From Lujinxingiaceae bacterium (GTDB lineage Bacteria; Myxococcota_A; Bradymonadia; Bradymonadales; Bradymonadaceae): a stretch of DNA of 40,080 nucleotides. The DNA lies in assembly GCA_013697635.1 (NCBI GenBank), contig JACCWM010000164.1, positions 1 through 40,080 of the forward strand, given 5' to 3'. Both the position numbers and the translations under genes were made by a program. The notes under the pieces are model-generated. The model saw only the letters and a list, made by a program, of their open reading frames with translations, searched no databases and was not told where the DNA came from. Of this stretch, positions 1 to 40,080 are shown in pieces; positions within the stretch are counted from its first letter, which is position 1, and every line of letters starts with the position of its first letter.

Positions 1-2
1 GC

Positions 3-308
3 GTCGACCTGCTCGAGTCGACGCCGCGCCAGATCGAGCTCTTTGAGGCGATGGGCTTTGCCCTGCCGCGCTTCTGGCATGTGCCCTTGATGCTCGACGC
101 CCAGCAGCGCCGCCTCTCCAAGCGAGACGGCGCCGACTCGCTGCAAGACTTGCGCTATTTGGAGCGCAGTCCAGCCTCGGTCGTGGGCGAGCTTGCCGCG
201 AGTTTGGGCCTGGTCTCGCCAGGCAGCGAACTCTCGCTTGGCGAGCTGCTCGGCGAGGTGACGCTCGACGCTTTGAGGCAGTTGCGGGGCGCCGAAGCGC
301 AATTTTGA
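3..308 (+). CDS. gluQ: Glutamyl-Q tRNA(Asp) synthetase, C-terminal part (5' end outside window)
   Basis: The frame is open from the window edge and begins with the block DLLESTPRQIELFEAMG, followed by PRFWHVPLMLD and the class-I synthetase lysine motif RLSKRDGA (KMSKS equivalent). This is the C-terminal half of the catalytic fold of GluX-like enzymes. The short tail after KRDGA lacks the anticodon-binding domain of full glutamyl-tRNA synthetase. That points to GluQ, which glutamylates queuosine in tRNA(Asp). The N-terminal ATP site lies outside the window, so a truncated GltX-like paralogue cannot be excluded. The stop is TGA at 306-308. Confidence 0.75.
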   Translation, partial: VDLLESTPRQIELFEAMGFALPRFWHVPLMLDAQQRRLSKRDGADSLQDLRYLERSPASVVGELAASLGLVSPGSELSLGELLGEVTLDALRQLRGAEAQF

Positions 309-324
309 GCATCCAGCCCGAGGC

Positions 325-352
325 TTGCAAAAGCTGGTCAAGCGCCTAGATT
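325..352 (+). promoter_or_regulatory. Weak candidate sigma70 promoter for the aldehyde dehydrogenase
   Basis: TTGCAA (325-330) and TAGATT (347-352) are separated by 16 bases in the gap between gluQ and the dehydrogenase. Each hexamer matches the consensus at about four of six positions. The call rests on pattern only. Confidence 0.2.
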
Positions 353-370
353 AGCCGACAGAATATGAGA

Positions 371-390
371 TGGGCCAAGACGCTGGCCCA
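371..390 (+). promoter_or_regulatory. Perfect 7-bp hairpin upstream of the aldehyde dehydrogenase
   Basis: TGGGCCA (371-377) and TGGCCCA (384-390) form a perfect stem with a six-base loop, ending 36 bases before the ATG at 427. No T tract follows, so it is either a weak gluQ terminator or a leader structure. An ATG at 370 opens the same frame but lies at the base of this hairpin and has no ribosome site, which argues for the start at 427. Confidence 0.35.
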
Positions 391-426
391 TGCCTTCTGC
401 TTCAATCACGTCGTACGAGGTTGTCC

Positions 427-1785
427 ATGTTGCGCGCAATCAATCCTGCCACGGGCCATCTGCTGGCCGAATACCCGCTCGATTCCAATGACGATGTCGC
501 TCGCAAGTTGACCTTGTCGCACGAGGCCTGTTCTCCATGGCGGCTGAGCTCGTATGCCGAGCGTGCGATCTTGTTTCACAATGTCGCCGCCGAGCTGCGA
601 AGCGGCGCCCACCACTATGCGCGGCGCATGACCGACGAGATGGGCAAGCCCATCCGCCAGGCCCTGGCCGAGGTCGAGAAGTGCGCCTGGGCCTGCGAGT
701 ACTTCGCCGAGAACGCCGCTCGCTTCTTGCAGCCCCAGCGTGTCGACACCGAGGCCAGCAAGAGTTACGTGGCGTTTGAGCCGCTGGGCTCGATTCTGGC
801 GGTGATGCCCTGGAATTTCCCGTTCTGGCAGTTCTTCCGCTTCGCTGCCCCGGCCCTGATGGCGGGCAACGTCGCCGTCTTGAAGCATGCGCCCAACGTG
901 CCGGGATGCGCGCTCGACATCGAGGAGATCTTTGCTAACGCCGGCTTTCCTCAAGGCGTTTTGGTCAATCTGTTCATCAACGATCGCAAGGTAGCCGACG
1001 TCATCCGCGATCACCATATCGCAGCGGTAACCCTGACCGGTTCGGTGGGCGCCGGGCGCTCGGTGGCCGCGACGGCCGGCGAGGTGATCAAGAAGTGCGT
1101 GTTGGAGCTGGGCGGCTCGGATCCGTTCATCGTGCTCAAGGACTGCGATCTCGACCTGGCCGTCGAGCAGGCCGCCGTGGCGCGCATGCTCAACAACGGG
1201 CAAAGCTGCATCGCCGCCAAGCGTTTCATCGTCGAGAAGCCCGTCTACGAGCGCTTCATCGATGCCTTTCGCGCCCGACTGGAGCGCCTCGTCGTCGGAG
1301 ATCCCCATCTCGAGGAGACCGAGGTCGGCCCGCTGGCCAGAAAAGATCTGCGCGACGAGTTGCACCGCCAGGTCAAGAAGAGCATCAAGCGCGGCGCTCA
1401 GTGCCTGCTCGGCGGCGAGGTGCTCGAGGGCGACGGCTTCTTCTACGCGCCCACTTTGCTCATCGACGTCGACCCCGAGATGTTGGCCTTCGAGCAGGAG
1501 ACCTTTGGCCCGGTGGCCGCCGTCACCCTGGCCGAGAACACCGCCCACGCCATCGAGCTGGCCAACCGCTCCGAGTATGGCCTGGGCGCGAGCATCTGGA
1601 CGCGCAGCGCCCGCGGCGAAGACCTCGCTCGCCAGCTCAACGCCGGTCACGTCGCGGTCAACGACATCGTCAAGAGCGACCCGCGCCTGCCCTTTGGCGG
1701 CGTCAAAAAGAGCGGCTACGGCCGCGAGCTCTCGGCCTTCGGGGCGATGGAGTTTTGCAACGTGAAGACCTACTGGATCAAGTAG
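427..1785 (+). CDS. NAD(P)-dependent aldehyde dehydrogenase, succinate-semialdehyde dehydrogenase type
   Basis: The 452-residue protein has the full aldehyde dehydrogenase signature set. These are PWNFPFWQ in the cofactor fold, general base Glu227 in LELGGSDPF, nucleophile Cys261 in NNGQSC, and a C-terminal [12 protein letters not shown] block. The length and sequence style match the short bacterial succinate-semialdehyde dehydrogenases (Sad/YneI type, about 460 residues), which oxidise succinate semialdehyde to succinate in the cytoplasm. The ATG at 427 is preferred because GAGG lies seven bases upstream. An in-frame ATG at 370 would add 19 residues not typical of the family. The exact substrate cannot be read from sequence. 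It stands alone between gluQ and the pnt genes. Confidence 0.85.
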
Positions 1786-2067
1786 CGTTCACGCGATCAA
1801 CGGAACGGTTGGCCGGTGCCGTGCGACGACCGACGGAGGCAAGCCCCGCGGCTGGCCAGGTGCGCCTCGCGGCGCGTCTCGCCGCGTCCAAACCACGCGT
1901 GTCGGGCCCCTCGACACCCCCGCCCTCGCCAAAAAACCAACAAAAGCGTGCTCCAGGTACACAGTAGCATTTGCAGATCAAGCGAGTTACAATCGGCCGA
2001 CTCTTGAGCACTTTAAGCTCTTTTCCGTTCCTATCGAGGCTTCGTTGATGAAGCTCAGGATCTGCTT
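1786..2067. other. Intergenic region upstream of pntA
   Basis: No coding frame with sensible composition is seen here. The first half is very GC-rich. The second half turns AT-richer (AAAAAACCAACAAAA near 1931-1945) and contains a -10-like TACAAT in GAGTTACAATCGG near 1984-1996 without a convincing -35 at normal spacing. It probably holds the pntAB promoter. Confidence 0.3.
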
Positions 2068-3675
2068 ATGAAGATCGGCATTCCTCGCGAGATTGATGCG
2101 GCTGAGAAGCGCGTTGCCGCGATCCCTCAGACCGTGGCTCAATACACAAAGATGGGCTACGAAGTGTTGGTCGAGGCGGGCGCGGGCGCGGCTGCCAGGC
2201 TCAGCGATCAGGCCTTTGAGGCGGCCGGGGCGACGATCGTCGCTGATGCGGCCGAGCTCTGGGCGTCGGCGGACGTCATCCTCAAGGTGCGGCCGCCGGC
2301 TTTTGATGAGGCCAACGATCGGCACGAGGCGGATTTGCTGGGGGAGGGCAAGACGCTGATCAGCCTGATCTGGCCGGCTCAAAACCAAGAACTCGTCGGG
2401 CGGCTCGCAGAGCGCAAGGCCACAGTGCTGGCGCTCGATTGTATCCCGCGGATCTCGCGCGCGCAGGCGATGGACGTCTTGAGCTCGCAGGCCGGGATCT
2501 CGGGCTACCGGGCGGTGCTCGAGGCGGCGCATGCTTTTGGGCGCTGTTTTGGAGCGCAGTTTACGGCGGCGGGCAAGACCGAGCCGGCGCGGGTGTTGGT
2601 GATCGGCGCCGGTGTCGCGGGCCTTGCGGCGATCGCTGCGGCGCGCGAGCTGGGCGCGATCGTTTACGCATTTGATACGCGCGCCGCGGTCAAAGAAGAG
2701 ATCGAGACCCTGGGCGCGCGCGTGCTCGAGATGGATTTTGTCGAGTCCGGTGACGGCGGCGGCGGCTATGCCAAGGTGATGAGCCAGGAGTTCATCGACG
2801 CCGAGATGGCGCTCTTTTTGGAGCAGGCGCCGATCACGGACATCGTGATCACGACCGCGGCGATCCCGGGCAAGCCGGCGCCGCTGCTCGTCAAGCGCGA
2901 GATGGTCGAGGCGATGCGTGCCGGCTCGGTGGTCGTCGATCTGGCGGCCGAGACCGGCGGCAACTGCGAGCTGACCGTGGCCGGCGAGCTGGTCGATCAC
3001 CAGGGTGTGACGATCATCGGCTTTACGGATCTGACCAGCCGGCTACCCACCCACGCCAGCGAATTTTTTAGCCGCAACGTGGCGCATTTGGTCAATTTGT
3101 TGGGCTCGGCCGAAGAGTTCAAGATCGATCTCGAGGACGAGATCATCTACCAGATGATCGTGCTCGACGCCGGCAAATTGATGTGGCCACCGCCCAAGGT
3201 GCCCGCGCCGGCGGCGCCCGTGCTGCCCGTGGCGGCAATCGAGATGGCGAGCCCGAGCATGAGCGCGCCCACCGTCGGTGCCGACGATGAGCCTCGCAAG
3301 TCGCAGGTCGGCCTGTATATCGGCGGCGCGCTCGGACTGGCGCTGCTGTTGTGCATCGGGCTTTATGCGCCGACCGACTTCATCCAACACTTTTCGATCT
3401 TTGTTCTGGCCTGTTTTGTGGGCTGGAAGGTGATTTGGAACGTCAAGGCCTCGTTGCATACGCCTTTGATGAGCGTGACCAACGCGATCAGCGGCATCAT
3501 CATTTTGGGTGGCATCTTGCAGGTGACCACCGAGGGTACCAACCTGGTGGTGATGCTGGGGGCGGCGGCCACTCTGGTGGCGAGCATCAACGTATTTGGT
3601 GGCTTTTTGGTGACCCAACGCATGCTCAAGATGTTCCGCTCGGATAAGGGCGCGCGAGGTGGCAGCCATGCCTGA
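2068..3675 (+). CDS. pntA: NAD(P) transhydrogenase subunit alpha
   Basis: The 535-residue protein starts MKIGIPREI, the standard beginning of PntA and alanine dehydrogenase-like proteins. The NAD-binding loop [20 protein letters not shown] lies near residue 180. The C-terminal third holds several hydrophobic segments, including the [12 protein letters not shown] block that lines the proton path. Together with PntB it transfers hydride from NADH to NADP+ using the proton gradient, supplying NADPH. It is slightly longer than E. coli PntA (510 residues) because of an Ala/Pro-rich linker around residues 375-410. The stop overlaps the start of pntB by eight bases, so translation is probably coupled. 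Confidence 0.95.
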
Positions 3676-5065
3676 AAACTTTGATAATCTGCTGACAATC
3701 ATCTATCTCATCGCCGCCGTACTGTTCATCTCGAGCCTTGGCAGCCTCTCCAAAGAGGGCACGGCCCGGCGCGGCAATTTGATGGGCATGATCGGCATGG
3801 CGCTGGCGATTGGCGCGACCTTTCTGCACGACCCGAACACGGCGATCGCGATCTTGCTCGTTGCGCTGGGCCTGGGCGCGGTGCTGGGCGCGTTGGCGGC
3901 CTCGCGCGTGGCGATGACGATGATGCCCGAGCTCGTCGCGATCTTGCACAGCTTTGTGGGCCTTGCGGCCGTGCTGGTAGGCTTTGCCTCCTATCTTGGC
4001 AAGCCGCCCGAAGCCATCAATACGGTGTTCTTGATCGAGGTCTATGTCGCGGTGGCCGTCGGCGCGCTGACCTTTACCGGCTCGATCGTTGCCTGGGCGA
4101 AGCTCTCGGCCAAGATCAGCGGCGCGCCGCTGCTCTTGCCGGGTCGCCATGTGCTCAACGCGCTGCTCGTGCTCGCCATGGTCGGCTTTGGCGTCCTCTT
4201 TACGCTTGCGCCCGGGCCTGGCGAGGGCATGATGCCGCTGCTCGTCAACGCGCTGATCGCCTCGATCATCGGCGTGCATCTGGTCTTAGCGATCGGCGGC
4301 GCCGATATGCCCGTGGTCGTCTCGTTGCTCAACAGTTATTCGGGCTGGGCGGCAGCAGCGGCGGGCTTCATGCTCTCCAACGACCTGCTGATCGTGACCG
4401 GAGCGTTGGTCGGCAGCAGCGGGGCGATCTTGAGCTACATCATGTGTCGGGCGATGAATCGCTCGATCTGGAACGTGGTTTTTGCAGGCTTTGGCACCTC
4501 CGATTCCAAGGTGGTCGCCGTGGTCAGCGACGGCATCGAGCGCGAGGTGCGCACGGCAACGGCCGCCGAGGTCGCCGTCAACCTCAAGAAGGCGCGCCGC
4601 GTGATCATCGTGCCCGGCTATGGCATGGCCGTGGCCAAGGCCCAGCACAGCGTCAGCCAGATGACGCGCACGCTGCGCGCTCAGGGCGTGGAGGTGCACT
4701 TTGGCATCCACCCCGTGGCCGGTCGCATGCCCGGCCACATGAACGTCTTGCTCGCGGAGGCCGACATCCCCTACGAGGTCGTGCTCGAGATGGACGAGAT
4801 CAACCGAGACTTCCGCTCGACCGACGTCGTGCTCGTGATTGGCGCCAACGACATCGTCAACCCTGACGCGCTCACCGACCGCTCGAGCCCGATCTACGGC
4901 ATGCCCCAGCTCACCGTCTGGGACGCCGCTCAGGTTTACGTGCTCAAGCGAAGCCTCTCGTCTGGCTATGCGGGCGTAGGTAACTCGTTGTTTTTCAAGG
5001 AGAACACGTCCATGTTTTTTGGCGACGCCAATACGAGCATCGACGACGTGCTGAAGAATCTCTAG
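3668..5065 (+). CDS. pntB: NAD(P) transhydrogenase subunit beta
   Basis: The 465-residue integral membrane protein has a long N-terminal membrane region followed by the NADP-binding domain III. Its motifs are [42 protein letters not shown] and [12 protein letters not shown], as in E. coli PntB (462 residues). The ATG at 3668 has GAGG nine bases upstream and overlaps the pntA stop. A GTG at 3659 in the same frame is a weaker alternative. The TAG stop is built into the ribosome site of the next gene (TAGGAGCTACGATG), so pntA, pntB and the lipoprotein gene look like one operon. Confidence 0.95.
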
Positions 5066-5073
5066 GAGCTACG

Positions 5074-6090
5074 ATGCGAGCGTGCAGCGGCCGTTGGACT
5101 CAAGTTCTTGGGGTCATTGGGCTGGCGCTCGTCGTCTCGTGTGGCCCGGATCCGCAGCCGCTCGACGCTGGCAAGAGCGATCCTGACACCGGAGCGGACG
5201 CAGCCTGGGAAGTCGGCGAGGTGTTGGTCGATGTAGCGCCTGGCGAGGACGTGGCGCTCGAGGACGTCAGCCAGGACATCGCGCTCAATGACGTCGAGCC
5301 CGAGCCGGTGATTGCGTGTACGGCCGGCACGCGTGCCGGTGAGTGTTTGCATCTCTCCAGGTGCGATGGGGAGCGCGAGTCGATCGCGGGGCATTGCCCG
5401 GGACCGGCTGACATCCAGTGCTGCGTGGCGCGCGTGTCAACCGGTGAGCAGTGCGATGCCAACGCGTCCTATGAGCAGATGCCCCGGCCCAATGTGGATT
5501 TGAGGGAAGCGAGCGGCGTCGGAGGGTGTGCGCCGGGTATGGTACGCGTGGCGGGGTTTTGCGTCGATCGCTACGAGGCGGCGCTCGTCGAGGTGCTGGG
5601 CAACGGATCTTTGCGCTCCTGGTCGCCGTTTTTCAATCCTGGCACCCGACGCGTGCGCGCGGTCTCGATGGCGGGCGCCGTTGCGCAAGGCTACATCTCG
5701 GGCACCCAGGCCAGGGCGGCCTGCACGGAAGCTGGCAAGCGGCTTTGCACCGATGTCGAGTGGCTTCGGGCCTGCCAGGGACCGGCAACAACAACCTATC
5801 CTTACGGTGATGCGCGCCAGCCTGGCGTCTGCAACGACGCGCGCGCGGTTCATCCGGCCGTCGAGTACTTTGGGACCAGCGACGACTCGATCTGGTCGCG
5901 CCTTGGCAACGCCTGCATCAACCAACAAGACGACACCGTCACGTTGACCGGCGAAAAGGACGGCTGTGTCACGGCCGAGGGGCTCTTTGACATGATGGGT
6001 AACGTGCACGAGTGGACGGCCGATGCCAGCGGCACGTTTCGCGGCGGGTTCTATGTCGACACGGTGAGAAATGGTGCGGGGTGTCTGTAG
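5074..6090 (+). CDS. Lipoprotein with FGE-sulfatase (SUMF1-like) domain, prematurely stopped
   Basis: The N-terminus has a signal peptide with lipobox LVVSC, followed by an Asp/Val-rich linker to about residue 80 (EVLVDVAPGEDV-like). A small Cys-containing segment comes next. From about residue 150 there is a formylglycine-generating-enzyme-like fold: GMVRVAGFCVDRYE, CTEAGKRLCTDVEWLRAC, and MMGNVHEWTAD near the end. In this family the fold closes with a conserved ...GFRCC tail. Here a TAG at 6088-6090 interrupts the frame just before that tail, which is still intact downstream. An optimal AGGAG overlaps the pntB stop. The protein is probably an outer-membrane or periplasmic lipoprotein of unknown substrate. 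True catalytic FGE activity is doubtful. Confidence 0.8.
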   Translation: MRACSGRWTQVLGVIGLALVVSCGPDPQPLDAGKSDPDTGADAAWEVGEVLVDVAPGEDVALEDVSQDIALNDVEPEPVIACTAGTRAGECLHLSRCDGERESIAGHCPGPADIQCCVARVSTGEQCDANASYEQMPRPNVDLREASGVGGCAPGMVRVAGFCVDRYEAALVEVLGNGSLRSWSPFFNPGTRRVRAVSMAGAVAQGYISGTQARAACTEAGKRLCTDVEWLRACQGPATTTYPYGDARQPGVCNDARAVHPAVEYFGTSDDSIWSRLGNACINQQDDTVTLTGEKDGCVTAEGLFDMMGNVHEWTADASGTFRGGFYVDTVRNGAGCL

Positions 6091-6162
6091 CGAACCGGCG
6101 CCCACAGCGCGTCGCATTGGGACTATTCGACCGGATTTCGCTGCTGTGCCGACGCGCCTTAG
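6088..6162 (+). pseudogene. Stranded conserved C-terminus of the FGE-domain lipoprotein after in-frame TAG
   Basis: Reading on in the same frame past the TAG at 6088-6090 gives 23 codons, including RTGAHSASHWDY and STGFRCC, then another TAG at 6160-6162. The family normally ends in exactly this way (Y-R-T...H...DYS..GFRCC). The TAG sits where a tyrosine (TAC or TAT) is expected. The frame is therefore one base change from complete. Possible explanations are a recent nonsense mutation, a sequencing error or amber readthrough. General TAG recoding is unlikely because pntB, the aldehyde dehydrogenase and other genes here end normally at TAG. Confidence 0.8.
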
Positions 6163-6177
6163 TGCACCATCTATTTG

Positions 6178-7185
6178 CTATTTGCTGAGTAGATCGAGGT
6201 AGATGCCGGCGGCGTCGTCGTGCTTGCCGCTGGCCTGGAGCACGGCAGCGCGCACGATGCGCGCGTAGTCGAGTTGTGCAGGCGCGGCGTCGAGCAGGCG
6301 ACGGCCAAGCTCCTCGACGGCCGTCATGGCCAGCGCGTGGCGGCCGGCGTAGATCAGCGCCGCGATGCGATACCAGTGCAAGAAGGCGATATCGGCGTTC
6401 TCTGAAGCGGCGCTCTCGGCCAGGGTAGCGGCCGCCGGATAGCGGCCCAGCAGCAGGGCCTCGGCCGCCTCGACGATCATCTCGCGGCGGCGCAGCACGT
6501 CGAGCATGGCCTCGTCATTGGTGAGCGTTCGCGCGGCGCGCAGACGCTCGCGTTGCACCTTCCAGTCTTCCAGATCGAGCAGGGGCGCGAGCTGGTTTAC
6601 TTGAGGCACCATCAGGCCTTCGTACTCGTCGAGCAGGCGGCGCACCAGCCGTCGTCGCAGCTGTGCGAGCTCGGGCTGGGCGAATTGCATGCGCAAGAGC
6701 GTGCGGTACAGACCCCAGGCGCCGCCGCCGCCGGCGGTGTAGGCTCGGCCCTCGTCGAGCTCGTCGCCGAGCGCCTTGAGCGCGAGGCGCTGGCCCTCGG
6801 GCATCTGCCAGATCTGATCGCCGGCGCGCGTCGCGGCCAGGCGGCGCTCGGCGCGCACCTGCTCGAGGTCGGCGGCCTCTGCGGCCAGGCGCATGTAGAG
6901 ATCGTAGTAGGCCGTAGCCGAGCTGTAGTCGTTTTGCCAAAAGTAGGTGCGCGCCAGGTTGCGATAAGCGTCAGGCGCGTGGGGCTCGGCCTGGATCGCC
7001 TCGATGAACCCGTCTCTTGCCTCGTCGTAGCGGCTCTGGTTGTAGGCATCATTGGCGCGTTTGAGTGCGCTCGTAGCCGACGGTCCCGAAGCCAGTGCGG
7101 CCGTGGCAAAGACGCTGAGCAGACTGGCGATGGTGATGGTGGCCAGCAAAAATGCGCGCGCGCGCCCTGCGATCGGAGCTCTCAT
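6178..7185 (-). CDS. Secreted TPR-repeat protein
   Basis: The 335-residue protein has an N-terminal signal peptide (AFLLATITIASLLSVFATAALASG). Tetratricopeptide-type helices follow: ANDAYNQSRYDEARDGFIEAIQ, then APDAYRNLARTYFWQNDYSSATAYYDLYM, and further degenerate helices to the end (GKHDDAAGIYLDLLSK). TPR arrays bind other proteins, and in this setting it probably works in the periplasm. Its ATG overlaps the TGA of the upstream PEGA gene in an ATGA, so the two are almost certainly co-translated and may act as an envelope pair. No catalytic motif is visible. The gene converges on the FGE lipoprotein with about 15 bases between the ends. Confidence 0.75.
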   Translation of the reverse strand: MRAPIAGRARAFLLATITIASLLSVFATAALASGPSATSALKRANDAYNQSRYDEARDGFIEAIQAEPHAPDAYRNLARTYFWQNDYSSATAYYDLYMRLAAEAADLEQVRAERRLAATRAGDQIWQMPEGQRLALKALGDELDEGRAYTAGGGGAWGLYRTLLRMQFAQPELAQLRRRLVRRLLDEYEGLMVPQVNQLAPLLDLEDWKVQRERLRAARTLTNDEAMLDVLRRREMIVEAAEALLLGRYPAAATLAESAASENADIAFLHWYRIAALIYAGRHALAMTAVEELGRRLLDAAPAQLDYARIVRAAVLQASGKHDDAAGIYLDLLSK

Positions 7186-8894
7186 AGCTTGCCTGGCGGT
7201 TCGGCTTCGAATCCGAAGACATTGCCAAATACCATCCCGATGCCCAAATTCAACATGTGCTCAACGCCCAGGCCCGGGTTGAAGTAGCTCTGGGCGTTGT
7301 AGCGGACCATGGCCGCAAGGTTGGGCGTAAAAAAATATTGCAGGCCCAGGCCGAGCGTCCAAAAGGCTTCGGTCTGGGAGAGCGTCGTCGGCTTGGCCAG
7401 CAGCTCGCCGGAGACGTCAATCCACTGAAAGCCGATTCCGATACCGCCCTCGAGCACCGGCACGAAGTTATCGAAGAACATGCGGTAGCTTAGCTGAAAG
7501 GGGCGAAGCTGAAGGCGTCGCACGTCGGTGACGGTGACCGGGACGATCTCGCGGCTCTGGCGCACTTCGAGCTCGGCGGCCAGCTCAGTCGAGCTCTGAA
7601 GATAGGATAAAGAGAGCAGGGTCAGCCCGAAGTTCTCGCCGGTGTAGTACGCCTCGGCGCGCACGCCGTGCGGCGAGACGAAGCGGCTTAGCTGGCCGGT
7701 GGGCAGCACGCCGTCCTGGGTAAACCCGCGAAACTCGAGCTCCTGGGCATCGATTTCGCCGCGGGCGTTTCGAAAGGTCGTGGAATGAAAACCCACGTCG
7801 TAGGCCAGGCGCGCGCCGTAGCGGCTGATCGTTATCGCCTCGGGTGGTATGCGCTTGAGCAGGGTCGGCGCAGGATTGAGCAAGACGGCGCGTTGAATGG
7901 TCTGGCCGGGCAAGACGCGAACGTTATCGTGAAAGCTCAGATAGCCGTTGGCGCGCACCTCGATCGTGTAGTTGCCGGGCTCAAGCTCAGCGAGCGCGTT
8001 GGCCGTACCCCACTCGGCGCCATTGACAAGCAGAATAGCACCCTCGGGAGCGCCATCGATGCTGAGCTTGCCGGGCAGGAGGCCCAGATCGTGCTGGACC
8101 AAGCTCGAGGAGGCGCTGGCGATCTCGATGCTGCCTTCGGCGTCGCGGTGATCCGCGATGCGCACGCGGTAGCTGTGGTTGCCAACAGGCAGGCGCTGGC
8201 TGACGGGCGTAGTGCCAATCGGCTCGCCGTCGATCTCGACGACCGCGCCGCGCGGCTGGGAATCGAAGGAGACCGTGCCGGTGGCGTCGAAGATCTCGCG
8301 CACCAGATCGAAGGCCAGCGCGCGCGCTGTCGTGGCCGAGTTAGTCGCTGTGCGCGAGACCAAACCTCGACGGTCCATCACCTCGTAGTTAACTTCAAAG
8401 TGTGACGTATTCGCTTGCAGACGCAGACGTATCACCAGAGACAGCTTGAGCGTGTCAAAAGCAAGGGTCTGAGGTGAGACGCAGGGGGCGAGCCCGACGA
8501 CGCAAAGCGGCAGTGGAGCGGAGAACTCGGCGACGTGGCGACGAAAGGCCTGCTCACCGAGAAGGTGGCGAGCGCGCTCACCGGCCAAGGCTTCTTCGAG
8601 GCCGACATGAAAATCTTGAAGGGCTTTGACAGAAACGGCGGCTGGTTGAATCAACCAAAAGACCAATCGCGTGGCGTCAAGATGAGCGTTATCATCAACT
8701 GGCGCCTGGGGATCGTCAACGCTGTCATCGGTTGGCGCAAACTGGGCCTGGGCCGATGAAATGGGGCTCAAGGCCAAGCCAGCAGCCAGGGTGAACAGTG
8801 CCAGAGCACGCAAGGCTGATTTTTGCGGGTGTTTTCGTGCAGCGCGCGGGCAACTCGTATACAATTTCTTTGTTGGCACAACCAACCTACACAT
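7182..8894 (-). CDS. PEGA-domain outer-membrane beta-barrel protein
   Basis: After a signal peptide (ALALFTLAAGLALSPISSAQAQ) and an N-terminal domain of about 160 residues come two PEGA-like beta units. One is VSFDSQPRGAVVEIDGEPIGTTP and the other LSIDGAPEGAILLVNGAEWGT followed by LEPGNYTIEVRANGY. The C-terminal 250 residues alternate polar and hydrophobic positions with aromatic-rich strands (LGLGLQYFFTPNLAAMVRYNAQ), typical of an outer-membrane barrel. PEGA domains usually bind surface or cell-wall partners. The start is uncertain: ATG at 8894 is given. GTG 8879 or TTG 8864 would still keep the signal peptide, while ATG 9011 would run into the divergent gene. Confidence 0.7.
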   Translation of the reverse strand: MCRLVVPTKKLYTSCPRAARKHPQKSALRALALFTLAAGLALSPISSAQAQFAPTDDSVDDPQAPVDDNAHLDATRLVFWLIQPAAVSVKALQDFHVGLEEALAGERARHLLGEQAFRRHVAEFSAPLPLCVVGLAPCVSPQTLAFDTLKLSLVIRLRLQANTSHFEVNYEVMDRRGLVSRTATNSATTARALAFDLVREIFDATGTVSFDSQPRGAVVEIDGEPIGTTPVSQRLPVGNHSYRVRIADHRDAEGSIEIASASSSLVQHDLGLLPGKLSIDGAPEGAILLVNGAEWGTANALAELEPGNYTIEVRANGYLSFHDNVRVLPGQTIQRAVLLNPAPTLLKRIPPEAITISRYGARLAYDVGFHSTTFRNARGEIDAQELEFRGFTQDGVLPTGQLSRFVSPHGVRAEAYYTGENFGLTLLSLSYLQSSTELAAELEVRQSREIVPVTVTDVRRLQLRPFQLSYRMFFDNFVPVLEGGIGIGFQWIDVSGELLAKPTTLSQTEAFWTLGLGLQYFFTPNLAAMVRYNAQSYFNPGLGVEHMLNLGIGMVFGNVFGFEAEPPGKL

Positions 8895-8930
8895 ATTCGG
8901 TCGGAAACCGCGAGGGTCCAGGAGGTAAAG

Positions 8931-9533
8931 ATGTCGGATTCGCAGAACTCCATTCACAAAGTTGCTAACTTGCTTGGCTATTTTCGAAACGAGCTCATTT
9001 CGGCCTTCCAAAAATTAGGGCTTACGACCTCCGAGGAGACCCAGGCCTACCTTGCCCACTTGTTACAAGGTTTTTCCCGACTCGATGGGCAACTGAGCGA
9101 AGAAGTAGGTTTTCACAAGCCTGCAGCGATGTTGCTTGGTGAGGCAATGAACAGCATGGGCGAGCGTCGCATCGAAGCCTATCGTCGCCTGGGCGATGTC
9201 AGCCTCTTTAGTTGCGGATTCTTTGGCCAACATCTGGCCCGCACGCCCGTCAGCCCTGGCTATTATCAAGCCGTCGGTCGAACAGCCTATGGCCGTCTGG
9301 GCGAGATCATGGAGTACAAACAGCCTGGTGGTTCATTCAACGTGATCTTTACCGAGCTTGCCACCAAGTTCGACGCGATCGTCGAGGCGTTTGGCCAGAT
9401 GGGCAAGATGCCCGACACCAGCGATCCGCTCTACGACGATCTGTTGTCACGCTGGCAACGCGGCGAGAAGGTCGACGTGCAGGCACTGCTTCACCTGGGC
9501 GTGCTCCCCGCTCGCCATGGTGGCGACGCCTGA
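8931..9533 (+). CDS. Conserved hypothetical 200-residue cytoplasmic protein
   Basis: I do not recognise this family. The 200-residue product (MSDSQNSIHKVANLLGYFRNEL...) has no signal peptide or membrane segment and reads as mostly alpha-helical. It has a well-conserved-looking middle (GEAMNSMGERRIEAYRRLGD, GYYQAVGRTAYGRLGEIMEYK). The start is firm: AGGAGGTAAAG immediately precedes the ATG. It is divergent from the PEGA gene and convergent with rpoZ (12 bases apart). Codon use matches the housekeeping neighbours, so it is likely a real, stable gene. Confidence 0.7.
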   Translation: MSDSQNSIHKVANLLGYFRNELISAFQKLGLTTSEETQAYLAHLLQGFSRLDGQLSEEVGFHKPAAMLLGEAMNSMGERRIEAYRRLGDVSLFSCGFFGQHLARTPVSPGYYQAVGRTAYGRLGEIMEYKQPGGSFNVIFTELATKFDAIVEAFGQMGKMPDTSDPLYDDLLSRWQRGEKVDVQALLHLGVLPARHGGDA

Positions 9534-9545
9534 GGCCTTTGTTTC

Positions 9546-9818
9546 TCAGCGCTGCGACTTCTTGAGTTCCTGCTCGGCGTTGTGCAAAGCAAGCTGGTCA
9601 AGACCGAGGGCCTTGGCGAGTTTGGCCTTGCTCTTGTCATCAAAGCGCACGTATCCGGCGCTGATCTCGCGAAGCGCGTGCACCGCCTCTTTGTTGGAGG
9701 AGGGGAAGATGCGCTCAGAGCCCTTTCGCAGCTCGCGTGCGCGTGTGGTGCCAAGCATCACGAGCGCAAAGCGGTTTTCGATGTGTTCGAGACAGTCTTC
9801 AACGGTTACGCGAGCCAT
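9546..9818 (-). CDS. rpoZ: DNA-directed RNA polymerase omega subunit
   Basis: The 90-residue protein starts MARVTVEDCLEHIENRFALVMLGTTRARELRKGS, the canonical RpoZ N-terminus with conserved RF and RAR(E/Q)L. It continues with the NKEAVHALREISAG helix. RpoZ helps assemble and stabilise RNA polymerase. The start at 9818 is set by family length (E. coli 91 residues) and by AGAGGA upstream. A longer frame to 9944 is open but has no ribosome site and crosses the promoter proposed at 9883-9911. Confidence 0.92.
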   Translation of the reverse strand: MARVTVEDCLEHIENRFALVMLGTTRARELRKGSERIFPSSNKEAVHALREISAGYVRFDDKSKAKLAKALGLDQLALHNAEQELKKSQR

Positions 9819-9882
9819 ATGTGTGTCCTCTGAGGCGGTAGCGTGCACCCGGGATTTCCAGGGCGACGTCTTCAAGGTTGGC

Positions 9883-9911
9883 AAAATAGGCCCGACGCGT
9901 GAAAACGTCAA
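9883..9911 (-). promoter_or_regulatory. Sigma70-type promoter of rpoZ
   Basis: On the minus strand TTGACG (9911-9906) is followed after exactly 17 bases by TATTTT (9888-9883), about 65 bases upstream of the rpoZ ATG. The same TTGACG with 17-base spacing recurs before rplU. Confidence 0.55.
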
Positions 9912-9972
9912 GTTCCGTGAGTGCTTGCAACCGCTAGGCAACACTTTGATGGTGGTGTTGATTCCATCCTGA

Positions 9973-10002
9973 TTGGCCGCTCAGCAAAATACGGGGTATA
10001 GA
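9973..10002 (+). promoter_or_regulatory. Candidate promoter of the TrmH-type gene
   Basis: TTGGCC (9973-9978), an 18-base spacer and TATAGA (9997-10002) lie about 40 bases before the GTG start. The -10 is fair and the -35 weak. Confidence 0.3.
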
Positions 10003-10039
10003 GTCGACGCTGGATCGTGATCTGTGGCGAGGTGTTGGC

Positions 10040-10753
10040 GTGTTTCCTTACGAAGAAGTGCTCGATTTGGGGGCGATGTTGGAGCTCGATGTGCCGCTGA
10101 CGGCACAAGCCGAGCGGCTGGTTGAGCTCTTGGAGGCGCACATTACGCCGGCGCGACGCCAGCGTATCGAGTCGGTGTTGGCCGAGCGCACCTTTACCGT
10201 GGTGCCCGTGCTTGACGGGATCTATGACCAGGGAAACGTTGCGGCCGTGTTGCGCAGCACCGAAGCACTGGGCTTTGGTGGGGTGCACGTGATCGAATCG
10301 CTCGACATCTTCAAAAAATCGCAACGGATCAGCCAGGGTGCCGAGAAGTGGCTCGAGGTGGAGCGATGGCCGTCCGCGAGCGAATGCGGGCGCGCGCTCA
10401 AGGAACGCGGCTTTCAGATCGTCGCCACCCATCTGGAGGCGGCGGTTCCGATCGAGGCGATCGATTTTACCCGCCCCACGGCGATGGTTTTTGGCAATGA
10501 GCGCGACGGCGTCTCCGAGCAGATGTTGGAGATGGCCGATGTGCGCTGCGTGATCCCGATGCTGGGCTTTGTGCAAAGCTTCAATATCTCGGTGGCCGGC
10601 GCGATCAGCCTCTATCATATTGTGCGTGATCGGATCGCGCGCCAGGGCCACCACGGCGATCTGAGCGAGCGTGAGCGCGCGATCTTGAGGGCGGTCTACT
10701 ACGTACGTGCGCTCAAGACGCCCGAGCGGCTCGTGCCGCGGCTGCTGGCATAG
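10040..10753 (+). CDS. trmH: TrmH/SpoU-family RNA 2'-O-ribose methyltransferase
   Basis: The 237-residue protein carries the three SPOUT motifs in order: NVAAVLRSTEALGF, VFGNERDGVSEQML, and IPMLGFVQSFNISVAGAISL, which forms the knotted SAM site. These enzymes methylate the 2'-OH of a guanosine in tRNA (G18 for TrmH) or rRNA. The length (E. coli TrmH 229 residues) and lack of an N-terminal RNA-binding extension favour TrmH over RlmB-like paralogues. The start is GTG, chosen because CGAGGTG lies about six bases upstream and no in-frame ATG fits. It is followed by the rplU promoter, so transcription probably ends or is reinitiated there. Confidence 0.8.
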   Translation: MFPYEEVLDLGAMLELDVPLTAQAERLVELLEAHITPARRQRIESVLAERTFTVVPVLDGIYDQGNVAAVLRSTEALGFGGVHVIESLDIFKKSQRISQGAEKWLEVERWPSASECGRALKERGFQIVATHLEAAVPIEAIDFTRPTAMVFGNERDGVSEQMLEMADVRCVIPMLGFVQSFNISVAGAISLYHIVRDRIARQGHHGDLSERERAILRAVYYVRALKTPERLVPRLLA

Positions 10754-10785
10754 CGGCGCGATGTTAAGAAACATACGTCGATCAC

Positions 10786-10814
10786 TTGACGTGCCGAGGT
10801 GCTCCATGTATCTA
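10786..10814 (+). promoter_or_regulatory. Sigma70-type promoter of the rplU-rpmA operon
   Basis: TTGACG (10786-10791), a 17-base spacer and TATCTA (10809-10814) lie about 150 bases before the L21 start, leaving a long structured leader. Confidence 0.5.
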
Positions 10815-10883
10815 TCCCAGTCCCTTGGGGCGCGCAGTTATTTGGCTCGCTGAGAACGTGGAAATAAGATAGCAGGACAGCTC

Positions 10884-10918
10884 GTTTGGAAACTGTATTT
10901 TCGTACAGGGTTTCAAAC
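10884..10918 (+). promoter_or_regulatory. Stem-loop in the rplU leader, possible ribosomal-protein autoregulation site
   Basis: Within the leader, GTTTG pairs with CAAAC, AAAC with GTTT and GTA with TAC, around a TTTTCG loop, with small bulges between. The composite hairpin spans 10884-10918 and ends 45 bases before the rplU ATG. Leader structures that bind a ribosomal protein are known for several ribosomal operons. Assigning this one is inference from position and folding. Confidence 0.4.
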
Positions 10919-10963
10919 GTGTTGCCGCTGCGAAAGTATATGCAAACAACGCAGGAGTTAGAG

Positions 10964-11278
10964 ATGCACGCTGTAATTCGAACAGGCGGAAAGCAATACC
11001 GGGTTCAACCTGGTGATGAATTCAACGTGGAGAAACTCGCCGACGCCGTCAACGGCGCCACGATCCTCTTCGACCAGGTGCTCGCTGTGGGCACCGGAGA
11101 CGATCTTGTCGTCGGCGCGCCCCTTGTGGCCGGCGCGACGGTGCAGGCCAGCGTGATCAAGACGGGCCTCGCCAAAAAAGAGATCGTCTTCAAGAAGAAG
11201 CGTCGTCAGGGATACCGTGTCAAGCGCGGACATCGCCAGCCGTTTACGCGCATCAAGATCACGGCCGTCAACGTCTAA
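10964..11278 (+). CDS. rplU: 50S ribosomal protein L21
   Basis: The 104-residue protein begins MHAVIRTGGKQYRVQPGDE and contains KEIVFKKKRRQGYRVKRGHRQ, both diagnostic of L21 (E. coli 103 residues). It binds 23S rRNA in the large subunit. The ATG at 10964 has AGGAG seven bases upstream. An in-frame start at 10886 would include the leader hairpin and is rejected. The order rplU-rpmA-obg is the classic conserved arrangement. Confidence 0.97.
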   Translation: MHAVIRTGGKQYRVQPGDEFNVEKLADAVNGATILFDQVLAVGTGDDLVVGAPLVAGATVQASVIKTGLAKKEIVFKKKRRQGYRVKRGHRQPFTRIKITAVNV

Positions 11279-11342
11279 GACGTTGTGACGAGACGTTTCC
11301 ACCGTTTTACTTTCATCATCACGTATGGTTTAGGAGTTAGTC

Positions 11343-11615
11343 ATGGCTCATAAAAAAGGACAAGGAAGCTCGCGCAACGGTCGCGACTCCAACGCGCAAC
11401 GCCGCGGTGTCAAGAAGTTCGGCGGCGAGACGATCCTGCCCGGTGGCATTATCGTTCGCCAGACCGGAACGAAGTTTCACCCGGGGCAAAACGTTGGATT
11501 GGGCCGCGACTTCACGATTTTCTCGCTGGTCGAGGGTGTGGTGAAGTTCGAGAAGGGCGCCAAGAATCGCCGCTTCGTCTCCGTGGTCCCCACTGAGGCA
11601 GCAGCCGCGCAGTAA
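11343..11615 (+). CDS. rpmA: 50S ribosomal protein L27
   Basis: The 90-residue protein starts [20 protein letters not shown] and contains [22 protein letters not shown], the hallmark of L27, whose N-terminus reaches the peptidyl-transferase centre. There is no cleavable N-terminal extension of the Firmicutes type. AGGAGTTAGTC precedes the ATG, nearly identical to the ribosome site of rplU 65 bases upstream of it. Confidence 0.97.
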
Positions 11616-11648
11616 GCAATTCGCAAGGCAGTTTTGGAAAGTGGCCAG

Positions 11649-11692
11649 CGCCCCTGATTCCTGATTGTTCAGGAGTCCGGGGCGTTTGCTTT
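11649..11692 (+). terminator. Terminator or attenuator hairpin between rpmA and obg
   Basis: Bases 11649-11664 pair with 11669-11684 in a stem of about 16 pairs (one mismatch, one G-U) with a four-base TTGT loop. The outer arm is CGCCCC/GGGGCG and the run TTTGCTTT follows. This is the strongest intrinsic-terminator-like structure in the window. It lies 20 bases before obg, so it may lower obg expression relative to the ribosomal genes. Confidence 0.6.
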
Positions 11693-11712
11693 GGTAATCA
11701 AGGGAGTTTGAG

Positions 11713-12768
11713 ATGTTCGTAGACGAAGCGCAGATCGAGATCATTGCCGGGCGTGGGGGCGATGGCATGGTTGCCTTTCGCCGTGAGAAGTACATTCCAC
11801 GCGGCGGCCCGGCCGGTGGTGACGGCGGCAAGGGTGGCGACGTGATCTTCGTGGCGACGAACAACGTCAATACGCTCAGTGATTTTCGCCATCAAAAACG
11901 CGTTGCCGCCGATGACGGCCGCCACGGCGGCCCCAACAATATGTCGGGCAAGCAGGGCGCCGATACGATCGTCTATCTGCCCGTTGGTACGCTCGTGCAC
12001 GACAAGCGAAGCGAAGAGGTGATCGCCGATCTGGTCGAGGTCGGCCAAACGATCGTGATCGCGCGCGGCGGCAAGGGCGGTCTTGGAAACCAGAACTTCG
12101 CCACGCCGACCAATCGGGCGCCGCGACGTGCGACGCCGGGCAAGCTCGGCGAGAAGTTTCAACTGCGCCTGGAGCTCAAGCTGATCGCCGACATCGGCCT
12201 GATAGGCTTTCCCTCCGTTGGCAAGTCGACGATCATCGCGGCGATCTCCAGCGCCCGGCCCAAGATCGCCGATTACCCGTTCACCACGCTCGTGCCCAAT
12301 CTGGGCGTGGTGCAGTGGAAGAATTTTCGCGAGTTCGTCGTCGCCGACATCCCCGGCCTGATCGAAGGCGCCCACGAAGGCCATGGCCTGGGCATCCAAT
12401 TCTTGAAGCACGTCGAGCGCACCAACCTGCTCGTTCACATCATCGAGGTCACACCCTCGATCGAGGGCCAGGACAATCCTCGCGATCCGATCGGCGACTT
12501 CGAGGTGATTCAAAAGGAGCTCGCTCGCTACAACGAGGCGCTTCTCGAGCAGCCCCAGCTCGTCATCTTGAACAAGTCCGACTTGCCCTACGTGCGCGAG
12601 CAGGCCGAAGCGCTGCGCGCGCACTTCCAGGACGAGCTCAAGTTGCCGTTTCTGATCGTTTCGGCTGCGACCGGCGAGAACATGGATGAGTTCAAGAATA
12701 TGCTGGCACGGGCCGTGTCCGAGGGCCGATTTGGCGCCGAAGACTCACGCGAGGCCTGGGAGCGCTGA
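11713..12768 (+). CDS. obgE: Obg/CgtA GTPase (ribosome assembly)
   Basis: The 351-residue protein has the glycine-rich Obg fold first (GRGGDGMVAFRREKYIPRGGP, GGKGGLGNQNFAT). A G domain follows: GFPSVGKST (P-loop), DIPGLIEGA (switch II), NKSDL and SAATGEN. It acts in 50S subunit maturation and stress control. There is no C-terminal OCT domain, giving the short proteobacterial form. AGGGAG lies upstream of the ATG. Confidence 0.95.
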   Translation: MFVDEAQIEIIAGRGGDGMVAFRREKYIPRGGPAGGDGGKGGDVIFVATNNVNTLSDFRHQKRVAADDGRHGGPNNMSGKQGADTIVYLPVGTLVHDKRSEEVIADLVEVGQTIVIARGGKGGLGNQNFATPTNRAPRRATPGKLGEKFQLRLELKLIADIGLIGFPSVGKSTIIAAISSARPKIADYPFTTLVPNLGVVQWKNFREFVVADIPGLIEGAHEGHGLGIQFLKHVERTNLLVHIIEVTPSIEGQDNPRDPIGDFEVIQKELARYNEALLEQPQLVILNKSDLPYVREQAEALRAHFQDELKLPFLIVSAATGENMDEFKNMLARAVSEGRFGAEDSREAWER

Positions 12769-12821
12769 GCCAGCAAAATCAGCAATAAATCGGGGGTGCA
12801 ATGCCAGATCGGCCTTTAGCC

Positions 12822-12838
12822 ATGCGGTAATTCCGCAT
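12822..12838. terminator. Possible bidirectional terminator between obg and the small membrane protein
   Basis: ATGCGG (12822-12827) pairs perfectly with CCGCAT (12833-12838) around TAATT. The flanks GCAATGC (12798-12804) and GCATTGC (12835-12841) offer an alternative pairing. It lies between two convergent genes. No T tract is present. Confidence 0.3.
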
Positions 12839-12869
12839 TGCAAGCCTGGCTGCACCTGGGACTTTCTTG

Positions 12870-13046
12870 TCAGGGATCGGGCGTGGCGGTGGGGTTTTGT
12901 GCAAGCTCGCGTGCCGCCTGTTGACGGCGCCGGCGGCGAAGACGTGCTTCCTGCTCGGCTTCGACGGCGCGCCGGCCGAGAAAGAAGCCGGCAAACAATC
13001 CGATGAACAAAAGAATCGGGATGTAGAAGATGTGGGCCGAGGACAT
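12870..13046 (-). CDS. Small single-pass membrane protein, 58 residues
   Basis: On the minus strand a 58-codon frame starts MSSAHIFYIPILLFIGLFAG and continues with FFLGRRAVEAEQEARLRRRR before a short tail ending NPTATPDP. It has one clear hydrophobic span (residues 6-24), then a strongly basic, coiled-coil-like helix, so a type with the N-terminus outside and a cytoplasmic basic tail is likely. The reading of membrane helix plus Arg-rich helix is far from random in this GC-rich DNA. No strong ribosome site is seen (GAGCGCCGCC). The gene is convergent with obg. The function is unknown. Confidence 0.6.
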   Translation of the reverse strand: MSSAHIFYIPILLFIGLFAGFFLGRRAVEAEQEARLRRRRRQQAARELAQNPTATPDP

Positions 13047-13155
13047 GGCGGCGCTCAGGTACGTCTGTGAAAGTCATGGCAGCCAGGGGGCGGCCGAGGC
13101 TACGATAGATCATCGCCGGGCTTTTTTCTATTCCCTTGGCGTGGGCAGGTCAAAG

Positions 13156-13181
13156 GGTCGGAATCGCTCAAGGTTCCGACC
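13156..13181. repeat. Perfect 8-bp inverted repeat upstream of the synthase gene
   Basis: GGTCGGAA (13156-13163) and TTCCGACC (13174-13181) are separated by ten bases, 113 bases before the large synthase start. It could be an operator or a leader hairpin. There is no T tract. The rest of 13047-13293 shows no gene. Confidence 0.4.
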
Positions 13182-13293
13182 AGTTGGAAGGTTTCTCTCC
13201 TTGAACTAATGCGGGGAAATGGCTACACGGAGGTCCGAATGTGTCTAGACTCTGCTCAATCTCTCAGCAGTTGATGAGTCATGGAACCAATCA

Positions 13294-18087
<4,794 letters not shown>

Positions 18088-18097
18088 TGCGCGTCGT

Positions 18098-18301
18098 GGC
18101 TGGAGACTGAGGCCTGGAGGCTTTGGTTGGGAGAGCGCACACTCTCCCAGAGTTGAACAAATTGCTGATGTCGATGTTGATGTGCTGATGTTGAACGTGG
18201 ACTTTTTTGACTGCAAGCCGCTGGACCTTCGCTAAATGTTGCTTTGATGATTTGCACGGGCTTTAACGCTGTCCAAAGCCTCCAGACCTCAATTTCCAGC
18301 C
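18098..18301. repeat. 29-bp imperfect inverted repeat enclosing 146 bp, between synthase and reductase genes
   Basis: The left arm 18098-18126 and right arm 18273-18301 are reverse complements at 26 of 29 positions. The longest uninterrupted match is CTGGAGGCTTTGG. The enclosed DNA is AT-richer than the genes around it. It holds a perfect 8-bp hairpin at 18128-18149 and short direct repeats (TGCTGATGT twice, GTTGAAC twice). A weak promoter-like TTGACT (18207-18212) with CTAAAT (18232-18237) lies inside, at 19-base spacing. It could be a small non-autonomous element or a large regulatory RNA stem. No target-site duplication is evident. Confidence 0.6.
18128..18149 (+). terminator. Perfect 8-bp hairpin after the megasynthase gene
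   Basis: TGGGAGAG (18128-18135) and CTCTCCCA (18142-18149) form a perfect stem with loop CGCACA, 40 bases after the synthase stop. There is no downstream T tract, so it may attenuate rather than terminate. Confidence 0.4.
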
Positions 18302-18332
18302 CTCCTCGAATCTGGATCCAAAAGAGTACGCC

Positions 18333-19073
18333 ATGTCTGCATTTGTAACCGGTGGTTCGCGTGGCATTGGTCGCGCGATCGTTCTCAAGCTCGCTCAACA
18401 AGGGCGCGACGTGGCGTTTAGCTACGTGAACAATGCCGACGCTGCCCGAGAAACCGAGCGCCTCGCTGCAGATCTTGCGCCGGGGCGTCGCGTGCAAGGT
18501 TACGCGCTTGATGTGTGTGATTCAGCCGGGGTGGAGCGCGTCGTCGATCAGGTGATCGAGGATTATGAAAACGTCGACACGGTGGTAAACAATGCCGCGA
18601 TCTTGCGAAACAACGCCGCGGCGCTGATGAGCGATGAGGATTGGAACCAGGTGATCGCGACGAATTTGACCGGACCCTTTTTCGTCACGCGTCAGTTTCT
18701 GATGCATTTTCTGAGCAATCGCAGCGGACGCATCATCAACATCTCCTCGATCGCCCAAGACGGCGCCAGCGGGCAGGTGAACTATGCAGCGAGCAAGGCC
18801 GGGCTGGTCGGCATGACCAAGACTCTGGCGCGTGAGTATGGCCCCAAGGGGATCACGGCCAACGTCGTCGTCTTGGGGCTGGTGCCCACGGACATGAGCC
18901 GCGAGCATGGCGACGAGAAGCTCGAGGCGTTTTGGAAGCAGTGGTGTCCGCGAAAGCGCCAGGGAACCCCCGAGGAGGTTGCCTCACTCGTGCATTTTTT
19001 GAGCAGCGACGCGGCCGATTTCATCAACGGCGAAGTCATTCATATCAGCGGTGGTTTGACCTATGTGCCTTGA
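18333..19073 (+). CDS. 3-oxoacyl-ACP reductase, FabG-type SDR
   Basis: The 246-residue short-chain dehydrogenase has the NADPH motif VTGGSRGIG at the N-terminus, structural NNAA, and the catalytic Ser in NISSIAQDG with YAASK (standard Y-x3-K). GGLTYVP lies at the C-terminus. The length is standard for FabG (244 residues in E. coli). It would reduce the beta-keto group made by the KS-AT protein while the chain sits on the free ACP. It starts the second part of the cluster: the next gene follows 27 bases later. AAGAG precedes the ATG. Confidence 0.85.
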   Translation: MSAFVTGGSRGIGRAIVLKLAQQGRDVAFSYVNNADAARETERLAADLAPGRRVQGYALDVCDSAGVERVVDQVIEDYENVDTVVNNAAILRNNAAALMSDEDWNQVIATNLTGPFFVTRQFLMHFLSNRSGRIINISSIAQDGASGQVNYAASKAGLVGMTKTLAREYGPKGITANVVVLGLVPTDMSREHGDEKLEAFWKQWCPRKRQGTPEEVASLVHFLSSDAADFINGEVIHISGGLTYVP

Positions 19074-19100
19074 GCGGCGCCACCCAGAGGAGTGTTTGCG

Positions 19101-19931
19101 GTGATCTCGATCGATATGAGCGACAAAACAGTGCTGGTGACGGGTGGCACGCGTGGCATTGGTCTGGCCACGGGGCTGGAGTTTGGCGCGGCCGGCGCGC
19201 GTGTGGTGTTGACCTACAAGTGGGGCTCGGCCAGCGAAGAGGCGATCGTCGAGGCCTTCGCAGCGCGCGGCGGCCGCGCGCCCACCTTGCTTGAGGCCGA
19301 TGTCTCCAACGAGGACGATACGCGCGCGCTGCTCGACGCCATTGCCAGAACGCACGACGGCATCGATGTTTTCGTGAGCAATGTGGCCTTTGCCCAGCGA
19401 ACACCCACGCTGGAGAGCTACAAGAAGCGCTCGTTTTTCAAGACTCTGGAGTACAGTGCCTGGCCGCTCGTGCATTATACGGCGGCGATCAAAGAGCGCT
19501 TCGGGCGCTATCCTGGCCATGTCATCGGCGTCTCCAGCGATGGTGGCGAGCGCCACTATCCGGCCTACGATTTTGTGGCCGCTTCGAAGGCGGTCTTGGA
19601 GAGCTTCGCGCGCTACCTTGCGGTGCACATCAAGGAGGAGGGCGGGCGCGTCAACGTCGTGCGCTTTGGCATGGTCAAGACCGACTCTTTCGAACAGATG
19701 TTTGGCCCTGATTTTGCCGAATTCTTGAGGCGCGAGGGCTTTGGCGACGACGACCTGTTGCAACCGCATGATTGCGGCAAGGCGATTCTTGCACTATGCA
19801 GTGGACTGCTCGACGCCATGACCGGCGAGGTCATTACCGTCGATCGAGGCATGGCGTTTTTGGACAATATGATGATGCGCTACCACCGCCAAAGCGAGGC
19901 TTCGCCGGCCGGTGGCAACCGAACGGAGTGA
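19101..19931 (+). CDS. Enoyl-ACP reductase-like SDR (Y-x6-K type)
   Basis: The 276-residue SDR has the cofactor loop VTGGTRGIG, then DVFVSNVAF in place of the usual NNAG. The catalytic region is YDFVAASKAVLESFARYLAVHI. Here Tyr and Lys are six residues apart (Y-x6-K), as in enoyl reductases FabI, FabL and InhA, and not the Y-x3-K of ketoreductases. The order resembles FabL ([22 protein letters not shown]). It therefore probably reduces the enoyl intermediate after the FabZ-like dehydratase. The start is taken as GTG 19101 with GAGGA upstream. GTG 19092 and ATG 19116 are alternatives. The TGA is two bases before the ACP start. Confidence 0.75.
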   Translation: MISIDMSDKTVLVTGGTRGIGLATGLEFGAAGARVVLTYKWGSASEEAIVEAFAARGGRAPTLLEADVSNEDDTRALLDAIARTHDGIDVFVSNVAFAQRTPTLESYKKRSFFKTLEYSAWPLVHYTAAIKERFGRYPGHVIGVSSDGGERHYPAYDFVAASKAVLESFARYLAVHIKEEGGRVNVVRFGMVKTDSFEQMFGPDFAEFLRREGFGDDDLLQPHDCGKAILALCSGLLDAMTGEVITVDRGMAFLDNMMMRYHRQSEASPAGGNRTE

Positions 19932-19933
19932 CA

Positions 19934-20179
19934 ATGAGCAAAGATCAAATCATCGAAGTCATCACCCGCAATCTTTTGGAGAACATCGACGACCTCGACC
20001 AGAGCGCGATCAACCCTGAGAGCTCGATGCGCGACTACGGCGCCAACAGCCTGGACATCATCGAGGTGGTCTCCTGCTCGATGCGTGAGCTCAAGATCAA
20101 GGTGCCGCGCTCGGAGTTGGCTGAGGTGCAGAACATCAGTCAGCTCGCGGACAAATTTCTCGAGTACGTCAACGCGTGA
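19934..20179 (+). CDS. Free-standing acyl carrier protein
   Basis: The 81-residue acidic four-helix protein carries DYGANSLDIIEVV, in which Ser39 is the phosphopantetheine site. It starts two bases after the preceding SDR, so the two are translationally linked. This ACP probably carries the chain between the KS-AT protein, both reductases, the dehydratase and the oxoamine synthase, which explains why the megasynthase has no carrier after its AT. No phosphopantetheinyl transferase gene is in the window. Confidence 0.9.
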   Translation: MSKDQIIEVITRNLLENIDDLDQSAINPESSMRDYGANSLDIIEVVSCSMRELKIKVPRSELAEVQNISQLADKFLEYVNA

Positions 20180-20213
20180 GCAGCTTCGCGCCGCCTTTGC
20201 CCCAAGAAGTTCG

Positions 20214-21482
20214 ATGATGAATGATCGTGATATACTGAAATACAGTCTGGCGGACTTCGGTCACAACGACAACGACGACGTGCTCGCTCCGCCTCAGGAT
20301 TTTCTGACGTGGATCAAAGACCCGCGCGTGGCCATGGCCTTTCAGTTCTTCGAGCAGCCGATGCTGGCCGCGCCGACGCCTCGCACCTCGCTTCGCACCA
20401 ACCTCGATGGTGTGACGCGCCAGATGATCAACTTGACCTCGTACAACTACCTGGGTCTGTCGACCCATCCTGAGGTGGTCGCGGCGGCCAAGGCGGCGCT
20501 CGATACCTACGGCGTGGGCGCCGCGGGCGCGGCGCTGCTCTCGGGCACCTTCGATCAGCACGAGCTGTTCGCCGAGGAGCTCGCCCGCTTCAAGCAGAAG
20601 GATGCCTGTGTGCTGTTCTCGAGCGGCCTGGGCGGCAATATGGGCGCGATCCAGGCGATCTTACAACGCGGTGACGTGCTCGTCATCGACGACAAGTGCC
20701 ACAAGAGTCTGATCGACGGCGCAAAACTCGCGGGCGCAAAGCTTGTCAGTTTTGCGCACAACGATGCCAACTCACTCGATGAGACGCTGGCCCGCCACAA
20801 AGGCAAGCGTGTCCTGGTGGCGATCGAAGGCGTCTATTCGATGGACGGAGATCTGGCTGATTTGCCGGCGGTCGTCGAGGTCTGTGAGAGCCATGGTGTG
20901 CCGATCTATCTGGATGAGGCCCACTCGACGCTGCTCTTTGGTGAGAACGGCCGTGGAATTGGTGAGCACTTTGGCCTCGAGGACAAGATCGGCGTGAGTT
21001 TTGGCACGCTGAGCAAGTCCTTTGGTGGCGTCGGCGGCTTTGTCTGCGCCAACGAGAACCTGGTTCGCTACATGAAGTGCTACGCCTCGCCGTTTCAGTT
21101 CTCCTGTGCGTTGCCACCGGCGATCGTCGCGGCGATGCGCAAGTCGCTCGAGGTGGCCACGCGCGATTCGAGCCTTCGCGATGCGATGTGGGAGAACGTG
21201 CACTATTTTCGCAAGAACCTCGAGTCGCTCAACCTCGATCTGGGCGAGTCGGCCTCGCAGGTCATCCCGATCATCATCGGCTCATCGGGCGAGCATCTGA
21301 TCATGATGGCCATGGCCGCACAGCAACGCGGGCTGTTCTTGCAGCCGATTGATTTTCCCGCCGTCGAGGCCCATGCACGCCGCTTTCGCATCTCGGTTTC
21401 CTCGCAGCTCACCAAGCAAGACATCGACGAGGCTTGCAATATCATCGAAGACGTCATCGCGCGACCGCTGGGAAGGGTGTGA
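20214..21482 (+). CDS. PLP-dependent alpha-oxoamine synthase (serine palmitoyltransferase / BioF family)
   Basis: The 422-residue protein has the family landmarks in order: NLTSYNYLGLSTHP, GAALLSGT, DDKCHKSLIDGAKLAG (substrate His), YLDEAHST (Asp and His contacting PLP) and GTLSKSFGG with PLP-lysine 268. Members condense an amino acid with an acyl thioester and lose CO2, giving an alpha-amino ketone (serine palmitoyltransferase, BioF, KBL, CqsA). An ACP gene directly upstream suggests an acyl-ACP substrate and chain release by amino-acid condensation. The amino acid (serine, alanine, glycine or other) cannot be read safely. A start at 20217 is also possible. Confidence 0.88.
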   Translation: MMNDRDILKYSLADFGHNDNDDVLAPPQDFLTWIKDPRVAMAFQFFEQPMLAAPTPRTSLRTNLDGVTRQMINLTSYNYLGLSTHPEVVAAAKAALDTYGVGAAGAALLSGTFDQHELFAEELARFKQKDACVLFSSGLGGNMGAIQAILQRGDVLVIDDKCHKSLIDGAKLAGAKLVSFAHNDANSLDETLARHKGKRVLVAIEGVYSMDGDLADLPAVVEVCESHGVPIYLDEAHSTLLFGENGRGIGEHFGLEDKIGVSFGTLSKSFGGVGGFVCANENLVRYMKCYASPFQFSCALPPAIVAAMRKSLEVATRDSSLRDAMWENVHYFRKNLESLNLDLGESASQVIPIIIGSSGEHLIMMAMAAQQRGLFLQPIDFPAVEAHARRFRISVSSQLTKQDIDEACNIIEDVIARPLGRV

Positions 21483-22015
21483 GCGCCGAGGACATCGACA
21501 AACTGCTACGCAGCTATCGCAAGACGCCGCTTAGAGCACACGACGCGTTGCCTCGAAATTTGGCCCATACGGGCCAGGATCTGGTCGAGCGGCTGCTGCC
21601 ACATCGCGCACCCATGTTGCTCGTCGACCGGCTGCTCGGCGTTGACCTGAGCGAGTCGCTAGCCTATGGGCAGCGCCTCATCGGGTCCGATCATCTGGGA
21701 ATTGCCGGCCATTTTCCTGGCTACCCGGTGCTGCCCGGCGCGATCCAGATCGAGATGCTGGGCCAGCTTGGCCTGTGCATGTTTCGCTTTCTTGAGGCTG
21801 GCGCGCTCGAATTAGCCGACGCGCTGCCCCCTTTGAACATCCGTGCGACCAAGATCCTCGGTGCGCACTTTTTAGCCGAGGTCGTGCCCGGAGACATGGT
21901 CGAGCTGGTCGCCCAATGCCTGGAGATGGACGACTTTCTGGCGACGAGCATCACCCAGGCACGGGTGGGCGAGCGTATTGTCTGTGTGATGGCGGGAGAA
22001 GTGGCCTTTGTTTAG
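21479..22015 (+). CDS. FabZ/FabA-like 3-hydroxyacyl-ACP dehydratase (hotdog fold)
   Basis: The 178-residue protein carries HRAPMLLVDRLLG and GHFPGYPVLPGAIQIEMLGQLG, the active-site His and Glu motifs of FabZ. It is longer than FabZ (about 150 residues) owing to an N-terminal helix of about 35 residues. The GTG start shares four bases (GTGA) with the oxoamine synthase stop and is preceded by GGGAAGGG, so it is translationally coupled. It would dehydrate the beta-hydroxyacyl chain for the Y-x6-K reductase, completing the reductive cycle. It is the last gene of the cluster. Confidence 0.85.
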   Translation: MSAEDIDKLLRSYRKTPLRAHDALPRNLAHTGQDLVERLLPHRAPMLLVDRLLGVDLSESLAYGQRLIGSDHLGIAGHFPGYPVLPGAIQIEMLGQLGLCMFRFLEAGALELADALPPLNIRATKILGAHFLAEVVPGDMVELVAQCLEMDDFLATSITQARVGERIVCVMAGEVAFV

Positions 22016-22115
22016 GCTTGGCCTTGTCAAATTTAGAGTCTTGGTTTCTTGTGCTACAATCCCAAACGTGTACCGTATTGAGGCGGATCAAAAACTCAAC
22101 TTTCCAAGGTAAGAT

Positions 22116-22625
22116 ATGTTCACTTTGCTTCGTTTTTCTCTCGCGTTTTTTCTGGTGCTGTCTCTGGCGGCTTGCGGTGATGACAAGGCCACGGAGCGTA
22201 CTCCATCGGACACGGCTCACTTCCAGTTGAAGGTGTCCGGGCCGAGTCTGGAGGGCGAGCGCACGGTGATAGTCCCCGTCGACCAGATTAGCGGTATCGC
22301 CTACGCCTCCAGCCTTCAATTGCTGTTCGTGCGAAAGGAAGACAGTGACTCGGAAGTCTATACGATGACGCTCTCTTTGGAAGGCCCGACGGTCGGTGAA
22401 CATGTCTTCGTCGCGAAAAAAGCGGATATGTCACTGGGGGGCTTCGACGACAAGAACGGCATGTCGCTTAGCATGAAGAGCGAGTCGGGCACGCTCACGC
22501 TGACCACTTACGACACCGATGGTGGTTGGGCGGCTGGCACCATCGATGCGGTATTGCGCCGCACCAACGCCAGCAGCACCGACGAGCTCTACACCGTCAA
22601 GGGCAGCTTCAAGCTCAAGCCCTGA
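22116..22625 (+). CDS. Small lipoprotein of unknown function
   Basis: The 169-residue protein has a lipoprotein signal peptide (LLRFSLAFFLVLSLAAC, lipobox LAAC). A region predicted to be mainly beta strand follows, rich in Ser/Thr/Leu, with alternating strands such as MSLSMKSESGTLTLTTYDTDGG. No family is recognised. AAGG precedes the ATG. A -10-like TACAAT lies near 22059 in the 100-base gap after the lipid cluster, so it is probably a separate transcription unit. It converges on the esterase with 16 bases between stops. Confidence 0.65.
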   Translation: MFTLLRFSLAFFLVLSLAACGDDKATERTPSDTAHFQLKVSGPSLEGERTVIVPVDQISGIAYASSLQLLFVRKEDSDSEVYTMTLSLEGPTVGEHVFVAKKADMSLGGFDDKNGMSLSMKSESGTLTLTTYDTDGGWAAGTIDAVLRRTNASSTDELYTVKGSFKLKP

Positions 22626-22641
22626 AGCTGGCGCCGAGCAG

Positions 22642-23703
22642 CTAGCGCCGGCCACGATGGCGAAAGAGAAAGTCCAGTACGTTGCCTGTGAAGTGCGCGG
22701 TCAGTGCCGGGATGTGGCTGCCGCCGCGAATGCGCCATAGCTCGACCGAGCTATCGTCGTCGCACGCGCTCCAGCGCTCGACCTCGGTTTCCTTGCCGAG
22801 GATTAGACTTGTCACATCGATGTTCTCGAGGCGCGTTGGGCTAGGCTCGCAGCCATTTCTCGTAGCCCAGCGGGCGACCACGTCTTCGGCGCCCGGGTAG
22901 CGATTTCCATAGAACATGCCGCCGCCGTAGAGCACAACGCTATCGAGGGTGCCGTGGATCTGCAAAACGCCCGTCTTGCCCGGTGCCGTGCAGTCGCTGG
23001 CCTTGTCATGCTCTGAGCCGGCCAGGCTTGCCAGCGCCGCGATGCGCGAGCCAAGCTCGCAGGCCAGCCGGTAGCTCATGAAGCCGCCGTTGGAGTGGCC
23101 GATGAGATAGATGCGCTCAGGATCGACGGCGAGGCGTTGCTCGGCCTCGTCGATCAGGGCCGTGAGGTAGGCCACGTCATCGACGCCGTTGTCGTTGTTG
23201 TCACAGCAGGCATCGGTCGCGTTCCAGAATCGGTTGCCCACCGAGTCGCGCAAGCCTTCGGGGGCGATGCCGATGTAGCCGTGGCTGGTGGTGTGAGCTT
23301 CGAGGCCCAGATAGGTGTTCGAGCCCGCCGCGTTCGATGAGTAGCCGTGGAGCATGATCACAAGAGGCCAACGCCGGGTCGTCTGGTAATCATCAGGCAA
23401 GAAAACCAGCGCCGGGCGCACGCCGCCGGGCGGCGTCGAAGCATTCCAGGGCGGTGCAAACTCAGGGTCGGCGTCGGCGTCGTTTTGCTGGTCGACATCC
23501 TCCAGAGCCGCGCCATCCTGCAAGTCGGCGCTGTCGGCCAGAGTGCTGTCCGGCTCGCTCGCATCCGGCGTCGTCTCGGAGACATCGGCCTCAGGCTGCG
23601 TCGCATCGAGCTTTGGTTGGGCCGTCTCACCGACCTGCGTGTCGCAGCCTGCAGCGCTTGCCAGAGCCATCAGGGCCACCAAAATTATCGCTTTTCGTCG
23701 CAT
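22642..23703 (-). CDS. Lipoprotein esterase, PHB-depolymerase/feruloyl-esterase-like
   Basis: The 353-residue protein has a signal with lipobox SAAGC and then an Asp/Glu-rich linker of about 75 residues. An alpha/beta-hydrolase domain follows: RPALVFLPDDY, RWPLVIMLHGYSSNAAGS (oxyanion region), nucleophile GHSNG in YLIGHSNGGFMSYRLAC, and C-terminal GGSHIPAL for the histidine. The Asp/Asn-rich CCDNNDNGVDD loop with paired cysteines is usual in secreted members of this esterase group. It is probably exposed on the envelope and hydrolyses an ester substrate that cannot be named. ATG 23703 is chosen because it places the signal peptide at the N-terminus. ATGs slightly upstream are possible. Confidence 0.75.
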   Translation of the reverse strand: MRRKAIILVALMALASAAGCDTQVGETAQPKLDATQPEADVSETTPDASEPDSTLADSADLQDGAALEDVDQQNDADADPEFAPPWNASTPPGGVRPALVFLPDDYQTTRRWPLVIMLHGYSSNAAGSNTYLGLEAHTTSHGYIGIAPEGLRDSVGNRFWNATDACCDNNDNGVDDVAYLTALIDEAEQRLAVDPERIYLIGHSNGGFMSYRLACELGSRIAALASLAGSEHDKASDCTAPGKTGVLQIHGTLDSVVLYGGGMFYGNRYPGAEDVVARWATRNGCEPSPTRLENIDVTSLILGKETEVERWSACDDDSSVELWRIRGGSHIPALTAHFTGNVLDFLFRHRGRR

Positions 23704-23920
23704 TTTTACGCACTCATCGAGTTCAACATTTTCCATTGGTCCACTGGTCGGCCAAATCGATCTCACTATGCGTTGCCAACCCTCAACAGGCAACCGTTTC
23801 GAATCGATTCGGGCATTACGTCGACGCTTGCCAGCCACCCAATCCTCTGCTTAGGTAGGGCCAATGATTTCGAGATAATTGGCCAATCTGACCCGACCCT
23901 GGCTGCAAGAGGAGCGTCCC

Positions 23921-26506
23921 ATGAGTTCGATCACCGTGGATGACATCGTCACAATCGACCAGAAGAACCCCGATGACTGGAATGCCTACGAGAAGATGAA
24001 GAGCATCACCAAAAGCGAGCCGGAGGGAACTCTGAGTCAGCTTCTGTGGCAGGCATTCAAAGGGGATCGACTCAACCTGGCAAGGTATCGCGGTGCCTGG
24101 CACGTGCTAGCCGAGCCCGCAAACGCCTACGACGGCGATGCCTTTTTGAAGCTTACCCACGCCATCGCCATCTGGGACGCCAAGCAGAGCTATCCAAGCT
24201 GGTCGGACTCCGACCTTCCTGGTTTCTCGAATTATCTCGACGCCTTGCTCAAGGCCAAGAGCGGCGACGACGCGTTTTTCCAGCGCCTCGCGGCCAACTG
24301 GACCACGCTGCCCTCTCCGCTGCGTGAGTCATTGGGTGCAAAGCTCGTCGGTCTGGGTTTTCTGGAAGCGAGCGTGTTGCCCGATGCATTGATCGAGACC
24401 CTCGCTGCTCGCTTTGTGCAGACCGAATACCCCTTCTGGGGGGAGGGCTTGCCCTGCTGGTCCGACGAGATCTGGCAGGCCGCCCTCTTGTCCGCGGCCC
24501 TCTCGCCGGCCGTAAGCACGATCAAGAGCGACAAGATCTTTGCCCAACTCGTCGAGGTTGCCGCACCGGCCGGGGTCGCGATCTTGGCGTGCAAGATGGC
24601 GATGACGACCGATAAACGTCTTCCGGCCATCGAAACCATCGGCCAACGCGGCGAGTCGGTGATCCCCGCTCTTGAGCTAGCGCTCGGCGAACTGGAGGAT
24701 TTTTCCGACAGCCGAGAGCATTACGCAGCGTTTCACCTCGTGTTGGGCTACTGCCGCGCCTGCCAGCTCGCAAACAAGACGCCCTCGGCTCACCTCGACG
24801 CAAAGATTGCCGGCTTTGCCAGCGCCTTTCAACCCGGCTGGAGCGGAGGCAATTTTCGTGAATGGCAAGCGCACATCCAATCGCTCGTCGCCCTCGTCCC
24901 CAAAGAGCGGCTGGGGCCGCTGATAGCCGCCGGTCCGAAGCTGCCCTGGCTGCTCATCGGCGCAGCACCTACCGACGAGGTCTGCCAGCGCACGGTCGAT
25001 ACACTGGTCACGATCACGAGCGATCCCTTCTACGGCTTCGACGTCCACCGCGACATCGGCCTGCACGCGCTTGGCACGGCCGTGGTGCCGGCCCTTTGCG
25101 CGGCGTTGGATCGTGGCGACGGGGGTTCACAGCGCGGCGCGATGATCGGTGTTTTGGGCGCGACGGCCGACGATCGCGCGGCGGCCACCCTCGTCGCCCT
25201 GCTCGACGAGAAGACCAAGGGCCTGCGCGAGGGGGCCAAGCATGCCCTGAGCGCCCTGTCGGTTCAGGCGGTCTGTGCTCATCTGGGCTCGGCGCTGAAC
25301 TCGCGCAAGAAGGACACGCGGCTGGCCGCAGCCGAGATCCTGCGCGCCATGGCGCCCGCGCGCGAGGCCTTCGAGCTCGCACAAACTCAGCTCGACAGCG
25401 AGAAACTCGCCGACATCCAGGTGATCTTGCAAGCGGTGCAACGGCCGGCCGATGAAATCAACGATGAAACGGCCGACGAGGGCATCACGTCCGAGCTTCG
25501 TGCCGAGATCTTCGTGGCCCTGCGCGACTCCAATGGCAAGGACTGGCCCAAATACGTCGCGCATGGCGAGGGAATCGTCGAGATATTCATCGCCACGCTG
25601 GCCGAGCGTTTTCAAGGCGAAATCGCCTACTTCAATGATGCCATCCAGTACCACCTCGCCGAGATGCTTGGCCACTTCGCCGATTCACCCACGGCCCGGC
25701 GTGCGCTGACGGACATACTCGGGGCCTTCCGCTCGGCTGCTGTGCAAGGCAACGTTGACATCTTCATCAAGCACGTGCCGAGCTTTCCCGCCGACCTCGC
25801 CGAGGCCGTGATCGCGGGGCGTATCCAACGGCCTGCCAACTTTGGCAAGCCCCCCTACTACGGCACGCCCCCCTACTACAGCAGCGCATTCACGGACCTA
25901 CATGCACTGTGCTGGCTCTTCCTCATGTATCCGGAGTTGGCCTGGGAGGCGGCCCTGAGCGGCCTCACGCACAGTGAAGAGAGCGTGCGAAACGTGTGCA
26001 TGGACTTCGTCCTACTCAGCAAAGAGAGAATCGACGTCAACACCCACGTGCTGCCCCTGCTCAAATCGCGCACCAAGGACATGCGCATCTCTGGCGCACG
26101 GTTTCTGGGTTCACTAGCATCGGCGGAGCACCTTCCCCTGCGCGAAGAGGCTTTGAAGCGTGAGAAAGTGCGTGAGGTGCGCGACTTGTTGCAGGACGCG
26201 ATCGTGCGCGTTCACGCCCAGGGCCTCGACGTCGCCGCCTTCGCCCAAGACCCTGACGGTGACGCACGCCTCGATGCCCGCCTCGCAGGTCTTGTGGCAC
26301 GCGAGCTGCCCACGGCCGTGGAAACGGCCTGGACCGGCTTAGGCGCGCTGCACTGGAAAAGCGGCGCCGCGCTCTCAGACGGCGCGCGACGCTGGTTTGT
26401 CAGCGAGGCCCTCAACGAGTCAGCCAACGAGCAGGGCGTCAAAGTGCGCGAAGTTCGCGCGCGCCTCGTCGACCAGGACTGCCACGCCTTGTGCGACAAC
26501 AATTGA
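23921..26506 (+). CDS. HEAT-repeat N-terminal part of a DUF4132 (MolR-like) protein
   Basis: The 861-residue protein begins MSSITVDDIVTIDQKN after AGGAG. It is all-helical, with HEAT-like pairs in the middle ([65 protein letters not shown]) and again near 2.1 kb into the gene (ESVRNVCMDFVLLSK). It stops at TGA 26504-26506, although the following sequence in a shifted frame is the expected continuation of the family. DUF4132 proteins related to E. coli MolR/YehF have a HEAT region of this kind followed by the DUF4132 domain. Hence this is half of a larger protein, either naturally split or frameshifted. Confidence 0.65.
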   Translation: MSSITVDDIVTIDQKNPDDWNAYEKMKSITKSEPEGTLSQLLWQAFKGDRLNLARYRGAWHVLAEPANAYDGDAFLKLTHAIAIWDAKQSYPSWSDSDLPGFSNYLDALLKAKSGDDAFFQRLAANWTTLPSPLRESLGAKLVGLGFLEASVLPDALIETLAARFVQTEYPFWGEGLPCWSDEIWQAALLSAALSPAVSTIKSDKIFAQLVEVAAPAGVAILACKMAMTTDKRLPAIETIGQRGESVIPALELALGELEDFSDSREHYAAFHLVLGYCRACQLANKTPSAHLDAKIAGFASAFQPGWSGGNFREWQAHIQSLVALVPKERLGPLIAAGPKLPWLLIGAAPTDEVCQRTVDTLVTITSDPFYGFDVHRDIGLHALGTAVVPALCAALDRGDGGSQRGAMIGVLGATADDRAAATLVALLDEKTKGLREGAKHALSALSVQAVCAHLGSALNSRKKDTRLAAAEILRAMAPAREAFELAQTQLDSEKLADIQVILQAVQRPADEINDETADEGITSELRAEIFVALRDSNGKDWPKYVAHGEGIVEIFIATLAERFQGEIAYFNDAIQYHLAEMLGHFADSPTARRALTDILGAFRSAAVQGNVDIFIKHVPSFPADLAEAVIAGRIQRPANFGKPPYYGTPPYYSSAFTDLHALCWLFLMYPELAWEAALSGLTHSEESVRNVCMDFVLLSKERIDVNTHVLPLLKSRTKDMRISGARFLGSLASAEHLPLREEALKREKVREVRDLLQDAIVRVHAQGLDVAAFAQDPDGDARLDARLAGLVARELPTAVETAWTGLGALHWKSGAALSDGARRWFVSEALNESANEQGVKVREVRARLVDQDCHALCDNN

Positions 26507-27717
26507 TCCGGGTCGACGGCAAGGGCGAGCTCGGCTGGGCGCTCTACATGCAAGCGATCCTCGCAGGGCCTGCTCAAATCGAGGCCTTGGGTCGGCGTCT
26601 CGAGGAGTTTGCCTCCTCGCAAAGCTATGGCTGGAGCGACTACGCCATCGACACGCTCGTGCGCACCCAATCCGACCAGGCCGCGCGCATCATGGACGAC
26701 TGGACCCACCGCACGCGTCGCGACGCCTTGCGCCACCGCGCGCGCGACGGCGTGCGCGCCATCGCCCAGGCCCGACAGATCACGGTCGAAGAGCTCATCG
26801 AGGCCTCCCTTGGCAACCTCGGCTTCGATCGCTCTGGGGCGCGCGTCTTCGACTACGGCCCGCGCACGATCGTCGTGCAGCTGGGCGCCGACGGCGAACT
26901 CAGCTTTTGCGACGCCGATGGCGCAGCGCTCAAGGCCATGCCTGCGGCCCGAAAAGACGACGACGCCGCGCGCGTCAAAGAGGCCCGTGAGAGCGTCAAG
27001 CAGCTCAAGACCGACCTCAAGCGCATTCGCCGCACTCAGATTCGCCGCCTCGAAGAGGCCATGATCGCTGCGCGTCGCTGGCTGCCTTCGGTGTGGCTTG
27101 AGCGCTTTGCCGACAATCCCGTGATGCGAACGCTGGCCTCGGGGCTGGTCTGGAGCATCTGCGACGCGCAAAGCGGCGAGCTGTTGCGCTGCTTTCAGCT
27201 CGACGACGCGGCCGAGCCCTTCGGCGCCCAGCTTGAGCCCGTGAGCTTTGACGACGCCACACAGCGCATCGGCCTGCCCCATCCCATCGAGCTTGGCGAG
27301 GCGCGCACCATCTGGCTCGAGCTTTTGGCCGATGGCGAGCAGGTCCAAGCGTTTCGACAGCTCGAGCGACCGATCTTCGATAAGGGCCGCATTGAAAATC
27401 TCGACGCCTACCTCGTCAAGCTCGATCAGGTCGAACCGGCGACCTTCCTCGGCCGGCTCAACCGCCTGGGCTACGAGCTTGGCCCCCGCGAGGACGCCGG
27501 CATGATCAACCAGAGCACGCGCAAGGTCGGCGACTGGGACATCACCGTCGCGCATACGGGCCTTGCGCCCGAGGCCCTGAGCTGGTCTGGAGATGGCATC
27601 GAGGTCCGCAGCATTTCAGCCGACCACGAGGGCAAGAACATCACGCTGGACCAACTGCCGAGCGCGCTCTACAGCGAGGTCTTCTTCGACATCGACGCGC
27701 TGATGCAAACGGTCTAG
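26491..27717 (+). CDS. DUF4132-domain C-terminal part (MolR-like), overlapping and out of frame with the HEAT part
   Basis: The 408-residue frame from GTG 26491 contains the DUF4132 signature: FDYGPRTIVVQL, ALKAMPAARKDDD, a coiled helix VKQLKTDLKRIRRTQIRRLE, RRWLPSVWLERF, LVWSI and LPHPIEL. The gene overlaps the HEAT frame by 16 bases. Relative to that frame it corresponds to a -1 shift around 26501-26503, where N-N-(stop) would become N-L-I-R. The upstream AGGA is about 12 bases from the GTG, so coupled re-initiation is possible but not ideal. No slippery heptamer is seen. The function is unknown: the family is linked to molybdate regulation only by name. Confidence 0.65.
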   Translation: MRQQLIRVDGKGELGWALYMQAILAGPAQIEALGRRLEEFASSQSYGWSDYAIDTLVRTQSDQAARIMDDWTHRTRRDALRHRARDGVRAIAQARQITVEELIEASLGNLGFDRSGARVFDYGPRTIVVQLGADGELSFCDADGAALKAMPAARKDDDAARVKEARESVKQLKTDLKRIRRTQIRRLEEAMIAARRWLPSVWLERFADNPVMRTLASGLVWSICDAQSGELLRCFQLDDAAEPFGAQLEPVSFDDATQRIGLPHPIELGEARTIWLELLADGEQVQAFRQLERPIFDKGRIENLDAYLVKLDQVEPATFLGRLNRLGYELGPREDAGMINQSTRKVGDWDITVAHTGLAPEALSWSGDGIEVRSISADHEGKNITLDQLPSALYSEVFFDIDALMQTV

Positions 27718-27774
27718 CGCAGCAGGAGGCCAGATCGTCACTCGGCGGATTGCGGCACGCGACGAGGAACTTGT

Positions 27775-27786
27775 CGGGTTAACCCG
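27775..27786. repeat. 12-bp perfect palindrome CGGGTTAACCCG
   Basis: This palindrome lies in the 116-base gap after the DUF4132 part and 48 bases before the next start. It could be an operator for the downstream gene. No other copy was noticed in the window. Confidence 0.35.
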
Positions 27787-27833
27787 TCTGGGAGAGCCCA
27801 CGGATTAACGTTGTTCGACCCCTTGCCAAGCCT

Positions 27834-28769
27834 ATGAAACTAGTCGACCACCTCCAGGAGCTCACCGTCGCCGAGCTCAAGCGACGCGCCGAGCTCATCA
27901 CCGAGCAGAAGCTCCCCACGCGCAAGGCCTCCCTCGTCGCGCTGATCGCAGATTACCTGCTCGGCGACGGGCTGGCCGAGCTCGTCGCCATGCTCGACGA
28001 CACCTACAAGACGCTCACCCCGCTGTGGTTGCTCTTCTACGAGCGCTCCTTACCCACGGAGCTGCGCGAGCCGCTCAAAGCGCTAGTCGAGCCGCCACCG
28101 CCCTACAAAATCAAGAGCCAGCAAGCGCTGCCCGCCACGATCGATGTCTCGATGACCACCCCAGCCACGCCGGTGCGCGCCTTCGCCTGGCCCAAAATAC
28201 TGCTCGAGTCCGGCTTTCTTGAGCCCGAGGGGCGCCGCTTCGTGCTCAGTGACAAGGGCAAGCGCACGCTCACACAGCCCACCCACGAGACGCTGCGCGC
28301 GCTGTGGACGAGCTGGAGCGAGCAAAGCGGCTTCGATGAGCTGCGCCGTGTCGAACAGGTCAAGGGCCAAAGAGCAAGCCTCGCCGAGGGCGTCGACCTG
28401 GACCTGCTCGTAAAGAGCCGCAAGGCCATCGTGCTTGCCCTGCTCGCTGCGCCTGCGCACAGCTGGATCAACTTCACGGACCTCTTCAACCATATGGTGA
28501 TCACCGGAGTGCGCCCCTCGATCGAGACCGAGTATCTGAATCTATATGTGGGCGATCGTCACTACGGCCAAATCGCAGGCTTCGGCGCCGACTGTGTGCT
28601 CGGGCAGAGCTACACCCAGTGCTTTTTATTCGAATACGCCGCCACCCTGGGTCTGGTCGATATAGCCTACACCGCTCCAAAGCTGACGCTGACCGATCGT
28701 AGCGACATGCTCTCGCACCCAACTTCGATCTCGTCGTCACCGGCCACCTCGACCCCGCGATCAGCCTGA
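27834..28769 (+). CDS. Hypothetical protein with SAP-like N-terminus; 3' end apparently frameshifted
   Basis: The 311-residue frame starts MKLVDHLQELTVAELKRRAE and LPTRKASLVALIADYLL, which resembles a SAP-type helix-turn-helix. A helical body of unknown family follows. The last 30 residues (SHPTSISSSPATSTPRSA) are low-complexity and unlike the rest. A shifted frame from about 28715 reads APNFDLVVTGHLDPAISL. The original frame after the stop reads VLGIFTSSTPAALRSGLL with normal composition. So the gene probably once ran to about 28930 and has been broken by small indels. It has no good ribosome site. It follows the split DUF4132 gene, suggesting a shared history of decay. Confidence 0.5.
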   Translation: MKLVDHLQELTVAELKRRAELITEQKLPTRKASLVALIADYLLGDGLAELVAMLDDTYKTLTPLWLLFYERSLPTELREPLKALVEPPPPYKIKSQQALPATIDVSMTTPATPVRAFAWPKILLESGFLEPEGRRFVLSDKGKRTLTQPTHETLRALWTSWSEQSGFDELRRVEQVKGQRASLAEGVDLDLLVKSRKAIVLALLAAPAHSWINFTDLFNHMVITGVRPSIETEYLNLYVGDRHYGQIAGFGADCVLGQSYTQCFLFEYAATLGLVDIAYTAPKLTLTDRSDMLSHPTSISSSPATSTPRSA

Positions 28770-28857
28770 TCCTCGGCCTGCTCGCCATAGCCTCGGGTTG
28801 CTTTAGCCGACTTCAAAGGCCGCGTCCTCGGCATTTTTACTTCGTCAACGCCCGCCG

Positions 28858-28878
28858 CCCTTCGAAGCGGCTTGCTCG
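28858..28878 (+). repeat. 21-bp direct repeat, copy 1
   Basis: It starts CCCTTCGAAG and ends GGCTTGCTCG, identical to 29953-29973. It lies in the broken 3' part of the preceding gene, 43 bases beyond the metallopeptidase stop codon. Confidence 0.75.
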
Positions 28879-28921
28879 AAGCCACGACGACGCTCGCCAA
28901 TCAAGGCCTGGCTTCCGTGGC

Positions 28922-29926
28922 TCATGGCCTTAACGGAGGGAAGCGCTTTCGTCGCTTTTTCTTGGGCTGCTGCTCGAGGCGTTCGCGCTGATCGTCGGCG
29001 CGGACCTGGCGCTTGGCGGCGGCCCGCACGTGCGCGAGGGGATGAGCCTTGTCGCGAACGTCTCGGCCTTCGATGGAGCGCAAGTGCTCGACGCGCTCGA
29101 GGTGGTCTTTGCGAAGATGCTTGAGGGCCCGGTGGAACCGAATTTTTGCGCTCACGGTGAGATTCTGGGAGACGTCTTCGGTGCAATTCAAAAGGGTTGC
29201 CGAGATGGCCAGGGCGTAGGCGTGGTCCTCCTGGTTGAGGTACGCGAGCTTCTTTACCTGTATGTAGGGCTGGCGGATCTGGCGTACGATGTCGCTGAGG
29301 CTCACGTCCTCATCGATGATGGGTTGGAAGGCGGCGTTGGTCGAGAACACACCGAAACCCATAAAGACGCTGCACAAGTCCGTGAGGGGCTCCTCCATCG
29401 TTGGTCCTCCCGGCGCATCATCTCCTGTGGCGCCGAGGATATAGTGGCCGAGCTCGTGGGCAAGTACGGTCACGAGTTCAGGCAAGTTTTCAGCGAGCGT
29501 GGGCCTGTAGCGAATGACTCCACGGCCCTCCCATCCGTCGGCGACGAAGGACGCCACCGTCGAGGTCTCGGATCCCGCCACCTTCTCGTAGGCGTCGTTT
29601 CGCTCCAGGTGACAGGGCCAACGCTCGATCCCCATCATGGCTTGAATGCGCTCGAAGACTTTTTCGGCCCGCTCCGGACCTTCCAGAATCGTCATATCGG
29701 CCTGGAAATCCGCCTCGCTTACGATCCGGGTATTGGAGAATGTCTCGTAGCCGCCTAGATTTGCAAGAAACCACCGATACCCCTCGAAGATCCAGTCCAC
29801 GGTCTCGTCAGGGACAGAACATCGCGAATAGCGTCGCCAGAGTCTGTGCCCTTTGCGAACGACAAGAGCAAGGAGAGTGAGGAGGAAGGCGACGATCGCG
29901 GCCTGAATTACCCAGTCATATTGCAT
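28922..29926 (-). CDS. Membrane-anchored HExxH metallopeptidase-like protein
   Basis: The 334-residue protein has one N-terminal membrane helix (residues 7-23). A zincin-type motif H157-E-L-G-H161 follows inside LVTVLAHELGHYILG. Acidic residues downstream in MEEPLTDLCSVFMGFG could supply the third zinc ligand. The last 40 residues are highly basic (KKKRRKRF). The domain probably faces the cytoplasm or periplasm next to the membrane. The family is not recognised precisely; it is not clearly M48 or FtsH. Translation initiation signals are weak. The gene is bracketed by a 21-bp direct repeat, so it may have inserted or been duplicated as a unit. Confidence 0.65.
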   Translation of the reverse strand: MQYDWVIQAAIVAFLLTLLALVVRKGHRLWRRYSRCSVPDETVDWIFEGYRWFLANLGGYETFSNTRIVSEADFQADMTILEGPERAEKVFERIQAMMGIERWPCHLERNDAYEKVAGSETSTVASFVADGWEGRGVIRYRPTLAENLPELVTVLAHELGHYILGATGDDAPGGPTMEEPLTDLCSVFMGFGVFSTNAAFQPIIDEDVSLSDIVRQIRQPYIQVKKLAYLNQEDHAYALAISATLLNCTEDVSQNLTVSAKIRFHRALKHLRKDHLERVEHLRSIEGRDVRDKAHPLAHVRAAAKRQVRADDQRERLEQQPKKKRRKRFPPLRP

Positions 29927-29952
29927 GGATTACGGCTCACTTGTTTGCTCCA

Positions 29953-29973
29953 CCCTTCGAAGCGGCTTGCTCG
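29953..29973 (+). repeat. 21-bp direct repeat, copy 2
   Basis: It is identical to 28858-28878 and lies between the metallopeptidase start (29926) and the stop of the repeat lipoprotein (29976). The two copies are 1095 bases apart, start to start. Read on the plus strand, both copies give the peptide LRSGLL in one frame. Confidence 0.75.
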
Positions 29974-29975
29974 CG

Positions 29976-30485
29976 TTATTGCAAGTTGGGTGCACGGCAG
30001 CCGACGTGGCTGTCGAAGACATGGTTGAGCGTGGCGCCGTCTTGGGCGCAGTCACAGGCTCCGTTCTCCCAGGCGCCGCCGGTATCCCAACAAAGCGCCT
30101 CGATCGAGGCGGCCTCAGGTGCGATGCAGCCAAGATCCTCGTCGAAGATGTGGTAGAGCGTGGCGCCGTCCTGGGCGCACTCGCAGGCGCCGCTCTCCCA
30201 GGCTCCACCGGAATCCCAGCAAAGGGTCTCGCGCGCGTTGGCGGCCGGAGGATTGGGGGCTTTGCAGCCAAGCTGGCTGTCGAAAACATGATTGAGCGTG
30301 GCGCCGTCTTGGGCGCACTCGCAGGCGCCACTCTCCCAGGCTCCACCCGTATTCCAGCACAATGCCTCTGCGCCGGACATTGGATCGTCTTGATCGTTGG
30401 GGCCACCATCATTGGCGCAAGCGAGCGCGAAGGCTGCCATGATGAGGGCGAAGATAGCGAGGGGTCTTGCGATCGAGCTGGGCAT
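29976..30485 (-). CDS. Lipoprotein made of three Cys/Trp repeats
   Basis: The 169-residue protein has a signal peptide with lipobox ALAC and a short acidic spacer. Three repeats of about 37 residues follow. Each has the pattern LCW-(N/D)-(T/S)GGAWE-(S/N)-GAC-(E/D)-CAQDGATL-x-H-(V/I)-FD-x-x-(L/V)-GC. Each repeat has four cysteines, likely forming two disulfides, so it is an exported disulfide-rich domain array. GAGGA precedes the ATG. The function is unknown; small Cys-rich modules of this kind are common on the surface of deltaproteobacterial predators. Confidence 0.75.
   Translation of the reverse strand: MPSSIARPLAIFALIMAAFALACANDGGPNDQDDPMSGAEALCWNTGGAWESGACECAQDGATLNHVFDSQLGCKAPNPPAANARETLCWDSGGAWESGACECAQDGATLYHIFDEDLGCIAPEAASIEALCWDTGGAWENGACDCAQDGATLNHVFDSHVGCRAPNLQ
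29988..30368 (-). repeat. Three in-frame tandem repeats inside the lipoprotein gene
   Basis: The units correspond to residues 40-77, 86-122 and 129-166. The DNA is also nearly identical: GCGCCGTC-T/C-TGGGCGCA and CTCCCAGGC recur in each. This suggests recent duplication rather than old divergence. Confidence 0.7.
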
Positions 30486-30579
30486 GGGATCCTCAAAAAA
30501 AACGGTGCCGGTGACGGCCGGAACCTAGCCAGTTCGTCAAAGAATATCAAGTCCGCCCATGAAAATTGTTGCTATCAAA

Positions 30580-31236
30580 TCAGTGCAGCGTTGGCGCCGA
30601 TTCGGGCGGCCACAACTCATAAGTTCCCTCGGCGTGGCTCTTGATCTCATGCAGCCATTTTTGCTCCATGATGATCTGGCCGATGTCGAGGACGAGGAGC
30701 AAAAGCAGTGCACGGGCACTCTTCAGGTCAAAGCGGGGCCGGACCCGTGAGACGAGGCGCGTGCGCGTCGAACCCAGTGGGTGAAGAGCGATCGACCAGG
30801 TCGAGTCGATGTGCTCGACAGACTTGCCGGGTCCGATCACCAGAGCGCGGCCGGCTTCGATCTTGCGCACGATCATGTTGCCTTTCAGATCGAGCGCGTC
30901 GCCCTCATCGAGGTGTTGGAATCGGGGCAGGATTCGGTGAGCGCTGTGAACCTTGATCCCGAGCAGGCGATCGATCAAGTCGTAGCTGTAAAAACCGCCG
31001 CGGTGCTCGCCCATTTGAACCAACCACGGCCAGACGTCCTCGGGGCGAGCATCGATGGTAATGGCCCGCGTCGTTACGTAGGTAGGTTTGTTGACGAGTT
31101 CGTCGCCGAGCATGGGCCGATCGATCTCCTGCTGGGTGGCACCCCAGCGCATGTGGCGAGGCCTGATCACGGTCATATAGACGGCAGACACGCCGACCAA
31201 CGAACCCAGGATAGTGAGCCACTTCGCTTTTGGCAT
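30580..31236 (-). CDS. Membrane-anchored SRPBCC/polyketide-cyclase-like protein
   Basis: The 218-residue protein has an N-terminal membrane segment (WLTILGSLVGVSAVYMTVI), then RWGATQQEIDRPMLGDELV. The START-like domain opening is TTRAITIDARPEDVWPWLVQMG with RGGFYSYDLIDRLLGI. It has the pattern seen in bacterial SRPBCC proteins, whose fold makes a deep hydrophobic ligand pocket. A second hydrophobic stretch lies near residue 190 (ARALLLLLVLDIGQII). The ligand is unknown; a lipid or aromatic compound is plausible. GGAG precedes the ATG. Confidence 0.7.
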   Translation of the reverse strand: MPKAKWLTILGSLVGVSAVYMTVIRPRHMRWGATQQEIDRPMLGDELVNKPTYVTTRAITIDARPEDVWPWLVQMGEHRGGFYSYDLIDRLLGIKVHSAHRILPRFQHLDEGDALDLKGNMIVRKIEAGRALVIGPGKSVEHIDSTWSIALHPLGSTRTRLVSRVRPRFDLKSARALLLLLVLDIGQIIMEQKWLHEIKSHAEGTYELWPPESAPTLH

Positions 31237-31278
31237 GTTCTCTCTCCTTGGTTGGGAGTTATCGCAAAGACTTGAACG

Positions 31279-31301
31279 CGGGCCGCTTCACGGTAGGCCC
31301 G
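31279..31301 (-). terminator. Possible terminator hairpin downstream of the Cys-rich lipoprotein
   Basis: CGGGCC (31279-31284) pairs with GGCCCG (31296-31301) across 11 bases in the gap after the 716-residue lipoprotein. No strong T tract is present. Confidence 0.25.
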
Positions 31302-31367
31302 TGAATAGAATCTCGACGCCGATTCGCACCTTGCCCGACTCTTCTGTTGGGGGGCAGGGTCCCGTTT

Positions 31368-33518
31368 TCAGGGCATCGTGCAGGCGGCGGTGGCCTGGCA
31401 AAAGGAGTATTGGTAGCAGACGCCGCTCTGGCAATCGGCCGCAGAGCTGCACGATTCGCCGGCTGTGGCGGCTGGCTCGCAGATGCGCTCGCTGCTTGAG
31501 CAGCGCAGTCCGGGGACGCACGGGGTGCTGTGGTCGCAGGGTTGGCCGGCTGTGGCGGCGAGCTGGCAGGTGTAGTTATCGCGGGAACAGTAAAGGTTTT
31601 GGGCGCATTCGATCGTGTCGTCGCAGCGGGCATCGAGCGCTAAGCGATCCTCGCAGGTGTTCGACGAGCCGCAGATGTATTCGCTGCGGCAGGATTGATC
31701 CCAGCGATCGCAGGCGGCACCTTTTCCCAGCCGGGGCAGGCAGACCTCCTGGCGGTCGTGGCAGTACAAGGCGTCGGGGCAGGAGCCGCTGCTGTGGCAG
31801 GGGCGACCGATCGGGTCGGCCTGGCAGACGCTCTCAAAACAGTACGAGCCCTCGGTGCACACCCCGCTGCAGGCTTCGCCGAGTTTGGGGCGCGGCTTGC
31901 AGCTCGACTCGCCGGAGTCGTCGGCCATACAGAAGAAGCCTTTGATGCAGTTATCGACGCCGAGAAAGCGTGATTGGGAGCAGGGCTGGTCAGCGGCCGC
32001 ACGCGGCTTGCACGTGACACCGTCGAAAAGATCGCAGTAGGAGGCGTCGTCGCAGACGCGAAGCGCGGCGCAGCGTTGGCCGGCTCGGGCCGGCTTGCAG
32101 ATCAAGTTCATGATCTGGCAGCGCTCCTCAACGCACAAAAACGGCTCCTGACAGGTGTCGATCCGGGTGCACTCCTGGCCGGGGCCGGGGCGCTCGACGC
32201 AGACATTGTTGGCGCAGTAGCCAAGCGGATAGCAGCGAAAATCGTCGGTGCAAGCGCTGCCAATGACCGCCGCCGGGCCGCACCTCTTGGTTGCCAGGCA
32301 ATTGTTCGAATCGCAATCGAAGTCGTCAACACACGACGGGCTGGAATCGGCTTTGGACGTGCATATGCCCGTCGGGCAGCCCGAGCACGAGCAGTTGGGC
32401 GGGCGGCAAAGACCGGCGCATGTCTCGTCATCGGCGCATTGAGAGTCGGCCGAGCAGGCCCCTGGCGGCCCGCCACAGGTGCCCTCAAAGCAGACCTGCG
32501 AGCGACAATCCTCGTGCTCCGAGCATCTCTGGCCATCGGCCACGCCGCACAGCCCAGCCTCCTGGTCACATCGATAGCGCTCGCAGGCGTAGTCGCTGCG
32601 ACAGGGCTCACCGACGCTACGGCGTGCCCGGCAACTGCCGGCGTCACAGTAGTACGGCTGGCGACAGCTCGAGCCCAGTCCCTGGCTCTCGGTGGCCTCG
32701 TCGCAGGGGGCGCCAATCACGCCGCCAGAGTCGCACTTGCCCCAGCCGCCGCCTTGTTGAAGCGTGTAGTTGCAAAAACCCGACGTGCACTGCTCGCTGT
32801 CGACGCAGACGGCGTCGTCGGCATCGAGCGGTGCGCAGCGGCGCGCATCATCTTCTTGGTAGGTGCAGTGCAGTCCGTCCTGGCATTGGCGCGTGTACTG
32901 GCTGCAGGCCGCTCCCTCACCGTGGCGAGGCTTGCACACCCGGCAGGCGACGCTGCCTTGCTCGCGATCGAGCTGCTCTGGCGTGCAATAAAGATTGGCC
33001 AGACAGCTCGCATCCGAGGTGCAGGACTCGTCGAGTTTGGCCGTGCCGGCGTTGTGGCCATCGTCGTCCTCCGGGAGGTCGAAGGCCTGCGAGCAGGGGG
33101 TATTGTCGCCGCCGCGCTCGATCGCATCGCAGCTCGCTGTGTTGAGCCAGGCCACGCACGCCGCGGATTGAGCGGCATTGATGTCAGGGCGAAGCTCCTT
33201 GACGCCGAAGCGCACCGCACTTCCAGGCGCATCGATCTCAGTCAGCCGGCAGGTGAAGGCGAAGTTGAGGATGGCGATGCACTCGTTGCGATTGCGATAG
33301 GCGAAGGGACGGCCGGCGGCGTTGGGGCAGCGGCTGATCGTGTTGCACAGCGCGTCGAGCACATCGGCATAGGGGCCCTCAACCGTGGCGCCAGCACCTT
33401 TGGCTTTCTCATCGTCGCAACCACCGATCCCGGCGAGCATGACGGCTGAAAAAACCATAATCGCAACCCATGGGCCGAAACGAAGGACAAAGGCTTGGGG
33501 CATGGAAGAGGCATTCAT
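31368..33518 (-). CDS. Large Cys-rich lipoprotein (Dickkopf-like cysteine repeats)
   Basis: The 716-residue protein has a signal peptide and lipobox GIGGC. An N-terminal region of about 140 residues without dense Cys follows. After it come roughly a dozen modules of the form C-x(3-5)-C-x(3-6)-(Y/F/L)C-x(4-12)-C separated by G-x-x-C. Examples are GEACSGVCTEGSYCFESVCQAD, split around conserved G and C, and PCSQSRFLGVDNCIKG. Such arrays resemble Dickkopf/EGF-like disulfide modules and are frequent in envelope lipoproteins of Myxococcota and Bradymonadota. The protein is probably surface-exposed and elongated. It is divergent from the response regulator, with a palindrome in the shared promoter region. 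Confidence 0.8.
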   Translation of the reverse strand: MNASSMPQAFVLRFGPWVAIMVFSAVMLAGIGGCDDEKAKGAGATVEGPYADVLDALCNTISRCPNAAGRPFAYRNRNECIAILNFAFTCRLTEIDAPGSAVRFGVKELRPDINAAQSAACVAWLNTASCDAIERGGDNTPCSQAFDLPEDDDGHNAGTAKLDESCTSDASCLANLYCTPEQLDREQGSVACRVCKPRHGEGAACSQYTRQCQDGLHCTYQEDDARRCAPLDADDAVCVDSEQCTSGFCNYTLQQGGGWGKCDSGGVIGAPCDEATESQGLGSSCRQPYYCDAGSCRARRSVGEPCRSDYACERYRCDQEAGLCGVADGQRCSEHEDCRSQVCFEGTCGGPPGACSADSQCADDETCAGLCRPPNCSCSGCPTGICTSKADSSPSCVDDFDCDSNNCLATKRCGPAAVIGSACTDDFRCYPLGYCANNVCVERPGPGQECTRIDTCQEPFLCVEERCQIMNLICKPARAGQRCAALRVCDDASYCDLFDGVTCKPRAAADQPCSQSRFLGVDNCIKGFFCMADDSGESSCKPRPKLGEACSGVCTEGSYCFESVCQADPIGRPCHSSGSCPDALYCHDRQEVCLPRLGKGAACDRWDQSCRSEYICGSSNTCEDRLALDARCDDTIECAQNLYCSRDNYTCQLAATAGQPCDHSTPCVPGLRCSSSERICEPAATAGESCSSAADCQSGVCYQYSFCQATAACTMP

Positions 33519-33552
33519 TGGTATTCCAGCGCAAAAGTTCGCAACCGATAAA

Positions 33553-33564
33553 GCATGATCATGC
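33553..33564. promoter_or_regulatory. Palindromic candidate operator GCATGATCATGC
   Basis: A perfect 12-bp palindrome lies in the divergent region between the Cys-rich lipoprotein and the response regulator. Its core CATGATCATG is shared with the palindrome at 36181-36196 before the histidine kinase. Its closeness (35 bases) to the lipoprotein start suggests repressor-like or core-promoter control there. Confidence 0.5.
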
Positions 33565-33616
33565 CAAAGACCACGAGAAAATCAACAAACCTATCGCTAT
33601 ACCAAAGCGCATACCC

Positions 33617-33678
33617 CTGTTATGGTTGTCCCCTGTTCCCCCAGTATTAGTTGCATCCTGACGATACTGTCATAACAG
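33617..33678 (+). promoter_or_regulatory. Nested inverted repeats directly upstream of the response regulator
   Basis: CTGTTATG (33617-33624) pairs with CATAACAG (33671-33678). Inside it CAGTAT (33642-33647) pairs with ATACTG (33664-33669). The right arm ends eight bases before the ATG at 33687, so the structure could mask the ribosome site or be a paired operator. Confidence 0.4.
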
Positions 33679-33686
33679 AGAGAACC

Positions 33687-34343
33687 ATGCCAAAGTCCGT
33701 TTTGCTCGTCGATGATGACCCATCCGTTTTGCACCACTGGGGTGAGCAAATTGATTTGTTGGGCTATACACTGAGCGCCTCACACACGAGCGCGGAGTCC
33801 GCCTTGAAGTGGGTGCAAGAGGGTGGGCACGCAGATATGGGGCTTATCGACATCGGTCTTCCGGGCATCAGCGGGGTCCAGCTCATCGAAAAGCTGCGCC
33901 GGCAACGCCCAGAGATGCGCTTGCTCGTTTTGACGATCTTCGACGATGCACCGATTGTGATCGAAGCATTTCGTGCGGGCGCGCGCGGCTACCTGCTCAA
34001 GGATTCAAGCGTAGAAGAGCTCCAAGCGGCGTTGTTGAGCGTGGAGTCCGGCGGTGTTGCTGTGACGAATATGGCGGTCGAGAGCATGGTCGCTCACTTC
34101 AATGCCGAAGGCCTGGAGGGGCCAAGCTCCTCGGCCGAGGAACTGCTCACCATAAGAGAGCGCGAAGTGCTCACCTTGCTCGCCCGTGGCCTGAGCTATG
34201 CCGAGGTGGCCAACGTATTGTGCATCGCGCTGGGAACGGTGCAGACCCACGTCAAGGCGATCTACACCAAGCTCGATGTCACGACCAAGACCGAGGCTAC
34301 CGCAGTGGCGCTCAGCCGAAAGCTCATCAATCCGTGGACCTGA
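33687..34343 (+). CDS. NarL/FixJ-family response regulator
   Basis: The 218-residue protein has a receiver domain (VLLVDDDPSV acidic pocket, phosphoacceptor Asp55 in GLIDIGLPG, Thr in LTIFDD, Lys in GYLLKDSS). A C-terminal LuxR-type helix-turn-helix follows (LTIREREVLTLLARGLSYAEVANVL and TVQTHVKAIYTKL). It would bind palindromic DNA as a dimer after phosphorylation. The likely partner is the HisKA_3 kinase at 36291-37619 on the same strand. Two envelope genes on the other strand lie between them. ATG 33687 starts the receiver domain exactly; an upstream GTG would add 12 unlikely residues. Confidence 0.92.
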   Translation: MPKSVLLVDDDPSVLHHWGEQIDLLGYTLSASHTSAESALKWVQEGGHADMGLIDIGLPGISGVQLIEKLRRQRPEMRLLVLTIFDDAPIVIEAFRAGARGYLLKDSSVEELQAALLSVESGGVAVTNMAVESMVAHFNAEGLEGPSSSAEELLTIREREVLTLLARGLSYAEVANVLCIALGTVQTHVKAIYTKLDVTTKTEATAVALSRKLINPWT

Positions 34344-34350
34344 TAGCCGC

Positions 34351-35268
34351 TTAGAAAGCAAAGCCGTAGCGAAAGAGAAATTTCAGGCCATCGGGGGTCT
34401 GAGGAGCATCGCTCATGGCCAGCCAGTACTCCATACCAACGCCCAGAGCGAAGTAGCGCGCGATCACTAAGTCGGCATAACCGCCGGCGATGGCAATGAG
34501 CGCGCTCACCGCCTCTTTTTCACCGGAGGGGCCGACACTGCTAATGCCGTAGAGCAGGCCGGCGGCCGGCGCGAGTTGAAGCTTCCAGAGGTTGAGGGCA
34601 GGCACCATGACCATGCCTCCTGCGGTCACCCAGGTCAGGGCGCTCGACGTGAACCCATCGAGGCTCGGGCCGACGGCCGAGCCCAGACGAAGGGACAGGC
34701 CCAGCGGAATGTGGCGCAAATACTTCTCCAGAGCCACGGTGTAGCCGCCGTCAGAGGAGATGTTGTTGGCCAGATTCCAACCGGAATTCAAGGGAGGACG
34801 CTGGTAGGCCGTAAAGACCCAGTTGATCTCGCTTTCGCGCTCGGCGACGGCCTCGTCGTCGGTGAAGAGAATACAGAGCTGATCGCCCGAGTCGATTTTG
34901 ACGCCGTGCACCGTACCCTCGGTGGAGCGCAAGAAGGTGGTGTTGCCCACGGTCGTGACCTCGTTGGCGACCCAGAAGGCGTCACATCCCATCTCGCGAG
35001 CGGCGCCCGCCCAAGACGTAAAAAAAGGTCCAAGAGCCTTGAAGGTTCCCACGACCTTCCACGGGCGGCGAATGGCGTCATCCTCCATATCGGTGAGGTA
35101 GAATTCACCCTTGCTGTCCTGCGCGACCTTGACCTTGATCGGATCGCTGCTGTAGCGCATGTTCGGTTCAAAGTCCGGTTGAGTCTTGACCATGAACGCG
35201 CCACAGCCACTCAGAGCCAGCGTAAAAAGTGCAAAGAGGAGGGTTCGTGCGATGTGCGAGTAGCTCAT
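34351..35268 (-). CDS. Lipoprotein with envelope/beta-barrel-like C-terminus
   Basis: The 305-residue protein has a lipoprotein signal (FALFTLALSGC). A domain of about 130 residues follows, with WKVVGTFKALGPFF and an apparently paired MGCDAF/DQLCILF. The C-terminal half has alternating hydrophobic strands and ends in the aromatic-terminated FLFRYGFAF, typical of outer-membrane proteins. It is nine bases downstream of the next gene on the same strand, so the two form an operon. It converges on the response regulator with seven bases between. No named family is recognised. Confidence 0.65.
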   Translation of the reverse strand: MSYSHIARTLLFALFTLALSGCGAFMVKTQPDFEPNMRYSSDPIKVKVAQDSKGEFYLTDMEDDAIRRPWKVVGTFKALGPFFTSWAGAAREMGCDAFWVANEVTTVGNTTFLRSTEGTVHGVKIDSGDQLCILFTDDEAVAERESEINWVFTAYQRPPLNSGWNLANNISSDGGYTVALEKYLRHIPLGLSLRLGSAVGPSLDGFTSSALTWVTAGGMVMVPALNLWKLQLAPAAGLLYGISSVGPSGEKEAVSALIAIAGGYADLVIARYFALGVGMEYWLAMSDAPQTPDGLKFLFRYGFAF

Positions 35269-35277
35269 GATGACATC

Positions 35278-36096
35278 CTAGATTTCAAAGATTGCGCCAA
35301 AGTCGATGGTCATCCAAAAGGCGCTTTGGCCGCCCAGAAGGAATCCGAAGATAAAGTCCGTGTACAGCCAGTTGGGCGAGCCGTAGATGCCGCCCACGCC
35401 CATGGTGAGTTGGCCGCCGTAGGCCGTGGAGAATGGTTCGAAGAGGCCGGTGAGCGCCCAGCTGCCGATTTTGCCGTTGTTGTACATGCTCTGGACGCCT
35501 GCCTGCAGGGCGAGCACGTTCTCGGAGTCACCGACGGCCTCGCCGCCGGTAGCGATAATCTTGGTGCCGCCGAGCAGCTGAAAGTCGCTGCGCCGAAGCT
35601 GGCAGTGGGAGTTCCAGGAGGAAGAAATGGTGGTCGAACCGGTGGTCGTTGAGGACTGTCCGGCCTTGATCCAGCGCTGTTCGTAGTCACGCAAGTTCAG
35701 CCCGGCCATCGCGTCGAGGTGAATGCTGTGCCCATTGCCGCCAAAGTAGCGCGCGCGCCCCGAGATCCACAGCGGGTTGAGCAGCATCACCTCGGTGCGT
35801 GCGGCCAGGCTCCAGCCATAGCCCAGGCCGCTGTCCGGATCGCTGCTGAAGCTGCCGTTGAGGCCGCCGCCCATCAAAAAGCCCGCGTGCACCGCGATCT
35901 GGGCGATGGGCCGGCTCTTGACCCGCTCGTTCCAGCGCGCGGCCATCTCCAAGTCGTCCTTCACGGCGATGTTGGAAGCCAGGCAGCTCTCCTTGGCAGT
36001 TGCTTCGGTCTGGGCAAACGCTGGTGAAGCCACAGCGAGCATCAAGGCCAGGGGAAGTGCGGCGAAGGCAGCGGTACGAATTGAAGACATTGGCAT
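35278..36096 (-). CDS. Outer-membrane beta-barrel-like protein
   Basis: The 272-residue protein has a cleavable signal (ALPLALMLAVASPAFAQ). The mature part has alternating strands and glycine/aromatic-rich turns: IAVHAGFLMGGGLNGSF, GYGWSLAARTEVMLLNPLWISGRARYFGG, WLYTDFIFGFLLGG. It ends in a short aromatic-acidic terminus. It is probably a small outer-membrane barrel and the first gene of the two-gene operon divergent from the histidine kinase. GGAGAATTC precedes the ATG. A palindrome lies 85 bases upstream. Confidence 0.65.
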   Translation of the reverse strand: MPMSSIRTAAFAALPLALMLAVASPAFAQTEATAKESCLASNIAVKDDLEMAARWNERVKSRPIAQIAVHAGFLMGGGLNGSFSSDPDSGLGYGWSLAARTEVMLLNPLWISGRARYFGGNGHSIHLDAMAGLNLRDYEQRWIKAGQSSTTTGSTTISSSWNSHCQLRRSDFQLLGGTKIIATGGEAVGDSENVLALQAGVQSMYNNGKIGSWALTGLFEPFSTAYGGQLTMGVGGIYGSPNWLYTDFIFGFLLGGQSAFWMTIDFGAIFEI

Positions 36097-36180
36097 GAAT
36101 TCTCCATGAGTTGAAATGCAGACGGCCTAGATTGGCCTCTCATTGTGCGCGATAATGAGGCAAGTGCGGGCGATGAACAA

Positions 36181-36196
36181 TCCCATGATCATGGGA
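36181..36196. promoter_or_regulatory. 16-bp perfect palindrome TCCCATGATCATGGGA, candidate operator
   Basis: It lies in the divergent region between the beta-barrel operon (start 36096) and the histidine kinase (start 36291). It contains the same CATGATCATG core as the palindrome at 33553-33564. I saw no other copy of this core in the window. Confidence 0.55.
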
Positions 36197-36290
36197 CTCG
36201 ACGTTGACATCGTGCGATGCACTAAGGCATAGAATTTTAACGAGAAGCAGAGGTTTTCCCCGCCAGAGTGCTGAGTTGTCGAGGTTCCAG

Positions 36291-37619
36291 ATGTCTGCAA
36301 TCGAGTTGACGCTCGATGGGCCCTACATGGGTGTTGCCGAGAAGGGCCAACGCGAAGTTTTGGCGCAGGCGCCCTACACCGAAGCGGAGCGCGAGGCGGC
36401 CATCGTCCAGGCGTTGGAAGCCAATTGGGCCGACGGTCTGGTGGCGGTACGTGGCATTTGGCCGACGGCATCCTTTATCGCCATGGCCCTGGCGGTCTGT
36501 ATTCTGGTCATGATCCCCCAACTTCAAGGGCTGTGGCGCGTGGATGTCGCTCTGGTGCTGCCTCTGATGGGGGCGGTTTGCACGGCGGTCGTGATGGCTA
36601 CCTGGGTTTACAGACGTCATGGGCCAAGCCATCCCATGCATTTTCGGGCGACCTACACCGAGGGCATCACCGTAATGCTCGTGGGCATCGCCTTGATCTA
36701 CGCTTCAGGCAGCGCCGGCAGCGTTTGGTGGCTGGTGATCGTCGCTCAGTTGTTCAACATTTCCCAGCGGCCCCGCATAAAATCCTTCTCGATGTGCCTG
36801 GAACTCGGAGGCATCGCGTTGTTGGTGGCGCTTTTTATGGTGTCCGGCCAGTGGTGGGATGGGCTGGCGTCGATCTTGTTTGGCGGCATTTGCATCTGGC
36901 TGTTATGGATCATGCTCGGCGGCCAGATGTCCAACGTGCGTGGAACGGCCGAGCGCAGTCTCTTGGAGCGAAAGCTGCAAAGCGTGCACATGGAGCGCGA
37001 ACGCGAGCGAATCGCTCGCGATCTGCATGACGGTATCGGCGCGGAGTTGACGAGCTTGATCTTTCAGGCTCGCGCATTGAAGTCTGATGCATTGAGTGAG
37101 CACCAGAAGGCTCGCCTCGAAAGTTTCGTCGAGCAGGCCCGAGGTAACCTCGATGAGCTTCGAGGAGTGGTCTGGTCACTGCAACACGAGACAATGGAAT
37201 GGGCGGATATCATCGGTCGCCTCGCGCGAAAGTGCACGAGTCAGTGCCCCGCTGCAGTGAGCTTCGTGCTGGTGGACCGGGAAAGTCCGGTCGGCCCGCT
37301 GCCGGGAGAGTGGCCCCACCATATCGTTCACATCGCTCAGGAGGCCGTGCGAAACGCCGTGCGCCACGGCGAGCCTGGCCAGATCACGCTTACGATCGGG
37401 GTCGATGAAGACGCGCTGCGCCTCGAGGTCGTCGACGACGGCAAAGGCATCACGGCTGAGGCCGTCGCAGCAAGCCGTGGTGGACTTCGCAACATGAAAA
37501 GACGCGCTTCGAATCTCGGGGGCACTTTGGAGATCGAGGACGCCGCTCCTGGGGTTCGTGTGAGAGCAGTCTTTTCACGCCAGTTGCTCACGGGTGTGCC
37601 GTCCAAGGCTGTTGATTGA
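36291..37619 (+). CDS. Sensor histidine kinase, HisKA_3 (NarX/DesK) type
   Basis: The 442-residue protein has an N-terminal segment of about 55 residues, then about six membrane helices (residues 58-215) and no large periplasmic domain, so it may sense the membrane itself, as DesK does. A dimerisation region carries phospho-His246 in RIARDLHDGIGAELTSL. The ATP-binding domain follows: HIAQEAVRNAVRHGEPGQ (N box), VVDDGKGI and RGGLRNMKRRA. The HDGIG pattern is specific to the family that pairs with NarL-type regulators, matching the regulator 2 kb upstream. ATG 36291 with CGAGG upstream is preferred over an in-frame start at 36204. Confidence 0.92.
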   Translation: MSAIELTLDGPYMGVAEKGQREVLAQAPYTEAEREAAIVQALEANWADGLVAVRGIWPTASFIAMALAVCILVMIPQLQGLWRVDVALVLPLMGAVCTAVVMATWVYRRHGPSHPMHFRATYTEGITVMLVGIALIYASGSAGSVWWLVIVAQLFNISQRPRIKSFSMCLELGGIALLVALFMVSGQWWDGLASILFGGICIWLLWIMLGGQMSNVRGTAERSLLERKLQSVHMERERERIARDLHDGIGAELTSLIFQARALKSDALSEHQKARLESFVEQARGNLDELRGVVWSLQHETMEWADIIGRLARKCTSQCPAAVSFVLVDRESPVGPLPGEWPHHIVHIAQEAVRNAVRHGEPGQITLTIGVDEDALRLEVVDDGKGITAEAVAASRGGLRNMKRRASNLGGTLEIEDAAPGVRVRAVFSRQLLTGVPSKAVD

Positions 37620-37878
37620 TCGCAGGCGATAGATTGCGTAGCCTACCTGCTGGCGTGTATGGGCGCCAATCGCTCACTCCAAACTCGAGTCTGAGTTTGA
37701 AGAGACGATCGAAAACATGGTCGAGGACTCCGTGGCTTTCTGCTCGACGGTCGCCACGGGCTGTCGCTGCTACGTTGATCTCCAGGTGTTCGACGAGAGC
37801 TCGGGCACCTACACCCGAAATGGCGGCGTGATCACCTTCACCGAGTTTTATACGAAGTGCGAGTTTTATACGAAGTGA
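37620..37878 (+). pseudogene. Remnant of a Cys-containing lipoprotein-like gene
   Basis: Right after the kinase stop, one frame reads VAYLLACMGANRSLQT (a lipobox-like LLAC) and then stops. Another frame reads LESEFEETIENMVEDSVAFC, TGCRCYVDLQVFDESSG and ends in EFYTK-C-EFYTK at TGA 37876-37878. The two together look like the signal region and body of a small exported protein broken by a frameshift, with no usable start for the first part. An internal ATG at 37717 could make 53 residues, but no good ribosome site is seen. The C-terminal TGA overlaps a GTG start of the MFS gene. Confidence 0.45.
37842..37877 (+). repeat. 18-bp perfect tandem duplication at the MFS gene start
   Basis: The unit CGAGTTTTATACGAAGTG occurs at 37842-37859 and again at 37860-37877. 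It duplicates both the end of the remnant reading frame (EFYTK) and a GTG that can start the MFS gene. Confidence 0.8.
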
Positions 37879-39161
37879 GCTCCACGCTATTGAAGCCCTT
37901 GCATCGCATCTGGACGTACTTCTTTCCTAATCCCAGCTTCTACGGCTGGGCGGTGGTCGGGGTTTGCTTTTGGTGCTCGCTGCTCTCGTCGCCGGGGCAG
38001 TCGTTTGTCATCTCGCTCTACATCGAGCATGCGATGGCGGCCGCGGGATTGAGCCGCCTGGAGATCTCCTCGCTGTATGCGGCCATGACACTGAGCGCGG
38101 CGGCGTGTCTTCCGATGATGGGCCGGCTCGCTGACCGCTGGCCGAGCCGACGCTTTTTGGGCGTGGTGGTGGTCTTGCTCGGCGCAAGCTGCGCGCTCTT
38201 TGCGAGCGTGCAGAACGCGGTGATGCTGGGAGCGGCCTTTTTTCTGTTGCGACTTTTGGGGCAGGGCTCGATCGGGCTTGGCACGCTCACCGTGACCGTG
38301 CAGTGGTTTCGCCGCTACCGGGGCCGGGCGCTGGCCGTCGTCGGTCAGGGCTATGCCGCCGGCGAGATGGTCTTTCCGGCGATTGTCTTTGCGCTGATGA
38401 CACTGCTGGGTTGGCGCGGCTCGCTCTGGTTGTTTGCAGGCCTGTACATCCTGATGTTTGCGCCGCTTGTGGCCTTTTTGCTGCGCGAGCGTCGACTCGA
38501 CGAGTGGTCCGATGGCGTCAAGGCCAGCATCGATCAGCCGATAGCCGAGGTCTACGAGGCCGAGGAACGCGCCTTTTCGCTCGCTGAGGCGATGCGTATG
38601 CCGGCGTTCTGGGTGATGGTGGCCTGCGTCTCGGTGTTTCCGATGGCGGTCACGGCCTTGATCTTTCATCAGGTGGCGATCTTCGAGTCGATGCAGTGGG
38701 GCGCAGCGCGCATCCCGCTCTCGTTTGCCACCTTTGCCGGCGCCGCGCTGCTCATGACCTACGTGTCCGGTATGGTCTTGGAGCGCGTCTCCAGCCGGTT
38801 TGCGATCAGCCTGGCGATGGTATTCATGGTGCTCGCCATGGCCTCGACCTTTGTGGCGCTGCCGGCGCTTGCAGCCTCGCTGGCTTACGGCTCGCTGCTC
38901 GGCGTGGCCTCCGGAATGACGGCTTCAGCAAACAACATGCTCTGGCCGGAGTATTATGGCATCGCCGCGCTGGGAGCAATCAAGGGCGTAGTCACGGCGG
39001 TTCGAAACGGGGCCACCGCGCTGGGACCGCCTTTGGTCGCGCTCCTGGCCGGTGAAGCCGAGCGCTTTGGCACGGCTTTTGTGGTGCTCGGGAGCATCTG
39101 CGCGCTGACGGCGATCGTGGCGCTCTTGATCAAGCCGCCCGCGGCGCCGGCCCAGGCCTGA
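37857..39161 (+). CDS. MFS transporter (OFA/monocarboxylate-like)
   Basis: The 434-residue integral membrane protein has about 12 hydrophobic helices and the MFS signature GRLADRWPSRRFLG after helix 2. A central cytoplasmic loop (VKASIDQPIAEVYEAEERAFSLAEAM) comes before the second half. Features such as FPNPSFYGWAVVGVCF at the N-terminus and TVQWFRRYRGRALAVVGQG in the first half are seen in OFA-type and MCT-like transporters, which move organic anions. The substrate is unknown. The start is GTG 37857 or GTG 37875. Both lie in identical duplicated sequence, and the second overlaps the remnant's stop. Confidence 0.8.
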   Translation: MRVLYEVSSTLLKPLHRIWTYFFPNPSFYGWAVVGVCFWCSLLSSPGQSFVISLYIEHAMAAAGLSRLEISSLYAAMTLSAAACLPMMGRLADRWPSRRFLGVVVVLLGASCALFASVQNAVMLGAAFFLLRLLGQGSIGLGTLTVTVQWFRRYRGRALAVVGQGYAAGEMVFPAIVFALMTLLGWRGSLWLFAGLYILMFAPLVAFLLRERRLDEWSDGVKASIDQPIAEVYEAEERAFSLAEAMRMPAFWVMVACVSVFPMAVTALIFHQVAIFESMQWGAARIPLSFATFAGAALLMTYVSGMVLERVSSRFAISLAMVFMVLAMASTFVALPALAASLAYGSLLGVASGMTASANNMLWPEYYGIAALGAIKGVVTAVRNGATALGPPLVALLAGEAERFGTAFVVLGSICALTAIVALLIKPPAAPAQA

Positions 39162-39178
39162 GTCAAAACCGGTGCACC

Positions 39179-39838
39179 CTACCTGCCGCGCAGCTCGGCC
39201 AGCGCTTCGACAATCTCTGCACGCGTTAGCCCGCCCTGCGCGATGTCCTCGTCATCGAGCTCGAGCAGCTGCGTAAAGAACAGCAGGCCGCGCTCCTGAA
39301 GTTTTTCCGTCTCAGTGCCAAGCGCGATGGCGGCAAAGATCGCGTCTTCGGCGGTCGCCAAGCGGCGCCGGCTTGCCTCGTGTTCAAAAATCGTGGTCCA
39401 AAGCACGCTCAATTCCTGGTTTGAATGCGCGCTGGCGAGCGTCTCATCGCGCAGCACTTCGCGCAGCAGGTCGATCGCCGTGCCCTGGCCGGTGTGAAAT
39501 CCGTGCCCGATTCCTTCAGCGAGGCCGCGCGTCGCGAAGCGCACCGAGACTTGCCAGGCCTGGGCTCGGCCCAGGCGCCGCGCGAGCTGCGCGCGGGCCA
39601 CGAAGATGCGCGCAGCCTCGGCAGCGAGCTGCGGCGTAAAGGCCTCGAGCATGTCCTCGGGCTGCACGTCGAGCAGCTCGGCGCGCACGTGCAACACCTC
39701 GCTCAGCGCGTCATCGAGCTCGACCATGGCGAGCTGCGGGTCGCTGATCTCGCTCACGGGTTGGCCCGCGAACACCCGCGAGAAGGCTGCCGCGAGCTGC
39801 TCGATCATGCGCATGATGAAGTCTTGCCGGATAACCAT
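39179..39838 (-). CDS. Conserved hypothetical protein (possibly DUF6483)
   Basis: The 219-residue helical cytoplasmic protein starts MVIRQDFIMRMIEQLAAAFSRVF. It continues with long helices (ELDDALSEVLHVRAELLDVQPEDML and AEAARIFVARAQLARRLGRAQ) and ends ELDDEDIAQGGLTRAEIVEALAEL. The opening (I)RQD(F/Y)IMRMIEQL resembles proteins annotated DUF6483, a family without known function. I give the link as a memory-based suggestion. GAGGA lies upstream of the ATG at 39838. A longer start at 40012 runs through the edge repeats and is rejected. It converges on the MFS gene. Confidence 0.6.
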   Translation of the reverse strand: MVIRQDFIMRMIEQLAAAFSRVFAGQPVSEISDPQLAMVELDDALSEVLHVRAELLDVQPEDMLEAFTPQLAAEAARIFVARAQLARRLGRAQAWQVSVRFATRGLAEGIGHGFHTGQGTAIDLLREVLRDETLASAHSNQELSVLWTTIFEHEASRRRLATAEDAIFAAIALGTETEKLQERGLLFFTQLLELDDEDIAQGGLTRAEIVEALAELRGR

Positions 39839-39902
39839 CGTCTGCAATCCTCGTCGAGATTTCGTGCCGTTTTCAGCCTCGAGAGCGCACCCTATCACCG
39901 CA

Positions 39903-40080
39903 CTAAAGTAGCCCGCAATGGCCGAGCAGCGAGTCCGCCTGGGGCAACAAGGCCCCAGGCTCGTCGAGCAGATACAGCACCGGACCTCGCGCCAAGGCGC
40001 GCCGGTGCGCATGGGTTCGACGTCGAGGTCCAGATTGCGCCGCCTGGGGCAACAAGGCCCCAGGCTCGTCGAGCAGATAC
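39903..40080 (-). CDS. 3' end of an ORF with ABC-ATPase-like Walker B motif, internally duplicated (5' end outside window)
   Basis: One minus-strand frame is open from the window edge to a TAG at 39903-39905. It reads YLLDEPGALLPQA, about 20 residues later ALARGPVLYLLDEPGALLPQA, then DSLLGHCGLL. The segment ALARGPVLYLLDEP matches the start of the Walker B region of ABC ATPases, but nothing of the following D-loop/H-loop is present. The two copies are exactly 105 bases (35 codons) apart, so the frame is kept. It may be a decayed or duplicated gene tail, and the repeat at the very edge could also reflect assembly. Confidence 0.35.
   Translation of the reverse strand, partial: YLLDEPGALLPQAAQSGPRRRTHAHRRALARGPVLYLLDEPGALLPQADSLLGHCGLL
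39935..39975. repeat. 41-bp direct repeat with perfect 9-bp hairpin, copy 1
   Basis: It is identical to 40040-40080. Inside it GCCTGGGGC (39937-39945) and GCCCCAGGC (39952-39960) form a perfect stem with loop AACAAG. Confidence 0.8.
40040..40080. repeat. 41-bp direct repeat with perfect 9-bp hairpin, copy 2 (reaches window edge)
   Basis: It is identical to copy 1, with the hairpin at 40042-40050 and 40057-40065. It runs to the last base, so the repeat may continue outside the window. Confidence 0.8.

Follow-up and report, generated by a model that had tools for sequence, protein, structure and literature searches.

A private in-frame TAG separates an FGE-fold lipoprotein gene of a Lujinxingiaceae bacterium from its conserved C-terminal tail and probably marks a recent nonsense change

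The 40,080-base contig JACCWM010000164.1 of a Lujinxingiaceae bacterium (hereafter the window, that is, the whole stretch of DNA that was analysed) carries at positions 5074-6162 a gene for a putative lipoprotein with an FGE-type fold, interrupted by an in-frame TAG at 6088-6090. The probable cause is a single recent nonsense change that inactivated a dispensable, non-catalytic member of its family. One substitution in the sequenced lineage or strain would have turned an invariant tyrosine codon into TAG; translation would stop there, yielding a 338-residue product without the last strands and two invariant cysteines, and the truncated surface lipoprotein would misfold and then be lost, leaving a young pseudogene or a nonsense polymorphism. 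We infer that the base is real, the product non-functional and the change recent. A young null allele is thus the most likely explanation in our ranking; a base error comes second, and functional readthrough is unlikely.

Retranslation of 5074-6162 (forward strand) reproduces the coordinates and the protein sequence given in the initial annotation. The frame opens with an ATG at 5074, upstream of which an AGGAG can be seen by eye, and encodes 338 residues (5074-6087) before the TAG at residue 339, which closes the predicted ORF at 6090. As the annotation had it, this TAG cuts off the GFRCC tail: another 23 codons follow in frame (6091-6159; RTGAHSASHWDYSTGFRCCADAP), containing HWDYSTGFRCC with Cys357, Cys358 and the final strands of the domain, and lead to a second TAG (6160-6162) that is the usual end of the family. 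The codon model scores the tail at -2.3 bits, which puts it 73rd among 160 downstream extensions, so that codon usage alone is insufficient; we judge the tail genuine because 55 other loci align with it at their C-terminal ends, which also bears out the earlier description of it as intact. Read by eye, the N-terminus has a hydrophobic stretch up to a lipobox-like LVVSC and then an Asp/Glu-rich linker, which fits a lipoprotein; a Cys-rich segment and the FGE-sulfatase domain follow this acidic linker.

Upstream, the pntB gene (3659-5065) has its stop 8 bases before the start of the FGE-fold gene, and downstream a gene for a TPR protein converges on it, with its end at 6178. We rejected the pntAB linkage as a clue to function: of 10 relatives, 8 have a pntB match, and in all 8 pntB and the FGE-fold gene lie on separate contigs, which makes the neighbourhood uninformative on this point. 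Elsewhere in the window, 13294-21482 holds a possible biosynthetic cluster, in which a 1597-aa protein with AMP-binding, carrier, ketosynthase and acyltransferase domains is followed by two short-chain dehydrogenases and an aminotransferase, and 23879-27717 encodes a HEAT-repeat protein and then an overlapping DUF4132 protein.

For the comparison with relatives we used 56 loci: the window gene, L004-L007, L040-L043 and L118-L164 (phylum search). L118-L144 are the best-matching loci that this search returned, and L145-L164 comprise four chosen for a flagged stop and 16 from the following ranks; L003 was omitted, its contig being, to judge by length, identical to that of L041, and by the same measure L004 and L162 represent one contig. 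The genus is represented in the searched set by the window genome only. At the position of the stop, all 55 other loci (54 distinct) have the tyrosine that the initial annotation expected, encoded by TAC in 50 and TAT in five, and either codon is one substitution away from TAG. The suggestion that homologues might also end at this point turned out to be false: all 55 reading frames continue through GFRCC, or through GMRCC as a variant of it, and the premature TAG is private to the window genome. Among the matches listed, the flagged stop of L043, L131, L142 and L145-L148 falls directly after the GFRCC block and is a normal end. With every examined relative intact at this codon, a gene copy recently broken in the ordinary way, or a base error, is likelier than special decoding of the stop. 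One relative, L007, carries an in-frame low-complexity insertion of ~110 residues within its FGE-like domain (~3199-3528).

The Pfam profile PF03781 matches residues 211-318 of the window protein (E=9e-12, 45.6 bits against a cut-off of 23.3). A structural model of residues 137-362, computed from an alignment of 52 rows with Tyr in place of the stop, displays a complete FGE fold (mean pLDDT 91.3, pTM 0.90); for the whole read-through protein, an 8-row alignment had yielded a low-confidence model (mean pLDDT 51.3), which was set aside. Compared with FGE-fold chains, the model reaches VIA-align Z scores of 15-18, which places it in the FGE-sulfatase family (PF03781) at the level of the fold, in agreement with the sequence profiles. 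The alignments with CalU17 (Z 17.9) and S. coelicolor FGE (15.8) all reach the C-terminus, and SUMF1 (1y1e, Z 15.3) and its paralogue SUMF2 (1y4j, Z 15.7) likewise share the whole-domain fold to the C-terminus; the retroelement variable proteins 2y3c and 5vf4 score 16.9 and 14.7, and the alignments with 2y3c and with PorK extend to the C-terminus as well.

Unlike SUMF1 and SUMF2, the window family has ten invariant cysteines of its own (152, 163, 217, 225, 234, 253, 298, 337, 357 and 358, in 52 of 52 aligned rows) and lacks the copper-binding pair. The human FGE pair would fall at about 329-334 of the window protein; the aligned positions 329, 333 and 334 are D/E, N and G/M in the 52 rows, and no cysteine lies between residues 299 and 336. 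In PMC4505483, the active-site pair of human FGE is given as Cys336 and Cys341, and the structural disulfides as Cys365-Cys218 and Cys346-Cys235. Since both catalytic cysteines are missing from the 52 aligned rows, we take this to be a non-catalytic version of the FGE fold, like that described for PorK. The label 'FGE-type' that the gene had received therefore holds for the fold, on the evidence of PF03781 and the model, but not for the cysteine pair of the enzyme. PorK/GldK of type IX secretion offers a parallel, being an outer-membrane lipoprotein with an FGE fold devoid of the two catalytic cysteines (PMC12421860), and PorK (9p6h) matches our model with Z 14.4; PorK differs in having insertion domains and the partners PorN and PorM, neither of which was seen near the window gene.

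Cys217 and Cys234 of the window protein align with a pair of human FGE cysteines spaced 17 residues from each other, which fits their correspondence to Cys218 and Cys235. The GFRC cysteine, Cys357, would be the equivalent of human Cys365, as the motif and a structural alignment reaching residue 370 suggest. Two strands of the model, at residues 353-355 and 357-360, lie within the lost tail. A protein ending at residue 338 loses the disulfide partner Cys357, Cys358 and the last strands, and on grounds of fold and conservation the truncated product would be expected not to fold.

How long the gene has been without constraint can be gauged from columns that are at least 95% conserved in the other 52 rows (L148, L004 and L007 were left out). 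The window gene deviates at two of 53 such columns in the body, P204A and L311V, and at none of 12 in the tail, V at 311 being found in two other rows as well; 23 of those 52 rows deviate nowhere in these columns, body and tail included, and the most divergent row does so at 7 of 54 in the body. These columns reveal neither relaxed selection nor extra lesions of the kind expected of a pseudogene, and their few deviations indicate that the gene was under selection until very recently, or is so now. With both deviations counted, a rough Poisson bound over 152.7 nonsynonymous sites in conserved columns puts the neutral change since the loss of constraint at no more than ~0.04 per site. The end branch of the window gene in the tree measures 0.40, the median over 53 rows being 0.32; no starred set contains the window gene, so the tree does not separate vertical descent from transfer. 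As 95 of its 362 codons are one base away from a stop, lone nonsense hits come easily.

An unworn gene is what one would see after a young change, but equally with an assembly error at this base or with a mixed population, and we therefore speak of a nonsense change, the pseudogene being what we infer from it. It is possible, if rather unlikely, that the TAG is a consensus base error or the base of a minor strain and that the cell's gene is intact. A single substitution would account for everything in a gene otherwise unworn, and the assembly is a draft of 213 contigs, of which the window is one whole contig. Nothing specific speaks against this. Other long genes of the window (for instance pntA, pntB and the 1597-aa ligase-PKS) are open with near-full-length Pfam domain matches, and errors are therefore not conspicuous in the contig; the completeness of 99.45% says little about single bases.

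Two further explanations turn on how the genome decodes TAG. An Rfam search detected 45 tRNA genes, for which ARAGORN read 45 anticodons. The suppressor tRNA(CUA) that the initial annotation proposed to look for is not among these 45; tRNA-Ile(GAT) and tRNA-Ala(TGC) are missing too, which means that the set is incomplete and an undetected tRNA gene possible. The PylS C-terminal family has no match in the genome, and the PylD profile has a single weak one (20.4 bits against a cut-off of 150). In a 440 kb sample (the window plus 20 stretches, genes predicted with a simple codon-model gene finder), 280 genes end in TGA (167), TAG (67) or TAA (46), and coding-like extensions, non-overlapping and at least 15 codons long, follow one of 23 TAG, five of 51 TGA and none of 10 TAA stops. 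Given the 67 genes that end in TAG and no coding-like excess after it, TAG is an ordinary stop here. Genome-wide suppression or recoding of TAG, by a suppressor tRNA or pyrrolysine, can draw on the incomplete tRNA set and the PylD-like match, but the unmatched PylS, the genes closing with TAG, the similarity of TAG extensions to the others and the fact that the window gene itself closes with a TAG exactly at the family end leave it barely conceivable.

Isolated in-frame stops are described as widespread in bacterial genes and mostly short-lived by Belinky et al. 2021 (PMC7918605). The window gene resembles those cases in its lone recent stop within an intact surrounding frame free of decay, and differs in that theirs are common to at least two genomes while the window stop is found in one. 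Functional amber readthrough, with an amino acid inserted at the TAG at some rate and little full-length lipoprotein made, would agree with the intact in-frame tail, the lack of decay and the suggestion of the same authors, who report in-frame stops in bacterial genes under purifying selection, that readthrough of them acts as short-term down-regulation. The authors also assume a polymorphism time scale and no functional recoding for the vast majority of cases; no relative of 55 shares the stop, which speaks against evolutionary persistence and gives a conserved programmed event no support; and, with neither a CUA tRNA detected nor an excess of coding-like sequence after TAG, we hold readthrough to be very improbable. 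Marginally harder still to credit is a real TAG tolerated through frequent readthrough, as a just-arisen, strain-level down-regulation that leaves small amounts of full-length lipoprotein, a surface protein that its family does not require. Of the three readings first proposed for this gene, a recent nonsense change and a base error are thus live, whereas readthrough finds no support, given the lack of a detected CUA tRNA or PylS, the normal use of TAG and the privacy of the stop.

We also considered, and rejected, a diversity-generating retroelement that rewrote a gene of the FGE/lectin fold at its 3' end. The fold is common to retroelement variable proteins (2y3c, 5vf4) and the genome has one RVT_1 reverse transcriptase, but the latter lies on another contig, the tail is conserved rather than variable, and no second, template copy of the gene's 3' end was found in the genome (best other match 19 bases, E 0.027), so that we give this origin next to no credence. 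The reverse transcriptase, the only RVT_1 member in the genome, is a 447-aa frame (L180, G000:C182:8196-8825; 146 bits).

The recent nonsense change that we favour would have struck a gene of wide but uneven occurrence. At E<=1e-30, at least one match is present in 124 of 377 genomes of the phylum, the window genome counted, many of them multi-copy; the named loci among the relatives include some from Minicystis rosea and from Polyangiaceae and Myxococcales MAGs. The window's taxonomic family contributes 20 other genomes, all without a match at this threshold, and the best reading of this distribution is that the lipoprotein may be dispensable within the family. Among the literature matches listed for FGE-sulfatase, Myxococcota and lipoproteins, nothing concerned this lipoprotein family, for which, by analogy, one might guess at a surface binding or scaffold role. 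The family is large, widespread in the phylum and probably non-catalytic, its FGE-fold lipoproteins sharing ten invariant cysteines, and automatic callers will list the window gene as a truncated, 338-aa member of it. Should readthrough prove true after all, the gene would offer a further natural test of bacterial tolerance to young in-frame stops.

Follow-up and report, generated by a model that had tools for sequence, protein, structure and literature searches.

This locus raises the question of whether two short palindromes with the same core, each lying between divergent genes of a two-component region, mark a regulon that joins the kinase and the response regulator to the envelope genes around them. 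The window, i.e. the whole stretch of DNA analysed (40,080 bases, contig C110 of its genome), carries the following features:

31368-33518, minus strand: Cys-rich lipoprotein; its start codon lies 35 bp from the 33553 palindrome
33551-33566, no strand: AAGCATGATCATGCCA, with a perfect palindrome at 33553-33564; shares no more than the CATG-N2-CATG core with the longer site; may be an autoregulatory site of weak or variant form
33687-34343, plus strand: NarL-type response regulator, receiver plus GerE (LuxR-type HTH) by Pfam, with NarL as best solved relative
34351-35268, minus strand: secreted protein resembling a lipoprotein, encoded second in the operon that begins with 35278-36096
35278-36096, minus strand: secreted protein (signal peptide present) whose gene comes first after the 36181 site; a paralogue lies behind the C184 site
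36152-36180, minus strand: possible promoter TTGTTC-17-CATTAT toward 36096, abutting the 36181 site; picked by eye, below the scan threshold
36181-36196, no strand: 16-bp palindrome TCCCATG-AT-CATGGGA (7-2-7), flanked by the kinase gene and the divergent operon for secreted proteins; proposed as operator of the regulator
36291-37619, plus strand: histidine kinase with about five membrane segments, HisKA_3 and HATPase_c (Pfam, hydropathy)

The shared core, CATGATCATG, occupies 33554-33563 and 36184-36193. The palindromes built on it extend to 12 bp (GCATGATCATGC, 33553-33564) and 16 bp (TCCCATGATCATGGGA, 36181-36196), the former within the intergenic region 33519-33686 between the divergent lipoprotein and regulator genes, the latter within 36097-36290 between the divergent secreted-protein and kinase genes. 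These positions agree with a sequence-only reading of the stretch, which had assigned the same core to both divergent promoters, had given the palindromes these extents and had seen no further copy in 40 kb; the window indeed holds exactly two. Shuffled versions of the window contained 0.05 copies on average, and none of 100 shuffles contained two. Scans of both intergenic regions returned neither a sigma-70-like promoter nor a terminator.

The envelope proteins encoded at 35278-36096, 34351-35268 and 31368-33518 had no match in Pfam, and a single-sequence structure model of the first (pLDDT 36) was too poor for a fold to be read from it. The label 'beta-barrel', which the sequence-only reading had given to the two-gene operon of secreted proteins, thus found no confirmation. 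Further along the minus strand, 29976-30485 encodes a small lipoprotein in which a motif (LCW..GGAWE.GAC.CAQDGATL.H.FD...GC.AP) is repeated three times in nearly identical form.

The 10-bp core and the 16-bp palindrome

A repeated core alone is weak evidence, since palindromes of at least 10 bp number 75 in the window, and 12 of their 10-mer cores are seen at least twice. Across the 6.21-Mb genome we counted 18 copies of CATGATCATG (none in the reversed-sequence control), about 14 of which lie within long ORFs, mostly as ATG-ATC-ATG. As most genomic copies thus represent Met-Ile-Met codons, the 10-mer was rejected as the regulatory unit. The sequence-only reading had regarded a core frequent throughout the genome as an argument against its proposal, and this is how the 10-mer behaves but not the 16-mer.

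What is exceptional and informative is the longer, 16-bp palindrome at 36181. In general form it reads TCCCATGNNCATGGGA, two 7-bp arms around a 2-bp spacer, which is a NarL-type geometry. A genome search with the 16-bp palindrome revealed TCCCATGAACATGGGA on contig C1, TCCCATGTTCATGGGA on C184 and TCCCATGAATATGGGA on C18, with the arms of the 36181 site and a free centre. Sites with at most one arm mismatch and an A/T centre number four in the genome, the window's included, and all four are intergenic as judged by a codon-usage gene caller, with a start codon 73, 84, 85 and 103 bp downstream. One further match with a single mismatch (C117) is coding, and the genomic matches with two or three mismatches fall nearly all within genes, providing an internal control.

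The secreted protein encoded behind the C184 site and the window's 35278-36096 protein are paralogues (E 2e-7), while the C18 site precedes a pair of secreted proteins and the C1 site a lipoprotein. A weaker intergenic form, ACCCATTATCATGGGC, is found upstream of a lipoprotein gene on C86. That the kinase and regulator have a regulon which includes envelope genes and is larger than the window alone reveals is well supported, both by these genomic matches and by the occurrence of the site next to related regulators in other families (see below).

Two of these loci show further features. On C86 (L208, 4087-4142), overlapping operator half-sites in CACGATCATGGGCCCATGATAATGGGT form two interleaved palindromes upstream of the lipoprotein gene. 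On C1 (L158, 777-2898), the lipoprotein gene behind the operator is followed 31 bp on, on the same strand, by a gene for an ECF-type sigma factor, into which the regulon may feed.

The 33553 palindrome and the CATG core

We then asked what the shorter palindrome represents. Compared with the full motif, 33551-33566 deviates at 5 of 14 arm bases and scores -4.4 against the operator weight matrix, a value that several random places in the window exceed. This comparison does not show the two palindromes to be one type of site.

An explanation in which both are nevertheless full sites of the regulator, which would then autoregulate its own gene together with that of the Cys-rich lipoprotein, falls slightly short of an even chance in our estimate. 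Besides the poor fit to the operator, the 33553 region is kept in no relative. In its favour is a survey of palindromic cores in the intergenic DNA close to some 60 loci of related regulators, where CATG-N2-CATG was the commonest of 96 comparable cores (10 occurrences against a mean of 1.26); after removal of the loci chosen through the motif it occurred 7 times, level with three other cores, two of which are common in genes. Moreover, the sister system in genome G332 (L275) has the identical 16-mer CCGCATGACCATGCGG at 3938 and 7138, i.e. at the promoter of a NarL-type regulator and at the divergent promoter of a kinase and an RCC1 lipoprotein. This layout is that of the window, and the G332 kinase is a HisKA hybrid and no orthologue of the window kinase. 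Variants with GCATG arms likewise occur with sister regulators: GCATG-N2-CATGC sites lie near three regulators with a TVR-IY-KLHV helix. Because the G332 system carries identical CATG-core sites at its regulator and kinase promoters, we keep the 33553 palindrome as a plausible site that might act as a weaker autoregulatory element, a proposal to which we give a little less than even weight.

These observations invite a broader and more tentative reading, which we think could be correct although the greater part of our expectation lies against it. A subfamily of NarL-type regulators in the phylum would recognise a CATG-N2-CATG core whose outer arms change with the recognition helix, each system controlling its own genes and those of neighbouring lipoproteins or secreted proteins. 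In such a code, GTVQ helices would pair with CCATG/CATGG arms and TVR-IY-KLHV helices with GCATG/CATGC arms. If this covariation of arm and helix were true, the operators of many unstudied regulators of this kind would become predictable from sequence.

The regulator and the distribution of its candidate operator

The window regulator consists of a receiver (PF00072, 2.4e-22) followed by a GerE domain (PF00196, 1.9e-13). Alignment with two relatives shows the active-site residues D10, D55, T83 and K105 of the receiver to be invariant, and a structure model displays the receiver and the expected four-helix HTH. Among solved structures NarL is the best relative, and DesR and VraR also match.

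Since no genome with all genes of the window was found, we followed conservation through the regulator. The kinase yielded no full-length relative among 38 relatives and the 35278-36096 protein likewise none among 56 genomes of the class, and both were dropped for this purpose. A profile search of the phylum ranked the window's own regulator first, followed by those of G283, G115 and G307, a ranking that is not fully independent, as the G283 sequence was part of the profile. When the window regulator was the only query, G283, G307 and G115 came second, fifth and eighth among the fetched loci; with only its HTH they came second, third and fifth. Sequence identity between the G283 regulator and the window's amounts to 41%, their recognition helices being almost identical, and the helix GTVQ-H-K-IY-KL is common to all four regulators.

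In a comparison of 379 genomes from the phylum, the window's own genome has three exact copies of TCCCATGNNCATGGGA and the other 378 have 0.04 on average (15 copies in all, no more than two in any one genome). Outside the own genome, exact copies that are clearly intergenic are restricted to two members of a single genus in another family, G283 with two copies and G115 with one. The remaining copies lie in ORFs, with two calls less certain, namely a G265 site lying across a stop codon and a G354 site whose ORF has a weak score; a G042 copy was rejected as coding. In other genomes of the class, the A/T-centred CCCATGNNCATGGG copies examined are almost all in genes, where they encode PMIMG/PMNMG-type peptides.

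In G283, two kinase-like genes precede that of the NarL-type regulator. Both sites lie within 3 kb of the regulator gene, about 40 bp ahead of genes for a lipoprotein and a secreted protein, respectively. The G115 site is on a short contig other than that of its regulator. The G307 regulator has one site of the form CCCATGNNCATGGG, given in full as CCCCATGTTCATGGGT, in its own promoter, which is divergent and lies directly upstream. A third genome of the G283/G115 genus, G140, has neither the motif nor a close regulator (best E 2.4e-32), and no site was found across the 12.6 kb examined at L065, whose regulator is 43-44% identical. The candidate pairing of regulator and operator is seen in three families.

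Could the 16-bp site belong to a different transcription factor, e.g. a TetR- or GntR-like repressor or a receiver-less GerE protein that controls envelope genes, with the two-component neighbourhood being incidental? Palindromes of this size serve many factor families as binding sites, and the genome has other GerE proteins, one of them on C1 about 8 kb from the site there. We consider this unlikely given that the site stands beside or upstream of relatives of the regulator in two further families (G283 and G307) and that, G115 apart, none of the other genomes among the 379 has an exact copy that is clearly intergenic. Chance, by which a shared core among many palindromes in 40 kb drew attention through the interesting places it fell in, can appeal to the 75 palindromes, the 12 repeated cores and the 18 genomic 10-mers, and is very improbable in view of the distribution of the 16-mer within and across genomes, an objection that covers the 36181 site only.

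Taken together, we consider it probable that the window's own two-component system has TCCCATGNNCATGGGA as its operator and that this system would control an envelope regulon; the regulator itself very probably binds the 16-bp site. Counting against this view are the missing site at L065, the separate contig of the G115 site and the negative promoter scans. The motif, its intergenic position upstream of genes and its link with the regulator subfamily across families are observed directly. The earlier proposal of one regulon accordingly stands in part: four intergenic TCCCATGNNCATGGGA-type sites and the sites at related regulators tie the kinase and regulator to envelope genes, but the two palindromes do not enter it as one site type.

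Proposed mechanism and comparison with known systems

The kinase contains HisKA_3 (PF07730, 1e-13) and HATPase_c (PF02518, 4.9e-12) domains; its hydropathy profile indicates five membrane segments, and Pfam recognised no sensor domain. It is the only complete HisKA_3 kinase found in its genome, and of the genome's GerE matches none but the window regulator also has a receiver. The two are therefore very probably partners, even with the target operon lying between their genes. The kinase may be a membrane-state sensor of the DesK type. Its sensor part presumably resembles the membrane and envelope sensors of the DesK/VraS type. An apparently decayed remnant of a second two-component system, with receiver-like and HisKA_3 fragments in broken frames, lies on C125 (L224, about 75,200).

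Binding, the sign of regulation and the signal are the parts of the mechanism that we infer. The membrane kinase 36291-37619 would sense a membrane or envelope signal and phosphorylate the regulator 33687-34343, which as a dimer would bind the 7-2-7 palindrome just upstream of its target promoters. It is known that a NarL dimer binds 7-base inverted repeats with 2-bp spacing, and that activation can require no more than a single site immediately upstream of the -35 element (PMC7419079, PMC4549865). Because of the NarL-like 7-2-7 geometry and the sufficiency of one site near -35, the phosphorylated regulator would most likely activate the operon 36096-34351. The kinase gene on the other side of the 36181 site would probably be affected as well, and at least three further envelope-gene loci in the genome would come under the regulator's control, by our proposal likewise through activation.

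Among the papers that literature searches listed, none describes this motif or system. For a lineage that has been little studied, the analysis yields a specific 16-bp candidate operator and, as a candidate regulon, a set of unnamed envelope proteins.

The system is of the NarL/FixJ type, and its mechanism is not of a new kind. It shares with E. coli NarX/NarL the regulator with receiver and GerE domains and the inverted 7-bp arms with a 2-bp spacer, whereas the arms here read TCCCATG and an engineered NarL site reads TACCCCT-AA-AGGGGTA. In contrast to NarX/NarL, the targets are unnamed envelope proteins, and the kinase and regulator genes are split by the target operon. Its kinase is of the HisKA_3 type, as in DesK/DesR and VraS/VraR, and the several membrane segments predicted for it, with no sensor domain recognised, may be a further resemblance, but gene order, target genes and operator are unlike those of either system: DesK/DesR controls a fatty-acid desaturase gene, whereas the targets found here are genes for secreted proteins and lipoproteins.
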